From Leptolyngbya sp. FACHB-321 (GTDB taxonomy: Bacteria > Cyanobacteriota > Cyanobacteriia > Leptolyngbyales > Leptolyngbyaceae): a DNA stretch of 64,000 nucleotides. Numbering within the stretch: the stretch's first letter is position 1; each line of letters starts with the position of its first letter. Location of the stretch: contig NZ_JACJPI010000073.1 of the NCBI RefSeq assembly GCF_014695975.1, positions 62,001-126,000 of the forward strand, written 5' to 3'. Below are positions 1 to 64,000 of this stretch, piece by piece. Under the pieces are notes generated by a model, which ran no database searches, was not told where the DNA came from, and worked only from the letters and a program-made list of their open reading frames with translations. A program made the translations under genes and the position numbers.

Positions 1-177
1 GTCCGTACCAGTAGCGTCTTCGATAATCTTCAGAGGCAACTGCTGCTCCTGTTTTCGCGTCCTGGTTTTTGCTGGTAGCTCCTTGCTGCTGTCGTTAGCA
101 GTCTCCAGAGGTAACACATCGTCACGCGCTGGATCATCTGCATCTGGAGTCGGTTGTTTAGAGGAAATTATTGCCAT
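1..177 (-). CDS. N-terminal fragment of a gene cut by the window edge, possibly Holliday junction helicase RuvB
   Basis: An open frame of 59 codons starts with ATG at 177 and runs off the left edge without a stop. The first residues, MAIISSKQPTP, followed by a low-complexity acidic and basic tail, resemble the start of cyanobacterial RuvB proteins, which usually carry a variable N-terminal extension before the AAA+ core. The conserved core (Walker A, the IGQ segment) lies outside the window, so the name is a guess from about ten residues. RuvB would drive branch migration of Holliday junctions with RuvA. The gene is divergent from the conserved gene at 355. Confidence 0.45.
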   Translation of the reverse strand, partial: MAIISSKQPTPDADDPARDDVLPLETANDSSKELPAKTRTRKQEQQLPLKIIEDATGTD

Positions 178-354
178 ACTTTGGAGAAGCAATCAGCGGT
201 CAGCCGTTTACAATTCAGTCATCAGCTGCCGCAAAGCGGAAACAAGCTACAGCAGGCAACAGCTTTGAGACCCTTCTAGCTTATCGTCCCAGTGCCAGGT
301 TGATAGCTGAGTGCTGAACGCTCAATATTCATCATACCGAGAGAACTTTAGAAC

Positions 355-891
355 ATGGCAGTTGAGCCTCGTTTGACGTCTGATGACATCAGTTTTGCAG
401 ACGCGATCGCCGTCACGCAGGCACTCCTAAACGACCTTGAGCAAGGTAACGTTGATGCTTTTGGGGCAACGGTGCGTGAGTTAGTTCGCAGTGAGAATGG
501 GGCACGAGGCTTTTTTGTGACGTATTTGAGCGACGATCGCCCGCTAGCCGATCACCTAACACCTACACTCATTGCAGCGCTGCAAACATCACCCGCGATC
601 GTTGCGCCACTGTTGATCAAAAACCTGGTGATGTCTACAGCAATGGCAATGACGCATCGCCGTAACCAGAATGAGGACTTGGTGCAAGGGTCAGCACGAG
701 TACGATCGCGCACAACACAACTCATACAAGCACTCCAGTTGCCTCAGGTGCAGGCAGAAGCACAGAGCTTGCTAGGGACGATCGCCACAAAAACAGGAGA
801 CTATCAAGCGTTCTTAGAGCGCTGGGGGTATGATTTGGAGCAGCAGCAGGCAATGCAACAAACTTTAATCGCGCTGGGTTTTGCTCAATAA
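355..891 (+). CDS. Conserved cyanobacterial protein of unknown function
   Basis: This 178-residue soluble, mostly helical protein has no signal peptide, no membrane segment and no catalytic motif I can recognise. It reads like the small conserved proteins found across filamentous cyanobacteria; the central segment from about residue 85 to 125 (LLIKNLVMSTAMAM, then RNQNEDLVQGSARVRSRT) looks the most constrained. The start is the first ATG, at 355. It is divergent from the gene at the left edge and separated by about 217 bp from the ABC transporter pair downstream, so it is probably monocistronic. I cannot assign a role. Confidence 0.8.
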   Translation: MAVEPRLTSDDISFADAIAVTQALLNDLEQGNVDAFGATVRELVRSENGARGFFVTYLSDDRPLADHLTPTLIAALQTSPAIVAPLLIKNLVMSTAMAMTHRRNQNEDLVQGSARVRSRTTQLIQALQLPQVQAEAQSLLGTIATKTGDYQAFLERWGYDLEQQQAMQQTLIALGFAQ

Positions 892-1108
892 GCCTGGCTT
901 CGGAGCCTAAAGCGTTCAGGCAATGGAACCAGAAGCTTGTTTCAGCGTCTCAATAGAGTGATGATGGGCACTCGTCAAAATCTACTTTTCTCTCAATACT
1001 GACAAAGCTTCTAGCCCTTCTGGTTTGTCACATGGTTGACATTGGCACCAAATACAGGGAATTTAGATCAGCAATTGCAACCAGAATTCACTTCGGTTTG
1101 ATCCAAGC

Positions 1109-1984
1109 ATGGCAATCTCACTTCGGAAAAACCTTTCTCGTTCCGAGTCACAGCGCTACTGGGAATTGCTGCGTGTTTTGGTTGAACGCAACCTGAGTGC
1201 TCGCTATCGCGGTTCCATCTTGGGCATCTTCTGGTCGCTGCTGAATCCTCTGACCATGACTGGGCTGTACACGGCGATTTTTGGCGGTATTTTTGCAGAA
1301 GTGTATCACGGCTCGCTGATCAGGTATGCTCTGGCAGCCTTTACAGGGCTAGTGATCATTAACTTCTTTTCAGCAGCCACGTCGCAAGCGCTCACGAGTG
1401 TGGTGGGCAACGGACCCTTACTGAATAAAATCCGTCTGCCCGTCAGCGTTTTTCCAGTGTCAGTGAATGTAGCGAATATCTTCCAGTTTGCCGTGGGTCC
1501 TTTGCCTTTTCTGGCAATCTTTACGGTGATTAACGTCCGGCATCATGTTTTAGAAACCATGACCACGCCGTTGTCACTGCCAGATTTGGTCGGGACGATC
1601 GTTACTAAAAGTTTGATTAATCTAGCAATTTTTCCGCTACCGTTTCTGGCGCTCGTACTGGTTTGTTTAGGCGCGGGTTTTCTTGTTGCGGGCTTGTTTG
1701 TCTTCTTTCGAGACTTACCTTACTTTTACGAATTGATTGTCTTTGTGCTGTGGATTAGTAGCCCTGTATTTTACCCAGCCTCCATTGTGCCACCACAAGT
1801 AAGACCCTTCTTAGACCTGAATCCGCTCTTTCCCATCATCGAAAGTACCCGTCAGATTGTGTTGTCAGGCGAACCGCCAGAGGTAGGTATGCTAGTGCGT
1901 GCGCTGTTGGGCGGCTTAATTATCTTTGGGCTGGGATGGAGTTGTTTCCGATCCTGGCGATCGCAGTTTATGGACTTACTCTAA
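1109..1984 (+). CDS. ABC-2 type polysaccharide/polyol-phosphate export permease
   Basis: This 291-residue inner-membrane protein has about six hydrophobic segments. The N-terminal stretch RYWELLRVLVERNLSARYRGS, leading into LGIFWSLLNPL, is typical of the Wzm/TagG/RfbA family. These permeases pair with a Wzt/TagH-type ATPase and move lipid-linked O-antigen, teichoic acid or capsule chains across the membrane. The stop TAA at 1982-1984 abuts the ATG of the ATPase gene at 1985 with no spacing, so the two are translationally coupled and surely form one transporter. Substrate cannot be read from sequence; surface polysaccharide is the family expectation. Confidence 0.92.
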   Translation: MAISLRKNLSRSESQRYWELLRVLVERNLSARYRGSILGIFWSLLNPLTMTGLYTAIFGGIFAEVYHGSLIRYALAAFTGLVIINFFSAATSQALTSVVGNGPLLNKIRLPVSVFPVSVNVANIFQFAVGPLPFLAIFTVINVRHHVLETMTTPLSLPDLVGTIVTKSLINLAIFPLPFLALVLVCLGAGFLVAGLFVFFRDLPYFYELIVFVLWISSPVFYPASIVPPQVRPFLDLNPLFPIIESTRQIVLSGEPPEVGMLVRALLGGLIIFGLGWSCFRSWRSQFMDLL

Positions 1985-2749
1985 ATGGAAGTAATTCGCC
2001 TCGACCAGGTATCGCTGTCACGACGCACTCAAGAAGAGTTTTCGTATGACTTGAAGAAGACGTTGCTCTCGTTTGTCGAAGGTAAGTACCGCAAGCCTGC
2101 CCGCAAGCTCGTGTTAGATCATATTGATCTCTCTGTAACAGCTGGTGAAAAAATCGGCATCATTGGTGCCAACGGTTCGGGTAAATCAACGTTGCTCAAG
2201 CTGATATCAGGCATCTTGCAGCCAACGCGCGGTGCCTTGCGCGTGAGAGGACACATTGCACCGTTGATTGAACTAGGTGCAGGCTTTGATTCTGAGCTAA
2301 CCGTGATGGCAAACATTGTCCTCTACGGTGTGCTGCTGGGCTTTAAGCGCAGCGAGATGCTGGATAGAGCCGCTGCCATTCTGGAGTTTGCGGAGTTAGA
2401 GGATTATGCCTCTGTCCCTGTTAAGGCGCTCTCTTCAGGGATGACAGCACGGTTAGGTTTCGCGATCGCCACGGATGTCCAGCCTGATATTTTGATTCTG
2501 GATGAAGTGCTGTCAGTCGGTGACGAAAGCTTTAAGCAAAAGTGTAAGCAGCGAATGGAGCAGCTCTGGGATGGTAGCGCCACTGTGCTGCTGGTTTCGC
2601 ATAGCATGGAGGATATTCATCGTTCGTGCGATCGCGCAATTTGGCTTGATCGAGGTCGCATTCGCTTTAGCGGTAGTGCTGCTGACACAGCAGAAGCCTA
2701 CTTGAGCGCAGTCGAACAAAAGTTAGACATGGGGCTACGACACGTTTGA
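1985..2749 (+). CDS. ABC transporter ATP-binding protein, polysaccharide export (Wzt/TagH type)
   Basis: This is a 254-residue ATPase. Walker A is GANGSGKST at residues 61-69, the signature is LSSGMTARLGFA near 149, Walker B is ILILDEVLSVGD near 168 and the switch histidine lies in VSHSMEDI near 204. The roughly 40-residue segment before the ABC core, with the KYRKPARKLVLDHI motif, is characteristic of the Wzt/TagH subfamily. It lacks the long C-terminal carbohydrate-binding domain of many Wzt proteins, so it is probably not selective for the chain terminus. It starts directly at the stop of the permease gene. Confidence 0.93.
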   Translation: MEVIRLDQVSLSRRTQEEFSYDLKKTLLSFVEGKYRKPARKLVLDHIDLSVTAGEKIGIIGANGSGKSTLLKLISGILQPTRGALRVRGHIAPLIELGAGFDSELTVMANIVLYGVLLGFKRSEMLDRAAAILEFAELEDYASVPVKALSSGMTARLGFAIATDVQPDILILDEVLSVGDESFKQKCKQRMEQLWDGSATVLLVSHSMEDIHRSCDRAIWLDRGRIRFSGSAADTAEAYLSAVEQKLDMGLRHV

Positions 2750-2810
2750 TTCCGGCAGAGACAGCACCTGTCTGTAAACAAACCTGACTTCTGTCTAAAG
2801 TTTAAGCATT

Positions 2811-2838
2811 TTGGACAACGCACCATATCCAGCATAAT
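2811..2838 (+). promoter_or_regulatory. Candidate sigma-70 type promoter for the JAMM protease gene
   Basis: TTGGAC at 2811-2816 and CATAAT at 2833-2838 are separated by 16 bp and lie 46 bp before the GTG start at 2884. The -10 box differs from consensus at one position. This is pattern matching only. Confidence 0.3.
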
Positions 2839-2883
2839 CCTGTCCTAGAATAAGAAGTCTGTCGCACACCATCTCATCCTTCC

Positions 2884-3354
2884 GTGTCTTTAACGCTTCA
2901 CGCCGAACACTTACAGGCAATTTATGCCCACGCCGAACGCACCTACCCTGAAGAGTGCTGTGGGCTGTTGCTGGGCACGATCGCCGCAAACGAAAAGGTC
3001 GTGCATGACGTTTATGCTGTGCCGAATGCGTGGGATACAGATGCTGCAAATGAACTGAACGACAGTGCTGCTTTTACCAAGACTCGCCGCTACTGGATTG
3101 CACCAGAAGCGATGTTGGCGGGAATGCGCGAAGCACGTCAGCGCAAGCTAGACATTATCGGTATTTATCATTCTCATCCTGACCATCTGGCAGTGCCGTC
3201 CGAGTGCGATCGTGCCCTTGCCTGGTCACAGTACTCTTACCTAATTGTCTCCGTTAAGCATGGCAATGCTAACGATCGTCGCAGTTGGACACTCAACGAG
3301 CAACATCAATTTGAACCCGAAGCCCTCCAACTTGCTGAAGTGGCTCGAATGTGA
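2884..3354 (+). CDS. M67 family (JAMM) metallopeptidase, Mec-like
   Basis: This 156-residue protein carries a complete JAMM zinc site: an upstream glutamate in PEECCG (residues 22-27), then H96-S-H98, S106 and D109, matching HxH-x7-S-x2-D. Bacterial stand-alone M67 peptidases of this size cleave C-terminal extensions from small ubiquitin-like sulfur carriers; the mycobacterial Mec enzyme releases cysteine from the carrier CysO. The start is GTG at 2884, with no clear Shine-Dalgarno sequence. The next gene downstream, 137 bp away on the same strand, is a MoeZ-type E1/rhodanese, the enzyme class that charges such carriers, which supports a sulfur-transfer role. No CysO-like carrier is seen nearby. 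Confidence 0.88.
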   Translation: MSLTLHAEHLQAIYAHAERTYPEECCGLLLGTIAANEKVVHDVYAVPNAWDTDAANELNDSAAFTKTRRYWIAPEAMLAGMREARQRKLDIIGIYHSHPDHLAVPSECDRALAWSQYSYLIVSVKHGNANDRRSWTLNEQHQFEPEALQLAEVARM

Positions 3355-3449
3355 AGCCGTCCAGCAAACCGATTCAATCCTTTTTTATCCACTAGCCTAT
3401 TGCTTCGCAGAAGCAAGCTACATCCTTTAGTCGTTCCTCCAAAGTTCAA

Positions 3450-3490
3450 CTTTTTTTAGCCTTCATCCTTCATCCTTTAGCCTTTCTTCC
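3450..3490 (+). repeat. Short heptamer-type repeat between JAMM and MoeZ genes
   Basis: About five units of a degenerate 7-nt motif (AGCCTTC, ATCCTTC, ATCCTTT, AGCCTTT) lie directly before the moeZ start. Similar arrays occur at 39740 and 47437 and are typical of intergenic regions in filamentous cyanobacteria. Confidence 0.6.
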
Positions 3491-3491
3491 C

Positions 3492-4667
<1,176 letters not shown>

Positions 4668-4670
4668 GTT

Positions 4671-4735
4671 GAGAGTTGTAAGTTTTGGGGTTTGAGTTGC
4701 GCTAACTTAAAACTCAAAACTTTTCACTCAAGATT
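4671..4735. repeat. Imperfect inverted repeat upstream of the GspF-like gene
   Basis: GTTTTGGGGTTTGAGTT and, downstream, AACTCAAAACTTTTCACTC are nearly complementary and could form a hairpin. Similar AACTCAAAACT tracts occur at 17015, 20887 and 35380, so this is a dispersed repeat family rather than a gene-specific signal. Confidence 0.4.
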
Positions 4736-4742
4736 TCTTACC

Positions 4743-5669
4743 ATGCTGGAAGCGGCTCGCTTTTTCCATCAGTTCGCAGCGTTGCTCAAGGCTGGTATTC
4801 CAGTGCAGCAGTGTTTGGGCATGGCTGGTAAAGACTGTGGTGCCAACTTCCAGCGATCGCTTAAAGAAGCCAGCCTCAAAGTGGAAGCGGGTCAAGATCT
4901 GGCGACCGCGCTTAATGGTCGATCGCCTTATTTTGACCAATGGACGCTCGCGCTCATTCGTGTAGCTGAATATAGCGGTGCATTGGCAGAAGCGTTTGAG
5001 CGACTGGCGATCGCCGCCGAAGCGCAGCACCGACGACAAAAGCTCTACAGCTCTGTAATCACATCAGTCATCATCATTGGCTTTGCCCTGTTAACGCTGC
5101 TGGTCGCCTTGCTTTCGCGCAGTACAGCCTTCGTGTTGCAACCAGGATTCTTCGTTCTAGCAACATTACTGGCGGCGATCGGTTTTAGTAGTAGGCGATT
5201 ACTGGAGGCAACTGGCAACGGCCAGCAACTTATGGCAAGCGTACCGTTTCTGAAAGGGATTGCCCAGTCGCGATCGCTCCTTTACTTTGCAGAACTGGAA
5301 CTGCCGCTACGGTGTGGAATGCCACTGTTGCAAGCACTGGAGTTAGTGCGATCGCATATTCCTGATGTGGCGTTGCAAAAAACGTTGGCGATCGCCTCTC
5401 GCCACCTTCAAGCGGGACAAACCTTAAGCCAAAGCTTGGCTGGAAAACTGCCAGCGCTGGCACTGCAAATGCTCCGCACAGGCGAAGAGGCGGGCAATTT
5501 AGACGAAATGCTGGTCAAACTGGCGGACTATTACGAAAGCGATCTAGAGCTTCAGTTCAAGCAACTTCAGGCAGCGCTACGTCCCCTGGCGATCGTGGCG
5601 ATGGGTGGTCTAGTATTGCTTATTGGCATCCAAACGATCGGCTCACTGTTAAACGTACTACCCAGTTAA
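4743..5669 (+). CDS. Type II secretion/type IV pilus GspF-PilC-like inner-membrane protein
   Basis: The preferred product starts at the ATG at 4743 and has 308 residues; an alternative upstream start at 4692 would add 17 unconserved residues made of repeat-like sequence. The protein holds two copies of the GspF (T2SSF) helical domain: the first near residues 3-105 (ARFFHQFAALLKAGIPVQQ) and the second near 170-290 (LPLRCGMPLLQALELV). Hydrophobic segments lie between them (about 105-155) and at the C-terminus. Family members form the platform of pilus or secretion machines. No GspE, GspG or PilT partner is nearby, and the protein is shorter than PilC (about 400 residues), so its machine is unknown. 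Confidence 0.82.
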   Translation: MLEAARFFHQFAALLKAGIPVQQCLGMAGKDCGANFQRSLKEASLKVEAGQDLATALNGRSPYFDQWTLALIRVAEYSGALAEAFERLAIAAEAQHRRQKLYSSVITSVIIIGFALLTLLVALLSRSTAFVLQPGFFVLATLLAAIGFSSRRLLEATGNGQQLMASVPFLKGIAQSRSLLYFAELELPLRCGMPLLQALELVRSHIPDVALQKTLAIASRHLQAGQTLSQSLAGKLPALALQMLRTGEEAGNLDEMLVKLADYYESDLELQFKQLQAALRPLAIVAMGGLVLLIGIQTIGSLLNVLPS

Positions 5670-5822
5670 CTATTGAAACGCACTGAAACGCACAGTTTTT
5701 AGGAAAGCAAGGCATCAGGAGTTTAGCCCTTCACTTCGCCTCAACCACATCTCTGTAGAGAGCCATCACAGTACCAAGAGAAGGAGCGAGGTTGACGCTA
5801 AAGCAAAGGTCGAGCGATCCTC

Positions 5823-5849
5823 AAAAAAGGAGCAAGATTACCTTGCTCC
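5823..5849 (-). terminator. Rho-independent terminator of the sulfate-binding protein gene
   Basis: Read on the minus strand, GGAGCAAG pairs with CTTGCTCC across a 5-nt loop and is followed by six T. It lies 33-59 bp past the stop of the sulfate-binding protein gene. Confidence 0.85.
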
Positions 5850-5881
5850 TCTAAGCGCAAAACCGCATTTACAGCAGTATG

Positions 5882-7021
5882 TTACTTGGCAGCGCGGATC
5901 TCATCAAAAACGCCTTTATCGCCAAAGTACTTATCTTGAGCCTGTTCCCAACCGCCGAACTCTTTGATTGTACCGAGTGTCTTCACGGGAGGATATTTTG
6001 CAGCTAGCTCTTTGTTCTTGTCTGCGCTAGCGGCAAGCGGTCTGAAGCCGAGCTTGATAAACTCTTCTTGTGCTTCGGGCGTAAACAAGTACTGGACGAA
6101 GGCTTCAGCCACTTCGCGAGTGCCATGCTTATCGACGTTTTTATCGACTACAGCCACCGGAATGTCGATCGAGAAGTTAACTTCAGGCACGACATAGTCC
6201 AGCTTCTCACCCTTGTTTTTTGCCAGAATCACTTCGTTTTCGTAGTTTAGTAGCGCATCCCCCTGACCTTGCTTAGCAAAAGCATCAGTTGATTCACGCG
6301 CATCTTTTGCCAGGACGACTACATTCTTATAAGCTTTGGCAACGAACTCTTTCGCTTTAGCTTCATTGCCACCCGTTTTGAGGTTGTAATCCCAGAGTGC
6401 GAGGAAGTTCCAACGAGCGCCCCCGGAGGTTTTTGGGTCAGCCGTCACCCATTTCACATCGTCGCGGGTCAAATCTGCAAAGGTTTTAATATTTTTTGGG
6501 TTGCCTTCACGGGTAGTGACAGCCACTACTGTTTCGCCCACGATGCCGTTATTGGGCACTTTCGTACTCCAGTCAGGACTGACCAGCTCCGCCTTTACCA
6601 GCTTAAGTACGTCGGCTCCTAATGCCAAGTTGACGACATCGGCTTCCAATCCGTCAATGATGGCGCGGGTTTGAGAGCCAGAGCCACCGTAGCTTTGATT
6701 AAAGGTAACGTTCTGTCCCTTCTCAGTTTTCCATTTTTCCACAAATTTTGGAATAATTGCATCATGCGCTTCCTTAGGCACAGCGTAGGCAACCAGAGTG
6801 AGTTCAACATCCTTTTTCTGGTCAGCAACAGGGCTGGCACTGCCACCGGCAGCGGGAGTGGTGGCATTGTTGCCCGAAGAGCAGGCAGCGATCGATAGAC
6901 TCAGCACTGCTCCCACAACAAAAAGGGATACGAACTGTCTGAAGGAGGTAAGTCTGAGTCGATCAGTAAAATAGTGAATAAGGTTTCCCAGAGGCTTGGG
7001 AGTACGCTGCCGGACAGTCAT
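5882..7021 (-). CDS. sbpA: Sulfate ABC transporter periplasmic substrate-binding lipoprotein
   Basis: This 379-residue lipoprotein belongs to the sulfate/thiosulfate-binding family (Sbp/CysP). I place the start at ATG 7021 because AAGGAG sits 7 bp upstream; the open frame extends 74 codons further but that part overlaps the next gene. A signal peptide leads to a lipobox ending at C47 (SIAAC). Family signatures include YGGSGSQTRAIIDGL, VNLALGADV, PDWSTKVPNNG and KTSGGARWNFLA. It would capture sulfate and deliver it to a CysTWA-type permease, but no permease or ATPase genes are adjacent, so it is an orphan binding protein here. A good terminator follows. Confidence 0.93.
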   Translation of the reverse strand: MTVRQRTPKPLGNLIHYFTDRLRLTSFRQFVSLFVVGAVLSLSIAACSSGNNATTPAAGGSASPVADQKKDVELTLVAYAVPKEAHDAIIPKFVEKWKTEKGQNVTFNQSYGGSGSQTRAIIDGLEADVVNLALGADVLKLVKAELVSPDWSTKVPNNGIVGETVVAVTTREGNPKNIKTFADLTRDDVKWVTADPKTSGGARWNFLALWDYNLKTGGNEAKAKEFVAKAYKNVVVLAKDARESTDAFAKQGQGDALLNYENEVILAKNKGEKLDYVVPEVNFSIDIPVAVVDKNVDKHGTREVAEAFVQYLFTPEAQEEFIKLGFRPLAASADKNKELAAKYPPVKTLGTIKEFGGWEQAQDKYFGDKGVFDEIRAAK

Positions 7022-7164
7022 TCTATGTCTCCTTGAATATACGGCTAACCAATCGGAATAGCGTAAGTTATGCGATAAGAGATCATAATACAGACAAACG
7101 ATCGCCAAAACAATTAGGAAAGCCACATTTCTGCATCGGTTTACGGGTAATTGAACAGCGCAGC

Positions 7165-7764
7165 TTAGATCACTCCAGCACCAGTTCTCGATCGTACTGG
7201 TTGCCGCAGACGTTCTAGCAAAAGCTCCATTTCCTCTGCCCATTCAGAAGGCACGTTGACTTGTTCGAGAAAATGTTCATAAAAAGGTTGATCGTTGGGC
7301 TTCCATAAGCTCCGCCCCTGGTCGGTATAAAAGCGAAGATTATCGAGATGGTCAGCCGCTGCCACTAATTGAGCGATCGCTGCCGCCTCACCTGTACCGT
7401 TAATCAAACGTTGGACGTACGCCTGTTTTGGTTCGGTTTTAGCGGAGGGGCAGTCCTGGCAGAGCAGTTGCATTGCAGCTTGAACATTGTGGCTGATCGA
7501 CTCAAACAGTTCTAGCGGTAGCCCAATATCGCCGACAGAATGATGCATAAGTGCCACAATTGCCGCATCTTCAAGCAACTCTGCTGGCAGTAGAATTGCG
7601 CCTTTTTCTACGGTAAGAGCAGCTACTGCCAGCAGGTGACTGACAAAGGGAATGTCATGTGTTTCCCTGACTTGTCGAGCGTGTAGTTCCGCTGCCCAAT
7701 GCAAAACGTTGACAAAGCGCGTCGTTAACAAAGGAGAAGTGGCGACTGGCAAAAAAGTACCCAT
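7165..7764 (-). CDS. HD-domain protein with a degenerate metal site
   Basis: This 199-residue protein has the fold pattern of RelA/SpoT-like HD phosphohydrolases: H43 in VSHLLAVAAL, a helix with ALMHHSVGD at 71-79, and the later AADHLDNLRF around D138. The hallmark HD doublet is replaced by HH (residues 74-75), so hydrolase activity is doubtful. No synthetase or nucleotide-binding domain is attached. The start is ATG 7764. It precedes the sulfate-binding protein gene on the same strand (143 bp gap) and is divergent from the porin gene. Substrate is unknown; it could be a regulatory or alternative-metal variant. Confidence 0.75.
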   Translation of the reverse strand: MGTFLPVATSPLLTTRFVNVLHWAAELHARQVRETHDIPFVSHLLAVAALTVEKGAILLPAELLEDAAIVALMHHSVGDIGLPLELFESISHNVQAAMQLLCQDCPSAKTEPKQAYVQRLINGTGEAAAIAQLVAAADHLDNLRFYTDQGRSLWKPNDQPFYEHFLEQVNVPSEWAEEMELLLERLRQPVRSRTGAGVI

Positions 7765-8176
7765 AATTCTTCAAGCAAAAGAAACGGCATGAGTGAAGGA
7801 TGCCCAAACCGTTACAAAAGTAAGCTCGAAGCAGAGACTATAGGTGAATGGCAATGTTAAGCGCTAGTTGATCCTTATATAAGGTACGCAGGGATACGGG
7901 ACGTACAAGCATCTGTATTCATACGCTAGCTAGATTCACAAGCGGCTCGATCTCATTGTAAAACGTCTGTGGATGCGCCTTAGTCTAGCAACGCTTAATC
8001 AAAGGCGATCGATCCCTAACGACCGAAAAGTTGCTAACTCTAGGGCTGGGCAACTGACGTACTATAAAACATCTATGCCTTTAGAGAGATCTAATGTGTC
8101 GAAAATTACATCGCTTCGATATGGGCTTTAGTATGCTTGCAAGTTGATTCGTTCAGTTATGTGGTGTGAGGTTCTG
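7765..8176. other. Divergent intergenic region without recognisable gene
   Basis: These 412 bp separate the HD gene and the porin gene, which are transcribed away from each other, so promoters for both must lie here. GTACG and CGTAC flank a 13-bp spacer near 7880-7905. I saw no tRNA, no riboswitch-like structure and no convincing -35/-10 pair. Confidence 0.5.
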
Positions 8177-10144
8177 ATGTCTATTTCCAAACAATGGAAA
8201 TTTCTTTTGGCGACGCCAGCCAATCTATGTACAGCTTTGGTCATTGCAGGAGCAGTCGCAGGGCTAACGGCAACGGGTGTGAGAGCCTCGCAGAGTTCTA
8301 TCAACACCTTGCCAGCGGTTTCTGATACTCATCCTAAGCCAGCCAGTTTGTCCGCTGCGGCACAACCTGCTGCGGCACAATCCGTCACGGCACAACCGAC
8401 TGCTGCCCAGCAAGCGCCCCAACCAACTTTGCACGCTAATGCGATCGAGGCTATTGCTAATGTTGCCGAGATGGAGCCAGCCGAAGCAGACGAGGCACAG
8501 GCAGATGATCCCAGCGCGATCGATCAAGTTACATCTGTCTCTCAACTTACTGATGTTCAGCCGACGGATTGGGCTTTTCAAGCGCTGCAATCATTGGTTG
8601 AACGCTACGGCTGTATTGTTGGGTATCCCGATAGAACCTTCAGAGGCAACCGGGCGCTGACTCGCTACGAGTTTTCGGCTGGGCTAAATGCCTGTATGGA
8701 TCGGATCAATGAACTGATTGCAGCGGGCACGGCTGATCTAGTCAAAAAAGAAGATTTGCTAGCCGTACAGAAGCTTCAGGAAGAGTTTGCAGCAGAACTC
8801 GCTACTGTGCGTGGGCGGGTTGATGCAGTGGAAGCACGTACCGCCACTTTGGAGAAACAGCAGTTCTCTACAACGACCAAGCTGAATGGTTTAGTTTGGT
8901 TTAATCTCTCTGCTGCCAATGCTAGCCGGGATGTGACGTTTGAAGGACCACCTGGAAGCGTCGAGAACCCTGCTAACGGGCGCTTTTTTGCCACCCGCGA
9001 CCCCGCCACTGGGTCACCAACTCGACAAGTAACAGGTTCACCAGAGCCAACGTTTAGTTTTCTGACCTGGCTGACTTTTAATACATCGTTTTCGGGTAAA
9101 GATAGCCTCGTCACTCAGCTAGCGGCTGGTAACGGCATTTCGCCGATCAACCAATATGCGTCAGCAGGGTTCTTTAACGCCTTTGGTTCACCCTTTACCG
9201 ATCAGTCCGCCGGTACAGTGAACGGTCGTAATGATGTCGTGATTCACGATTTGTTCTATAGTTTTCCGTTGAACGACGCGATTAAGATCACTGTTGGTCC
9301 CCGCGTGAATTGGTATCGCCACTTTGACTTCAACCGCTTTACCTTCTTTCTCACTGGAGCAGGTAGCTTTGACTCGATCGGCAGCACCCAGACAAACGCG
9401 ATCGATCGTGGATCGGGGGCTGTTATAGAGTGGAACATCAATAAACAGTTCCGATTAGCCGTTGCGTATTTGGGCGAAAACACAGAGTTTCTGCCCGGTC
9501 AGTTTGGCTTTAACACCTCCAGCAATCCTAACTTTGGTCTGTTTGGTGGCACCAATACAGCGACGGCTGAGTTGACCTTCTCACCGACGAGTTCCCTCAA
9601 CTTCCGGTTCATGTACAACTACAGCCGCATTCAGGCGTATGGCGGTCAGGTTGGTGGTGCTATTGGTGAACCTATTCCTTACGGCTACCTGGATGCAGGT
9701 CCAGGCTTTTCTAACGGCATTATTGATGGCGGTTTGAACCATGCCTATGCCAACACGCTTGCTTTCAACTTTGATTGGCTGATCACCCCTGGCTTTGGTA
9801 TTTTTGGACGCTATAGCTTTGGTAACACTAATCTAGAGCCAATCAACAAAGCGGTGGATGTACAGTCATTCCAGGTTGGGGTTGGCTTCCCCGACTTGCT
9901 CAAAAAAGGTGCTCTGGGCGTTGTAACCTTCCTGGTGCCGATGGACATTATTCGAGGTGAAGAATACTTTGCTGCAGGTGCGGGTGATGGCGGCACGATG
10001 TATGAGCTAGAAGCGTCTTACTTCTTCCCATTAAGCGACAATTTGGCGCTGGTGCCATCGTTCTACGCCATCTTTAACGCTAATAACTTTGATAGCAATC
10101 CGACCATTTTTGTCGGCAACTTGCGAGCACAGTTTAGTTTTTAG
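8177..10144 (+). CDS. SLH-domain carbohydrate/iron-type porin of the cyanobacterial outer membrane
   Basis: The preferred start is ATG 8177 (GAGG just upstream), giving 655 residues; the frame is open back to 8144. A signal peptide (about 1-38) is followed by an Ala/Pro/Gln-rich linker with repeated TAQPAAAQ-like units. A single SLH domain runs from about 125 to 178 (PTDWAFQALQSLVERYGCIVGYPD), then a short coiled coil (about 190-225), then an OprB-type beta-barrel ending in the aromatic outer-membrane C-terminus RAQFSF. Such porins anchor to peptidoglycan through the SLH domain and are major outer-membrane channels (SomA/SomB, iron-uptake porins). The transported solute is not deducible. Confidence 0.93.
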   Translation: MSISKQWKFLLATPANLCTALVIAGAVAGLTATGVRASQSSINTLPAVSDTHPKPASLSAAAQPAAAQSVTAQPTAAQQAPQPTLHANAIEAIANVAEMEPAEADEAQADDPSAIDQVTSVSQLTDVQPTDWAFQALQSLVERYGCIVGYPDRTFRGNRALTRYEFSAGLNACMDRINELIAAGTADLVKKEDLLAVQKLQEEFAAELATVRGRVDAVEARTATLEKQQFSTTTKLNGLVWFNLSAANASRDVTFEGPPGSVENPANGRFFATRDPATGSPTRQVTGSPEPTFSFLTWLTFNTSFSGKDSLVTQLAAGNGISPINQYASAGFFNAFGSPFTDQSAGTVNGRNDVVIHDLFYSFPLNDAIKITVGPRVNWYRHFDFNRFTFFLTGAGSFDSIGSTQTNAIDRGSGAVIEWNINKQFRLAVAYLGENTEFLPGQFGFNTSSNPNFGLFGGTNTATAELTFSPTSSLNFRFMYNYSRIQAYGGQVGGAIGEPIPYGYLDAGPGFSNGIIDGGLNHAYANTLAFNFDWLITPGFGIFGRYSFGNTNLEPINKAVDVQSFQVGVGFPDLLKKGALGVVTFLVPMDIIRGEEYFAAGAGDGGTMYELEASYFFPLSDNLALVPSFYAIFNANNFDSNPTIFVGNLRAQFSF

Positions 10145-10150
10145 TGGTGG

Positions 10151-10189
10151 GTTGATCGTTATTAGTTTTAGTAGTTAACAACGATCAAC
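10151..10189. terminator. Hairpin between the convergent porin and oxidoreductase genes
   Basis: GTTGATCGTT and AACGATCAAC form a perfect 10-bp stem over a 19-nt loop, between the stops of two convergent genes. No T-run follows on either strand, so a bidirectional terminator role is likely but not certain. Confidence 0.5.
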
Positions 10190-10202
10190 GCATCGTTAAT
10201 GT

Positions 10203-11375
10203 CTACGCAAAGCGATCGGGCGAGAGGTCGGGCAATAGCTCATCTTTTTGTCCGATCGCGCTGCTAGCAAAGCGTCTTGCCAGGGGTGGCACGATCGCCA
10301 GCGGATTGCTGAAGCCTGAAAACAGGTGGATTCCTTCTGTATGGGGGAGTGCGCCAATGAGGGGCAGGCGATCGCTGCTAAAGGCAATCAGACAGTGATG
10401 CCATGTACCGGGCAGTGATTCTAAAGCAGGTAGGACAGCCCCAATGTTTCGCCGCATTTTGCCTTCGCTTTCAGCGGCATCAATAGGTGCATTAAGGTCG
10501 GTCAGCACTCGGCTGATCTGCCCCATTCTTATACTGCCATTGAGCAATTGAGCGGCTCCAGGGTCTAGGATCAGCGGCATTGGCTCATGTCCGGGTTGAT
10601 CCCAAAGGGGGTCGAGTGCAGCAGTGCTAGAGTCGGCTTCAAGCTGAAAACGTCTGGTATCGGCTGGCATAACGAGCGATCGCAATTGCAAAGCGACAGG
10701 CGGGGTTTCTAGCAGTTCTGCATGAGTAAAGTAAAGCCGAACGGGTATCCCTGCTGCCTTCAGTAGTGAGCGGCTGAAGGCACCTGCACAGACAACCGTA
10801 TTGGCACTGTGATAGGTGTTTGCTTCACCCACCACGCCTGTTACGCGCGAATCATTACGTAGGAGGGCTTTTGCTGAATCGATCTGCACCGTGCCGCCCA
10901 GTCGCGTAAACGCCTGTATGTAGGCGGCAGCCATTGCAGTGGTTGAAATATGACCGTGCTTGACCGTGAGAGCGCCCGCGATCGCGTCTGGATTCAGCAG
11001 TGGTTCTAGCTCACAGGCTTCTGCCACGCTCACCAGCCGTGGTGGAATCGCAAAGTGGCTGTAGGACTGGGCGATCGCAGCGGGATCTTCGCCAGCGGCG
11101 ATCGTCAAGACCAGATCCAGTTCACGCAACTCTGTACTAGCCCCCAATTCACCTGATAATGTGCGGTGTAACGCGATGCCCTCAGCACAAAGCCGCCTCG
11201 TGAGCGCGGTCGTTCCAGACCAAAAGGCAATACCGCCATAGCCAAAGCGGGTTGCTCCTTGCAGGGAGGGGTGTTGCTCTAGCAACAAGACAGAAAACTT
11301 CTGCTTGGCTAACTCGTAGCTAAGAGCTGCACCTGTAATGCCTCCACCAATCACAATCCAGTCATAGCTCTGCAT
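10203..11375 (-). CDS. FAD-dependent oxidoreductase of the DAO/glycine oxidase family
   Basis: This 390-residue flavoprotein starts at ATG 11375; an upstream TTG at 11399 is less likely. The dinucleotide-binding motif is VIGGGITGAALSYELA near the N-terminus, and the FAD-proximal C-terminal motif is DRLPLIGALPHTEGIHLFSGFS. The order matches D-amino-acid oxidase-like enzymes (glycine/sarcosine oxidase, ThiO), which oxidise an amino substrate using FAD and oxygen. The substrate-binding residues are not conserved enough to name one. It is convergent with the porin gene and divergent from the BMP-family gene. Confidence 0.87.
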   Translation of the reverse strand: MQSYDWIVIGGGITGAALSYELAKQKFSVLLLEQHPSLQGATRFGYGGIAFWSGTTALTRRLCAEGIALHRTLSGELGASTELRELDLVLTIAAGEDPAAIAQSYSHFAIPPRLVSVAEACELEPLLNPDAIAGALTVKHGHISTTAMAAAYIQAFTRLGGTVQIDSAKALLRNDSRVTGVVGEANTYHSANTVVCAGAFSRSLLKAAGIPVRLYFTHAELLETPPVALQLRSLVMPADTRRFQLEADSSTAALDPLWDQPGHEPMPLILDPGAAQLLNGSIRMGQISRVLTDLNAPIDAAESEGKMRRNIGAVLPALESLPGTWHHCLIAFSSDRLPLIGALPHTEGIHLFSGFSNPLAIVPPLARRFASSAIGQKDELLPDLSPDRFA

Positions 11376-11699
11376 AGTCGAAATGTCTAAGGTACTCAAT
11401 TACGGCTTGCCGCTTTATTCTACTTTTGCAGCGTTTGAAGAATTGTGCAGGGCGATTGTTCTGAGGCGATTAGTTTAATGCGGTTAGTCTGGCGCGGTAC
11501 AGGTCGCGGGACAAGTGCCCCCCTTTTAACAGCCAAAGACTTTAGCGTATGAAGCGATTCAGCTAAGGCAGATCAAGCAGTCTAGCAAAACAGAATCGCA
11601 GTAATCACTAATGGTTCCGGCGATCGTCCTCTTCTCGCTAGCAACCTACGATCAAGTCGTTTTCCGAATTTACATCCAATCTTTTTTGAGGAGTCAACC
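11376..11699. other. Divergent intergenic region upstream of the BMP-family gene
   Basis: These 324 bp hold the promoters of two divergent genes. The purine-binding family downstream suggested a purine riboswitch, but I found no matching three-way junction core. A Shine-Dalgarno sequence TGAGGAG lies at the right end. Confidence 0.5.
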
Positions 11700-12899
11700 G
11701 TGAGCAGTCAGCGTCCTTTGTCTATTCCACGTCGTCAAATTATTCGCGGGCTGCTTGCCGCAGGTGCGTTTGGTGCCACTTCCCGCCTTTGGGTTGGTTG
11801 CGCCTCTACACCCACACCCCAGGCTGGTTCTGGTAGCCCTGCCTCTAGCGTTGCCGCCGCTAAGGAAGTGGTGATGGGCTTTATCTATGTGGGTCCTAAA
11901 GACGACTACGGCTGGAACCAGGCACATTTTGAAGGTAGAGAAGGCGTTGCCAAACTGCCCGGTGTCAAAACGGTTGAGCAGGCAAGTGTGCCAGAAACCA
12001 ACGAAGTTCAGGAAGTCATGCTCAACATGATTAACCAGGATGGCGCAACGGTTGTGTTTCCGACCTCCTTTGGCTACTACGACCCACACATTTTGAAAGT
12101 CGCTCCTGGCAGCCCCAATGTGCAGTTTTTCCATGCGGGGGGTCTGTATGTCGAAGGTAAGCATCCTAAAAATGTCGGTAGCTACTTTGCCTATATCGAC
12201 GAAGCCCAGTACGTAGCGGGCATTGTTGCCGCACATATGGCAAAGAACGGCAAACTTGGGTTTATTGCTGCCAAACCAATTCCTCAGGTCGTCCGCAATA
12301 TCAACAGCTATACGCTGGGCGCACGCACGGTCAACCCAAAAGCGACAACACAGGTCATTTTTACGGGTGATTGGTCCTTGCCGGTCAAAGAAGCTGAAGC
12401 CGCTAACAGCATGGCAGACCAGGGCATTGAAGTCATTACCTGCCACGTTGATAGCCCCAAAGTCATCATGGAAACCGCCGAAAGGCGAGGTATCTACTGC
12501 ACGGGCTACCACACTAACCAGTCTAAACTGGCACCCAAAGGCTATTTAACTGGAGCAGAATGGGACTGGTCAAAGATTTATGGGGAGTACGCCAGGTTGA
12601 TTCAGGAAGGCAAAATGACGATGGATGGTGGTATTCCCCATCTAGTACGCGGCGGCTATAAAGAGGGCTTTGTCAAGGTTTCAGAGTATGGTCCTGCTGT
12701 CTCTGATGCCGCCAAGAAAGATGCGGATGCTGCGAAGGCTGCGCTAGAGACAGAAACCCTCGTTATCTATAAAGGTCCGCTCAAAGACAACACAGGCAAG
12801 ATTGTGATCCCTGAAGGTAAGGAGTTTAAGCAGAAAGATACTGAATTAGAGAAGATGGATTGGCTGGTAGAAGGGGTACTGGGGAATACGAAGAGCTAG
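11700..12899 (+). CDS. BMP family ABC transporter substrate-binding lipoprotein (nucleoside/purine type)
   Basis: This 399-residue protein starts at GTG 11700 with GAGGAG 8 bp upstream. The N-terminus PRRQIIRGLLAAGAF has the twin-arginine pattern and ends in a lipobox-like GCAS, so the protein is probably a Tat-exported lipoprotein. The body matches the Bmp/Med family: FIYVGPKDDYGWNQAH, QEVMLNMINQDGATVVFPTSFGY, HPKNVGSYFAYIDEAQYVAG. Family members bind nucleosides for ABC uptake. No permease or ATPase gene lies next to it. The tatC gene in this window (38771-39598) would serve its export. Confidence 0.9.
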   Translation: MSSQRPLSIPRRQIIRGLLAAGAFGATSRLWVGCASTPTPQAGSGSPASSVAAAKEVVMGFIYVGPKDDYGWNQAHFEGREGVAKLPGVKTVEQASVPETNEVQEVMLNMINQDGATVVFPTSFGYYDPHILKVAPGSPNVQFFHAGGLYVEGKHPKNVGSYFAYIDEAQYVAGIVAAHMAKNGKLGFIAAKPIPQVVRNINSYTLGARTVNPKATTQVIFTGDWSLPVKEAEAANSMADQGIEVITCHVDSPKVIMETAERRGIYCTGYHTNQSKLAPKGYLTGAEWDWSKIYGEYARLIQEGKMTMDGGIPHLVRGGYKEGFVKVSEYGPAVSDAAKKDADAAKAALETETLVIYKGPLKDNTGKIVIPEGKEFKQKDTELEKMDWLVEGVLGNTKS

Positions 12900-12970
12900 G
12901 GCTAGGAGGAATAAGAGATGAGGGATGAAGGTAAAACCGATGTCGCCCTTTTCCCTCTGATCCACGGGAT

Positions 12971-14113
12971 TTAAGTGCGGATGGGTTCGTTCGCTGCTGG
13001 TGTTGGCTCGTTATTGATCGCACCACCTTGCACCCTCCCATTCGTACGCGATCGCTCGGCTCTAACTTCACCAATGCGTTTGGGTCGGATATAAAGGTTT
13101 TCCAGCAGCACAGCGGCTCCAGCAACCCAGGGCGGCACAATAATTGCGCCCAAAATGCCCAATACCTGAGTGCCACCAAACACGGCTAAAAGCTGATATA
13201 GGGGATGGACATTGACGGAGGAGCCAACGAGTAAAGGATCGAGGACGTAGCTTTCTAGATTCTGCACGATCGTAAAGAGCAGTAGTACCCAAAGCCAGGT
13301 GATACCACCCATTGACAGCGATACGATCAGAGCGGGAATCGCGCCTAGAAACGGTCCTACGAAGGGAATCAAGTTGGTAAAGCCTGCGATCGCGCCCAAT
13401 GCTAGCGAAACTTCCGACAGCCCCAAAACGTTCAAGCCAACGGTTGTTACAACGCCCAGAATGGCAGACACGACCACTCGTCCCTGAATAAAGCTACCCA
13501 TGCGCCGAGCGACAGGCTTGACCTGCGCGGTCAGACGGCGATCCCACGGTGCGGGAAAAAGTTGCACCACCCCTTGAATGAGCGTCTTGCTGCCCGCCAC
13601 CATATAGCCAGAAATGAGCAAGACGAGAATGACACTAAATAGTGCACCAACAATATTTTTCGTCAAGCCGAACGATCGCAACAACACCTGCTGACCAGAG
13701 CGAATTACCCAGTTTGTTAGAGCTTGGGGATTGATCAACTGCGGCACCAGCTCTGGCTGAGAGGTATTTAGGCGTAAGGCGAGTCCTTGCACCCAGTTGA
13801 AGAGCGCCTCTGAGTAAACCGGAATTTGAGTAATCAGGCGATCGGTCTGCTCCACTACAGTGGGACCAATTAACACCCCAACGCCAACAAAGCCACCAAT
13901 GAGCGCTAAGTACACGGCAATCACTGCTAACCAGCGGGGCACTCGTCGGCTTTCAGCCCAGTTGACGATCGGGCTAAGAGTTGCTGCCAACACCACCGAA
14001 ATCATCAGCACAATGAGCAAGCTCTGCAACTGCCAAAGCAGCGCCAGCAGCAGTACAACAAGCAAAATGCTGAAAATGCTGGAAAGCGAAATCGTAATGC
14101 GCTGATCAGACAT
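12971..14113 (-). CDS. AI-2E family transporter (UPF0118-type permease)
   Basis: This 380-residue membrane protein starts at ATG 14113; the frame extends 21 codons upstream through repeat sequence that is unlikely to be coding. It has paired N-terminal hydrophobic segments, a soluble amphipathic middle and a C-terminal group of membrane helices with the family signatures GFTNLIPFVGPFLGAIPAL and VQNLESYVLDPLLVGSSVN. The family includes E. coli TqsA (AI-2 export) and Na+/H+ antiporters; in cyanobacteria the substrate is unknown. A basic tail after the last helix is poorly conserved. Confidence 0.9.
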   Translation of the reverse strand: MSDQRITISLSSIFSILLVVLLLALLWQLQSLLIVLMISVVLAATLSPIVNWAESRRVPRWLAVIAVYLALIGGFVGVGVLIGPTVVEQTDRLITQIPVYSEALFNWVQGLALRLNTSQPELVPQLINPQALTNWVIRSGQQVLLRSFGLTKNIVGALFSVILVLLISGYMVAGSKTLIQGVVQLFPAPWDRRLTAQVKPVARRMGSFIQGRVVVSAILGVVTTVGLNVLGLSEVSLALGAIAGFTNLIPFVGPFLGAIPALIVSLSMGGITWLWVLLLFTIVQNLESYVLDPLLVGSSVNVHPLYQLLAVFGGTQVLGILGAIIVPPWVAGAAVLLENLYIRPKRIGEVRAERSRTNGRVQGGAINNEPTPAANEPIRT

Positions 14114-14120
14114 AGGGGAA

Positions 14121-14198
14121 GTTGTTAGTGGTTGGTTGTTAGTTTTTAGATTGGAAATACCCGCAAGCACTAACAACTAAAAACTAACAACTAAAAAC
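14121..14198. repeat. Intergenic AACAACTAAAAAC-type repeats forming an inverted pair
   Basis: GGTTGTTAGTTTTTAG on the left is complementary to two tandem units of CTAAAAACTAACAACT-type sequence on the right. A related tract sits at 29434-29511. The stem could act as a terminator for cysS, but the repeat is dispersed. Confidence 0.6.
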
Positions 14199-14199
14199 T

Positions 14200-15672
14200 C
14201 TAGTTGCGGTGCCATCGCGTTACGCCATCTTTCTGGTCAATCAGCGTAATGCCTTGAGACTGAAGTTCGTTGCGGATGCGATCGCTCTCTGCCCAATTTT
14301 TCGACTGCCGTGCTTCTTGCCGCTGTTGAATGAGTGCCTCGATCGCAGCATCACTTAAACCAACTGTTAAATCGCCAGTCAGACTTGAGGAAGAAACAAT
14401 TTCACCAGCTAGCATCCCTGGCTTAGCGTCCAATCCTAAAACTTCTAAAAGGCTGATGAACGTTTGCCATTGGCGTTGCAACTGTTCGACAGGCAGATCG
14501 GGGTTGCCTTGATGTACGAGTTGGTTACCTTCACGACTGAGTGCTTTCGCTAACTCAAACACAACCGAAAGGGCGATCGGCGTGTTGATGTCATCATCCA
14601 TCGCCTCATTAAAGCGATCAACTACCGCTTGATCCAGGTTATCGGTAGCGGCAGACTGCCATCCGGGTAAGGCTGCAAACTGCGTTCCAAACTGGAGCGC
14701 TTCTTTCAGGGTTTTCCAGCTACTGACGGCAGCGTCCAAGGCATCGGCGGTAAAGTCGATCGGCTTGCGATACTGCGCCTGCAAAACAAAGAGCCGAAAC
14801 GCCATGGGGTCATAATTCGCAAACAAATCGCGGGTAAGGCGAAAATTGCCCAACGATTTGGACATCTTCTCCCCGTCCATATTAATGAAGCCGTTGTGCA
14901 GCCAGTATTTTGCTAATGGCTTGCCCGTTACGGCTTCACTCTGAGCAATTTCATTTTCGTGATGAGGAAACGTCAGATCTATGCCACCACCATGAATGTC
15001 GATCGACTCACCCAATTCATCGCGTACCATCGCCGAGCATTCAATGTGCCAGCCCGGTCTACCCTTACCCCACCGCGATTCCCAGAACGGTTCGCCTGGT
15101 TTGGCTGCTTTCCACAAGGCAAAGTCAGCAGGGTCTTTTTTCTTATCAGCCTCTTCGTCTACGCGACCGCTGGCGCCAGCCTGCATCTCCTCTAGCTTGC
15201 GTCCCGACAACTTGCCATAGTCTGCAAACTGGCGCACAACGTAATAAACATCGCCATCGGCAGCATAGGCGTACTGCTGTTGCTCCAATTCGTGAATGAG
15301 GCGCTGAATGCCGTCGATCGCATGAGTGGCACGTGGATAAGCATCAGCACGGAGAATATTTAGACGATCGGCATCTTCAAAATAGGCAGCAATATATTTC
15401 TCAGCAATTTGCTCCATTGTGCTGTTTTCTGCGAGTGCCCGTTTCAGAATCTTGTCATCAATATCGGTAAAATTCTGGACATAGCGCACGTCATAACCAC
15501 GCCACTTCAAATAACGTCGCACCACGTCAAAAACCACAAAGACTCTCGCGTTGCCGACGTGAAAGTAGTTGTACGCCGTGATGCCACACACATACATCCG
15601 CACCTTGCCTGGTTCGATCGGCTCAAATGGCTCCTTGCGGCGGGTGAGTGTGTTGTAAAGCGTGAGTGGCAT
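14200..15672 (-). CDS. cysS: Cysteinyl-tRNA synthetase
   Basis: This 490-residue class I synthetase attaches cysteine to tRNA-Cys. I chose ATG 15672 because MPLTLYNTLTRRKE is the usual cyanobacterial start; an in-frame ATG at 15687 adds five residues. The HIGH-like motif is FHVGNAR, the zinc ligands include the cysteine in MYVCGIT and in HIECSAM, followed by the histidine/glutamate of HHENEIAQSEA, and the KMSKS loop is GEKMSKSLGNF. The C-terminal DALR and anticodon-binding parts are complete. It stands alone between an AI-2E permease and a divergent CobW gene. Confidence 0.97.
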   Translation of the reverse strand: MPLTLYNTLTRRKEPFEPIEPGKVRMYVCGITAYNYFHVGNARVFVVFDVVRRYLKWRGYDVRYVQNFTDIDDKILKRALAENSTMEQIAEKYIAAYFEDADRLNILRADAYPRATHAIDGIQRLIHELEQQQYAYAADGDVYYVVRQFADYGKLSGRKLEEMQAGASGRVDEEADKKKDPADFALWKAAKPGEPFWESRWGKGRPGWHIECSAMVRDELGESIDIHGGGIDLTFPHHENEIAQSEAVTGKPLAKYWLHNGFINMDGEKMSKSLGNFRLTRDLFANYDPMAFRLFVLQAQYRKPIDFTADALDAAVSSWKTLKEALQFGTQFAALPGWQSAATDNLDQAVVDRFNEAMDDDINTPIALSVVFELAKALSREGNQLVHQGNPDLPVEQLQRQWQTFISLLEVLGLDAKPGMLAGEIVSSSSLTGDLTVGLSDAAIEALIQQRQEARQSKNWAESDRIRNELQSQGITLIDQKDGVTRWHRN

Positions 15673-15838
15673 AGCAATATCATTCAAACAGCGAGGACAA
15701 TTATAGGGAGGCGGCGATCAGTGTTTTCACTAAACAACCCAGCCTAGATCGGTGATAATGAAAAAGTGTGCAGCGGTGCGATCGTACCGTTCATCGTAAC
15801 GACTACCTTTATCTTCTAATGTCTCGGACATTTGCGCT

Positions 15839-17005
15839 ATGCAATCAGCCACCACTCCTGCCTCTTCCTCTGCGATCGATGCGCCCAAGCGTGGCTTACC
15901 CGTCACCATCATTACAGGGTTTTTGGGCAGCGGCAAAACAACTCTACTTAACCATATTCTGACCAATCAGCACGGTGTTAAAACAGCCGTTTTGGTCAAC
16001 GAGTTTGGCGAAATCGGCATTGACAACGAACTTGTCATCACCACAGGCGAAGATATGGTGGAGTTGAGCAATGGCTGCATCTGCTGCACCATCAACAATG
16101 ACCTGGTAGAAGCCGTTTACAAGGTTCTAGAGCGACAAGACTCGCTCGATTACCTCGTCGTCGAAACCACGGGGCTTGCCGATCCCCTGCCCGTCGCGCT
16201 CACCTTTTTGGGCACCGAACTGCGGGATTTAACGCGCTTAGACTCCATCATCACCCTAGTTGATGCCGAAAACTTCAGCCTAGATCTGTTCAATAGCGAA
16301 GCCGCCTACAGTCAGATCAGCTACGGCGACATCATTCTCCTCAACAAAGCTGACTTGGTAGACGAAGCCAATTTGGACGCGCTGGAAGTAAGAATCCGTG
16401 ACATCAAAGAGGGCGCACGCATCCTACGCACTGTCAAAGGGCAAGTGCCGCTAGCCATGCTGTTGAGTGTGGGACTCTTTGAATCTGACAAATACTTCGC
16501 TCCCGATGAAAAAGCGCATGATCACGAGCATCATGACCATGATCATTCTGGGCATGAGCATCATGAGCATGAGTCTCATCAGCATGACCAGCACGAGCAT
16601 GAGTCCCACGACCATTCTGCTTGCGATCATGATCATGGGCATTGCGACCACGACCATGACCACGCGCATCATTCTCATCACCTAGAAAACGACGGCTTCA
16701 CCTCTGTCTCTTTTGCCAGCGACAAACCGTTTGACATCCGCAAATTTCAATATTTCCTTGACAATCAGCTACCAGCCACTGTGTTTCGTGCCAAGGGCAT
16801 TCTTTGGTTTAGCGAAAGCCCCAAGCGTCATATTTTCCACCTGAGCGGTAAACGGTTTTCGCTCGATGACGACGACTGGAAAGGTGAACCCAAAAACCAG
16901 CTTGTGCTGATTGGTCAAAACCTGGATCATGATGCGTTGCGATCGCAAGTCGAAAACTGCCTCACCGTTGCCTCTGCTGGTCGCGGTAAAGGCTTTGGCA
17001 AGTAG
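15839..17005 (+). CDS. CobW/COG0523 G3E GTPase with a long His-Asp-Glu-rich metal-binding loop
   Basis: This 388-residue GTPase has Walker A GFLGSGKTT at 27-35, the metal-site motif GCICC with C80, C82 and C83, and a CobW C-terminal domain (about 290-375). Between the two lies a stretch at about 223-282 containing roughly 25 histidines alternating with D, E, S and G. COG0523 proteins act as GTP-driven metallochaperones or insertases, often for zinc under limitation, and the His-rich loop is a likely metal store or sensor. Which metal is unknown; no Zur box was recognised. The next gene encodes a thioredoxin-like ferredoxin. Confidence 0.93.
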   Translation: MQSATTPASSSAIDAPKRGLPVTIITGFLGSGKTTLLNHILTNQHGVKTAVLVNEFGEIGIDNELVITTGEDMVELSNGCICCTINNDLVEAVYKVLERQDSLDYLVVETTGLADPLPVALTFLGTELRDLTRLDSIITLVDAENFSLDLFNSEAAYSQISYGDIILLNKADLVDEANLDALEVRIRDIKEGARILRTVKGQVPLAMLLSVGLFESDKYFAPDEKAHDHEHHDHDHSGHEHHEHESHQHDQHEHESHDHSACDHDHGHCDHDHDHAHHSHHLENDGFTSVSFASDKPFDIRKFQYFLDNQLPATVFRAKGILWFSESPKRHIFHLSGKRFSLDDDDWKGEPKNQLVLIGQNLDHDALRSQVENCLTVASAGRGKGFGK

Positions 17006-17014
17006 TAAGTCGGT

Positions 17015-17076
17015 TTGAGTGATGAGTTCTTAGTCGCTTCTCAACTCAAAACTCATCACTTGAAACTCATCACTCT
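17015..17076. repeat. GAGTGATGAGTT / AACTCATCACTC inverted and direct repeats
   Basis: GAGTGATGAGTT is followed by AACTCATCACTT and AAACTCATCACTC, giving alternative hairpins between the CobW and ferredoxin genes. Same family style as the tracts at 4671 and 20887. Confidence 0.5.
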
Positions 17077-17079
17077 TGT

Positions 17080-17367
17080 ATGGATTCTGGTCGTCAAATT
17101 CTCGTCTGCCAGTACACTAATTGCCTTGCAAATGGCTCTGCTGCTGTGCTGGCAGCTTTTCAGGCAGCCTCTGTGCCCGGTGCGATGGTTATTGGCTGTG
17201 GCTGTCAGGGACAGTGCAACATGGGTGCAACCGTCCGCGTGCTGCCCGACAATACCTGGTATTGTCGCGTGAAACCCGAAGATGTAAGGGCGATCGTTGA
17301 GCAACACCTGAAGCAAGGCAAACCCGTTGCAGACCTCCTTCATCCACGCTTGCATCCGCAGTTTTAA
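17080..17367 (+). CDS. Thioredoxin-like [2Fe-2S] ferredoxin domain protein
   Basis: This 95-residue protein has cysteines placed as in thioredoxin-like ferredoxins (the NuoE/Aquifex Fd4 class): C10 and C15 in LVCQYTNC, then C42 and C46 in CGCQGQC, with C40 and C62 as extra cysteines. Family members carry one [2Fe-2S] cluster and transfer electrons. It lies 74 bp after the CobW gene on the same strand, separated by repeat sequence; a joint role in metal handling is only a suggestion from position. Confidence 0.85.
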   Translation: MDSGRQILVCQYTNCLANGSAAVLAAFQAASVPGAMVIGCGCQGQCNMGATVRVLPDNTWYCRVKPEDVRAIVEQHLKQGKPVADLLHPRLHPQF

Positions 17368-17819
17368 GAGCAAGGAGAAACAAAAAGGTAGAAGAACAGA
17401 AGTGGTAGCCAAAAAAGGCAAGGAGTAAGATTCTGCTGCAAATTCATGCGGCTAGAGAACACGCTACCGAAGCGATTACTTGTCCACCGTTGTACAGGCG
17501 ATCACGTAACAGTTAGCTGTAATGTTTGCTTTCGATCTACTTAAGCGATCGTATGCGGTTGAAGTGTCTGAGGCGCAGTTTCTTGAAGCGCAGTAAGGTA
17601 GCCCTGCGTAGTAGTAACCCAACCCAAAAACTTTCCGATATTGAAAAGGGTGGCAAGTCAATACACAGCTAGCCTTGCGAAATAATCGAGGGCAACGTCT
17701 ATTTCATTACGTTTTCGATCGCAGTTTCAATACCTTTTTGCAGTCGCGAAAGTTTAGGGCAGCAGGGTTAAAAATAGCGTGTTGCTACAAAGGGGTTGCT
17801 ACAAAGGGAGTCTGTGAGG
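17368..17819. other. Intergenic region without recognisable gene
   Basis: These 452 bp between convergent genes hold short open frames on both strands, but none has a start signal or recognisable protein. A 15-bp unit, GTTGCTACAAAGGG, occurs twice in tandem around 17780-17810. I see no terminator with a T-run. Confidence 0.5.
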
Positions 17820-18077
17820 CTATTTCTCCAAACGGACGGCATACCATTGTAGAAATTCGTCAGGACCCACATCCAGTTCGCAGGACGTTTCAAGTAAATA
17901 CTGCGCTTGGTCTTGAACAGAAGTAAACTTTTGCAGATCTCTAGGAAGGTCATCTTGTCGTTTTGCTAACACGCCTTTGAGCTTGTCGAGCAATTCAGCA
18001 GTGGTAAGGAACTCTTCCGATCGCCCAGATTCCAGCAAAACAAACGTATCGCTTTCGTACATACGTGGGTCGGGCAT
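17820..18077 (-). CDS. crr7: Chlororespiratory reduction 7 (CRR7) family protein
   Basis: This 85-residue acidic protein matches the cyanobacterial/plant CRR7 family: it begins MPDPRMYESDTFVLLE, continues with TTAELLDKLKGVL, and ends with LDVGPDEFLQWYAVRLEK. In Arabidopsis CRR7 is needed for accumulation of the chloroplast NDH complex, as an assembly factor; the cyanobacterial role is presumed similar, in biogenesis of NDH-1. Length is normal for the family. It is monocistronic, convergent with the ferredoxin gene. Confidence 0.85.
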   Translation of the reverse strand: MPDPRMYESDTFVLLESGRSEEFLTTAELLDKLKGVLAKRQDDLPRDLQKFTSVQDQAQYLLETSCELDVGPDEFLQWYAVRLEK

Positions 18078-18306
18078 AGCTCACTCTTCTCCTGCACGGC
18101 TTTGGGGTTGATCACTGTTGATCACTGAGGACTACTCCTATTGTGCAGTCTTCTGGAAGCACTGAGCCTTGGTTCCTGATTTGCGCGATATAATCGTTGG
18201 TACGGGAAGTAGCATGGTACGGACTGTTGAGCGATCCGCTAGTCTTTGTAGAAGCTAGCCTGAAAAAAAGTCCATCCAAACATTCATCCTAAAAACTTTA
18301 GCGTCT

Positions 18307-19302
18307 ATGAAGCGTTCTGCCTGTCTGATCTTCAATCCAGTGGCGGGTAAGGGTGATCCAGAGCAAGATCTGGCAACGATTAAAGCTTTGCTAGAGCCTG
18401 AGATTGATCTGGATATTCAGCTAACAACGGAAGAAGTCGGTGCCGATGCACTCGCGATCGCAGCAGTTAAGCGCGGTGTCGATGCCATTATTGCCTCCGG
18501 TGGCGATGGCACACTCTCGGCAGCAGCAGCAGCTTTAGTTGGCACTACTATTCCCTTTGGCATTATTTCACGCGGAACTGCTAATGCCTTTGCCAATGCC
18601 CTGGATATTCCTGACACGATCGAAGCAGCTTGTCAAACGATTTTAGGTGGCGCAACCAAAACTGTTGATGCAGCGTACTGCAATGGACACCCGATGGTGT
18701 TGCTAGCAGGCATTGGGTTTGAAGCAGAGGCAGTAGAGTTAGCCGGTCGCGAGGCAAAAAACCGCTTTGGTATCTTTGCTTACGTGTTGGCAGGGTTTCA
18801 GGCGTTGCGACAGATGAAAACGTTTGAAGCCGAAATTGAAACTGAAGACAAAGTGATTAAGTTGACAGCCGCCGCGATTACGGTTGCAAATACGGCGCCG
18901 GCAACTTCTGTCTTGGCACAGGGTCCGTCAGGCGTAGTAGTTGATGATGGGTTGCTGGATGTAACGTTGGTGTCTCCAGCGAACAAGGCAGGGGCGATCG
19001 CGGCAACTTACCATCTCTTGCAAACGGCGCTGAGTGGCGATGCTGTTGATCGCGATGATATTGGCTATCTCCGTGCCAAACGAGTCAAAATTACAACCGA
19101 TCCAGAGCAAAAAGTGGTTTTGGATGGCGAACTAATTGGTAATACGCCGATCGACGTTGAATGCGTTCCTCATGGACTCACGCTCTTTTACCCTCTAGTC
19201 GAAGAGACGTTACCGACCGAAAAACTCGAAGGGCTGCCAAATCTGGTGATTGAAATGAAGCAGACACCGGACGGTGAAGGTAGCTTTGGTGAGCATGAAT
19301 GA
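18307..19302 (+). CDS. YegS/DgkB-type lipid kinase
   Basis: This 331-residue protein is a diacylglycerol/lipid kinase-fold enzyme. The ATP-binding SGGDGTL is near residue 63, preceded by NPVAGKGDP near the start, and followed by IPFGIISRGTANAFANAL, all in the order expected. These kinases phosphorylate lipid hydroxyls with ATP, for example recycling diacylglycerol. The C-terminal acidic tail is unremarkable. A TATAAT lies at 18189-18194 but without a clear -35 box. It is convergent with the GPH symporter gene, only 6 bp apart. Confidence 0.9.
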   Translation: MKRSACLIFNPVAGKGDPEQDLATIKALLEPEIDLDIQLTTEEVGADALAIAAVKRGVDAIIASGGDGTLSAAAAALVGTTIPFGIISRGTANAFANALDIPDTIEAACQTILGGATKTVDAAYCNGHPMVLLAGIGFEAEAVELAGREAKNRFGIFAYVLAGFQALRQMKTFEAEIETEDKVIKLTAAAITVANTAPATSVLAQGPSGVVVDDGLLDVTLVSPANKAGAIAATYHLLQTALSGDAVDRDDIGYLRAKRVKITTDPEQKVVLDGELIGNTPIDVECVPHGLTLFYPLVEETLPTEKLEGLPNLVIEMKQTPDGEGSFGEHE

Positions 19303-19308
19303 AGTCGG

Positions 19309-20784
19309 TTAAGGCTCCTCGCCTTGCGCTTGCAGCCGCTTCCGTTCTTGCAACTTTAGCAAGATCTCAGCATGGACTTCCTTTGTAATAGGGTAAAAGT
19401 AAGCCAGCACCAGCCCAATCAGTAGCACCAACGTTGGCAGTGGACCGATCGCCAGCTGGATAGCTGCGATCGCAGAGGGTGGCTGCACAGGCGCGGGTTG
19501 ACACGGCACCGTTTCCTTAAAGCCAGCGATCGCTAATCCCTGACCCAGCAAAAACAACCCAAGAGCCAGCCCTACCTTCTGTAGTAACACCATAAACGAG
19601 TAAAAAATGCCCTCGCGCCGTTGCCCCGTTTGCAACTCATCCAGTTCAACGACATCAGGCACCATTGACCAGGGAATCAGGTATGCGGTCGCCACACCAA
19701 ACCCCGCCATGACTGCCAGCACATACATCAAGCCAATTTGTCCTGGCTTGAGAAAGTACAGCCCTGCTTGAGCAATAATCCAGACACCCATACCCATAAA
19801 ATAAACCGCTTTCTTGCCCACCCGCTTGCTGATTTCCGTCCAGACAAACAGCATGACCAATGCCGTCCCCTGTACAGCTAACAGCACCGGAATGAACTGA
19901 TCTTCCCGCTGCATCACGTTGACAACAAAGTAGGGAATGATCGAGGCAGTAATTTGCACCGCTAGCCAGGAGCAAAAGTAGATGCCAATAACGTAGAGAA
20001 ACGGTCGATTGCTAAAGGCGATTCGCAGTTGCTCTAGCAGCGGTATGGTGGCGGTTGATTCGGTTTCGAGTCGGCGGTTTTCGGCAACCATTACCTGTCT
20101 GCGAACACCCCAAACGCACCAGTACAGCGAGACGATCGAAATAACCGCACAAACAACGCCCAGCACCGTATACTGCATTACACCAGCGTTGCAACTCCCA
20201 CCTGGCGCTGCACTGGGCTTAAAAACGGCAAAGATCACCTGTGCCAATAGCAGTGAAGCAATGCTGCCCCCGATCGAAAATAAGAACCTAAAGCTATTGA
20301 GACTGGTACGCTCGTTGTAGTCCTGAGTCAGTTCGGGGGTCAACGCCGTGTAGGGAAGGTTAACCGCTGTATAGGCTGTATTAAACAACACCGAAACGAG
20401 AATGTAATAGCCAAAGAGCCACCACTGATTTGTGGCTGGGTCAGCACTGAACTGAGGCACCAGCCATTGCAACACATAAAAGATGCCAAAGGGGATTGCT
20501 CCCCATAGCATCCACGGCAAGCGGCGACCCATCCGGTTTTGGGTGCGATCGCTCAAAACACCGACAAAAGGGTCGTTGACAGCATCCCAAATCTTGCCAA
20601 TCAGCAAAATACTGCCTGCCAAGCCAGGGTTAATACCTGCCACGTTAGTAAAAAAGAATAGTAAGAAAAACGCCAGAATATTGGCAGTAATGGCGGGTCC
20701 GAGATCGCCTGCGCCGTACGCCAACTTGGTAGGAAGGCTGAGTTTTGGCAAGGTCGGCGGAACGGAAGAAGCGGAATCATGCAT
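19309..20784 (-). CDS. GPH family (MelB-like) sugar/cation symporter of the MFS
   Basis: This 491-residue, 12-helix transporter starts at ATG 20784 (a TTG at 20805 would add 7 residues). Family signatures are KIWDAVNDPFVGVLSDRT and GRRLPWMLWGAIPFGIFY near the N-terminus, and the domain-two VPDVVELDELQTGQRREG. GPH carriers import glycosides with Na+ or H+. A cysteine-containing loop around residue 200 (GGSCNAGVMQ) is unusual. No sugar-metabolism genes adjoin it, so substrate is open. Confidence 0.9.
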   Translation of the reverse strand: MHDSASSVPPTLPKLSLPTKLAYGAGDLGPAITANILAFFLLFFFTNVAGINPGLAGSILLIGKIWDAVNDPFVGVLSDRTQNRMGRRLPWMLWGAIPFGIFYVLQWLVPQFSADPATNQWWLFGYYILVSVLFNTAYTAVNLPYTALTPELTQDYNERTSLNSFRFLFSIGGSIASLLLAQVIFAVFKPSAAPGGSCNAGVMQYTVLGVVCAVISIVSLYWCVWGVRRQVMVAENRRLETESTATIPLLEQLRIAFSNRPFLYVIGIYFCSWLAVQITASIIPYFVVNVMQREDQFIPVLLAVQGTALVMLFVWTEISKRVGKKAVYFMGMGVWIIAQAGLYFLKPGQIGLMYVLAVMAGFGVATAYLIPWSMVPDVVELDELQTGQRREGIFYSFMVLLQKVGLALGLFLLGQGLAIAGFKETVPCQPAPVQPPSAIAAIQLAIGPLPTLVLLIGLVLAYFYPITKEVHAEILLKLQERKRLQAQGEEP

Positions 20785-20886
20785 AGTGGGATACAAGAAA
20801 AGCAAATAACAGTTGTATTATCTTTTTCAGCTTGAGGTGCTTAGCTTGAGGCTTTTTGGCTTCAGGCAGACGCTTGCACGCTTAGA

Positions 20887-20957
20887 GTGGTGAGTTTTAA
20901 GGTAGTGCCTTCCGCCCGAAACTCAGAACTCAACACTCAAAACTTAAAACTTGCTGC
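20887..20957. repeat. GTGAGTTTT / AACTCAACACTCAAAACTT intergenic repeat
   Basis: A gene-free tract of the same AACTCAAAACT family as 4671, 17015 and 35380 lies between the symporter and phosphoribosyltransferase genes, and could fold into a weak hairpin. Confidence 0.45.
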
Positions 20958-20990
20958 TTGCCGCTTGCTATCCCTTTCCTACGTGCTGTC

Positions 20991-21518
20991 ATGTCAGATT
21001 TATACATCTCCTGGTCAGAATATCACCAAAAAATTGAGCAACTTGCCGCCCAGGTGCATCAGTCCGAATGGAAATTTAATCAGATTATTTGTTTAGCTAA
21101 AGGTGGGCTGCGGGTTGGCGATATCCTGGCACGCATCTTTGATCTGCCACTGGCAATTCTGGCGACCTCTTCCTATGGCGGCATTGGTGGACAGGTGCGC
21201 GGCTCGATTACCATTTCGCGGGATCTGTCGATGACGACAGCTAATTTGGGCAGTCATGTGCTGCTAGTAGATGATCTGGTGGATTCGGGTGTCACCCTTA
21301 AAAAAACGCTAGTGTGGCTCGATCGACGCTATGGGTACTACGTAGAGGAAGTGCGGACAGGCGTGCTCTGGTATAAGAACTGTTCTGTGATTACCCCAGA
21401 TTATTACGTGGATTACTTACCCGATAACCCGTGGATTCACCAGCCCTTTGAGCATTATGAGCAAATGAGTCCAGACGCTTTAGTCGCATCCCTACCATCC
21501 GCACCCGTGACACCGTAG
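20991..21518 (+). CDS. Phosphoribosyltransferase family protein
   Basis: This 175-residue type I PRTase-fold protein starts at ATG 20991. The PRPP-binding loop is HVLLVDDLVDSGVTLKKTL, and an earlier IICLAKGGLRVGDIL segment matches the phosphate-contacting loop of xanthine-guanine PRTases. Many cyanobacteria carry this gene; it may salvage a purine base or be regulatory. The exact base cannot be stated. A tract of AACTCAAAACTT-type repeats precedes it. Confidence 0.87.
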   Translation: MSDLYISWSEYHQKIEQLAAQVHQSEWKFNQIICLAKGGLRVGDILARIFDLPLAILATSSYGGIGGQVRGSITISRDLSMTTANLGSHVLLVDDLVDSGVTLKKTLVWLDRRYGYYVEEVRTGVLWYKNCSVITPDYYVDYLPDNPWIHQPFEHYEQMSPDALVASLPSAPVTP

Positions 21519-21634
21519 ACGCAGTATTGAGTTGTGATCACTGCACGTAGATTCAACAAGCTCAAGTTGGGTATTGGTACGCAGGACGTTCAGGATGACG
21601 CGATCGGGTGATGAAATTTCGGTATTTCTGTCGA

Positions 21635-21755
21635 TATAATAAAAAAATCAGGTGTGAAGTTCCCCGCAAATGTACGGTTCAGTTTTTAGGTGGGTTTAAG
21701 TCACTGCCTCAGCTTGGCTGAGGTTAGAGTGACTTCAAGTTTTTCCGAGGTAGCA
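21635..21755 (+). promoter_or_regulatory. TATAAT box and structured leader with terminator-like hairpin before a small gene
   Basis: A perfect TATAAT at 21635-21640 lacks a consensus -35 box. The roughly 110-nt leader it would make contains a strong two-part hairpin at 21698-21735: AAGTCACT pairs with AGTGACTT and CCTCAGC with GCTGAGG around a 3-nt loop. CAAGTTTTTCC follows the stem, so the hairpin resembles an attenuator 20 nt before the start codon at 21756, with CCGAGG as ribosome binding site. Confidence 0.45.
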
Positions 21756-22187
21756 ATGCGAGACTCTAGCGATCGCCGCCCAGTCACACCAACAGCCCAT
21801 ACGTCCTACTCGAAGAAGCGTTTAGGTGGGTACTTAGTCGAGGCAGGCTTGTTGACTCCTGCTCAAATTGATGTAGCGCTTAACGACCAGAAGTTGACAG
21901 GCATGCGCTTCGGTGAAATTTTAGCAGCGCGAGGCTGGGTTAAGCAGCAGACGATCGAATATCTGATGCACAAGGTAGTGCTACCAGAGCAAAAAGACGT
22001 TAAGCAACCTGCAAGCCGCACAATGACGGCATCACAGCAGAGTGGTAATGTGAGCGCTCGTGCAGCAGACATACCCTCCCCTCATGGCTCCGAAGCAGGT
22101 AAGCAAGCAATTCGACGGGATGCGCCGATCGCCAAACCGCTCTCATCATCCAACCAGCCTGATGGTGATGTGAGCTGGGTGGGTTAG
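21756..22187 (+). CDS. Small conserved cyanobacterial protein with MshEN-like N-terminal domain
   Basis: The start at ATG 21756 is favoured by CCGAGG just upstream; the frame extends 22 codons further up through the leader hairpin. The 143-residue product has one conserved block at about 22-78 (KRLGGYLVEAGLLTPAQIDVAL, then RFGEILAARGWVKQQTIEYL) that resembles the helical MshEN/GspE N-terminal module, which binds cyclic di-GMP in some ATPases. The remaining 65 residues are Ser/Ala/Pro-rich and probably disordered. No ATPase domain follows. The c-di-GMP idea is an inference from fold resemblance. Confidence 0.78.
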   Translation: MRDSSDRRPVTPTAHTSYSKKRLGGYLVEAGLLTPAQIDVALNDQKLTGMRFGEILAARGWVKQQTIEYLMHKVVLPEQKDVKQPASRTMTASQQSGNVSARAADIPSPHGSEAGKQAIRRDAPIAKPLSSSNQPDGDVSWVG

Positions 22188-22218
22188 GGGTTGCCAGAGG
22201 ATTAGAGGTTGTCAAAGG

Positions 22219-23196
22219 TTAGGGATTACCGGAACATAGCCAGAGCCAAAAAGGCAGCAACAGCACCAATCCTAAACAGCCTACTACCAGCGCTGTCACC
22301 GTCAATTCTTGATCAAGCTCATATGCTTCAGCAAGCACTAACGTTGCAAAGGCAGGCGGCATTGCCATCTGTAGCACGATCGTTCGATAGACCAAACCGC
22401 TAAGACCCAGCGCCCACAGCACCATCCCTAGCAGCAGCGGCACAAGCAGCATCTTGATACCAACACTGAGTAGGGCTGGTTTGACGTGTTTGAAAGACGA
22501 TAGCTGGCTTAAGCGCATCCCCATCAACACAAGCGATAGGGCAACTACAAACCAGGCAACACCTCGCAGGCTATTTTCTAACAGCGGTGGCATAGGAGCA
22601 TCACGGTAAGCTAACCCAAGTCCAAAGCTCCACAGCGCGGGATTCTTGATTATTGTTGCTACCGCTTGCCAGGGGCGCCAATGCTTTTTGCTGCTTGGCT
22701 GCGTTGCATCCGTTGTCTTGCTACCAAAGTGAGCCGCGATCGCCACGCCCAAACCATACGACCCTAGCGTTGATCCCAGTAGATCATAAAACAGCGTCCA
22801 GGCAAAGTATTGCGGTCCTACCAGCGCCAGCGCTACGGGATAACCAATGTAGCCCGTGTTGCCCAGCATGGATGCCAGCAGAAAGCTACCCTGAGTTTGG
22901 TGGCTAAACGGTCGATCACAGAAACGGGCATAGTGCTGCGATCGCTGACCGAGCCACCACGCCAAGCCTGCACCCAGTAGTATTGCTGCCCACGCTACGA
23001 CTGGAGCGAGCCACAATGCTGCCGTTAGCTGTGCGTGACGCAGAAAGGCAAAAATGCTGATCGGCACCCCCACCCAGAACAAAAACTTTCCCAGCAAGGC
23101 AGGCACCGTTGCAGGCAGAAGGCGACCGCAGACCCAGCCAACGAGTGTCCAGCCCAATAACGGCACGTATATCGTCAGCAGGTTGTCAACGGTCAT
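22219..23196 (-). CDS. AEC family transporter (auxin efflux carrier-like permease)
   Basis: This 325-residue membrane protein has about ten hydrophobic helices in two halves. The segments GNTGYIGYPVALAL and, near the C-terminus, LQMAMPPAFATLVLAEAYELD are typical of bacterial AEC permeases, which move carboxylates or similar anions. The pairing of a proline-containing broken helix in each half is visible. It is convergent with the preceding small gene (31 bp apart) and divergent from the carboxypeptidase gene. Confidence 0.88.
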   Translation of the reverse strand: MTVDNLLTIYVPLLGWTLVGWVCGRLLPATVPALLGKFLFWVGVPISIFAFLRHAQLTAALWLAPVVAWAAILLGAGLAWWLGQRSQHYARFCDRPFSHQTQGSFLLASMLGNTGYIGYPVALALVGPQYFAWTLFYDLLGSTLGSYGLGVAIAAHFGSKTTDATQPSSKKHWRPWQAVATIIKNPALWSFGLGLAYRDAPMPPLLENSLRGVAWFVVALSLVLMGMRLSQLSSFKHVKPALLSVGIKMLLVPLLLGMVLWALGLSGLVYRTIVLQMAMPPAFATLVLAEAYELDQELTVTALVVGCLGLVLLLPFWLWLCSGNP

Positions 23197-23477
23197 GGTG
23201 ATACCAATTTAGATTGAAGGCGACGTGCCTGTAAAAGCACAGTAAGTTGATCGCCAACCCAACGAGTCCTTTGAGGCAAGCACACGATCGATGCTTTCGC
23301 TGTACTGTAAGAAGACTGTAAAAACTGGCTCAGATTTTAGCCTCGTGATTTAAGGTTGTATAACAGGGGACTGTTTCCCGTTTGTCGCTTGAACCAACCG
23401 ATAAAGACACATCTAGGAGATCTGACTCAGTTTACAATTCCTGTAATCGCTATTGCTTGAGTGTAGGAGTTGAACGA

Positions 23478-24284
23478 TTGGATAACGCTGGTACCCCCGA
23501 AAAGCCCTCAGAAACTACGCCAAAGTCGCCTCTGCCGATGGATGATATTCCCGTGGCGCAGCGCGAAGGGCAGGAGGTAGCCCCCAAGCCTCAAACAAAC
23601 ATCGTTTTGCTGATTGGTAGCCTAGCGGCTTTGGGCATTGCCGCACTAGCAGCAGGCAGTTTTATGGCGCTGCGTATACAGCAACCACAAACCGATACCC
23701 TGGCAATGGAAAGCCCCGCAGCAACCGCTCAACCCTCACAGGCAGGCTCACCGACTGCTGCACCCAATGCGGAGACGCTATTGGGACACTTTGCCTACCC
23801 CGCAGCACCGCAGGCAGAACTAGCACCGATCGTCGCCGATGGCAGCATCAAAATGCGAAAAGCCGCTGCTCAAGCCTATCGAGAGATGACTGCCGCTGCT
23901 CAGCAAGAAGGGATTAGCCTTGTACCGATTTCAGGCTTTCGCTCCCTTGAGGACCAAAAATATCTGTACTTTGATGTAAAAGCCGATCGCAACCAGAATG
24001 CGACTGAACGCGCTAAGGTCAGCGCTCCGCCTGGGTACAGCGAACACCACACGGGCTATGCCGTCGATATTGGTGATGGCAACACGCCTGCACTCAACCT
24101 GAGTCCTGACTTTGACAAGACAGCTGCCTACCGTTGGCTCAAGGACAACGCCAACCGCTACAGCTTTGAACTCTCTTTCACCAAAAATAACCGTCAGGGC
24201 GTCAGCTACGAACCCTGGCATTGGCGCTACGTCGGCGACATCCAAAGCTTAAAGACGTTCTACAAAGCGCGAGGACAGAAGTAG
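23478..24284 (+). CDS. M15 family D-alanyl-D-alanine carboxypeptidase (VanY-like)
   Basis: I place the start at TTG 23478 because TAGGAG lies 8 bp upstream and the resulting LDNAGTPEKP start looks like orthologues; the frame is open to 23382. The 268-residue protein has a cytoplasmic tail, one membrane anchor (about 51-70), an Ala/Pro linker, and an M15 domain (about 125-265). Zinc-site motifs are SEHHTGYAVDIGDG and YEPWHWRYVG, with SGFRSLEDQ as the substrate-side arginine motif. It would trim the terminal D-Ala from peptidoglycan stems at the periplasmic face. Confidence 0.9.
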   Translation: MDNAGTPEKPSETTPKSPLPMDDIPVAQREGQEVAPKPQTNIVLLIGSLAALGIAALAAGSFMALRIQQPQTDTLAMESPAATAQPSQAGSPTAAPNAETLLGHFAYPAAPQAELAPIVADGSIKMRKAAAQAYREMTAAAQQEGISLVPISGFRSLEDQKYLYFDVKADRNQNATERAKVSAPPGYSEHHTGYAVDIGDGNTPALNLSPDFDKTAAYRWLKDNANRYSFELSFTKNNRQGVSYEPWHWRYVGDIQSLKTFYKARGQK

Positions 24285-24534
24285 TCTTGGTTATTATTTT
24301 TTAGAAGTATTTGCTTCGTTGGTTATAAATGACGATCGACATACACGCTGGTAAATCTAAGCAAGCGGTACAGAGAAAGCGTTGGACATTTTTCAGTGAG
24401 TCTGTTCATTATTGAATTAGTGTGCTTATCTACACAACCTCTTTCTAGAGAAGAGTTGTGAGCTTCTGTCTTCAGTAGGGTTAAGACGTGTTTGAACATT
24501 TGTTAACGTTCAGAGGTCGTTTTTTGAAGAAGCT

Positions 24535-25020
24535 ATGATAGACACCAACACAACTAAGAAGCCTGATCAAACTGTTGAAGCATTTATGCAGTTTGGTGCC
24601 GATGAGCAACTGGCGCTTTTGTGGTTTATTTATGAAGAAGTCAAAGGCTCAATTACGCCCAGCGCCTCTGATAACGAAACCGGCTTTGCGATCGCCCAAG
24701 CATCCGTTGATCAATTAGCGCAGATGTCTCAAGAGGAGCAATTGCAAGCCCAGCGTGACATTATCAATGGTTCTACTGATGGGGTTGCTCACGACTATGC
24801 CAACTTCAATTCGAGCAATCGCATTGCCTTCTGGTATCTGTTAGGGCAAGAGATGGAAAAAGGACGAGTAGTCAACGTGCCATCAGATTACAAACTACCA
24901 CCAGAAGCACAGGGTTTCATGGATTCTTTCAAGGGCTATGACTTTGAAGATCAACTTACTGCTATCCGCAACGTAGTTTCTATGATGGGCAGTTCTCCCA
25001 AACCAGGCGCCATGGCTTAA
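24535..25020 (+). CDS. Helical carotenoid protein (stand-alone OCP N-terminal domain)
   Basis: This 161-residue protein matches only the N-terminal, all-helical carotenoid-binding domain of orange carotenoid protein. Shared features include DEQLALLWFIYEEVKGSITP, the NSSNRIAFWYLLGQEMEKG segment with the conserved Trp-Tyr, and the closing DQLTAIRNVVSMMG. The C-terminal NTF2-like regulatory domain is absent and the gene ends normally, so this is a helical carotenoid protein (HCP) and not a truncation. HCPs bind a ketocarotenoid and can quench singlet oxygen or, in some clades, phycobilisome excitation. No OCP, FRP or CTD homologue is nearby. A strong terminator follows. Confidence 0.93.
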   Translation: MIDTNTTKKPDQTVEAFMQFGADEQLALLWFIYEEVKGSITPSASDNETGFAIAQASVDQLAQMSQEEQLQAQRDIINGSTDGVAHDYANFNSSNRIAFWYLLGQEMEKGRVVNVPSDYKLPPEAQGFMDSFKGYDFEDQLTAIRNVVSMMGSSPKPGAMA

Positions 25021-25080
25021 GCTAAAGCCGAAAATTCAACTTCTGTCTGAGCACTTTAATAAAAATCTCAACTCTGTCTG

Positions 25081-25131
25081 CTGAGATTCTGAAATCTTCT
25101 TCAAAATAAGGGTTCAGAATCTCAGTTTTTT
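25081..25131 (+). terminator. Strong Rho-independent terminator after the HCP gene
   Basis: CTGAGATTCTGAA (25081-25093) and TTCAGAATCTCAG (25113-25125) form a perfect 13-bp stem with a 19-nt loop, followed directly by six T. Confidence 0.93.
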
Positions 25132-25502
25132 GTTTAAAGCAGACATATTTAGCGACTCTAAACCATCTTCTAAATTGTTATTCTCTTGGTAAGAAGCAAT
25201 AATTCCTTGGACTGTGGCAATAGAAATACGCCATTCTAGCCAACACTAATAACAATATTTTTTGGACTGAAGGGACAGTTTACGTGCTCAGTTAAGTAAA
25301 ACTATTGGAACTAGTTTTATCTGTACGTAATAACCTGCGACCTCATTTTGTCTCATTTCAAGGCTAAGTGGTGAGTAACAGACAAATCTATTTAATTGGT
25401 GATCGAAACTGTGGTGATACCATCCTGAAAAACTGTTGGGTTATTTTCTAACAGTGAAATAGTCTGATTGGACATTTTGACAAAGCAAGTGCAATTTTGT
25501 AC
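25132..25502. other. Intergenic region between HCP terminator and reductase remnant
   Basis: These 371 bp are AT-rich and contain no open frame worth calling. They could include unrecognisable parts of the decayed aldo/keto reductase. Confidence 0.4.
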
Positions 25503-25708
25503 TTGCTTGAAAAGCTGACGCTCAACATCGGCATTTCAAATCAGGTGGCAATCGCTTGGTGACTGTACCGGATGTAATTGCCATTCCCAAAGCCAGCAAT
25601 CCAAAGCATCTTCGAGAGAATCGCACGGCTTTAGTTTTGACGCTTACAACCGTGGATTTAGCGAAACCCGATGCACCTTCTTACCGCCGCGCAGAAAAAG
25701 GGCACTAG
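25503..25708 (+). pseudogene. Aldo/keto reductase C-terminal remnant, frameshifted
   Basis: One frame reads LLEKLTLNIGISNQVAIAW and then meets TGA at 25560-25562. The frame beginning GTG 25559 continues the same family pattern: VTVPDVIAIPKASNPKHLRE, then a helix, then DLAKPDAPSYRRAEKGH and TAG at 25706-25708. Together they cover the last helices and C-terminus of a bacterial aldo/keto reductase (QVALAWL, then IAIPKAS, then ENRAAL). The upstream two thirds are missing. I read this as a decayed, truncated gene with at least one frameshift. Confidence 0.7.
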
Positions 25709-25762
25709 TAATGAGATAGCGCTAATTTAATTACTGATGGATTTCAGCAGGACTGTTCAACC

Positions 25763-26827
25763 ATGCCGCATTTATTTGAGCCATACAAGCAACGCAGCGT
25801 TACCTTTCGGAATCGTATTGCCGTGTCTCCCATGTGTCAATATTCCAGCCAGGATGGGTTTGCCAATGATTGGCATCTCATTCATCTGGTCAGTCGAGCC
25901 GTAGGTGGAGCTGCGTTGGTGATGACTGAAGCAGCGGCAGTTGAGCCACAGGGACGTATCACCCCTCAAGATATGGGAATCTGGCAGGATACCCATATCG
26001 AAATGCTGGCACGCATCGTGGAGTTGATTCATCACCAGGGTGCGATCGCGGGGGTTCAGCTTGCCCATGCCGGTCGCAAAGCCAGCACAGCACGTCCCTG
26101 GGATGGTGGAGCAGTGCTTGAGGAAGCTCAAGGAGGCTGGGCAACCGTTGCTCCCAGTGCCGTTCCCTTTAAGCCAGAGAGCCCTGTGCCCAAAGTATTG
26201 AGCATCGAAGACATTCAACAGCTAACTGAATCATTTGTCAACGCTGCCCAACGCGCTATAGAAGCCGGATTTAAGCTGGTTGAAATTCATGCGGCGCATG
26301 GTTACCTCTTGCATGAATTTCTGTCTCCCTTGAGCAATCAACGGACAGATGAATACGGTGGTAGCTTTGAGAATCGTATCCGGTTTTTATGCGAAGTTGT
26401 GCAAGCGGTACGAATGGTTCTGCCAGATCAAACGCCGCTTTGGGTTCGCATTTCGGCGACCGATTGGGTTAGCAATGGCTGGGATATTGAACAAAGTGTT
26501 GCCCTTGGCAATAAGTTAAATTCGCTGGGCGTTGACCTAATTGATTGCTCATCTGGTGCAATCGTGCCTGGTGAAACAGTTCCTGTGGGGGCTGGTTACC
26601 AAACTCCCTTTGCCGATCGCATTCGTCGCGAAGCCAAAATTGCCACCGCAGCCGTTGGTATGATTGCAACACCAGAGCAAGCGGATCACATCATTCGGAC
26701 CGAGCAGGCAGACATGGTGTTAGTGGGACGAGCCATGTTGCGTGATCCTTACTGGGCATTACAGGCTGCGAAACAACTGCATCAGCCGATCCCGACTCCC
26801 GTGCAATACGAGCGCGCCTGGAGTTAA
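25763..26827 (+). CDS. NADH:flavin oxidoreductase / old yellow enzyme (YqjM type)
   Basis: This 354-residue TIM-barrel FMN enzyme belongs to the thermophilic-like OYE group: SPMCQYSSQDG has the cysteine and tyrosine that set the flavin potential, HAGRKAS follows, and HAAHGYLLHEFLSPLSNQRTDEYGG carries the catalytic region; MVLVGRAMLRDPYW closes the FMN phosphate site. Such enzymes reduce activated C=C bonds with NAD(P)H and respond to electrophile stress in B. subtilis (YqjM). The DJ-1 family gene next to it could share a detoxification role, which is inference. Confidence 0.92.
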   Translation: MPHLFEPYKQRSVTFRNRIAVSPMCQYSSQDGFANDWHLIHLVSRAVGGAALVMTEAAAVEPQGRITPQDMGIWQDTHIEMLARIVELIHHQGAIAGVQLAHAGRKASTARPWDGGAVLEEAQGGWATVAPSAVPFKPESPVPKVLSIEDIQQLTESFVNAAQRAIEAGFKLVEIHAAHGYLLHEFLSPLSNQRTDEYGGSFENRIRFLCEVVQAVRMVLPDQTPLWVRISATDWVSNGWDIEQSVALGNKLNSLGVDLIDCSSGAIVPGETVPVGAGYQTPFADRIRREAKIATAAVGMIATPEQADHIIRTEQADMVLVGRAMLRDPYWALQAAKQLHQPIPTPVQYERAWS

Positions 26828-27033
26828 ACGGGCTGCGATCAGTTCTGTAGTGCAGAGGTTCAAAACGATGGATGAACCCGGTTATGTTAGAACATACGTG
26901 TCGTTCTGAGCGCAGCGGAGCGAAACAAAGAAACTCAACGCTCTGCTAGAAGCCAAGCTGCTTCAAATCGCTACGCTTCATTCAACGCGGCAAAAGGCAC
27001 GATTCAAGATTGCCAGGTTAATAAAAAAGAGGA

Positions 27034-27738
27034 ATGATGATGAAAATCTTGATGGTATTAACTTCTCACGACCAGCTTGGTAACACAGGTCAGAAAACCG
27101 GATTTTGGTTGGAGGAGTTTGCCACTCCTTACTACGTCTTCAAAGATGCAGGAGCCGACATTACCCTGGCTTCTCCTAAAGGTGGGCAACCACCGCTCGA
27201 CCCCAAAAGTGACGCGACCGATGCCCAAACGGAGGCAACTCTTCGCTTCAAGCAGGATACCGATGCCCAAGACGTTTTAGCTAACACCTTAACGCTAGCA
27301 AGTGTTGCTGCTAACGATTATGATGCGGTGTTCTATCCCGGTGGTCACGGACCGTTGTGGGATCTGGCAGAAGATGCAGATTCCATTGCGTTAATTGAAG
27401 CTTTTTATACTGCTGGCAAGCCTACAGCCGCCGTGTGTCATGCTCCCGGTGTGTTGCGCCATACTAAAGCTGCCGATGGTTCTCCGTTAGTGCAAGGCAA
27501 GTCTGTAACGGGCTTTGCCAACACCGAAGAAGAAGCAGTTGGACTAACCAACATCGTGCCGTTTTTGGTAGAAGACGAGTTAAAAAAGAACGGCGGCAAG
27601 TATGCCAAAGCCGCTAATTGGCAGTCCTATGTGACGAGCGATCGCAATTTGATTACTGGGCAGAATCCTGCATCATCCGAAGCCGCAGCCAAAGCGGTTT
27701 TACAACAGCTAGCCACGTCACAAGGAGTCACTCTATGA
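27034..27738 (+). CDS. DJ-1/PfpI superfamily protein (Hsp31-like type 1 glutamine amidotransferase fold)
   Basis: This 234-residue protein starts at ATG 27034 with AGAGGA just upstream. The catalytic-type elements are E in FWLEEFATPY (about residue 29), the oxyanion segment YPGGHGPLWD, and the nucleophile elbow AAVCHAPGVL with the cysteine followed by histidine. This set is typical of Hsp31/HchA-like glyoxalase III and chaperone proteins. It follows the old yellow enzyme gene by about 200 bp on the same strand; both handle reactive carbonyls or electrophiles in other bacteria. Confidence 0.9.
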   Translation: MMMKILMVLTSHDQLGNTGQKTGFWLEEFATPYYVFKDAGADITLASPKGGQPPLDPKSDATDAQTEATLRFKQDTDAQDVLANTLTLASVAANDYDAVFYPGGHGPLWDLAEDADSIALIEAFYTAGKPTAAVCHAPGVLRHTKAADGSPLVQGKSVTGFANTEEEAVGLTNIVPFLVEDELKKNGGKYAKAANWQSYVTSDRNLITGQNPASSEAAAKAVLQQLATSQGVTL

Positions 27739-27775
27739 CATAACAAGGTTATCCAGGGTGCCCGTACAAATAGTT

Positions 27776-29428
27776 TTAGCGAAGCCGCCCTGATCGCAGA
27801 ATGCTAACGATCAGCCAGAGTCCGAGAAAGCTGGCGGAGAAGAAGAGGACGCTGCTCACCCAAAACAACCGTCCTGTGCGATCGTTTGCCAGGATGGTCG
27901 CGGCACCCATAATCAACGCTCCAACGACGATACTGAACGAGAGACGGTTTGCAGAATCATCCACACTCCGGCGGAGCGGATCAAGATCCCGCAGGTTCAG
28001 ATTCCATTGAAGAGTTTCGGAAGTGACGCGATCGAGCAATATTTCTAGTTGGCGAGGCGATTGGAGAGAAAGGGTTTTGAGATCGAGCGCAGTACGTAAG
28101 AGTGCCTGGAGCGGTGCTTCCCCCACCAGTTGTCGTCGAAACAGATCAGTCATTAGCGGTTTGATCTGATCTGCCAGGTTAAAGTCGGGGTCAAGCTTAC
28201 GAGCAACACTTTCCAAATTTGCCAACGTTTTGGCATAGAGACCCATGTTGCCGGGAACGCGCAGGTGGTTTGCCCGAGCACGCTGAAGGATATCGTAAAA
28301 TAATTGGCTGAAGTTGACCTGTGCCAGATTGAGGTTGAAGTAGCGCCGCAACAGGCGATCGTAGTCACTTTCGAGTTGTGCCAGGTTAACTGTTTGCACT
28401 GATTCTGCTAGTTGCAGTGTGAGTTGGGTGCAACGTTGCGCGTCAAGGTTGACGATCGCCAGCAGCATTTCGGTCAAAACCTGCTGCGTGCGTGGATCGA
28501 GCCGCCCGACCATACCGCAGTCTAGCAGCGCCACACGACCATCTCTGAGATAGAACAGGTTGCCGGGATGCGGATCGGCATGAAAGAAGCCGTCGATGTA
28601 GATTTGCTGAAAGAAGGCATTCACTAGCAGACTCACGATCGCGCGACGTTCAGCCGTGGCATCACCACCATGACCAATGCCAGTGAAGTTCCCTTGCAGC
28701 AGCGGTACACCGTCTAGCCACTCCATCACCATCAGCCTTTCGGTGGTCAGCTCCCAGTAAATCTCGGGTACAACTAACTGCTTAGGGTCAAACCAACGAC
28801 TGCTAGAGAGGTTGCTGCGAAGCTGGTCAGTATGGGTGGCTTCCAACATGAAGTCTAGTTCGGCAAGGAGCGCAGTTGCAAATTCTTCTGCCAGCGCCTT
28901 GAGGTCGTAATACTTGCCAAAGTTCGTGCGTGAAACGAGATCTGCGAGACTGCGGATGAGCGCGATATCTTGATCAACGATCGCCTCAATGCCGGGACGC
29001 TGAATTTTTAGCGCAACTTCTCGCCCGTCTGCCAGGGTAGCGCGATGGGTTTGGGCGATCGATCCAGCCGCAACAGGTTGGTGATTAATGGTGGTAAACG
29101 ACTCTTCGAGCGGACGACGCAATTGCTGCCGAATCACCACTTCCACTTCTTGCCATGAAACAGGAGGCACTTCTGCCTGAAGTGCGGTGAGTGCCGTGAT
29201 GTACTCTGGCGGCAGCAAATCAGGTCGCGTACTCAGCAACTGCCCCAGCTTGACGTAGACGGGTCCCAGTTCAACCAGAATGTTGCGAAGGACAGCAGGC
29301 GGTGGCAGTTGCGGTTCTTCAGCTTTGGTACCTGTCAGCAGTCGTCGCATATAGCCCCAACCATTACGGAGGACAACTTCTGCGATTTCGCGCTGGCGAG
29401 CGCTCGATTGGGCGAGGCGAGAAAACAT
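27776..29428 (-). CDS. ABC1/AarF/UbiB atypical kinase family protein
   Basis: This 550-residue protein has the family-specific KxGQ-like motif in PVYVKLGQLLSTRPDLLPP, the Ala-rich loop region AAGSIAQTHRA, the ATP-site lysine in VALKIQRPG, and the catalytic and metal motifs FHADPHPGNLFY and LLDCGMVGRLD. Two hydrophobic helices close the C-terminus. UbiB-like proteins have ATPase activity and support isoprenoid quinone biosynthesis; in cyanobacteria and chloroplasts (ABC1K) they act in plastoquinone and tocopherol metabolism. Cyanobacteria have several paralogues, so the exact role is open. Confidence 0.92.
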   Translation of the reverse strand: MFSRLAQSSARQREIAEVVLRNGWGYMRRLLTGTKAEEPQLPPPAVLRNILVELGPVYVKLGQLLSTRPDLLPPEYITALTALQAEVPPVSWQEVEVVIRQQLRRPLEESFTTINHQPVAAGSIAQTHRATLADGREVALKIQRPGIEAIVDQDIALIRSLADLVSRTNFGKYYDLKALAEEFATALLAELDFMLEATHTDQLRSNLSSSRWFDPKQLVVPEIYWELTTERLMVMEWLDGVPLLQGNFTGIGHGGDATAERRAIVSLLVNAFFQQIYIDGFFHADPHPGNLFYLRDGRVALLDCGMVGRLDPRTQQVLTEMLLAIVNLDAQRCTQLTLQLAESVQTVNLAQLESDYDRLLRRYFNLNLAQVNFSQLFYDILQRARANHLRVPGNMGLYAKTLANLESVARKLDPDFNLADQIKPLMTDLFRRQLVGEAPLQALLRTALDLKTLSLQSPRQLEILLDRVTSETLQWNLNLRDLDPLRRSVDDSANRLSFSIVVGALIMGAATILANDRTGRLFWVSSVLFFSASFLGLWLIVSILRSGRLR

Positions 29429-29433
29429 TCTTA

Positions 29434-29511
29434 GTTGTTAGTGATGGTAGTGGTTAATTGGCGGGCGATCGTGATCACTGTAACAACTAACCACTAAAAC
29501 CTAACAACTAA
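29434..29511. repeat. Intergenic AACTAACCACTAAAAC-type repeats
   Basis: Tandem imperfect units of TAACAACTAA / CCACTAAAACC and a leftward complementary GTTGTTAGTG-type tract lie between the UbiB and ManC genes, like the 14121 repeat. Confidence 0.5.
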
Positions 29512-30590
29512 AGCAGATCTTTGAACTGTGGATTAGCTTGAATTTCTTTGAGCACTTGCTTGATTTCCTGAGTGCGGTCTTTTTTGACAATCAGGGTCAC
29601 GTTGCCATCACGTACGACGACCGTATCGTCTAACCCGATCGTCACGATTAGCTCCTCTGGCTTGGAGGCATAAAAAATCGCTCCATGAGTATCAAGCCCA
29701 ACGTGCGTGGCGAGTTCAACGTTGTCGTTTTCGCCTTTGAGCAAGCGCTCGATCGCATTCCAATCGCCCAAATCGTCCCAGCCAAACGCAACTGGTAGCA
29801 CGTATGCCTGCTGCGTTTTTTCCATTAGAGCATAGTCAATACTTTTCTTAGGCAGCGTAGGATAAGCGGCAACGCCCTGCGTTTCTAAAGGGCTAACAAT
29901 CTCAGGTGCGTAAACTCGCAGTTCATCCAGCGCTACACCCGCACGAAACACGAACATACCGCTGTTCCAGCTAAAGGTGCCCGTGGCAAGAAACTGTTCA
30001 GCCGTGTGGCGATCGGGTTTTTCTGTAAAACGGTTAACGCGATAGGCGGGAAAGTCCGCTTGCTCAACTTGGGCACCATAGACACCAACCTTATCGCCCG
30101 CCTGGATGTAGCCATAACCCGTTGAAGCAACCGTCGGCGTGATCCCCAGCGTGACGATCGCGGCTTCTTGAGCTGCAAGTGTAGCGGCAGCGTTCAGCGT
30201 TGCTTGAAAGGCAGCCTCATCAGCAATCCAGTGATCCGCTGGAAAAAAGCCGACAACCGCTTCTCTGCCATAGCGTTCAGCAATCTTCAAGGTACTCCAT
30301 GCCACGGCTGGTGCAGTGTCTCGACCTTCTGGCTCAACCAAAAGATTGTCTTCTGGCAGTTCTGGCAGTTGCTCTCGTACTCCATCTGCCAGATGAGCTG
30401 CTGTGACAACCCAAACAGACTGCCAGCCACCCGCGATCGCCAGCAAGCGGTCTGCGGTAGCCTGAAGCAGACTGCGTCCGCTCCCATCCAGGCTTAAAAA
30501 CTGTTTGGGGCGCTTTCTGCGGCTGAGGGGCCAAAAACGTTCGCCCTTGCCACCTGCAAGAATGACAGGCACCAGAGATTGATTAGTCAT
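29508..30590 (-). CDS. manC: Mannose-1-phosphate guanylyltransferase
   Basis: This 360-residue nucleotidyltransferase begins with the pyrophosphorylase signature VILAGGKGERFWPLSRRKRPKQ. Further motifs are VEPEGRDTAPAVA, the product-site FTEKPD, and FSWNSGMFVFRA, all typical of ManC-type enzymes that make GDP-mannose from mannose-1-phosphate and GTP. It lacks the C-terminal phosphomannose isomerase domain found in bifunctional forms. GDP-mannose feeds exopolysaccharide and glycolipid synthesis, which fits the export transporter and glycosyltransferase elsewhere in the window. Confidence 0.94.
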   Translation of the reverse strand: MTNQSLVPVILAGGKGERFWPLSRRKRPKQFLSLDGSGRSLLQATADRLLAIAGGWQSVWVVTAAHLADGVREQLPELPEDNLLVEPEGRDTAPAVAWSTLKIAERYGREAVVGFFPADHWIADEAAFQATLNAAATLAAQEAAIVTLGITPTVASTGYGYIQAGDKVGVYGAQVEQADFPAYRVNRFTEKPDRHTAEQFLATGTFSWNSGMFVFRAGVALDELRVYAPEIVSPLETQGVAAYPTLPKKSIDYALMEKTQQAYVLPVAFGWDDLGDWNAIERLLKGENDNVELATHVGLDTHGAIFYASKPEELIVTIGLDDTVVVRDGNVTLIVKKDRTQEIKQVLKEIQANPQFKDLL

Positions 30591-31556
30591 CGTTGGCGTT
30601 GGCTCCGTTAAGATTGGCTGCTGAAATAAGTGAAAAACATGGGTTTAAAAAGACGTATAGCTTTTGTACAGTATGGTGTGGCAACACCTCTACAGTCTGA
30701 TACGGCAACGCCTCTACCTCAAGGTGCTGCTGCTCATCTCGGTAAAACGTCAACCCGATTGCTTCGGGTCGATCTTAGGTGAGTGTCATCATTCTGCTGA
30801 TCGTTTTCTTTTCGCTTTACCTAATCTTGTCACCACACGATCAACATTAGAGACTGTGTAAAACCTAATGCATTTCTCCGGGTCGGGCGTATGTCTTACT
30901 TGCTACCATTACCAGCACCGAGCTGCATTAGCATAGGCTATACAATTATTTTCAAAAGATAGATTCTATTTATATATTCCTAATGGGGTCAGGTTTGATT
31001 TGTTACAAGGCAGCAACCAAATCTCAGTATGCACCAATGATAATTTTCTTTTGTTGAAGCGCTGCAACTCCTAAACAGCCGCTTTTGCACGATAAAAAAG
31101 CTGATTGTTGTCAGCAGCAAGCAATCGGTTATAGAAAAGACTAACGTTATAATCTGCGTTCTTTCGTAAGCAAATTACACCCATTTTTAAGGTGCCGCAA
31201 TCGCTGACTTATGGTAAAGTTCATGTGAAGTAGAAACACATTGCTTGCATCGGATTAAATGTATCTGTCGCAATGTTCTGACTCGTTTTGAGTGATGACT
31301 ACTAACGAAGCGAAAGCTTTTTCAGAGTGTCAGAAGAGCTGCATTAGTTCTTCTGTTGAGGTTTGAATTTAAAGTTGATTAGTTTAGTTTCGAGCGCAAT
31401 AGTAACTCGCCGAAGTCTTAATTGCCTTGATAGCAGTGCGTTTCATTATTTCTCAACCACCTTATAATCCCGCCAAAGAGCTTGTTTGCTAATGATATCT
31501 CCACAGAAATGTTGTGAGGTCAGCTTCAGTATCTTATCAATATGGAGGTCATACTA
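30591..31556. other. Long non-coding stretch upstream of the glycosyltransferase
   Basis: Nearly 1 kb between divergent genes lacks any credible long open frame. It holds a small hairpin near 30750 (ACCCGA/TCGGGT), two TATAAT boxes near 31150 and 31463 without good -35 partners, and no tRNA cloverleaf. It could be a long regulatory leader or host a non-coding RNA, but I see no known family. Confidence 0.5.
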
Positions 31557-31646
31557 ATGTGCGTCAGAGATTCAATTTACTCCTGTTTCCATCTTCGGAG
31601 CGATGCAGGAACAGCATCTATCTTCATAGAATTAGTTTCCGTTTAG
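31557..31646 (+). CDS. Candidate 29-residue peptide with a strong ribosome binding site
   Basis: ATG 31557 has GGAGG 8 bp upstream, one of the best Shine-Dalgarno arrangements in the window. The frame encodes MCVRDSIYSCFHLRSDAG and ends IELVSV before TAG at 31644-31646, 99 bp ahead of the glycosyltransferase start. It has two cysteines and no homologue I recognise. It might be a leader peptide or a small protein, or the signal may be accidental. Confidence 0.3.
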   Translation: MCVRDSIYSCFHLRSDAGTASIFIELVSV

Positions 31647-31745
31647 CAATGAATGAAGAAGGTAAGGTCTGCCTCTAAAAAGGCAAACTCGGGACTCGTC
31701 ACGCCTAATGCTTGTCAACGCTAGTAAAAGTGAAGCTCACACATC

Positions 31746-33038
31746 ATGGTTTCTTTTAGTCGAAAACGCATTGCTCTGATCTCTGTCCACGGTGATCCTG
31801 CGATTGAAATTGGGAAAGAAGAAGCAGGCGGTCAAAATGTTTATGTGCATCATGTTGGCGAAGCGCTGTCAAAACAGGGATGGCAGGTTGATATGTTCAC
31901 TCGCCGCGCTAATCCTGAGCAACCCGCGATCGTGCAACACACTCCCCACTGCCGCACCATTCGTTTGACAGCAGGGCCGCAAGAGTTCATACCACGAGAC
32001 GAGCTTTTTGAGTTTTTGCCAGAATTTATAGAGGGATTTTTGGCATTTCAGGAGCAGTTAGAAACTCCTTATCTTTTGATTCATAGTAATTACTGGTTGT
32101 CGTCTTGGGTTGGTATGCAACTTTGCAAAAAGCTGTCACTTCCACAGGTGCATACCTACCATTCTCTGGGAGCAGTCAAGTACAAAGCCACTCCCACAGT
32201 GCCGCTTATTGCCAAGACTCGGCTAGACATTGAGAAAACGTGCTTAGAAACAGTCACTCGCGTTGTGGCTACCAGTCCTCAAGAGCGGGATCATATGCGA
32301 TCGCTCGTTTCGACTCGTGGCAACATTGACATCATTCCCTGTGGCACACGCATTAATCATTTTGGTACGGTGACTCAGGAGGAGGCGCGCCATACGCTGG
32401 GGATCACACCGGAGGAGAAAGTCATTCTTTACGTGGGTCGCTTCGATCCTCGCAAAGGCATTGAAACCTTAGTGCGAGCAGTGCATCAGTGCCGTACTCG
32501 GGAAACCGAAAAAGTGCGGCTTATTATTGGTGGTGGCAGTCGCCCCGGTCATAGTGACGGCAAGGAACGCGAGCGCATCGAAAGCATCGTAGCCGAACTG
32601 GGCATTGGAAACATTACTCAGTTTCCTGGACGGCTCAGCCAGGATGATTTACCCGTTTATTATGCGGCTGCGGATGTTTGCGTTGTGCCCAGTCACTATG
32701 AACCGTTTGGGTTAGTGACGATCGAAGCAATGGCGTGTGGTACGCCTGTTGTGGGGAGCGACGTCGGCGGGTTGCAGTTTACAGTAGTGCCAGAAAAAAC
32801 CGGACTGCTAGCACCCCCCAAAGATGAAGCTGCCTTTGCAGACGCGATCGATCGTATTCTCCTGAACCCAGAATGGCGTAACCAACTGGGGCAGGCAGCG
32901 AGAAAGCGAGTTGAAACGAAGTTTAGCTGGGATGGAGTGGCAACTCAACTAGGTGAACTTTACGAAACACTGATTGAAGAATCGTCTCAAGCGGCGGCTC
33001 AAGAAGTGTCCGAAGCCCTTACTCAAGTGAGTGCGTAA
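31746..33038 (+). CDS. Glycosyltransferase family 4 (GT-B) protein
   Basis: This 430-residue GT-B enzyme has the N-terminal acceptor domain signature EAGGQNVYVHHVGEAL and the C-terminal nucleotide-sugar site HYEPFGLVTIEAMACGTPVVGS with the EX7E glutamates. The N-terminal part, starting ISVHGDPAIEIGKEEAGGQN, resembles the sucrose-phosphate synthase/MshA branch of GT4. It would transfer a sugar from a nucleotide donor in the cytoplasm; donor and acceptor are not deducible. A clear terminator follows. Confidence 0.9.
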   Translation: MVSFSRKRIALISVHGDPAIEIGKEEAGGQNVYVHHVGEALSKQGWQVDMFTRRANPEQPAIVQHTPHCRTIRLTAGPQEFIPRDELFEFLPEFIEGFLAFQEQLETPYLLIHSNYWLSSWVGMQLCKKLSLPQVHTYHSLGAVKYKATPTVPLIAKTRLDIEKTCLETVTRVVATSPQERDHMRSLVSTRGNIDIIPCGTRINHFGTVTQEEARHTLGITPEEKVILYVGRFDPRKGIETLVRAVHQCRTRETEKVRLIIGGGSRPGHSDGKERERIESIVAELGIGNITQFPGRLSQDDLPVYYAAADVCVVPSHYEPFGLVTIEAMACGTPVVGSDVGGLQFTVVPEKTGLLAPPKDEAAFADAIDRILLNPEWRNQLGQAARKRVETKFSWDGVATQLGELYETLIEESSQAAAQEVSEALTQVSA

Positions 33039-33108
33039 GTCAGACAGAGTCTACAACAGCCGTTTGTCACTGCTCTTAATTGCAATCCATCACTTGCGAC
33101 TAACTCAG

Positions 33109-33141
33109 CTTGAGGGGTGAAAGTATTTTTTGCCCCTCAAG
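33109..33141. terminator. Bidirectional terminator hairpin between convergent genes
   Basis: CTTGAGGGG (33109-33117) and CCCCTCAAG (33133-33141) form a perfect 9-bp stem with a loop containing T6, between the stops of the glycosyltransferase and PPTase genes. Confidence 0.65.
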
Positions 33142-33147
33142 TTGGAC

Positions 33148-33843
33148 TCAACATTCTCGGTAGACGAGCGATCGCTCTGGTGCGTTCATAGCAACCGCTC
33201 CTATATAGTTCGGTGCAGGTGTAAAGAGCTGTAGTGACCATGCACGCGTTGATGCGTTATCATGCCGCACCAGTTTTGCAGTGTCATGTTGAAGGCAAAC
33301 TTCGATCGCGCTTAGGCTCATCAAGCCATTGCCAGTAGCCTTTAATACCGCTTCTTTGCACGTCCAGTGCTGAAAGAAGGAGCGTAAGCAACGATCGCCC
33401 TCTAAGGCATGAATCGCGGCGTGTTCTCGTGGTGTAAAAAAGCGCTGTGTTAGATTTTCTAAGTCAGCAACCGGGCGGAAATATTCTAAGTCGATGCCGA
33501 TCGCTTGCTGATAGGCGACCGCGCAAACCATCAAGTCTTCTGAATGTGAAAGATTGAATTCTAGCCCAACGCTTGCCAATGGCTCAGCTAGCGCGGGTTT
33601 GCCTTTGTCACCATAGCGAAACTGCACACGATCGGGCGATGTATTCAAGTAGCGTCCCAAAAGTGCACGCAAAGTCCCCCGACTGACAATGAAGCGATCG
33701 CGATCGCGCGGAAAGCGAAATCGTTCTGCTCGTGCTTTCTCATCAGGCGAGAGCGTTTGCGCTAGTTGCTGGCAGTCGTTTGACGAACGCACTAGATTAG
33801 TTTGCCAGACATGGATTTCGGTCTCTGTCAGCGTCAGGCTCAC
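33148..33843 (-). CDS. 4'-phosphopantetheinyl transferase (Sfp/HetI type)
   Basis: This 231-residue enzyme starts at GTG 33843 with GAGGAG 6 bp upstream. Diagnostic motifs are RFRFPRDRDRFIVSRGTLR, LEFNLSHSEDLMVCAV, the magnesium site IGIDLEYFRP, and the WTCKEAVLKATGNGL helix. Sfp/HetI-type PPTases of about 230 residues transfer the pantetheine arm of CoA to carrier domains of NRPS, PKS and often fatty-acid synthase ACP. It is the only PPTase in the window and the obvious activator for the carrier domain of the NRPS at 49 kb, although cyanobacteria often have just one such enzyme for all carriers. Confidence 0.93.
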   Translation of the reverse strand: MSLTLTETEIHVWQTNLVRSSNDCQQLAQTLSPDEKARAERFRFPRDRDRFIVSRGTLRALLGRYLNTSPDRVQFRYGDKGKPALAEPLASVGLEFNLSHSEDLMVCAVAYQQAIGIDLEYFRPVADLENLTQRFFTPREHAAIHALEGDRCLRSFFQHWTCKEAVLKATGNGLMSLSAIEVCLQHDTAKLVRHDNASTRAWSLQLFTPAPNYIGAVAMNAPERSLVYREC

Positions 33844-33861
33844 AAAACGCTCCTCACACCG

Positions 33862-34749
33862 TTACACTTCAATCTCCTGAAGCCATCCCAAAATGAGTGG
33901 ATTGACGACTTCTGGGCGATCGTCATGAGGACAGTGACCCGTATCAGGGATAGACACAAACTTGAGTGGATGCGACGCAGCATGCTTCTGATAGATAGCA
34001 GCACCTGCGATCGGTGTCCAGGGATCATCGGCACCCCAGAGCACCAGCAGCGGTTGGCTAACCCTGGGCAATAGTTCGGCAGGGCTAGGACCAGGCGGCG
34101 CAGTCAAGACAGAGGCAAACACTTTTTGGGCACCTTCATCGCAGGAAGGAGCGTAGAGCATATCTACCAGTTCGTCGGTTATGGCGTCTCGGTTGCGGTA
34201 CACCTGCGACAAGGTACGACGGATACGATGCTTTTGGCGAATCTGGTTGAAGACGAAACCACCAAAGCGCGGCGATCGCACCAAATTATTAAAGGTCGCC
34301 ATGATGAACCGTAGCGGTGGAGCCAACTCACCAGGGCGATGGTTCATACCGCCAGCGCAGTTAAGTAAGACGCTGCCAGCAGCCGTTTCGGGATGATCTG
34401 CCAACATCATCAGGCACAGCAGCCCCCCGATCGAGTTCCCGACAAAGACGGTGGGCGCTTGAATATGGGCGCTCCAGAAATCCTTCAACAACGCCTGCCA
34501 AAGCTCTAGACTGTAGTCGAGCGCTGGTTTTGCCGAGCCGCCAAACCCTAACAGGTCGATCGCAAACACCCGATAACCACCAGCTGCCAGCACTGGAATA
34601 TTCTGCCGCCAATGACCAAGCGATGCGCCAAAGCCATGTACCAGCAGGAGCGGTGTGCCTGTACCGACGACAGTGTATTGAATCGAGTAACCGCGCCATT
34701 CCCAGGTAAGCTTCTCAAGGGGCGCGAGGGTCAATTGTTGAGTCACCAC
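33862..34749 (-). CDS. Alpha/beta hydrolase
   Basis: This 295-residue protein has a complete catalytic set: oxyanion segment LLVHGFGASLGHWRQN, nucleophile elbow GNSIGG with serine, the acid loop LWGADDPWTP, and the histidine in PDTGHCPHDDRPE. The start is one of two adjacent GTG codons at 34749. It belongs to the large plant/cyanobacterial epoxide-hydrolase-like group (pheophytinase/haloperoxidase relatives). It precedes the PPTase gene by only 18 bp on the same strand, so they may be co-transcribed. Confidence 0.9.
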   Translation of the reverse strand: MVTQQLTLAPLEKLTWEWRGYSIQYTVVGTGTPLLLVHGFGASLGHWRQNIPVLAAGGYRVFAIDLLGFGGSAKPALDYSLELWQALLKDFWSAHIQAPTVFVGNSIGGLLCLMMLADHPETAAGSVLLNCAGGMNHRPGELAPPLRFIMATFNNLVRSPRFGGFVFNQIRQKHRIRRTLSQVYRNRDAITDELVDMLYAPSCDEGAQKVFASVLTAPPGPSPAELLPRVSQPLLVLWGADDPWTPIAGAAIYQKHAASHPLKFVSIPDTGHCPHDDRPEVVNPLILGWLQEIEV

Positions 34750-34854
34750 GGCTTTTTATGAAGAATTCTAAACATCTTCATCATAGTATTCTGTAAGCGA
34801 ATCTAGCTATGGCGCTGTAAGCGCGTTGACTTAAATTAAGCACCAAAATCGCTC

Positions 34855-35346
34855 GTGACAAATCTTCCTCCACCCTGGCAGCAACCGCATGTGATTCGCC
34901 ATAGCAAACGGTTATTACGCAGCTTTCAGCACTGGCTCGATCGCCCACTTTTAAACCTGCAAGGCTCTCCGACAGCGATCGCCGAAGCACTGTTCAACGC
35001 TCCCTTCGTTGTGGTTTCGCATGGCACAGAGGCAGATCCCCTGCTGAACTATGGCAACCAAGCAGCACTGTCACTTTGGGAAATGGACTGGGCACAGTTC
35101 ACCCAAACGCCATCGCGTCTGACCGCAGAACCCGTGGAACGAGCCGAGCGCGATCGCCTCCTTGCCCAGGCAAAAGCCAACGGTTATATCAGCGACTACC
35201 AGGGCATCCGCATCTCTAGCACCGGACAACGCTTTTGGATTCAGGCGGCTGTGATTTGGGATGTGCTGGATGAACAAAATCAACGGTGTGGACAGGCAGC
35301 AAAGTTTGCTCGGTGGAAGTTTGTTGAGAGGAAGGACGAAGGATGA
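34855..35346 (+). CDS. MEKHLA domain protein
   Basis: This 163-residue protein starts at GTG 34855. It matches the MEKHLA family, a PAS-like domain known from cyanobacteria and from the C-terminus of plant HD-ZIP III regulators: FNAPFVVVSHGTEADPLLNYGNQAALSLWE and then ISSTGQRFWIQAAVIWDVLDE. The fold suggests a small-molecule or redox sensor, but no output domain is attached and no ligand is known. It is divergent from the alpha/beta hydrolase gene. Confidence 0.87.
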   Translation: MTNLPPPWQQPHVIRHSKRLLRSFQHWLDRPLLNLQGSPTAIAEALFNAPFVVVSHGTEADPLLNYGNQAALSLWEMDWAQFTQTPSRLTAEPVERAERDRLLAQAKANGYISDYQGIRISSTGQRFWIQAAVIWDVLDEQNQRCGQAAKFARWKFVERKDEG

Positions 35347-35394
35347 GGTCTAAAGGTTAAGGGATGAAGGTAAAAGTAATTCAAAACTCAAAAC

Positions 35395-35420
35395 TTAAGA
35401 CTCAAAGAGGACAGTCTTAA
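35395..35420 (+). repeat. Small inverted repeat after the MEKHLA gene
   Basis: TTAAGACT and AGTCTTAA (8-bp arms, 10-nt spacer) follow a tract of AACTCAAAACTT repeat sequence. No T-run, so a terminator role is uncertain. Confidence 0.4.
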
Positions 35421-35567
35421 TGCCATCATCTCGTCAGCCCATCTAAATGTTGTAATTGATGTGTTGAGCATCACAAATGGTTCGAGCTTGCATCCTTCTT
35501 ACGGTCGAGGGCAGAAACAGACATTAGCGGTAAGCTTGAGGCGTTCAATCTATCTGCTTGCTTGATT

Positions 35568-35717
35568 ATGGCAACCCCAAATAGTCAACCTAACTTTTTC
35601 GTCCGGTACCTTTCTCTTGCCCCTGTTCTTGCGGTCGTCTCAACATCTGTTGCAGTTTCTACTTGGGCAGTCTTTAACTACTTTTTCCCAGATCTGCTCT
35701 TTCATCCCATGCCATAA
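35568..35717 (+). CDS. psaJ: Photosystem I subunit PsaJ-like peptide
   Basis: An open frame of 49 codons encodes MATPNSQPNFFVRYLSLAPV, one hydrophobic helix, and FNYFFPDLLFHPMP. The blocks FxRYLSxAPVLA and FYPDLLFHPL are the hallmarks of PsaJ, a single-helix photosystem I subunit that neighbours PsaF and chlorophylls at the complex edge. It differs from typical PsaJ in the helix: the usual WMTITA-like segment is replaced by VSTSVAVSTWAV, and the N-terminus is extended by about eight residues. psaJ normally follows psaF; here it stands alone, so it may be a divergent second copy. A long hairpin follows. Confidence 0.82.
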   Translation: MATPNSQPNFFVRYLSLAPVLAVVSTSVAVSTWAVFNYFFPDLLFHPMP

Positions 35718-35790
35718 AGTGCGGTTTCATCCTATGTCTTACAGCGTAAAGGGTTCGAGGCTGTAAGCATTTACCGCAGCCTTTTACACG

Positions 35791-35838
35791 AAGCTTGACA
35801 ATCCTCTCTTCTAAAATAGGAGGGGGATTGCCAAGCTT
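35791..35838 (+). terminator. Long hairpin downstream of the psaJ-like gene
   Basis: AAGCTTG pairs with CAAGCTT, then CAATCC with GGATTG and CTC with GAG across an AT-rich loop. A second small palindrome TGCTTTAAAGCA and then GTTTTTG follow at 35841-35859, completing a terminator-like pair. Confidence 0.75.
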
Positions 35839-35923
35839 TGTTGCTTTAAAGCAGTTTTTGTAGAACACGATCGCGCTCCAGTCTGCCGAAACCGCTTCAC
35901 CCATTCAGTGATGCTTCCTTTTC

Positions 35924-36841
35924 ATGGCTCTACCGATCGTCTATCACCCCAATTACGTCGCGCCATTGCCAGAAGGACATCGGTTTCCCATGCCGAAGTT
36001 TCGGATGCTGTATGAAACGCTGCTGAGGGATGGTGTGGCGGATATAGCGCAGTTTCATACTCCAGAGCGATCGCCGCAAGAGTGGCTAGAACTGGTACAT
36101 ACGCCAGAGTATGTGCAGGCATACTGCGAGGGCACGCTGGATGCTAAAGCACAACGACGGATTGGGTTGCCGTGGAGTCTAGAGTTGGTACAGCGGACAT
36201 GTGTAGCGGTTGGCGGCAGCGTTCTCACTGCTAAGTTGGCATTGCAGTATGGCTTGGCATGCAATACAGCAGGCGGCACCCATCATGCGTTTCCTGCTTA
36301 CGGTTCGGGATTTTGCATTTTTAATGATCTGGCGATCGCCGCCCGTGTCCTACAAAAATTAGGGCTGGTGCAGACGGTTTTAATTGTCGATTTAGACGTG
36401 CATCAAGGGGACGGCACCGCGTTCATTTTTCAGGATGATCCTAGTGTGTTTACGTTCTCCATGCACTGCGAAGTCAACTTTCCAGGCACGAAGCAACATA
36501 GTGATCTGGATGTGCCGCTGCCGGAAGGGATGGAAGATGATGCTTACCTGCAAACATTGGCAGACTACTTGCCAGCCTTGCTAACTGACGTAAAGCCAGA
36601 TTTAGTGCTGTATGACGCTGGCGTTGACCCCCATTTTGGCGATCGTCTGGGCAAATTGTGCCTTACCGATACCGGGCTGTTTCGGCGTGAAATGCAAGTG
36701 CTCAGTACGTGCGTAGCTTATGGAACAGCGATCGCCTGTGTTATTGGTGGCGGTTATGCCGATGATTTGCAAGCCCTTGTCTATCGTCATGCGCTCCTGC
36801 ATCGCGCTGCCAGCGACGTGTACCGACAGTTTCGGCTGTAG
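35924..36841 (+). CDS. Histone deacetylase family protein (class II-like)
   Basis: This 305-residue zinc-dependent deacetylase-fold protein has the conserved histidine pair in AGGTHHAFPAYGSGFC, the zinc ligands D and H in VLIVDLDVHQGDGTA, and the third aspartate in LYDAGVDPHFGDRLG, plus the glycine-rich IGGGYADD. Bacterial members act on acetylpolyamines, acetylated proteins or acetoin-related substrates; cyanobacterial substrate is unknown. It starts at ATG 35924 and stands alone. Confidence 0.92.
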   Translation: MALPIVYHPNYVAPLPEGHRFPMPKFRMLYETLLRDGVADIAQFHTPERSPQEWLELVHTPEYVQAYCEGTLDAKAQRRIGLPWSLELVQRTCVAVGGSVLTAKLALQYGLACNTAGGTHHAFPAYGSGFCIFNDLAIAARVLQKLGLVQTVLIVDLDVHQGDGTAFIFQDDPSVFTFSMHCEVNFPGTKQHSDLDVPLPEGMEDDAYLQTLADYLPALLTDVKPDLVLYDAGVDPHFGDRLGKLCLTDTGLFRREMQVLSTCVAYGTAIACVIGGGYADDLQALVYRHALLHRAASDVYRQFRL

Positions 36842-37001
36842 GACGATCGCTTTTATTGAAGCCATCAGCGTCAACCTTAAAGCTAAAAGTGAAAGCAAGA
36901 TTAACATTCATAAATCAAATCCGCGTGCTGCCGTTGGTATAAAACAATGTCTGCTAACCTAAACATGCTCTTCGCACGATTTAATCAAGGGGCATTTGAG
37001 T

Positions 37002-38714
37002 ATGGCTGCTTTGACCAAGGCGGTGCCTGACATAACACAGTTCAACATTACACCGATTGATGGGTTAGCGCCTGATCAAACGGTGCTTGGCTACTACGTC
37101 AACAGTACTGCTGCCATCAATATTGAAGATAATCCGCTCGAAACGAACAACGAAGCGGTGCTGGCTAAAATTCGCTCGATCGCCGACTATTTAATTGCTA
37201 GCCCAGAACCGCAAATTGTCATCTCGATTCATGGCTATGGTACTCAGCGATCAGATGCTGAAAAGCGCTATCAGAAAATTTATCGCCATGCTACCCAAAT
37301 CTGCCAGCCGCAAACATCAGTTTTTTTAGGCTATCTTTGGCCATCTGAAAAACCGACGGGCGATCGTTCTGCACCCACTGGCGATCGGGTTACCGACGAC
37401 AACTCCTTTGGCACGAAGATAAAGGATGCTTTTAGCGCGTTACCCATTCTCCTATCAGGGCTGTTTTGGGGTGGGCTAGCTGCAAGCCTGGCGATCGCTT
37501 TCTTGTTAATAACAACTGATGATTTCAACGGGTTGCTAACGCCACCATTAATTGGCTCAGTGCTTGTAAGTGCAGGGTTGTTAACGCTGATTCTTTTACG
37601 CCTTTCAACTTATTTTAGAGATAACTACCGGGCAACTAATTACGGCGTTTTAGATCTCGTTGAGTTGATTCGCCAAATCGACCAGGCAGTCTCCGAAAAA
37701 CTAGCGCTGCAAGAACCGTTAAGCGAAGCAAAGAGAATTAAACTCTCGTTTTTGGGTCACAGTATGGGCTGTTTCATCGTGACTAATACAATCAGAATTC
37801 TCTCTGATGTGTTTGATACAGGCTCGATCAACCAAAACCCTCCTGCGGAGATTGGTCGCGTGTTTCGGTTAGAGCGCTTGATACTGGTCGCGCCTGATAT
37901 TCCAGCCGAATCCATCATGCCCAGACGCTCCAATTTTTTACGATCGTCATTACGTCGCTGTAAAGAAGCATATGTCTTTAGTAATGAAGGCGATTTAGCT
38001 TTACGGCTTGCTTCAACGACTGCTAATTACTTTAGTTTTCCGGCTAGAAAACGCTCTAGTGGCTATCGGTTAGGCAATGTTACAGTCAGACACTTTAAAG
38101 GTCAGGCTGACCATCAAAACTACTCATTGCAAGATCAGAACTATGGCATTGTCAACCAAAAAAACGGGACGGTAGAATCACCGTTCCAGCATTTAGAAGT
38201 GCGAGCATCCGATCGTGAACATCACACACTAGAAGAACTAAGAGGCAACAAAGTGCTGAAAGAGCATCTAACAGAGGCTCCCAACGTCAATATTGTTGCT
38301 GATTTGTTCACTTACTTTGACTGCACCGATTATGTTGATTTTCAGGATGAATTAAAAGGCTCTGAGCAACCAGAACAGCCGCGTGGTGTCGTCAGTTTTG
38401 CCCTGAGAAAAGCAGCACTTAACCTGATTGATTATGCCCGCTTAAACATTTCATACTTTAAGCAAAGTCTTGGCTTTGGTGGCATCAACGTGCATGGCGG
38501 CTACTTTAATGGTGTTTGGAGCCAACAGGTTATTTACGGACTCGCCTTTATAGGGTTTCAACGCTTCTTAGCAGCACTACCAGACGCAACATCGAGCGAT
38601 CATTCCACGAAAGCGCTGGAACACAAACTGGACAATTTCTCGACAATCTGCCAACAAAAAGGCATACAGGTCGTGCTTGCACCCATCCGGTACGAAAAAG
38701 ATGTGAACGTTTGA
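37002..38714 (+). CDS. Membrane-associated alpha/beta hydrolase of unknown substrate
   Basis: The start is ATG 37002 with AAGGGG upstream; the 570-residue product has an oxyanion motif VISIHGYGTQ near residue 70, two adjacent membrane helices at about 145-200, then the nucleophile elbow FLGHSMGCFIV with serine near 250 and an acid-bearing LVAPDIPAE. A histidine near 398-405 (REHHTLEEL) could complete a triad, but this is not certain. The helices inserted between the strand and the elbow are unusual. The C-terminal 150 residues match nothing I recognise. A dispersed palindrome lies just downstream. Confidence 0.75.
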   Translation: MAALTKAVPDITQFNITPIDGLAPDQTVLGYYVNSTAAINIEDNPLETNNEAVLAKIRSIADYLIASPEPQIVISIHGYGTQRSDAEKRYQKIYRHATQICQPQTSVFLGYLWPSEKPTGDRSAPTGDRVTDDNSFGTKIKDAFSALPILLSGLFWGGLAASLAIAFLLITTDDFNGLLTPPLIGSVLVSAGLLTLILLRLSTYFRDNYRATNYGVLDLVELIRQIDQAVSEKLALQEPLSEAKRIKLSFLGHSMGCFIVTNTIRILSDVFDTGSINQNPPAEIGRVFRLERLILVAPDIPAESIMPRRSNFLRSSLRRCKEAYVFSNEGDLALRLASTTANYFSFPARKRSSGYRLGNVTVRHFKGQADHQNYSLQDQNYGIVNQKNGTVESPFQHLEVRASDREHHTLEELRGNKVLKEHLTEAPNVNIVADLFTYFDCTDYVDFQDELKGSEQPEQPRGVVSFALRKAALNLIDYARLNISYFKQSLGFGGINVHGGYFNGVWSQQVIYGLAFIGFQRFLAALPDATSSDHSTKALEHKLDNFSTICQQKGIQVVLAPIRYEKDVNV

Positions 38715-38725
38715 TTATGAATGCA

Positions 38726-38757
38726 AGATCCCGACTTCCTCAAGAAGTCAGGGATCT
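38726..38757. repeat. Dispersed cyanobacterial palindrome, terminator-like
   Basis: AGATCCC-GACTTC and GAAGTC-A-GGGATCT fold into a near-perfect hairpin with one bulged A. Very similar palindromes are scattered through many cyanobacterial genomes and resemble the ends of IS200/IS605 elements or small non-autonomous repeats. It lies between convergent genes. Confidence 0.7.
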
Positions 38758-38770
38758 AAATTGCTCAATG

Positions 38771-39598
38771 CTACTTTCCTAACAGTTTCACCAAGCCAAT
38801 GCCACCGAAATACAGTCCCACTACGGCTCCACCTAAGAGACTTTGAGTGAGAGGATCGGTTGAGGGGGTAAGGACGGCACCGAGAACGGCAGCTCCTAGG
38901 AGGACGTAGCGCCAGCCAAAAAGCATTTGCCGGGACGAAACGATGCCCAGCAAACCGAGGAGCATTTGGATAATAGGAATTTGAAACGCCAACCCGGTGC
39001 TGAACATCAGCAGCAAGACAAACTCGAAGTAACGATCGATCGACCAGAGTTGCTCCACTACGTCTGCGCCGTAGGAGATAAAGAAGTTGAGGGCAGCCGG
39101 AATCAGCGCGATGTAAGCAAAACCCAAACCACCAACAAAAAGAAAACTAGAACCAAAGACGATCGGTGCTAATAGCCTGCGTTCGCGGCGAGTTAGGCCC
39201 GGCAGCACAAAGGCAATAATCTGGTACAGGATCACGGGACTTGCCAGCAGAATACCGCTGTAAGCTGCAACCTTCATCGAAACGAAAAAATATTCTCCCG
39301 GCGCAAGCTGAAGAAACTTGACTGCACCGGCAGGCAGCTCAAGTACTTGCACAATCTGCTTCACAAAGAAGAAGCACCCGACAATACCAATGGCAACCGC
39401 AATGAGCGCGTAGAAAATGCGCTGCCGCAGTTCTTCCAAATGGTCAAACAGGGACATTTCCACATCGTCAAGCAGGTCTTCCTCTTCAACGACATCGGTG
39501 TCTGCGGCTGTTGCGCTCAAATTAAGGGAATCCGCATGACTGGCATCAAGGGCGAAATCCGGTTGGGGTACTGTCTCTAGTTCCGAGGGAGCCGTCAT
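38771..39598 (-). CDS. tatC: Sec-independent (twin-arginine) translocase subunit TatC
   Basis: This 275-residue protein has six membrane helices and the TatC signatures [18 protein letters not shown] near the N-terminus, and [17 protein letters not shown] and the [22 protein letters not shown] segment later. The first 50 residues form an acidic cytoplasmic tail, longer than usual. TatC recognises the RR motif of folded exported proteins; candidate clients in this window are the BMP-like lipoprotein and the dienelactone hydrolase-like protein. No tatA is adjacent. Confidence 0.96.
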
Positions 39599-39739
39599 GA
39601 GTTAGCGTCTGTCCGTAGGTCTCCTCATTATTGTATCTGGGTGAGCAGTGGGAGCAAGCGATCGGGCGAAGAGTCAGGGGAAGCAGAGGAAGCAGAGGAG
39701 TGAGGGGGATAGAAAGTTTTGAGTTTTGAGTTGATTTTG

Positions 39740-39823
39740 CCTTTTACCTTCTACCCTTTACCTTCTGCCCTCTGCCTCTTGCCTCTTGCCTTCTGCCCTC
39801 ATCCTTCATCCCTATCCCCCATT
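39740..39823 (+). repeat. Array of about ten degenerate 7-nt repeats
   Basis: Units CCTTTTA, CCTTCTA, CCCTTTA, CCTTCTG, CCCTCTG, CCTCTTG (twice), CCTTCTG, CCCTCAT and CCTTCAT follow each other without gap. This is the short tandem heptamer repeat class of filamentous cyanobacteria. It fills most of the roughly 300 bp between tatC and por. Confidence 0.85.
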
Positions 39824-39865
39824 CCCTCCAAAGTGGTTCCAGTCGTCAACAATGTGAGATCCTGA

Positions 39866-40858
<993 letters not shown>

Positions 40859-40978
40859 CGCGATCGCAGTTTTATGCGGTTAGCAACGGCAGGTAATCAG
40901 TGCGACTGAGAATGAGTCGTAAGCACCGAAACAAAACTAGAGGCACTACCAGGTTGATCACACAAATTTCCTCTCCTA

Positions 40979-41920
40979 ATGAACTGCTCTATTCGTCCGC
41001 TACAAGCCTCAGACTTAGCCACTGCTGACCATATTTTTCGGCTTGCCTTTGGCACCTTCATTGGGCTACCGGAACCAGCAACCTTTGGCGGCGATGCCAG
41101 TTATATCAAACATCGCTGGCAGACAAATGCGATCGGAGCCTTTGCGGCTGAAGTTGATGGCACGCTGGTCGGGTCAAATTTAGCTACTAACTGGGGTAGC
41201 TTTGGCTTTTTTGGTCCGTTGAGCGTACAGCCCGATTGGTGGGGCAAGGGCATTGCTCAAGAGTTGGTTGCTGTGGTTGTAGAGCAGTTTAGACAAGAGC
41301 AGATTGAGCAAACAGCGCTCTTTACCTTTCCCAATAGCCCCAAGCATCACGCGCTGTACCAAAAGTTTGGGTTTTATCCGCAATATCTGACGGCTGTTAT
41401 GGCTAAAGCGGTTCAGCAGCCAGCCCCCCTGCCACCAGCCTCTCGCTATACAGAGATGTCTGTAGCACAGCAAGCACAGGCACTCAGCGATAGCCGCGCA
41501 CTGACAGATACCGTTTTTGCAGGGCTAGACTTATCGACTGAAATAGCAGCTGTACAGGCACAACGTCTGGGCGATACAGTTTTTCTGTGGGATGAGGCAG
41601 GGCTGACTGGGTTCGCTGTGTGTCACTATGGTGCAGAGACAGAAGCCGGTAGTGACACTTGTTATGTCAAATTTGGAGCCGTGCGATCGCAATCCCAGGC
41701 TGGCTTACACTTCGAGCAACTACTTGGTTTTGCTGAGTCTCTAGCTGCTGCTGAAGGGATGTCGCGCCTGGTCGCTGGAGTTAATACTAGTCGTCACGAA
41801 GCCTACTGCCGAATGATGGCTCTCGGTTTTCGCACCGAAATAACAGGCGTAGCAATGCAACCAGCGAACAAACCTGGCTACAATCGACCGGATGTGTTTG
41901 CTGTGGATGACTGGCGTTAG
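40979..41920 (+). CDS. GNAT family N-acetyltransferase (two-domain)
   Basis: This 313-residue protein has a GNAT domain at about 4-145 with the acetyl-CoA pyrophosphate loop QPDWWGKGIAQELV, then a second, degenerate half from about 170 to 310. The aromatic PNSPKHHALYQKFGFYP segment marks the end of the first domain. Two-domain GNATs acetylate amines or peptides; the substrate cannot be stated. It stands downstream of por with about 120 bp between them. Confidence 0.87.
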   Translation: MNCSIRPLQASDLATADHIFRLAFGTFIGLPEPATFGGDASYIKHRWQTNAIGAFAAEVDGTLVGSNLATNWGSFGFFGPLSVQPDWWGKGIAQELVAVVVEQFRQEQIEQTALFTFPNSPKHHALYQKFGFYPQYLTAVMAKAVQQPAPLPPASRYTEMSVAQQAQALSDSRALTDTVFAGLDLSTEIAAVQAQRLGDTVFLWDEAGLTGFAVCHYGAETEAGSDTCYVKFGAVRSQSQAGLHFEQLLGFAESLAAAEGMSRLVAGVNTSRHEAYCRMMALGFRTEITGVAMQPANKPGYNRPDVFAVDDWR

Positions 41921-41979
41921 GGGAGTAGGGAGTAGAGAATGGGCTTCGACGTATGCGCTCAGCCGAACGGGAGTAGAGA

Positions 41980-42849
41980 GTGGGGAATGCTGAAGTACGG
42001 TTGAGGCTCAGAGAACGACTAGAGGCGCATCTGATCCAGATTGCCCGTGAGCGTGACCCTTACCTGGCAACAGCAGGACATTTTTTTGTACGTGAATATA
42101 TCCGGGCACAGTTCGCCCAATGGGGCGCAGTTGAAGCGCATGAGTTTCAAGAGCAGGGCACAGTCTTTCAGAATTTGATTCTGAACTTGCCAGCACAGGA
42201 TGAAACGAGACGTCGATCGCTGCCGCCGATTCTGATTGGTGCCCATTACGATGCAGTACCTGGCTCACCGGGAGCTGATGACAATGCAACTGGGGTTGCC
42301 GTGCTGCTTGAGCTAGCGCGTCTGTTTGCAGCGTCACCAATACGGTATCCTGTTCGGTTCGTTGCCTTTGATTTAGAAGAGACGAGCTACGATCGCGCTG
42401 GCAGCACTCACTACGCCAACTCACTTCAGCAAGAACCGCTGCGCCTCATGCTGTCCTTGGAGATGTTGGGCTACTGCAATCGCACGTCTGGTTCCCAACG
42501 CTATCCAGCAGGCTTGCAGCACTTCTATCCAAATCGAGGCGATTTCATTGGCTTGATTGGCAACCTCAAAACTATTCCTGATTTAATTCGTCTGAACCAT
42601 ACGGTACGGCAGTGTGACGTGCCTTGTGAATGGCTACCTGCCGGAAACCGAGGGCTGATTGTGCCAGATACCCGTCGCAGCGACCATGCTGCCTTTTGGG
42701 ACAAAGGCTATCGAGCAATCATGGTTACAGATACATCCTTTCTTCGTAATCCGCACTATCACAAACCAGGCGATCGCCTAGACACCTTAGACCTCGATTT
42801 TCTCACCAATGTTTGCCACAGCCTTGCACGCGGCATCCAACAGTTATAG
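41980..42849 (+). CDS. M28 family metallopeptidase
   Basis: The frame opens at GTG 41980; TTG 42001 is an alternative, and no strong ribosome site decides. The 289-residue protein has the di-zinc ligands in IGAHYDAVPGSPGADDNATG (H and D), the catalytic EE in FDLEETSYDRAGS, the later glutamate/aspartate region LSLEMLGYC, and the final histidine in RRSDHAAFWDKG. It is an aminopeptidase or glutaminyl cyclase-like enzyme of the Zn-exopeptidase class. No signal peptide is visible, so it is probably cytoplasmic. Confidence 0.88.
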   Translation: MGNAEVRLRLRERLEAHLIQIARERDPYLATAGHFFVREYIRAQFAQWGAVEAHEFQEQGTVFQNLILNLPAQDETRRRSLPPILIGAHYDAVPGSPGADDNATGVAVLLELARLFAASPIRYPVRFVAFDLEETSYDRAGSTHYANSLQQEPLRLMLSLEMLGYCNRTSGSQRYPAGLQHFYPNRGDFIGLIGNLKTIPDLIRLNHTVRQCDVPCEWLPAGNRGLIVPDTRRSDHAAFWDKGYRAIMVTDTSFLRNPHYHKPGDRLDTLDLDFLTNVCHSLARGIQQL

Positions 42850-43549
42850 CGGTTTTCACGGAGATGAAAAAATCGAACATTATTAGCCGTACTGCGCGTG
42901 CTCAGGAAAGCCTACAAACGCATCTAGCTAGCTTTTTGGGGTTGCCATAGCAAAAGGATGAGCGATGAGGGATGAAGAGAAGCCCTTGCTTAAAAGAAGT
43001 TTCAAGGTTGATGTCTGTTCTAACGTTCTCTTCGACTGCTATACCAATCGCTACCAAACAAGGCAGATGCGTTAGAAGGTCTGGTCATTACTGTCAGAAA
43101 CCAATCACTCAAAACCTTGCTTAGAACACAGCAACGCCTTAGTTTCTTAGTTGACGGCAGACGCTTTTAAAGAGTCTGGTAACACGATGAAGTTCGTGAG
43201 CACAAACGACCGTCTGTCCCTATAGGCGATCGATAGTAAGTAAAAATCAAATGGTCTGAGGAGCAAAGGCACGCTAGAAAGTCTCACCTGAGGGCTGCTT
43301 TTCCGTCAAGCTTTCTGTAACAGGACAACGGCTAGAGACTAGGCTTTAAGTGACAAAGGTAGACCGTTCTGTTGCTCTACTTGCTTCACAAAAGCCGTTG
43401 TAACTAACACCAGCCTAACCGTACGAAGCGAGTGCTTAAAGTAAATCTTTGACGAAAGGATTGTGGCGGAAATACTGAGAAATTACTGGCACCGTTTCTG
43501 CTATTTAGAGCTATCGTGTTAGTAACAAGCATTTGGGGAGAAGGGGAGA
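42850..43549. other. 700-bp intergenic region containing a dispersed repeat
   Basis: No credible gene is seen. The segment 42961-43043 is an inverted, roughly 80% identical copy of a sequence at 48547-48630. The rest holds HIP1-like octamers and no tRNA or terminator I can recognise. Confidence 0.5.
42961..43043 (-). repeat. Dispersed intergenic repeat, copy 1
   Basis: Its reverse complement begins TATAGCAGTCGAAG and continues through ACCTTGAAAC and TTTAAGCAAGGGCTTCT, closely matching 48547-48630 on the plus strand. Both copies lie in gene-free regions. Confidence 0.75.
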
Positions 43550-44350
43550 ATGGTCATGCGTCAACTCATGTTTATTGGACTTGTTGGGGCGATCGCGTTG
43601 ACCACTGCCAGTTGTACGTCTGAGAGCGATGTTGCTACAGCCCCCTCGCCCGTCGTCTCTGCCCCAGCAGTGCAGAAACCCGCCACTAGCCAACCTTTTG
43701 GCACCAAAGCTACCCCCTTGGTGGCTCAAAAACCGCCTGCTGGTGACACAATCCCAGGTTTAATCCAATCCACTAACGGCAACGAGCGGGCAAAACAAGT
43801 ACAGGCAAGCATTGATGGTCGGAAAGGGAAAGATCCCTTTGCTGGGCTACCGCCAAAGCTGCAACAGCCAACAGTTGTTAATCGTCAAAACGTGCCGACT
43901 GTCAATCGACTGCCGACACCGCCTCAATCAGCAACTCGTAGACCAACGACAACCGCCTTTAACCCTAGAACACCCTTGCCCCCACGGGGAACAACTGGGT
44001 CACCCCAGGGAACTGCCGGATCACCTCGAGGAACTGCCGCGTCACCCCAAGGAACAGCAAATACCCCAACCATTAGCACTCTACCGCCTCTCCCATCAGC
44101 TACCCTAGCAAATGGAGTGCAAGTCAGCGGTGTGGTTGTGGTGAACGGCGCTCCGCAAGCGATCGTTAAAGCACCGAATGAAGAAACCAGCCGTCATGTC
44201 AGAGTTGGGCAACGCATTTCTAATGGGCAGGTACTCGTCAAGCGTATTGAAATGAACGCTGGCAGTGATCCGATTGTGATTTTTGAAGAAAATGGGGTCG
44301 AGGTCGCTAGAGCCGTAGGCGCAACAGTACAAGCGGCGAACCCTGTCTAG
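43550..44350 (+). CDS. Pro/Thr-rich lipoprotein with a conserved C-terminal domain
   Basis: This 266-residue protein has GGGGAGAAGGGGAGA before its ATG and a lipobox ending TTASC at about residue 22. The middle (about 25-180) is rich in Pro, Thr and Gln, with four 7-residue units (GTTGSPQ, GTAGSPR, GTAASPQ, GTANTPT). The C-terminal 80 residues (VQVSGVVVVNGAPQAIVKAP, then HVRVGQRISNGQVLV) form a compact beta domain that resembles the PilP/GspC family of periplasmic pilus and secretion proteins. That resemblance is weak and no pilus genes adjoin. I leave it unnamed. Confidence 0.78.
   Translation: MVMRQLMFIGLVGAIALTTASCTSESDVATAPSPVVSAPAVQKPATSQPFGTKATPLVAQKPPAGDTIPGLIQSTNGNERAKQVQASIDGRKGKDPFAGLPPKLQQPTVVNRQNVPTVNRLPTPPQSATRRPTTTAFNPRTPLPPRGTTGSPQGTAGSPRGTAASPQGTANTPTISTLPPLPSATLANGVQVSGVVVVNGAPQAIVKAPNEETSRHVRVGQRISNGQVLVKRIEMNAGSDPIVIFEENGVEVARAVGATVQAANPV
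43988..44071 (+). repeat. Four tandem 21-bp units inside the lipoprotein gene
   Basis: Units begin GGAAC at 43988, 44009, 44030 and 44051 and encode the in-frame heptapeptides GTTGSPQ, GTAGSPR, GTAASPQ and GTANTPT. Confidence 0.85.
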
Positions 44351-44363
44351 GGCGTTCCGCCAG

Positions 44364-44398
44364 CGTTGACCTGTCAATTTAAGAGTGACAGGTTAACG
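44364..44398 (+). terminator. Hairpin downstream of the lipoprotein gene
   Basis: GCGTTGACCTGTCA and TGACAGGTTAACGC form a 13-bp stem with one G-T pair over a 9-nt loop, 14 bp past the stop. No clear T-run follows. Confidence 0.6.
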
Positions 44399-44568
44399 CG
44401 TTCACTTTGGGGCAGCTTCCTAGAGGTTTTCGACTTATTAAAAGAAGCTTGACAGCGTGTAAGCTCCTGCTGGCAACAATTTACAACAACTGAAGACCTT
44501 GGCAGGCAGTAAGCGCTAGAGTGAGAAAATACTTTTGTCGCTAGTTTTTGTTTGAAGCTGTGCAATTT

Positions 44569-45237
44569 ATGACACAGGCTGCTGTCGATCAACCGTTGTG
44601 GGGCTTCCTGGGCTCCAATTTGCTCGATTTAGTCTTCGCGCCAAGTCACCAGCCAGATCCGCGCTTAACGCAGGACGCTGACTTGCTGCGCCAGTTTAAC
44701 TTTGTGCCAGGGTTGAAAGAACTTTTGATGCTACGACAGGTTCATGCCTTAGAACATGCCACTGTTTGGGTTTTGAGCGGTCAGGCAGAAAGCCAGCTAA
44801 CACCAAGGGCAATAGCACCAGACAACGAGCTATTGGGCGGCATGTCTACAGATCGCGGCTTTTACCTTTACGGACAAGTCGATAGTGTTGCCTTGCGCCG
44901 TGCCGTTCAAGTAGCCTTACGACGGCTTACGGCTGGAGAATGGCATCTAGCGGTGCATCCTCGCTGTGGCACCAATCTATCTGTAGGAATGTTGTTGACG
45001 GCTGGTTTAGCAGTCGGGGCAGCCATCCTTCTACCACGGGGACCAATTGAGCAATTTATGGGCTTGGGCGCTGCCGCCGCGATCGCTGCTCATCTTACCC
45101 CCGACTTTGGCAGCCTTGCCCAGCAGTATGTCACAACTGCTATTCCGTTTAACCTGGCGATTGAGCGCATCACCATCAGCCAGGATGCCTCTGGGCGAGC
45201 TGTACACTTTGTTCAGGTGAGTTGGCAAGAAGGATAA
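44569..45237 (+). CDS. Conserved cyanobacterial protein (DUF6391-like)
   Basis: The ATG at 44569 is preferred to the TTG at 44548. The 222-residue product has a conserved central region (VPGLKELLMLRQVHALEHATVWVL) followed by a Gly/Ala-rich hydrophobic hairpin around residues 145-180 (GMLLTAGLAVGAAILLPRG). HALEHAT is the best candidate for a functional site because of its two histidines and a glutamate, which could bind metal. The family is common in cyanobacteria without known function. Confidence 0.78.
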   Translation: MTQAAVDQPLWGFLGSNLLDLVFAPSHQPDPRLTQDADLLRQFNFVPGLKELLMLRQVHALEHATVWVLSGQAESQLTPRAIAPDNELLGGMSTDRGFYLYGQVDSVALRRAVQVALRRLTAGEWHLAVHPRCGTNLSVGMLLTAGLAVGAAILLPRGPIEQFMGLGAAAAIAAHLTPDFGSLAQQYVTTAIPFNLAIERITISQDASGRAVHFVQVSWQEG

Positions 45238-45266
45238 GAAAGCCATGTCTCACCAGCTTCTTTTTA

Positions 45267-47330
45267 TCACTGTGCGGCATCAGGAGCCGAGATATTGTCG
45301 GCAGCAGCAAGGCTTAAGTCGTAGCTGATTGTCCCAGCTGCATTAGAGACAACCACAATCTCGTAAAAACCAGATTCAGTTAATTTGCCAGACCAGCTTG
45401 TCTTGGCTGAGTCTTCTAACAGGGCAGCAGCTTTACTTGTGGGCGGATAGATCGAAAGACGAGTCTCTTGGTTCGCCTGCAATTGAATCTGAATGACTTG
45501 ATCTTTAGTAAGCTCGGCAATGTATGCCTTGCCCTCTCCTGCCTTGAGCGTGCCGCTAACCTGCTGGCTAAAGCGACCTTCAGGAAATTTAATCGTTTCC
45601 AGCGTGGTGCCAGCTTTCACAGCATTGAGTTGTTCAGCAGCGATCGCCTGCCACACCTGACCGATCGGCTTGTTCAAAATACTTTGGTTGCGCGGCTGAT
45701 CGGGAAACAGCTCAAAAAAGCGTACATCGGTAAGGTCATTAAGTGCCCGACTGCTAAGATTGAGCCGATTAACGTCTGCCTGCCGTGCTTTTAAGTCTGC
45801 ATCGGTGTATTGGCCCAAGCGGGATCGAACCTCACTGCTAAGGGGTTTAAGTTGATCTAGCCATTGGTTCGCGATTTGATCCCATGCAGCGCGAAGGGGT
45901 GCATCGGCTGCGTCTGCCGTGAGTTGCCGTCCGCTACGGTCTGGATACTTGTCATAAAAGGTGTCATTGACCAGACTGGAGAGAAAAACAGCGTCAATGC
46001 CCAGAGCCTCACGACGCTGGTCAAGCGCCTGTTTACGCTTTTGCTCTGCCTGCGAAAATCGAGGTGCAGGCGGTTTTGTGCTGGCATTTGTTGTTTGAGA
46101 CGGCTGGGGTTTGGGCTGCTTCAAGGGTTGCCAATCATGAGCAATCCACCAGGTAAACCAGACCGTACCTGCCGCTAACAGCAGGAGAGCGATCGTTCCA
46201 AAACCAGACCGGCGTTGGGGTCGGGTAGCAGGCGGATAGACAGTTGCGGCTTGAGTAACGTGACCGACCTGGGCAGGCGCAACTGCCACGGTTGCTGGAT
46301 ACAGTTCAGAGGCAGCGGACGATCGATGTCCCCTCGGTGGTTGCGTGGCGCGAACGTCTGAGGCTGGTAGGCTGCTACCCAAGGCTGCCATCACTGCTTG
46401 CGCCGTTTGGTAGCGTTTAGCCGGATCGGGGTCCAGCATGCGGCTTAAAATTGCAATCAGCTTTGGACTAAGGTTAACCAGCTTCAGCCATTGACGGCGA
46501 TTACCTGCCAGGAGATCCTGCGGTTCCTTACCGGTTAGCAACACCAGCACCGTTGCTGCCAGGGCATAAAAGTCACTATGCGGAAAGACTTCGCCTCGAT
46601 CCATTTGCTCACTGGGAGCATAGCCAACTTTGCCTAGACAAGTAACCTTGGCAGGGAGAGCAGCCACCGATCGCCGCAATTGTGAGTTCACTTCAGCGGC
46701 TGCCTGCTTGACACCACCAAAATCAATCAAGATGGGCAAGCCATCGACCGTCCGCAGCATCAAATTGTCAGGCGAAATATCCCGATGAATCACGCCACAG
46801 GCATGGATGTAGTCTAGTACAGGCAGGAGTTGCAGCAATAGTTGCGTCACATCTGCTTCTGTAAAGCCATAGCCCTGGTTTTGGCGCGATCGCTGCAATG
46901 CCTGATACGTCTCACCCTCTACATAGTCCTGTACCAAAAACAGCCGCCGCTTGCCTTGCCAATCTGCCTGAAACAGTTCCCGAAAGCGTGGAATCTGAGG
47001 GTGCTGTAGTTTGTAGAGAATGCCTGCCTCCCGCTCAAACAATTCCTCTGCTTTGTGTAGCGCCTCCGTCCCTTGCACCTGCGGCGCAAATTCTTTCAGC
47101 ACACACCGCTCATGAAACCGATTGGTATCTTCTGCCAGGTAAGTACGCCCAAAGCCGCCATGACCCAACTCATGCAAGACGCGATAGCGCAAACCCAACA
47201 TTTGCCCTGTCATGCCCACAGCTGGCGATCGCGGTATGATAGGCAACATCTCACCACATAGGCGACAAAAGCGATTGTCGTCAGGATTATCGTGCCCCTG
47301 GCTGCAAAAGAGAGATTTCATCAGGTTCAT
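45267..47330 (-). CDS. Ser/Thr protein kinase with N-terminal zinc ribbon and C-terminal sensor-like domain
   Basis: This 687-residue protein begins with a short zinc-ribbon-like module (FCSQGH and FCRLCGE, about 6-27). The kinase domain (about 47-325) has GHGGFGRTYLAE, the lysine in CVLKEFAPQ, HRDISPDNLML and IDFGG. The activation segment contains an insert (AALPAKVTCLGKVGYAPSEQ). A membrane helix at about 380-398 (FGTIALLLLAAGTVWFTWW) separates it from an extracytoplasmic region with a DUF4157-like helical part and a beta-rich end that resembles pre-peptidase/PPC-type domains. Such multidomain kinases are common in filamentous cyanobacteria; no substrate is apparent. Confidence 0.9.
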   Translation of the reverse strand: MNLMKSLFCSQGHDNPDDNRFCRLCGEMLPIIPRSPAVGMTGQMLGLRYRVLHELGHGGFGRTYLAEDTNRFHERCVLKEFAPQVQGTEALHKAEELFEREAGILYKLQHPQIPRFRELFQADWQGKRRLFLVQDYVEGETYQALQRSRQNQGYGFTEADVTQLLLQLLPVLDYIHACGVIHRDISPDNLMLRTVDGLPILIDFGGVKQAAAEVNSQLRRSVAALPAKVTCLGKVGYAPSEQMDRGEVFPHSDFYALAATVLVLLTGKEPQDLLAGNRRQWLKLVNLSPKLIAILSRMLDPDPAKRYQTAQAVMAALGSSLPASDVRATQPPRGHRSSAASELYPATVAVAPAQVGHVTQAATVYPPATRPQRRSGFGTIALLLLAAGTVWFTWWIAHDWQPLKQPKPQPSQTTNASTKPPAPRFSQAEQKRKQALDQRREALGIDAVFLSSLVNDTFYDKYPDRSGRQLTADAADAPLRAAWDQIANQWLDQLKPLSSEVRSRLGQYTDADLKARQADVNRLNLSSRALNDLTDVRFFELFPDQPRNQSILNKPIGQVWQAIAAEQLNAVKAGTTLETIKFPEGRFSQQVSGTLKAGEGKAYIAELTKDQVIQIQLQANQETRLSIYPPTSKAAALLEDSAKTSWSGKLTESGFYEIVVVSNAAGTISYDLSLAAADNISAPDAAQ

Positions 47331-47436
47331 TGGAAAGGTATCAGGAACAGAAGATTGAAGAGGGGCTGAGGGGGCGGTATGCAGTCTCCATCATACCCAC
47401 CGTTAAAGTAGTCATTAGCAATTTAGTTTAGGGGAA

Positions 47437-47510
47437 GGCAGAAGGCGGAAGGCAGAGGGCAAAAGGCTAAAGGCAGAAGTATTAAAGCTGAAGGCTAAAG
47501 GATGTAATTG
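47437..47510 (+). repeat. Heptamer array, purine-rich orientation
   Basis: Units GGCAGAA, GGCGGAA, GGCAGAG, GGCAAAA, GGCTAAA, GGCAGAA and then irregular GGCTAAA-type units run in series. They are largely complementary to the array at 47596-47637, so the two could pair into a large hairpin. Confidence 0.8.
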
Positions 47511-47595
47511 TGGTCAGTGATGAACGGTCAAAATAACTCAAAACTCACAGCTTAAAAGTCATAATTTCTCTTATCGCCTCATCTCCTATCTTCTT

Positions 47596-47637
47596 AGCCT
47601 TTAGCCCTTAGCCTTTATCCTTTAGCTTTTATCCCTC
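47596..47637 (+). repeat. Heptamer array, pyrimidine-rich orientation
   Basis: Units AGCCTTT, AGCCCTT, AGCCTTT, ATCCTTT, AGCTTTT and ATCCCTC run directly up to the start codon of the DUF72 gene, leaving no space for a conventional ribosome binding site. Confidence 0.8.
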
Positions 47638-48489
47638 ATGACTTTCCACCTCGGCTGTGCCATTTGGGCGTATAAAGGCTGGTTGGGAGAGCTATTCCCC
47701 TCAGATAGCCGCGCTGCCGATTTTCTGCATCTCTATAGTCGCCGCTTTACGGCAGTAGAGGGGAATACGACGTTTTACTCCATCCCGGATGTAGAGACTG
47801 TGAAGCGTTGGGCAAGTGAAACGCCTGATGGGTTCAAGTTTTGCCTCAAATTGCCAAAGAGCCTAACTCATAATGGTTTGTTGCAACCTGCGCTTCCTGG
47901 CACACTAGCGTTTCTGACAAAAATGCAGGGTTTGGGCGATCGTCTTGGTCCCTTTTCAGCCCAACTGCCGCCCAGCTACAGCCCATCGAGGTTTGACGAT
48001 TTAGCAGCCTTTCTTACCGCTTTGCCCCGCAACGAAGCCGAATTTGCGCTTGAAGTACGCCATCTCGACTGGTTTAGAGCACCTCATGCCGAAAACCTGA
48101 CCGCTCTGCTAGAAGGGTTAGGCGTTGGGCGTGTGCTGCTGGATACCCGTCCTCTTTATGACGCGCCAGACGACCCACAGTTGCATTCCGAGCGTAAGAA
48201 ACCCAAACTGCCTCTACAGCCTAACGTGACGGCTCCTTTCAGCCTGATTCGCTTCATTAGTCATCCTGATTTAGCACTCAATCAACGGTTTTTAGAGGAA
48301 TGGGTATCGTTGGTAGATCAATGGCTCCAGCAAGGAACCCGCATTTATTTCTTCGTGCATTGTCCTGTAGAGGAGCGATCGCCCGCCACCGCCCGGCACT
48401 TTCAACACCTTTTAGAACAACACAATAATCTCGTGCCGCCGCTGCCCTGGAACACGATCAACACACCAACGCAGTTGAACTTGTTCTAA
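47638..48489 (+). CDS. DUF72 domain protein
   Basis: This 283-residue protein is a full-length DUF72 (YecE-like) TIM-barrel-like protein: LGCAIWAYKGWLGELFP at the start, FTAVEGNTTFYSIPDVETVKRW, and the FKFCLKLPKSLTH strand. A late RFISHPD and the FVHCPVEERSP segment close the barrel. The family is widespread in bacteria and archaea with no established reaction. It sits directly after a heptamer repeat array. Confidence 0.9.
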   Translation: MTFHLGCAIWAYKGWLGELFPSDSRAADFLHLYSRRFTAVEGNTTFYSIPDVETVKRWASETPDGFKFCLKLPKSLTHNGLLQPALPGTLAFLTKMQGLGDRLGPFSAQLPPSYSPSRFDDLAAFLTALPRNEAEFALEVRHLDWFRAPHAENLTALLEGLGVGRVLLDTRPLYDAPDDPQLHSERKKPKLPLQPNVTAPFSLIRFISHPDLALNQRFLEEWVSLVDQWLQQGTRIYFFVHCPVEERSPATARHFQHLLEQHNNLVPPLPWNTINTPTQLNLF

Positions 48490-49199
48490 CTAAGGAGCGG
48501 TAGCCCTTATCGTTCCCAGGCATTATCCCAACCAAAGGCAATTGCTTATAGCAGTCGAAGCGAGCGTTAGGGCGGACATAAACCTTGAAACCTCCTTTAA
48601 GCAAGGGCTTCTATTCAGCCCTCAGCCCTCGTCCTATTGCTTACCTAGCAGCAAGATAGCCTGCTCTAATAGCACTATTTCAACTGCCGTAACTATCAGC
48701 AAGACACTCTCAGCTTTTTGCTAAAAGTGTAAATCGTCGTGCCCATATGCATAAAGAGTGAGTGAAGGACCGCTGTTGTATTGACGATCGACGGAAGAAT
48801 AACGACTAATGGATCATATCTACGAGTAAACTTTCTCAGCGGATTCACCGATTTTAAAGTCTTTATTTTTTCGTTTGTATTTTTACCCCTCTACACAAAT
48901 GCATATTGCTTCACGCTCTACCTCCTTGTCTAAGCTGCAATTGCAGCAATTTAAGCCCTTAATAACGCTTGCCTGATTCCACTGCTGTATCCCAGATTCT
49001 ACAGACACTTAAAGGCATACATACTTTTTTCTGCGTAATTTTGGCGGTATCAAAAAGTTACGGACGTTAGCACAATGGGACTCAACTCTTCTGGATCGTT
49101 ACGACTAAACGTACCGTCCGGTGTGCCTTCAGATGTGCTTTCAAAAACGGGTGCGATCGCAAATCATCTGGCAACGCTTCGAACAACTCATTTCTGCCA
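48490..49199. other. 710-bp non-coding region upstream of the NRPS
   Basis: It contains the second copy of the dispersed repeat (48547-48630), a 14-bp palindrome GCTGCAATTGCAGC near 48940, and AT-rich sequence with poly-T tracts. I found no clear promoter. A 43-codon frame (49075-49206) overlaps the NRPS start but has no supported homology. Confidence 0.5.
48547..48630 (+). repeat. Dispersed intergenic repeat, copy 2
   Basis: TATAGCAGTCGAAGCGAGCG, then ACCTTGAAACCTCC and TTTAAGCAAGGGCTTCT match the reverse complement of 42961-43043 with roughly 80% identity over about 80 bp. Confidence 0.75.
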
Positions 49200-52100
49200 G
49201 TGGTAGAGAAAAGCATGCAAGATTCGTACCCACTTTCGCCGATGCAGCAGGGGATGCTGTTTCACAGTCTTCATGGGCAGCAGACTGGAGTAGATCTTGA
49301 GCAGATGGTCTGCACATTGCATGAATGTATAGCAGTCGAACCATTGATTCAGGCATGGCAGCAGGTTGTAGCGCGTCATCCAGTCTTAAGAACCAGTTTT
49401 CAATGGGATGGGTTGGAAGAACCCAGGCAACTGGTGCAGTCAAGTGTCTCCTTGCCTTTTACGCAGCATGATTGGCAAGGTTTATCGGTTGCAGAACAAG
49501 ACGATCGCCATGCCCTGTACTTGCAGACCGATCGCCTGCGTGGGTTTGACCTGGCTCAAGCCCCCCTTATGCGTCTTGCCTTGTTTCGGTTGGCTGACAC
49601 TGAGTTTCGGTTAATCTGGACGTTTCATCACATTCTGCTAGACGGGCGCTCGGTGACAGTGCTGCTACAGGAAGTGTTTGCCCTTTATGAAGTGCTTTGT
49701 CAGAATCAAACGCTAGCGCTGGCAACCCCTCGACCCTATCAAGACTATATTGAGTGGCTACAGCAGCAGGATCGATCGACCGCAAAAGGGTTCTGGCAGC
49801 ACCAACTCAACGGCTTCTCAACACCAACGCCGCTGCTGCCACCCCAAGCATCAAGCCAGTTGCTCGACCAACCCGGACATGGAGAAGAGCAGCTTTGCCT
49901 CTCGGCAGCATTAACGACAGCGTTGCAATCTCTTGCCAAACAGCAGGACATTACGCCTAATACGATCGTTCAGGGTGCCTGGGCATTGCTTTTAAGCCGT
50001 TATAGTGGCGAAGCCGATGTTGTGTTTGGAGCAACTAGAGCCTGCCGCCAATCGTCGGTTGACGGAGCCGACTCAATCACTGGGCTACTAATCAATACGC
50101 TGCCCGTCAGAGTTCAGGTGCCAGCAGAGGCAGCGTTACTGCCCTGGCTAAAAGCACTGCGATCGCAGCACATTGCTGTCCGTGACTACGAGCATACGCC
50201 GCTAGTAGATGTGCAGGCGTGGAGTGAGGTGCCGGGCGGCATGCCGCTGTTCGAGAGCCTGGTCGTGTTCGAAAACTATTCACTTAATACGAAGCTACAG
50301 CAACAGGGCAGCAACTGGCAGCATCGCGAGTTTCAACTGCATGAGCAACCGCCACTGCCGCTAGTGCTGATTGGGTGTCTGGATGCCGAACTGGTGTTGA
50401 AAATTTCGTACGATCGCCGTCGGTTTGATCAAGCCGCCATCCTGCGCTTACTGGGGCACCTCCAAACCTTGCTAACCAGCATGATTACGAACCCAGAGCA
50501 ATCTTTGGCAGAGTTGCCGTTGGTAACAGAAGCCGAACGGCACCAACTGCTGGTGGAATGGAACGATACAGCAGTCGACTATGCTCAAGCGACCTGTTTG
50601 CATGAACTCTTTGAAGCACAGGTAACGCGGAACCCCGATGCGATCGCGGTGGTTTACGAAGCGCAACAGCTTACCTATAACGAGGTCAATCGTCAGGCAA
50701 ACCAACTCGCCCATCACCTGAAAGCGCTGGGGGTGCGTCCGGGCACCTTTGTCGGCGTTTACTTAAGTCGTGACTTGGAGATGATTCCCACGCTGCTGGG
50801 CATTCTCAAAGCTGGTGGAGCTTATGTTCCGCTGGAACCAACCTTTCCCCAAGCACGGGTGCAGTGGATTCTCGACTCCCTAGACGTAGGCTGGGTTGTA
50901 ACGCAGCCGCTGCATCGATCGACTTTTGAAACACTCCAAACGCAACTGCCAAGACTGGAGCATTTGATCTGCTGCGACACAATGGTGATCGAAACGGGCG
51001 ATCGAGGCTGTGATCAAACACCAACTGGGCTAAAGGTATGGCAACAGTCGCACCTGTGCCAGCAGCCAACTGCAAACCTACCCAAGCAGGGCAGCGCTGA
51101 TGATACTGTTTACGTGATCTTTACCTCTGGCTCTACGGGCACACCGAAGGGAGTTGTCGTCCGGCATCAGCCCGTCATCAATTTAATCGAGTGGGTCAAC
51201 CGCAGTTTTAACATCACTGCAACCGATCGCGTGTTGTTCATCACTTCACTCTGCTTTGACCTGTCTGTGTATGACATCTTTGGGCTACTGGCAGCGGGTG
51301 GCTCAATTCGAGTTGTGTCCAGTGAGGCTGTACGCGATCCGGCGGCGCTGCTGCATATTCTGTGCCATGAACCCATTACCTTCTGGGATTCGGCACCACC
51401 TGCCTTGCAACAGCTTGTGCCTTTTTTCTCCAACCTAAAGGACGAGCGATCGCAGCTACGGCTGGTCTTTATGAGTGGCGATTGGATTCCAGTTACGCTG
51501 CCTGATGCGCTAAAAGCAACGTTTCCTGGTGTGGACGTAATTTCGCTAGGTGGAGCGACTGAGGCAACGGTCTGGTCGAACTTCTACCGCATTAACGACA
51601 TCGATCCAAATTGGACTAGCATTCCCTACGGCAAGCCTATCCAGAACGCCCAATATTATGTGCTGGATGCTCGCCTGCGACCCTGCCCGATCGGGGTGAC
51701 AGGTGAACTCTACATTGGTGGCGACTGTCTGGCATCGGGCTACACTGATCCAGTTAAAACGGCAGAACGGTTTCTGCCACACCCGTTTCAGCCATCATCG
51801 CAGGCGCGGCTGTACCGAACAGGCGATTTAGCGCGCTTTTTTCCCGATGGCAACATTGAGTTTTTGGGTCGCATCGATCATCAGGTGAAGATTCGTGGCT
51901 TTCGGATTGAACTGGGCGAAATTGAGGCTGTGCTTGCTCAAAATGCAGCCATCCGAGTGTCTGTCGTGATGGCACGGGACGATCAACCTGGTGAAAAACG
52001 TCTGGTTGCTTACGTTGTACCACGCCAGCAGCCAGCACCCACGATCGCTGAACTGCGCCAGTCCCTCAAGGAAAAACTGCCGGATTACATGCTGCCATCC

Positions 52101-53462
52101 GCGTTCGTCTTGCTGAAAGAGCTACCCGTCACGGCAAACGGCAAGCTCGATCGCGCAGCGTTACCGGCTCCCGAAAGTGTCTTTGCAGACGATCGACGGG
52201 CTTCGCTGTCTATGACAACGGGTAAGAGTGAGTCAGAGGTAGCAATTTCGTTTGTAGCGCCGAGAGATGAGCTAGAGCGTCAGTTAGTTGCGATCTGGGA
52301 AGGTGTTTTGCAAATCAAGCCGATCGGCATTCATGACCACTTCTTTGAACTGGGCGGTCATTCGCTGTCAGCCGTACGCGTGTGGTCGCAGATCGAAAAA
52401 ACGCTTGGCAAACATCTGCCGCTGTCAACGCTCTTTCAGGCACCCACGATCGGAGCACTGGCAACCTGTCTTCGCCTGGAAGTAGCACCATCCGCATCTA
52501 GTACAGCCCAAATTGGTGCAGCCCAAGTTCGTATGGCTCAAGCCGATGTAGCTCAAGGTGGTGCAGCACTGTCAGACTTATTACCCAGCGCGACATCTAT
52601 CACTCCGTCCCTGGTCGTCATTCAGCCTGGTCAACCAGCAAGCGGTAAACCACCGTTGTTCTGTATTCATGTTTTAGGTAGAGGGCTGAAGTATTACCTC
52701 CCGCTCGTACGCCATCTTGACCCAGACCAACCTGTGTATGGTCTGGCAGCTCACATGGCTGGAGAAGCGATCGCCATCGATCGTGTTGAAGCTCTGGCAG
52801 CGCACTACAATCGGCAAATGCAGGCGCTACAGCGCCAGGGTCCCTACTTACTGGTGGGAGTTTCCTTTGGTGGCTTGGTAGCGTACGAGATGGCACAGCA
52901 ACTGACGGCACAAGGGCAACAAATTGCCTTCCTGGGTTTGATCGATACATACCCGTCGATCGACAACCAGCCTCTTTTAAGGCATCTGGTGAACGATCGG
53001 GCGACCAAGCATTGGCACAAAATCAAGCAGTCTGGTCTTCCTTACCTGCTGAGAATGATCAAAGCGCAAGTTCGCTGGCGTACTCAAGATCTATTGGAGG
53101 CACTATGGCATGGGTACTGCCATGCCAGCACTACCTTCTGCCGCCTTACAGGCTTGCCGCTATCCGACAAAATCACGGATTTCAACTACGAGCAAGAAAA
53201 CCAGCAGATTGCTCATCGCTACTGTATCCGTCGCTATGATGGTCGTGTCGCGTTGTTTAAGGCAACTGAGCGACAGAATGTGCCTCACACCCTGATTGAC
53301 AATGAACTGAGCTGGCAGCAGTTAGTCAAAGAGGGGTTAGACGTGCATCATATCCCTGGCGATCATCTAGGGATGCTGAAGGAACCCTATGTGCAAAAGC
53401 TGGGTAACGCTTTGCGAGGCTGTCTTACTGAAGCAACCGCCCCTTCTAACAGCAAACATTAA
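49200..53462 (+). CDS. Single-module non-ribosomal peptide synthetase (C-A-PCP-TE)
   Basis: This 1420-residue protein has a condensation domain (about 8-430; HHILLDG at 143-149), an adenylation domain (about 465-985; SGSTGTPKG near 641, YRTGDL near 871, NGKLDRA near 979), a carrier domain with the phosphopantetheine serine in GGHSL near 1053, and a thioesterase with GVSFGG near 1220. GTG 49200 is the frame start, and ATG 49215 also fits. Reading the binding-pocket positions by eye gives roughly D-L-Y-D-F-S-L-V-W-K, closest to cysteine-type codes (D-L-Y-N-L-S-L-I-W-K). No tailoring, transporter or second NRPS gene adjoins. The condensation domain implies an upstream acyl or peptidyl donor encoded elsewhere. 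Confidence 0.96.
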   Translation: MVEKSMQDSYPLSPMQQGMLFHSLHGQQTGVDLEQMVCTLHECIAVEPLIQAWQQVVARHPVLRTSFQWDGLEEPRQLVQSSVSLPFTQHDWQGLSVAEQDDRHALYLQTDRLRGFDLAQAPLMRLALFRLADTEFRLIWTFHHILLDGRSVTVLLQEVFALYEVLCQNQTLALATPRPYQDYIEWLQQQDRSTAKGFWQHQLNGFSTPTPLLPPQASSQLLDQPGHGEEQLCLSAALTTALQSLAKQQDITPNTIVQGAWALLLSRYSGEADVVFGATRACRQSSVDGADSITGLLINTLPVRVQVPAEAALLPWLKALRSQHIAVRDYEHTPLVDVQAWSEVPGGMPLFESLVVFENYSLNTKLQQQGSNWQHREFQLHEQPPLPLVLIGCLDAELVLKISYDRRRFDQAAILRLLGHLQTLLTSMITNPEQSLAELPLVTEAERHQLLVEWNDTAVDYAQATCLHELFEAQVTRNPDAIAVVYEAQQLTYNEVNRQANQLAHHLKALGVRPGTFVGVYLSRDLEMIPTLLGILKAGGAYVPLEPTFPQARVQWILDSLDVGWVVTQPLHRSTFETLQTQLPRLEHLICCDTMVIETGDRGCDQTPTGLKVWQQSHLCQQPTANLPKQGSADDTVYVIFTSGSTGTPKGVVVRHQPVINLIEWVNRSFNITATDRVLFITSLCFDLSVYDIFGLLAAGGSIRVVSSEAVRDPAALLHILCHEPITFWDSAPPALQQLVPFFSNLKDERSQLRLVFMSGDWIPVTLPDALKATFPGVDVISLGGATEATVWSNFYRINDIDPNWTSIPYGKPIQNAQYYVLDARLRPCPIGVTGELYIGGDCLASGYTDPVKTAERFLPHPFQPSSQARLYRTGDLARFFPDGNIEFLGRIDHQVKIRGFRIELGEIEAVLAQNAAIRVSVVMARDDQPGEKRLVAYVVPRQQPAPTIAELRQSLKEKLPDYMLPSAFVLLKELPVTANGKLDRAALPAPESVFADDRRASLSMTTGKSESEVAISFVAPRDELERQLVAIWEGVLQIKPIGIHDHFFELGGHSLSAVRVWSQIEKTLGKHLPLSTLFQAPTIGALATCLRLEVAPSASSTAQIGAAQVRMAQADVAQGGAALSDLLPSATSITPSLVVIQPGQPASGKPPLFCIHVLGRGLKYYLPLVRHLDPDQPVYGLAAHMAGEAIAIDRVEALAAHYNRQMQALQRQGPYLLVGVSFGGLVAYEMAQQLTAQGQQIAFLGLIDTYPSIDNQPLLRHLVNDRATKHWHKIKQSGLPYLLRMIKAQVRWRTQDLLEALWHGYCHASTTFCRLTGLPLSDKITDFNYEQENQQIAHRYCIRRYDGRVALFKATERQNVPHTLIDNELSWQQLVKEGLDVHHIPGDHLGMLKEPYVQKLGNALRGCLTEATAPSNSKH

Positions 53463-53475
53463 GGGCTGCTGGCGA

Positions 53476-55071
53476 TCAACTCAATTGGACAACGGGTTGA
53501 TCGTCAATCAGCGTTTGCAATGCTAGGAGGTCTTCTACCGTAATGCGGAGAAAGCGCTGCTCATCAACGCGAAACAGCACCTTGACTCGATCGCTCCCTG
53601 GATGTCCCGGTGGCTCCAGTTTGGCAATCTTGCGGGCACCGTCACGATCGTTGAGCGGCTGTACCTGATGGCTGCTGCCAAGGTGCCGAGTTACCAGACG
53701 ATCGCCATCAAAGTAAACTTCTGTTTGATTGGCTTCTACACCCAGTTCGCCAATGACCAGCTCGATGCTCGGTTGATTATCCAAAGAGGCACCCAGCCGC
53801 AACTCCACTGGATCGCTCATGGGATAGGCTTGCCCCGCTTTAATCAGTGGATGCCAGTTGTGGCAGTTTTGGCGACGATCCCAATAGCGAATGCCGTAGC
53901 CGTGATAGAGAAAGTCTTTGAGTTCAATGCCCTGGCTTAGTTGCAGCGCCCCATGCGCGATCGCCTCAAAGGGTTTTTCGCAGCGCACCTTACTAGCTTC
54001 AAAATGGTGCTGCACCCAGCTCTGCACCGCTGGTATCTGAGCCGTGCCACCCACTAGCAACACGGCATCAATATCAGTTGTTTCTAAGCCCTGCCGTCGC
54101 GCTTGCTGCAACACTTGCAACAGGCAATCATCCAGACGCTCAAAAAACTGGTGCTGTTTCAGGATGTCTTCAAATTGCGTACGACTTAGTTGCAGTTCGT
54201 AGCTCTCAAAGGTTTCATCGTCAAAGTACACTTCTTGCGCCTGGGTTTGCAGCGAAAGCTGAATTTTGAGCCGTTCTGCCAATCGTGTGGTCAGTGGCGT
54301 TATCGCTAATCCTTGCGCCTCAGCAAAATAATCTACTAACCAGTTATCGATGTCCGATCCGCCCAGATTTTGTCCTGCCTTCGCTAATACTCTGGCTGTC
54401 TTGGGTGTTTGCCCTGACTGTTCCGCAAACGACTTTTGCCCCCATTTAAGGATAAAGCCGAGCGGTTTTGGCTGTGCCTGAGCACGATCGAGCCGTACCA
54501 ATGAGAGATCCAGCGTGCCACCCCCAAAGTCGATGACTAGCAGCGTTTCTTGGTCGGCTAACCCATAACCCAGTGCTGCAGCCGTTGGCTCATCCAGCAT
54601 GCGCACCTGTTCTACTTGTAGCGACTCGCACACGTGCCCTAGCCAGAGACGATATGCCTCAAAGCTATCTACCGGCACGGTAAAGACGATCGACTGTCCC
54701 GCTTCCGGTTCAATGGTCTTAAGCTGCTGTACAAGCTGAGTGAGAAACCATTGCCCTACTTGCTCAAACCGAACGGTACAGCCGTCTAGCTCAGGCAAAA
54801 AGCCCTGCACACTGGAACCAATGCCGCGCTTGAAGTTACGAAAGAAACGCGGGTCTGTAGATAAATCAAGGGCACGATCGCGCACGGTTTGACCAACCAC
54901 TACTGTGCCCTGACGCGCCTCTTGCACGTAAAGCAAACTGGGAATGAGCGGTGGGTTCTGACCAGAGCGATCGCTGATGCCTGGTAAAGAGAGTGTTTCT
55001 GGTTGCTGCGTTGCACGATTCCACCGGGCAATAACGGTGTTGCTAGTCCCAAAGTCAATTGCGATTCCCAT
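53476..55071 (-). CDS. Hsp70-like actin-fold ATPase
   Basis: This 531-residue protein has the Hsp70 phosphate and adenosine motifs: GIAIDFGTSNTVIARW at the N-terminus, LLVIDFGGGTLDLSLVRL near residue 178 and DAVLLVGGTAQIPAVQSWV near 335. Only about 120 residues follow the ATPase domain, ending in a beta-rich segment, so it is shorter than DnaK (about 635) and lacks the usual helical lid. Cyanobacteria carry several such Hsp70-like proteins. It ends 14 bp from the NRPS stop in convergent orientation. Confidence 0.9.
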   Translation of the reverse strand: MGIAIDFGTSNTVIARWNRATQQPETLSLPGISDRSGQNPPLIPSLLYVQEARQGTVVVGQTVRDRALDLSTDPRFFRNFKRGIGSSVQGFLPELDGCTVRFEQVGQWFLTQLVQQLKTIEPEAGQSIVFTVPVDSFEAYRLWLGHVCESLQVEQVRMLDEPTAAALGYGLADQETLLVIDFGGGTLDLSLVRLDRAQAQPKPLGFILKWGQKSFAEQSGQTPKTARVLAKAGQNLGGSDIDNWLVDYFAEAQGLAITPLTTRLAERLKIQLSLQTQAQEVYFDDETFESYELQLSRTQFEDILKQHQFFERLDDCLLQVLQQARRQGLETTDIDAVLLVGGTAQIPAVQSWVQHHFEASKVRCEKPFEAIAHGALQLSQGIELKDFLYHGYGIRYWDRRQNCHNWHPLIKAGQAYPMSDPVELRLGASLDNQPSIELVIGELGVEANQTEVYFDGDRLVTRHLGSSHQVQPLNDRDGARKIAKLEPPGHPGSDRVKVLFRVDEQRFLRITVEDLLALQTLIDDQPVVQLS

Positions 55072-55172
55072 GCCGTCTCAAATCACCTTGCATACGTGGC
55101 TCTTTTAAGACAATAAATGATATGCAAGCATTACCCTCACTCTTAGGGCATTCTAATCGCGCTGCTTTAACT

Positions 55173-55232
55173 TGTCTTTTCTGAAAGCATGGCTCAGGCG
55201 GGGCTTGAACCTGCGACCTTGGGCTTATGAGT
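55173..55232. repeat. Left attachment-site copy (attL-like), 3' fragment of tRNA-Met
   Basis: The 60 bp match 59761-59820 at 59 positions; the one difference is C for T within the T-loop part. The sequence then diverges (GCGGCAATAAAAGC), so only the anticodon-loop to 3'-end part of the tRNA is present. Confidence 0.92.
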
Positions 55233-55384
55233 GCGGCAATAAAAGCACTGAAAGCCTTAGTAGAAGGACCTTTCGGGCTTTAGCATATTAACGCTAGAGC
55301 TTGTGACCTGACCACCAAACTACTTTACCAAGAAACTACCAATGATAGAACAGTAGAGTAGTTAAAAATAATTTGAAAGCAGAT

Positions 55385-56839
55385 ATGAAAGGCTTTGAGC
55401 ATGTTGGACAATGGTGGCTTCCAGAATTCCCAAATAGAAAAGTATCAGGCACTCTAAAGTTTGAACCAGCCACAGGAGGAAAGCTAGAGCTAATCGGCTC
55501 TTTAACTGACGAAAGTCAAAGTGATCAACCATCATTTCCGCCAATCATATTAGGTGAGTGCTTAGCAGGAAAAATCACTTTACTAAACAACAGCTTTAGT
55601 GAATCAAAATTAACTCTTGAGGAAATTGGCCTAACAATTTACCATACAAGGCTTATCTGTGATGGCATACATCTTCAAAGCGAGAGCGACTTAAAGTTCT
55701 TAAGTATTTCAGTCCATTACTCATACCTTAACCAATGGTTAGGAGTAAGGGGTTTTAATATTGATAGATCTTCTATTAGGTATGAGCAAGATGTTACAGT
55801 TACTCAAATACACGTTAACGAAAATATCAAGCTTTCTCTTGATATTAGAACGCGCAAAAAAGAAGAATGGATGGAAAATGTTCAATTGTCTCAATTATCC
55901 TATATAACAATTATTTTTTCTGAATTGCATTTATTAGAAGAGGCTGAAAAAGTTCTACGCCATCTAAGAAATTTTCTAAGCTTTGCAGTCATGTGCCCTG
56001 TGTATCCACTTGACGTGACTGGAGTAATGCTAGGGGAATACTTTGATTCCATGGATGGAACTTATAAAAAAGGCTATATTCCTGTTAAAATCTTTCGTTC
56101 GCTCTCAAATGCTTCAGGAAAATATTCAGGATTCATTCCAAGGAGCGCAGGTGGATTCTATTCTAATATTCTATTTGCCTACCCAGGAAACCCCGAAAAG
56201 TTTGAGATTTTAATTAAAAACTGGTTTGAAAAATCAGACTGGCTAGAAATTGTATGCGAACTATACTTTTATACTTTTTATGAGAAGCTTTATCCTCAAA
56301 ATGAATTTTTGATTTTAACTCAAGCATTAGAGGTTTTTCATCGCAAGAATCCTAAGTTTAAGCAGTATGAGAGCTCGGAAGAAGCTCATAAAGAAAAAAT
56401 TTCTCGCATCTTAAAAGTTGTCCCAGCAAAAGATCTCGATTGGCTAGAACGTAGACTTGAGCACAGCAACGAAAAACGATTAAGGAAAAGATTGCAAGAT
56501 ATTTTAGCCTCTTTGCGAAGCGTTATTAAGCAACTCTCATCAAGTAGGAGGGGCTTTTCTCTTATTTCAAGCGCAAAAAGTCAAAGCAGTCTGAGTCAGC
56601 AAATTGCTTTTAATAGGAATTGCTTAACTCACTATGATGAAAGCTGCAAAGAGAAAGCCGCAGACAATCGGCAGCTTTATTACATGGTAGAGAAGCTAAA
56701 AATTATTATTTGTTTGTCTTTGATGAAGGAACTGGGCTTTGAAGAAGAAGAAATTACAGTATTGCTGTCTGAGAGCAATATTGGTCTTTTAATGGACTCG
56801 GCTTTGACTGAATCTTACGACCTTAAGTTTTTTGACTGA
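55385..56839 (+). CDS. apeA: ApeA-like HEPN-domain anti-phage protein
   Basis: This protein has 484 residues from ATG 55385 (a TTG at 55373 adds four). The N-terminus GQWWLPEFP followed by beta strands matches the N-terminal domain of ApeA, a HEPN-containing single-gene anti-phage system. The C-terminal half is helical and carries the HEPN RNase motif R-x4-H as RNCLTH (R411, H416) within QIAFNRNCLTHYDE. HEPN nucleases cleave RNA; ApeA is thought to cut tRNA on infection and cause abortive defence. Codon use is clearly AT-rich compared with neighbours, which supports transfer. It lies next to the left att copy, inside the tRNA-borne island. Identification rests on motif memory. Confidence 0.8.
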   Translation: MKGFEHVGQWWLPEFPNRKVSGTLKFEPATGGKLELIGSLTDESQSDQPSFPPIILGECLAGKITLLNNSFSESKLTLEEIGLTIYHTRLICDGIHLQSESDLKFLSISVHYSYLNQWLGVRGFNIDRSSIRYEQDVTVTQIHVNENIKLSLDIRTRKKEEWMENVQLSQLSYITIIFSELHLLEEAEKVLRHLRNFLSFAVMCPVYPLDVTGVMLGEYFDSMDGTYKKGYIPVKIFRSLSNASGKYSGFIPRSAGGFYSNILFAYPGNPEKFEILIKNWFEKSDWLEIVCELYFYTFYEKLYPQNEFLILTQALEVFHRKNPKFKQYESSEEAHKEKISRILKVVPAKDLDWLERRLEHSNEKRLRKRLQDILASLRSVIKQLSSSRRGFSLISSAKSQSSLSQQIAFNRNCLTHYDESCKEKAADNRQLYYMVEKLKIIICLSLMKELGFEEEEITVLLSESNIGLLMDSALTESYDLKFFD

Positions 56840-56841
56840 AC

Positions 56842-56866
56842 CTCCTAATCTGGAGATTAGGAAGTA
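56842..56866 (+). terminator. Short hairpin after the ApeA-like gene
   Basis: TCCTAATC and GATTAGGA pair over a TGGA loop four bases past the stop. The stem is only 8 bp and no T-run follows. Confidence 0.45.
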
Positions 56867-57145
56867 GGCTCTCCAACTGCTAGGCGAAGACCTAATTACT
56901 TCGCTGGACACAATTTGGACTAAATCACCGTTGAGTTATATTTTGAAATCCCGATTCTCTCGTTCCTGCTAGCTCCTATGCGTAGGCTAGGATGCCGATT
57001 CTTTCGTTGGTTAGTTGCCTTCAGCAACTCACCAGACGTTTTCAGGGTGTTTCAGCAACTAACCTTGATAACAGCAGCACTGTTTTCGCCATTGCGTCAG
57101 CGCTCACCACCTCCGTGGCGGCACTACCAAGCACTGACAGCGCCA
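56867..57145. other. Gap between ApeA-like and Crp genes
   Basis: About 280 bp without a supported gene. Two overlapping plus-strand frames over 56978-57279 run mainly across the Crp gene end and show no protein-like features. Confidence 0.4.
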
Positions 57146-57862
57146 TCAGCTCCCACTCACTACGGCTGCAAAAGCACCATGAACGACCCCATAACACTCA
57201 CAGACAAAGTCTTCTAAGCCCGTCCGATCCACTAGCGTCATGCATCCACGCTGGTAACGCACCCAACCCGCTTGACTGAGGACACCTGCTGCCACGGTCA
57301 CACCGGCACGACGCACCCCCAGCATTTTACTGATGCTCGCATGCGTCATGGGGAACGTGTCTGCTCCCAAACTATCACTGACTAGCAAGAGCCAACGTGC
57401 CAGACGCTCTTCGGTTGTATGAAAGCGGTTGCACGCGCCGCCTTGTGCCGCTTGCGTCAGCATGGCTTGCATATAGCGGAGCAGCAAGCTGTGCAGGAAT
57501 TCCAGACGCTTGAACTCGGTCAGCAGTTTCTCCGCAGGCAGTCGCCACGCTTTGCCTGTGACCTGCACCACCGCCTGCTGGCTGTGACTTATACCACTAA
57601 GCACCACTGGCAACCCAGCCATACCTTCTTGCCCCACCAAGCCCACTTCCATCGTGGCACCATCCTTCAGTGAAGACACCAAGGAAATGAGCGCTTGCTC
57701 CGGAAAGTAAACATAGTCGATCGGGCAACCCATCTCGTAGATGGGTTGCCCGATCGACAACGTGACCTGTTCTAAAGCGGGTTGTAAGCGCTGATAGACG
57801 TCGGCTGGCAAGGCTGCGAGCAGATGATTGCTTGATCGGGGAGTGGTTTGAGGTGCTGACAT
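57146..57862 (-). CDS. Crp/Fnr family transcriptional regulator
   Basis: This 238-residue protein has an N-terminal cyclic-nucleotide-type beta barrel (about 12-125; PIDYVYFPEQALISLV and VGLVGQEGMAGLPVVL) and a C-terminal winged helix (about 160-225; THASISKMLGVRRAGVTVAAGVL). The barrel lacks the canonical cAMP-binding arginine/serine motif and the Fnr cysteines, so its effector is unknown. Coding base composition is more GC-rich than the adjacent ApeA-like gene. It carries an internal 43-bp palindrome (57716-57758) encoding residues near 35-49. It is convergent with the ApeA-like gene and lies in the island. Confidence 0.9.
   Translation of the reverse strand: MSAPQTTPRSSNHLLAALPADVYQRLQPALEQVTLSIGQPIYEMGCPIDYVYFPEQALISLVSSLKDGATMEVGLVGQEGMAGLPVVLSGISHSQQAVVQVTGKAWRLPAEKLLTEFKRLEFLHSLLLRYMQAMLTQAAQGGACNRFHTTEERLARWLLLVSDSLGADTFPMTHASISKMLGVRRAGVTVAAGVLSQAGWVRYQRGCMTLVDRTGLEDFVCECYGVVHGAFAAVVSGS
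57716..57758. repeat. 43-bp palindrome with 20-bp perfect arms inside the Crp gene
   Basis: GTCGATCGGGCAACCCATCT and AGATGGGTTGCCCGATCGAC are perfect reverse complements separated only by CGT. The palindrome is read through in frame, encoding the GQPIYEMGCPID stretch of the regulator, and contains the CGATCG core of HIP1 at both ends. Confidence 0.97.
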
Positions 57863-58168
57863 CTGATGTCTTGGGGTGTGTCAAGTTGAGCAAACGCAGC
57901 CGACGACGCCCCGGGGAGAGTGCTAACGCTCGACCTCAGTCTCCAAAGGTGGGTTTCTCACTCAGTAGCGGTCTGCACTGACTAACCACCGGCATTAACA
58001 GGCAGTGTTAAGTACCACTAATAGCCTTTCCCGCTGTCACTGTCAGTACGGCGCTGGACAAAGGGTCCGGCAACGCTTTAAGCCTGTTGTGCCCTCTGTT
58101 TGCCTCTCTGCCTCATGACGCAACCCACCACACATAGGGCAAACTAGAGGGATCTTCGAGGATTCTCT
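57863..58168. other. Intergenic region inside the island
   Basis: These 306 bp between the divergent Crp and the split small gene contain no supported gene. It probably holds both promoters; none is distinct. Confidence 0.4.
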
Positions 58169-58468
58169 ATGACTGCTTTAAATCTTACGGCAATTCCCAA
58201 TGGTATCGGCTCAGTAGAAGAATTAGCAACTTGGTGCGGCATGGTGCTGAGGGAGACTGCCCCAACGCAGGCGATATCGGAGGCTGTGAATGTAGTCAAC
58301 TTCCAATCCGACTTGTAGGAGGCGGTTAATCCAGACGGGAAGCCGATTATCGTGCTTAGGTTTGTGTTTGAGCAGTTGCCACCTTCAAGCGTGACGGGTA
58401 AGCCCTGGAACGCTACAGTTCCCATTCTTCGCAGCGCTGAGAGCCCAAGCTATTACCTGTCGAACTGA
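58169..58468 (+). pseudogene. Small gene interrupted by an in-frame amber codon
   Basis: From ATG 58169 the frame reads MTALNLTAIPNGIGSVEELA for 49 residues, meets TAG at 58316-58318, then stays open for another 49 codons (EAVNPDGKPIIVLRF and onward to SPSYYLSN) up to TGA 58466. The reading frame carries protein-like sequence on both sides of the stop. The protein resembles small hypothetical proteins of cyanobacterial mobile regions. The next gene follows 28 bp later. Pseudogenisation by one point mutation is the simplest reading; amber read-through is an alternative. Confidence 0.65.
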
Positions 58469-58496
58469 AGCCCCGTAACACTTTTGAGGATTGATT

Positions 58497-59558
58497 ATGG
58501 TCTTTGCTGGTGAGGGCTTACGTGCGCCATCGTTGCCGCCTAGAGTCAACAACAGTCCGCCGCCGGTAACGAGTCGTGCTGTTGCCGGTGCGTTACTCAG
58601 TGCTGCTGCTGGAGTTGCAGGGACGGTTGGGCTACCGTCTGCTCCGCTCAATGCGCCATATGCAGGAGCGCCACCGCCGATTACTCGTGATGCGCCAACT
58701 CCTTCATCTAGCGCGGTTAATCCTCTACTGAGTGGGGCAACCGGCGGTCGTGCGCCTGGCTTGGGTGGATCGATGCCAGGGGTAAGATCGCCTGCTGCTG
58801 CAATGCCCCGAAGCTTGCCAGCGATGCCGTCATCAGTTGCGACACGCGGTCCTAGATTAGCTGGTATGGGTCCAGCCCTGGCGGATGCAGGATTAAGGCG
58901 ATTAGGGGAAGAATTGCAAGGCACATCGGGAAGCCCCTTCTATGGGTCACCAGAGCAGCAGTTGAAGAACGATCGCTTCGCTGAAGCGCAGAGACAAAGT
59001 AACGATTACCTCAGGGAGTCTGCCAAGCAGGCTGCGCGAAATTTTGGAGACTTTCTCAAGAATCCTCTAGGTAATAGGGGGAGAGAATCCAGTAACAGGA
59101 AAGGGGATACATCCCAGACCCCTATTAAAAAGGGTAATGGTAGTGCTCCATCTGGCAGCCAGGTAGGGAAGATGTACCGTGTAGACGGCACTGTGAGCAA
59201 TGGGATAAGCGGTTCTAACCCTTTTAGCTACACACTACCAGGTTCAATCGGACCGATTGTCACCAGTAAATACAGCGTTAACGGTTTTGAGTATTTAGAT
59301 GCCCTTTTTTCTTCAGGAGTCGGTGTGCAGTCACTGCTAAGTGGTGGTGACAGCAAGGGCGGTGCAAGTGCTGCAATTACTGGCATTATGCCCATAGACG
59401 GCATCCCCGACCCTGCAATGCCCGCAGATCCTGATTCTTTCAGGGGCGGGGACGGGCTGGCACTGGTCGATCGTCACCAGGTCAGAGAGTTCTTGCCCAT
59501 CAAAAACACGCGCCCACACCTTTATCACCTTGACTCTAGAGGCTGGAATGGACCCTAA
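58497..59558 (+). CDS. Pro/Gly/Ser/Ala-rich island protein of unknown function, C-terminus altered
   Basis: ATG 58497 has GAGG 7 bp upstream. The 353-residue product is Ala/Pro/Gly/Ser-rich up to about residue 130, then has a charged segment (NDRFAEAQRQSNDYLRESAKQ) and a beta-prone stretch (NPFSYTLPGSIGPIVTSKYSVNG). No signal peptide or known domain is seen. From about 59500 its frame runs out of phase across the integrase remnant, so the last 20 residues or so are a junction artefact and the native end is lost. The style recalls phage structural or tail-associated proteins, but that is only an impression. Confidence 0.6.
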   Translation: MVFAGEGLRAPSLPPRVNNSPPPVTSRAVAGALLSAAAGVAGTVGLPSAPLNAPYAGAPPPITRDAPTPSSSAVNPLLSGATGGRAPGLGGSMPGVRSPAAAMPRSLPAMPSSVATRGPRLAGMGPALADAGLRRLGEELQGTSGSPFYGSPEQQLKNDRFAEAQRQSNDYLRESAKQAARNFGDFLKNPLGNRGRESSNRKGDTSQTPIKKGNGSAPSGSQVGKMYRVDGTVSNGISGSNPFSYTLPGSIGPIVTSKYSVNGFEYLDALFSSGVGVQSLLSGGDSKGGASAAITGIMPIDGIPDPAMPADPDSFRGGDGLALVDRHQVREFLPIKNTRPHLYHLDSRGWNGP

Positions 59559-59649
59559 AGACGTGGCTTATCTGGTAGGCAATTCGGCAGAGGTCATCTA
59601 CAAACACTATGCTGCCGTCAAGCGCAATCTAGTTGTGCCTGATTTTTAA
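59500..59649 (+). pseudogene. C-terminal remnant of a tyrosine recombinase (integrase)
   Basis: In the frame beginning at 59500 the sequence reads SKTRAHTFITLTLEAGM, then DPKDVAYLVGNSAEVIYKHY, then AAVKRNLVVPDF and TAA at 59647-59649. This is the last 50 residues of a phage-type integrase: the box II-like TRxHTFIT region and the nucleophile tyrosine in KHYA. The rest of the gene is absent and the frame upstream belongs to another protein. It lies 111 bp from the right att copy. Confidence 0.85.
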
Positions 59650-59760
59650 GTTCTCACAAATAGAAAAGGCTCCAGGAAGGCATTACAAGCCTAGACCTTG
59701 GGGCTACCCCCATTTTTTGAGGGAAACAGCAAACTCCAGAATCGATCGTCATTTTGGAGG

Positions 59761-59820
59761 TGTCTTTTCTGAAAGCATGGCTCAGGCGGGGTTTGAACCT
59801 GCGACCTTGGGCTTATGAGT
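59761..59820. repeat. Right attachment-site copy (attR-like), overlapping tRNA-Met
   Basis: The 60 bp include 17 bp downstream of the tRNA and its 3' acceptor, T-arm, variable loop and anticodon loop. The left copy is at 55173-55232. Confidence 0.92.
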
Positions 59821-59849
59821 CCCCTGCTCTACCACTGAGCTACTGAGCC
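59778..59849 (-). tRNA. trnM: tRNA-Met (anticodon CAU)
   Basis: Read on the minus strand, the 72-nt sequence folds as a cloverleaf: acceptor GGCTCAG/CTGAGCC with discriminator A, D-arm GCTC/GAGC, anticodon loop CTCATAA, and T-loop TTCAAAC. CAU occupies 59815-59817. The anticodon stem has mismatches at its ends and the T-stem an A-C pair, both conserved in the left fragment. CCA is not encoded. The CAU anticodon also allows lysidine-modified tRNA-Ile2, which I cannot exclude. Confidence 0.88.
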
Positions 59850-60116
59850 GTAACAAATAACTTGATTAATTTAGCATAAGACAACAAGCGATCGCTATAG
59901 CCCGATGCTCACTCTTAACTTCTTTTCTCTCAGTTTTTCGCTGTTGCCTGTCAATTCAGAGAGAATGTGTTTGTCAGTGGTGCAGTCATGATAGTCTTGC
60001 ACAGAATCGCTTGACTGTTATGGGTTAAACGCATAATCTCCTGCAAAACGGGGAAGATGCTTCAAGTAAACCCGATCGCAAATGGTCGTGGCATTAGATC
60101 ATCGAGGCAATATTTC

Positions 60117-60632
60117 ATGGCTATTGTAGATTCTAAAGGTCGCTTATTTGGCAAGGTCAGCCTTTTAGATATTGGTGCAGCGCTGCTAGTGCTGCTGGTG
60201 ATTGTTGGTGTGCTGTTACCCAGTTTCACAGGTGCTCAACTTAGCTCCAACCTCAAACCAGTTGAGGTGGATGTCATTGTTAGAAGTGTTGGCTCCAAAG
60301 ACCCTAAAACCTTGCTCAAAGAAGGGGACAAAACAAATCTGATTATTCGGAATCAGCCCTTTGGTGCAGTCACCCTTAAAGCAGTGAGAGAATTGCCTCG
60401 GAATATAGCAGTGCCTCAGCCCGATGGCTCTACTAAAGCGCTGCCAGATCCCCGACCCGAAGCGGGTCTGACAAAAGATTTTTTGGTAACGGTTGCGGGC
60501 GATGCAAATATGACTGACAACGGACCGTTGTTAGGTAATAGCAAGATCAAAGCTGGCACTAAAATTGAGCTTGAAGGCTTTACCTATGACTTTGCAGACC
60601 TGTATGTCATTGATGTGCGGGTTGGCGCTTAG
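60117..60632 (+). CDS. DUF4330 family protein with one membrane anchor
   Basis: I prefer ATG 60117 because GAGG lies upstream; the frame is open to 60057. The 171-residue product starts MAIVDSKGRLFGKVSLLDIG, has a single membrane helix at about 18-38 (GAALLVLLVIVGVLLP), and a beta-rich domain with VDVIVRSVGSKDPKTLLKEGD. This is the DUF4330 family, found in cyanobacteria and firmicutes; the function is unknown, and association with the cell envelope is likely. Confidence 0.87.
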   Translation: MAIVDSKGRLFGKVSLLDIGAALLVLLVIVGVLLPSFTGAQLSSNLKPVEVDVIVRSVGSKDPKTLLKEGDKTNLIIRNQPFGAVTLKAVRELPRNIAVPQPDGSTKALPDPRPEAGLTKDFLVTVAGDANMTDNGPLLGNSKIKAGTKIELEGFTYDFADLYVIDVRVGA

Positions 60633-60666
60633 TCGCTTTTAGGAGCTAGCTTTTAGAAGACTGGCT

Positions 60667-61563
60667 CTACTTCAGCAAAGCGAGAAATCTGCGGATAAGG
60701 GCGATCGATACTGCTGGTAGCTCCAATTGTGGTGTCAGCCCTACGTCCTCAATCACTTGCAGCCCGCGAATTGCTTGTGGGTTCAGTGCTGCCAACCGCT
60801 GACCAATTTCAGGGCCCGTAAACTGCGATCGCCGACCCCAGATCATTGCAGTTGGCACAGTCAACTGAGCAATATAAAGCGAAAGGTCAAAGGATAAATC
60901 GCCTCGCACAAATGCCAGTGCAGCATATTCAGCATTGGGCTGTTGGGCAGACTCCAAGTATGCCTCGACAATTTCGGGAAAAATGCGATCGGGTTGGGCA
61001 AACTGCCGCTGTTCGAGGAAGTTGCGGATACCCCAACTTACGGCAATGCCAGTGCTGTACAGTAAGCGATCAAGCACGGGCGTGCTGACCAGTTGAGCAA
61101 AAAATGTGCGCGTATAATCTTGACCAAAATCAGACAGACCCGCAGGCGTAGTCAAAATCAGCGATTGAAACAAGTCTGGACGGAGGATCGCTGCCCGAAT
61201 GACGATCGCCGCCGTCAGCGATGATGCCACAACGGGCACGGACCCCTCACACGTTTGCTCTAGAAACTCAATAATTGTCGTGATGTAGTCATCTACCTGA
61301 TAGTTCCGTTCTGGATGATCCGATCGCCCCCAGCCAATCAAGTCGGGTGCCAGAATGCGATAGTCCGACGCGAAAGCAGGATAGACCTTCGACCATTCGT
61401 AAGCGGAAGAACCACCGCCAAACCCGTGGAGAAACACAAGCGTTGGTTTACTTTGGCGATCGCCATCCCCGCTTGACCAGAGGGATGCGTCAGCGGTGTC
61501 ATAAACCATCGTGCCAAGCGTGGTGACGATGGAACGTTGACAAAACCCAGGTGGGAGAAACAT
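60667..61563 (-). CDS. Alpha/beta hydrolase-like protein with a degenerate active site
   Basis: This 298-residue alpha/beta-fold protein has LVFLHGFGGGSSAYEW as oxyanion region and LAPDLIGWGRSDHPE as the following strand. The nucleophile elbow reads VASSLTAA, with serine present but the flanking glycines lost. The catalytic histidine position reads DVGLTPQLE, so leucine stands where histidine is expected. The fold is intact and length normal. It may be an inactive binding or scaffolding protein, or use a different residue. It lies between DUF4330 and the APC permease. Confidence 0.87.
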   Translation of the reverse strand: MFLPPGFCQRSIVTTLGTMVYDTADASLWSSGDGDRQSKPTLVFLHGFGGGSSAYEWSKVYPAFASDYRILAPDLIGWGRSDHPERNYQVDDYITTIIEFLEQTCEGSVPVVASSLTAAIVIRAAILRPDLFQSLILTTPAGLSDFGQDYTRTFFAQLVSTPVLDRLLYSTGIAVSWGIRNFLEQRQFAQPDRIFPEIVEAYLESAQQPNAEYAALAFVRGDLSFDLSLYIAQLTVPTAMIWGRRSQFTGPEIGQRLAALNPQAIRGLQVIEDVGLTPQLELPAVSIALIRRFLALLK

Positions 61564-61688
61564 GGTAAACCTTACGGAGGGATAAGGAGATGGGGATCGA
61601 TTACCGCTCTTGATACCTCTATTTCAGCACGGGTGGCGATCGCTGCACTCTACTTACAGGTTCATTCTGGCAGGTAATAGCCCAACCT

Positions 61689-63005
61689 CTAGGTAGCGCT
61701 CCGTTTCATAAACGCATTTCGCACAAAGACAAGAATAAAACCTACACCAGCCAAGGCTGTTGCCAAAATGTGGCTTTCCCTAGACGCGAAGGCAATGAGG
61801 ACAAGGTTAGAAAGAAGAGCGAGAACTGGAATAATGGCAGGGACTTGAAACCCGTCTGCATTACCTTCTCGACGTTTAATGATCAGCAGTGACAAGTTAA
61901 CTAAACAGAACATAGTGAGAATGAGGGTTGCGGTTGTGCCTGCCAAAAATTGCAGCGGCACTGACAATGCCAGAAAGATTGCGATCGGCAAAATCACGAC
62001 GATCGTTCGGTAAGGCGTGGCGCGGATTGCGTGCAGTTTACTCAACCAGGCAGGCAGCAACCCATCACGCGACATACCAAAGAGCAACCGTGACGCTGTA
62101 ATAAAATTCAGCAATGCCGTATTTAGCACCGCAAACAGCGCGATGAACGTAAAGATGACACCTGGAAAATTTGGCTGTGCCCGTAGCACCACATCCAGCA
62201 ATGGCGCACCAGAAGCAGACAGTGCTGCAGGATCTAAGACTTGAGCCGCCAGCCAGGAAACCAGAACATAAATGACTCCAGCGATACCCAGTGATAACAG
62301 AACGGCTCTTGGGACATTGCGCTCAGGGTTTTTCACCTCTTCCGCTACATTCACAATGTCCTCAAAGCCAATGAAGGCGTAGAAGGCAAGCGCAGCGCCT
62401 TGAAAGATGGCAATCCAGCCGATGTCTCCACTGGTTGCAGTTGCAGTCGCAGCAGCATTACCAGCACTACCACCCCCGCTCAGAAAGAGGACTGAAACTA
62501 AGATAACGATGAGTAGCCCCGAAACCTCAAGCGTTGTACAAAAAATGTTAAGGCTGGACGATTCCTGCATCCCCCGAAAATTGATAAACGCAAGACCGCT
62601 AAAGAGCGCCAGGATAACTAACCATTCTGGAAAAATGGGAGCAAACTTGAACAAATAACCTGCGAACGCTTTCGAGATAACTGCCATCGAAACAACACAG
62701 GTGCAAAACATGAGCCAACCGACAATGACAGAGAGCCATTCGGTACGAAACGCCCGCTGCACAAAGATCGCCACGCCGCCGCTAAATGGCAAACGACTAC
62801 CGAGTTCGGCATAACTCAACGCTGTCAGCGCTGCGACTGACATCGCCACTAAAAACGAAGCCCAAACAAGTGCCCCAGAAAGCCCAGCGATTTTGCCTAC
62901 AACGGCATAAATGCCAGCACCTAAAATATCGCCAACGCCATAAATAACTAGCGTGGGTAAGCTAAACACCCGTTTTAATGAATCTGCCGCTTCGATCTTT
63001 TCCAT
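61689..63005 (-). CDS. APC superfamily amino-acid permease
   Basis: This 438-residue, 12-helix transporter starts at ATG 63005. The first helix has the family motif GVGDILGAGIYAVVGKIAG, and the intracellular GFEDIVNVAEEVKNPERNVPRA sequence marks the APC/CAT group. Such permeases import amino acids or polyamines by cation symport or exchange. No enzyme gene nearby points to a substrate. Confidence 0.92.
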   Translation of the reverse strand: MEKIEAADSLKRVFSLPTLVIYGVGDILGAGIYAVVGKIAGLSGALVWASFLVAMSVAALTALSYAELGSRLPFSGGVAIFVQRAFRTEWLSVIVGWLMFCTCVVSMAVISKAFAGYLFKFAPIFPEWLVILALFSGLAFINFRGMQESSSLNIFCTTLEVSGLLIVILVSVLFLSGGGSAGNAAATATATSGDIGWIAIFQGAALAFYAFIGFEDIVNVAEEVKNPERNVPRAVLLSLGIAGVIYVLVSWLAAQVLDPAALSASGAPLLDVVLRAQPNFPGVIFTFIALFAVLNTALLNFITASRLLFGMSRDGLLPAWLSKLHAIRATPYRTIVVILPIAIFLALSVPLQFLAGTTATLILTMFCLVNLSLLIIKRREGNADGFQVPAIIPVLALLSNLVLIAFASRESHILATALAGVGFILVFVRNAFMKRSAT

Positions 63006-63398
63006 ACTTTTCTGTTTAGTGGGTTAATCCAATATCTTGTCTAGTCAACGAAGGTCTTGAAGAAACGAAGGCTTTCTGAAAGTCGATCGCGGTTGACGGG
63101 CAGAGAGAAACGCCAGTTTATTAGTTAGGGAGTTTGAGGGCTGTAGTGTTTGATGCTAGGGCAACACTGGTTACGATCACCCACACCCTTCTATTCCTAT
63201 GACTGATTTCAACAGCATGGAGAATGTCTGCGATCGCGTCAAGCTTCTGCAATTATCCTGCTCCAGAGCGTTGCAGAACGTTACGATTGCATCCAATTGA
63301 GCGCGACAACGCCAGTAATTATTGCGTTTTAGAAACAATTTTCTGCACAGCTTAAGATCAAGGCTGGTCTTTCAACGTCAATCATCAACGCTAATAAC
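63006..63398. other. Divergent intergenic region
   Basis: These 393 bp contain a 33-codon frame from 63199 (MTDFNSMENVCDRVKLLQL) with no ribosome site and no known match. I consider it non-coding. No tRNA or terminator was seen. Confidence 0.4.
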
Positions 63399-64000
63399 AT
63401 GCCAGAATTTACACGTCGCCAGTTTATGGCTACGGCTGCTTTTGCCAGCGGCTTTGCACTTGCAGTACAGCCGATCGCAGCAAGCGTCATCACAACTAAT
63501 GCTGAGGGAATCGTTGCTGGTGCAGTTAAGATCCCTGTCAGCGATGGCGCGATGCCTGCCTACAGAGCTATGCCAGCGAAGGGCACAAATTTCCCGATCG
63601 TGCTGGTCATTCACGAGATTTTTGGCGTACACGCGCATATTGAGGATGTCTGCCGTCGCTTTGCCAAGTTAGGCTACGTGGCGATCGCGCCCCAGCTCTT
63701 TACGCGGCAGGGCGATGTGCTGAAGCTAAGCAGCGTTGACGAAATTCGCCCCATTGTTGCCAAAGTACCGGATGCTCAGGTGATGTCTGACCTCGACGCA
63801 ACCGCAGCTTGGGCAGCGAAAGCCTCTAAGGGGAACGCAGCAAAGCTAGCCATAACAGGCTTCTGCTGGGGTGGTCGCATTGTCTGGCTGTATGCGACTC
63901 GCACTCCCACGATCAAAGCAGGTGTAGCATGGTACGGACGGCTTGTAGGTGAGCCAAATCCACTCATGCCAACGCATCCAGTTGATGTTGCCTGTGCGCT
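63399..64000 (+). CDS. Dienelactone hydrolase family protein, cut by the window edge
   Basis: The frame starts at ATG 63399 and is open to the window end, giving 200 residues. The N-terminus [19 protein letters not shown] is a twin-arginine signal. The body begins [20 protein letters not shown], then [20 protein letters not shown], the strand YVAIAPQLF, and the nucleophile elbow ITGFCWGGR with cysteine, the usual DLH nucleophile. The remaining aspartate and histidine of the triad lie beyond the window. Tat export fits a cofactor-free but folded enzyme; the substrate is unknown. Confidence 0.88.

Follow-up and report, generated by a model that had tools for sequence, protein, structure and literature searches.

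A divergent ApeA gene, intact within a decayed tRNA-Met integrative element of a cyanobacterium

Introduction

The ApeA protein that Gao et al. tested in 2020 reportedly came from E. coli. Passages in two reviews recount that it was tested as a defence system in that study (PMC7699616, PMC10952713), and the family, in which an Apea-like HEPN domain is combined with an ApeA-NTD1 domain (Anantharaman 2013, Gao 2020), apparently works as a single gene. Sections of the 2013 HEPN survey describe HEPN RNases as metal-independent, define their active site as an Rx4-6H motif with a polar residue after the arginine and an acidic residue upstream, and give a protein of Cyanothece sp. PCC 7424 as an example of ApeA-NTD1 (PMC3710099). 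According to parts of PMC13405049, HEPN RNases act as dimers and a retron HEPN protein cleaves tRNA; the reference list of the same article holds a 2026 preprint whose title states that deoxydinucleotides activate ApeA. Cleavage of the tRNA anticodon by Cas13a is described in a passage of PMC12373285. Our search for literature on ApeA together with cyanobacteria yielded nothing beyond PMC3710099, and passages of PMC11706625 mention neither ApeA nor HEPN.

Here, we describe an ApeA gene in a 64,000-nucleotide stretch of DNA (the window) from the cyanobacterium Leptolyngbya sp. FACHB-321. Its protein has the same two domains, in the same order, and the same catalytic motif as the described ApeA proteins; it differs in sequence, its identity to the homologues found being at most about one third, and its function is predicted from sequence. 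The gene is intact and encodes a divergent, otherwise ordinary member of a widespread family. We consider it likely that this cyanobacterial species gained the gene as a single-gene anti-phage system, lodged today in the remains of a tRNA-Met element, which would sense infection, cut RNA and arrest growth.

Results

The features of the locus are collected in Table 1. The ApeA frame is open from an ATG at 55385 to the stop codon ending at 56839. An alternative TTG at 55373 would give a protein of 488 aa; we prefer the ATG because, in seven of ten aligned relatives, whose starts were likewise picked mechanically, the start falls in the column of the ATG or one earlier. Both Pfam domains were matched over the whole length of their profiles, PF18862 ApeA_NTD1 at 4.8e-35 (121.8 bits against a cut-off of 25.5; positions 1-271 of 271) and PF18739 HEPN_Apea at 7.7e-25 (88.3 bits against 24.4; positions 1-136 of 136), so far above the cut-offs that the ApeA match is not due to chance. 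Among PADLOC profiles, PDC-S58 matched at 4.5e-77, near full-length, and Cas13-ApeA at 1.1e-39; NCBIfam and PHROGs profiles gave no match to the protein. The PDC-S58 model, which stands for a candidate defence family, also fits the ApeA proteins of Planktothrix (7.9e-181), an Archaeoglobi bin (3.4e-123) and Vibrio (1.3e-91), and PDC-S58 is probably another name for the ApeA family. The Pfam domains, the PADLOC profiles and the predicted fold described below support the original prediction of an ApeA-like HEPN protein at this position.

Table 1. Features of the ApeA locus and the surrounding tRNA-Met island (positions in the window)
Feature	Position	Strand	Details	Basis
attL-like direct repeat	55173..55232		43 nt of the tRNA-Met 3' part (from the anticodon stem on) and the 17 nt that follow; 60 nt in all, 98% identity with 59761-59820	
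Leader between attL and ApeA, possible stem-loop	55233..55384	+		RNA fold
ApeA-family gene, 484 aa	55385..56839	+	Residues 5-280 ApeA_NTD1 (mostly beta); 309-456 HEPN_Apea with E316, R411-NCLT-H416	Pfam, PADLOC, alignment, AlphaFold2
Dispersed host-genome repeat, ~100 bp, downstream of ApeA	56921..57018		Overlapped by matches at 8 other sites of the genome, 71-86% identical	
Crp/Fnr-like regulator gene	57146..57862	-	G+C like that of the window	PF13545, PF00027
Pseudogene of 101-117-aa element protein	58169..58465	+	One in-frame TAG within the conserved part; 71% identity with the 101-aa L077 query	
Possible N-terminal remnant of 880-aa element protein	58491..59459	+	29%, E 0.012 (weak); same order after the 117-aa gene; ORF continues into the integrase remnant	
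Tyrosine integrase C-terminal remnant, frame-shifted	59460..59649	+	66% identical to residues 234-301 of the 301-aa L078 integrase; residues 240-257 in another frame	
attR-like direct repeat	59761..59820		60-nt partner of 55173-55232	
tRNA-Met(CAT), intact, integration target	59778..59849	-		ARAGORN; Rfam RF00005, 62.3 bits

Both motifs from which an ApeA layout had been predicted were located: WWLPEFP lies within GQWWLPEFP at the N-terminus, and RNCLTH in the C-terminal part corresponds to R411-H416 in the numbering from the ATG. In an alignment of the protein with 94 homologues, E316 is found in all 95 rows, R411 and H416 in 94 each and N412 in 91; for two of the three sets from which the homologues came, the search had relied in part on an RN..TH pattern that contains the motif. 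A set drawn with the NTD profile alone comprised 16 loci besides the window's own, four weak or fragment places being left out of the count; R-x4-H was present in 11 of these and R-x5-H in two, and the motif was absent from three short or truncated frames. R411-N412...H416 and the upstream E316 agree with the Rx4-6H definition in the cited section of PMC3710099.

An AlphaFold2 model of the whole protein (11 rows; pLDDT 81.5, pTM 0.80) has a beta-rich N-terminal and a helical C-terminal half, and the C-terminal HEPN part modelled alone (40 rows) reached a pLDDT of 90.7 and a pTM of 0.87. Neither the C-terminal nor the whole model had a Foldseek match in the PDB at E 0.001. When 791 Foldseek candidates for the C-terminal part were aligned in a second look, the 11 best PDB rows scored Z 5.8-7.3 and the next, unrelated row 4.0. 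Nine of the 11 are titled HEPN or MntA-HepT, with AbiV at Z 6.0; the remaining two, 5yep and 1wty, we take to be of HEPN or HEPN-MNT type. These Z-scores are modest, and the tool cautions that for helical bundles values below about 13 may reflect a common arrangement; we accept a predicted HEPN-like fold because a single family fills the top rows and the profile match and the motif agree with it. Structural rows for the N-terminal domain (Hcp, PilZ; Z up to 6.6) were at background level and were set aside, leaving that domain with no clear solved relative. The best rows of a PDB sequence search, an RxLR effector (E 0.0022) and a ribosomal protein (E 1.5), are not credible relatives.

The HEPN-MNT toxins and AbiV (PDB 7ae2, 6m6u and 9bj6; Z 6.0-7.3) share the helical bundle of the modelled C-terminal domain and, by their titles, work with MNT or a second component; to our knowledge, NTD1 is absent from both. 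The closest solved folds belong to HEPN toxins of HEPN-MNT pairs, and the carrier is an integrative element; both would suit an HEPN RNase acting as an addiction or stress toxin that stabilizes the mobile element, and not as a phage sensor. We regard this as very improbable, given that the large N-terminal domain is common to the rest of the ApeA family and that the AT-rich module of leader and gene holds no other ORF of at least 60 aa save an overlapping 60-aa antisense frame, a smaller antitoxin being possible.

The leader folds better than its shuffled versions (z -2.93; two of 200 shuffles equally good), a result for one of two stretches folded. Such a leader, like the match to PADLOC models named Cas13-ApeA, would also be expected of an AbiF- or Cas13-type HEPN enzyme controlled by RNA, for example by an RNA from 55233-55384. 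However, no copy of the leader was found among 57 other genomes searched, the abiF motif RF03085 had no Rfam match within 53000-62000 at E 1, nor did the leader match any Rfam family at that threshold, and we know of no AbiF protein that includes ApeA_NTD1; control by RNA thus appears extremely improbable. A promoter search found none upstream of ApeA on its strand, and the five matches in the region compare with 3.9 expected.

Duplication of the 3' part of a tRNA at the two ends of an island is the usual footprint of a tyrosine integrase. At this locus, the repeat pair bounds a 4.6-kb island, with the right copy overlapping tRNA-Met(CAT). One congener (G391) has similar partial copies of the attL-like repeat at places away from tRNA genes. 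Of the integrase, only some 60-70 residues of the C-terminus are left, in two frames. The pseudogene at 58169-58465 at first seemed to hold two stops; the second precedes the likely start, since relatives start later, which leaves one inside. A second site in the genome matches the Crp/Fnr-like region (57118-58065) at 79% identity. An 84% match to a congener contig had suggested that 56921-57009 is a conserved left end of the element; this was rejected, as the stretch is the dispersed repeat. As judged from its sequence, the island is a decayed integrative element at tRNA-Met in which ApeA is the best-preserved gene. The predicted att repeats around ApeA are therefore real and lie on the tRNA gene, but the element to which they belong is degraded, and the island is probably no longer mobile by itself. 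No empty site was found for comparison, the matches to the DUF4330 gene and to tRNA-Met lying on different contigs in all six congeners. Elsewhere in the window, 49200-53462 encodes a 1420-aa protein that, by eye, we take to be a non-ribosomal peptide synthetase module (condensation, adenylation, carrier, thioesterase).

The coding sequence is AT-rich, as had been noted: its G+C content is 0.362 (0.318 at third positions) against 0.502 for the window, and that of the leader is 0.393. Four stretches of the remaining island between 57118 and 59636 have values of 0.515-0.564; strong AT-richness is limited to the ApeA module. The original prediction had also taken base composition as a sign of recent transfer. 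Across the family, however, ApeA is lower in G+C than its flanks at 72 of 73 loci, the average difference being 8.8 points, in a count that included near-copies, considered only flanks of at least 3000 bases and first dropped 14 of 108 picked rows shorter than 380 aa. The gap at our locus exceeds this average. Low G+C is thus a habit of the ApeA family that gives no date, and we ruled out composition as proof of recent transfer.

A gene whose composition is unlike that of the window, among neighbouring element genes that are remnants and with promoter matches not above chance, might be a dying passenger, its frame still intact although the island has decayed, and unexpressed or non-protective in its host. 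The integrase and the 117-aa gene are broken, whereas the 484-codon frame and all catalytic residues have been preserved, and we consider such a passenger unlikely.

Recent gain nevertheless remains the likely history on other evidence. Within the family of the host, ApeA_NTD1 was found in one of 42 genomes searched, the host's own; it was absent from the other 41, which include six congeners and some incomplete assemblies, and this absence supports a recent gain better than low G+C does. What did not hold was the view of ApeA as an enterobacterial speciality that is unusual in cyanobacteria. Across the phylum, ApeA_NTD1 exceeded its cut-off in 15 of 386 sampled genomes, our own included, and six of the best 80 relatives listed from named genomes are cyanobacterial, the others ranging from archaea to Pseudomonadota; the Cyanothece example points the same way. 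Viral contigs held 15 ApeA loci, and named phage records held no ApeA relatives.

No close orthologue of the protein was found among the homologues searched. The nearest full-length ones are those of a cyanobacterium (L006, genome G197; 34% identity) and of Archaeoglobi and ANME-2c bins (L087 and L088; 32%), and they fall in a tree group with weak support. The broken frame of L091, from a Thermoplasmatota bin, is 36% identical in its best segment and was dropped as short. An enterobacterial homologue is 28% identical over 141 residues of the HEPN part, and a Klebsiella relative, used as a DNA query, had no match in E. coli genomes. Two genomes of the same class encode ApeA proteins identical to the Sphaerospermopsis and Planktothrix ones. 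A quick tree, built from 75 of the 95 rows, places the window protein in a mixed group with weak support, and the six labelled cyanobacterial rows require at least four label changes; repeated transfer of ApeA would be the simplest reading, and paralogues could give the same pattern. Among the 25 of 74 families listed for neighbour proteins of ApeA loci (116 of 218 proteins scanned, with no control set) were the PADLOC families IetA, PifA, GajB, HamB and PD-T4-3, each in one member. We also considered tRNA/att islands as a general carrier of ApeA and discarded the idea: a tRNA lies in the flank of six of 94 homologue loci, and its last 20 nt do not recur exactly, many of the flanks being short.

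Relatives of the carrier were found at other tRNA genes. In four of six congeners an integrase-related frame adjoins tRNA-Met; it is 301 aa long in L078 and L084 and shorter in L080 and L081, the last of these running to the contig end. The contig G391:C99 (L077, 1-15651) carries a 15.4-kb relative between two tRNA-Met att copies and ends just past them, and L207 is a 12.4-kb element at tRNA-Glu whose 87-bp repeat is exact. These integrative elements of cyanobacteria, located at tRNA genes (L077, L079, L207, L202, L198; window 58169-59649), carry an integrase, a primase/helicase and partly shared proteins with no assigned function. A relative of the 117-aa protein occurs in 13 of 97 genomes, the host's included. 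The element integrase, helicase and exonuclease match phage families, structural and lysis matches are weak, and the L207 primase matches 189 phage records; the 522-aa element protein had no match in the phage records or viral contigs searched. A 20.8-kb circular plasmid of Tolypothrix sp. PCC 7601 (L218, NZ_CP064893.1) encodes an integrase, an AAA ATPase and an exonuclease, together with a partial relative of the 880-aa element protein (22% of its length, 36% identical); the element family may therefore exist in plasmid form as well.

In the window, ApeA and Crp occupy the interval from the outer att to the 117-aa gene; in G391:C99 this interval is empty, and in G391:C54 it contains NmrA- and TetR-like frames (named by eye) followed by a degenerate 117-like stretch. 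These three cases, all from one genus, are suggestive of a cargo slot. The operon of L207 has the opposite orientation. A wider proposal, which we put forward tentatively and hold to be rather doubtful, is that of a little-described family of tRNA-integrating cyanobacterial carriers, roughly 12-15 kb long, with a primase/helicase, a shared operon for proteins with no assigned function, the 522-aa one among them, and exchangeable cargo between the outer att and that operon: ApeA here, NmrA/TetR-like genes in a congener.

Discussion

Our data are consistent with a model in which this ApeA acts as an RNase that answers phage infection. The dimeric and metal-independent nature of HEPN RNases (passages of PMC13405049 and PMC3710099), the deoxydinucleotide title and the tRNA cleavage described for a retron HEPN protein and Cas13a together lead us to propose a path from DNA breakdown through NTD1 to tRNA cleavage and arrest. 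HEPN domains would pair to form a metal-independent RNase site, which NTD1 would hold off until phage infection supplied a small signal. That signal would most likely be deoxydinucleotides, released by phage-driven DNA breakdown and bound by NTD1. The activated HEPN pair would cut cellular RNA, probably at tRNA anticodon loops, and growth would stop before the phage matured. On this model, ApeA would have outlived the mobility of its carrier. The trigger of this ApeA may differ from the reported one, because its identity is only 34% to the nearest full-length homologue and 28% to an enterobacterial protein in the HEPN part.

Two habits of reasoning are corrected by this locus: ApeA is not an enterobacterial family, and its low G+C is a family trait and no clock. 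Our work extends by one divergent member a family whose trigger is just beginning to emerge, in hosts where phage control matters ecologically. A cyanobacterial ApeA with about one-third identity to the nearest homologues would probe the generality of the deoxydinucleotide trigger.
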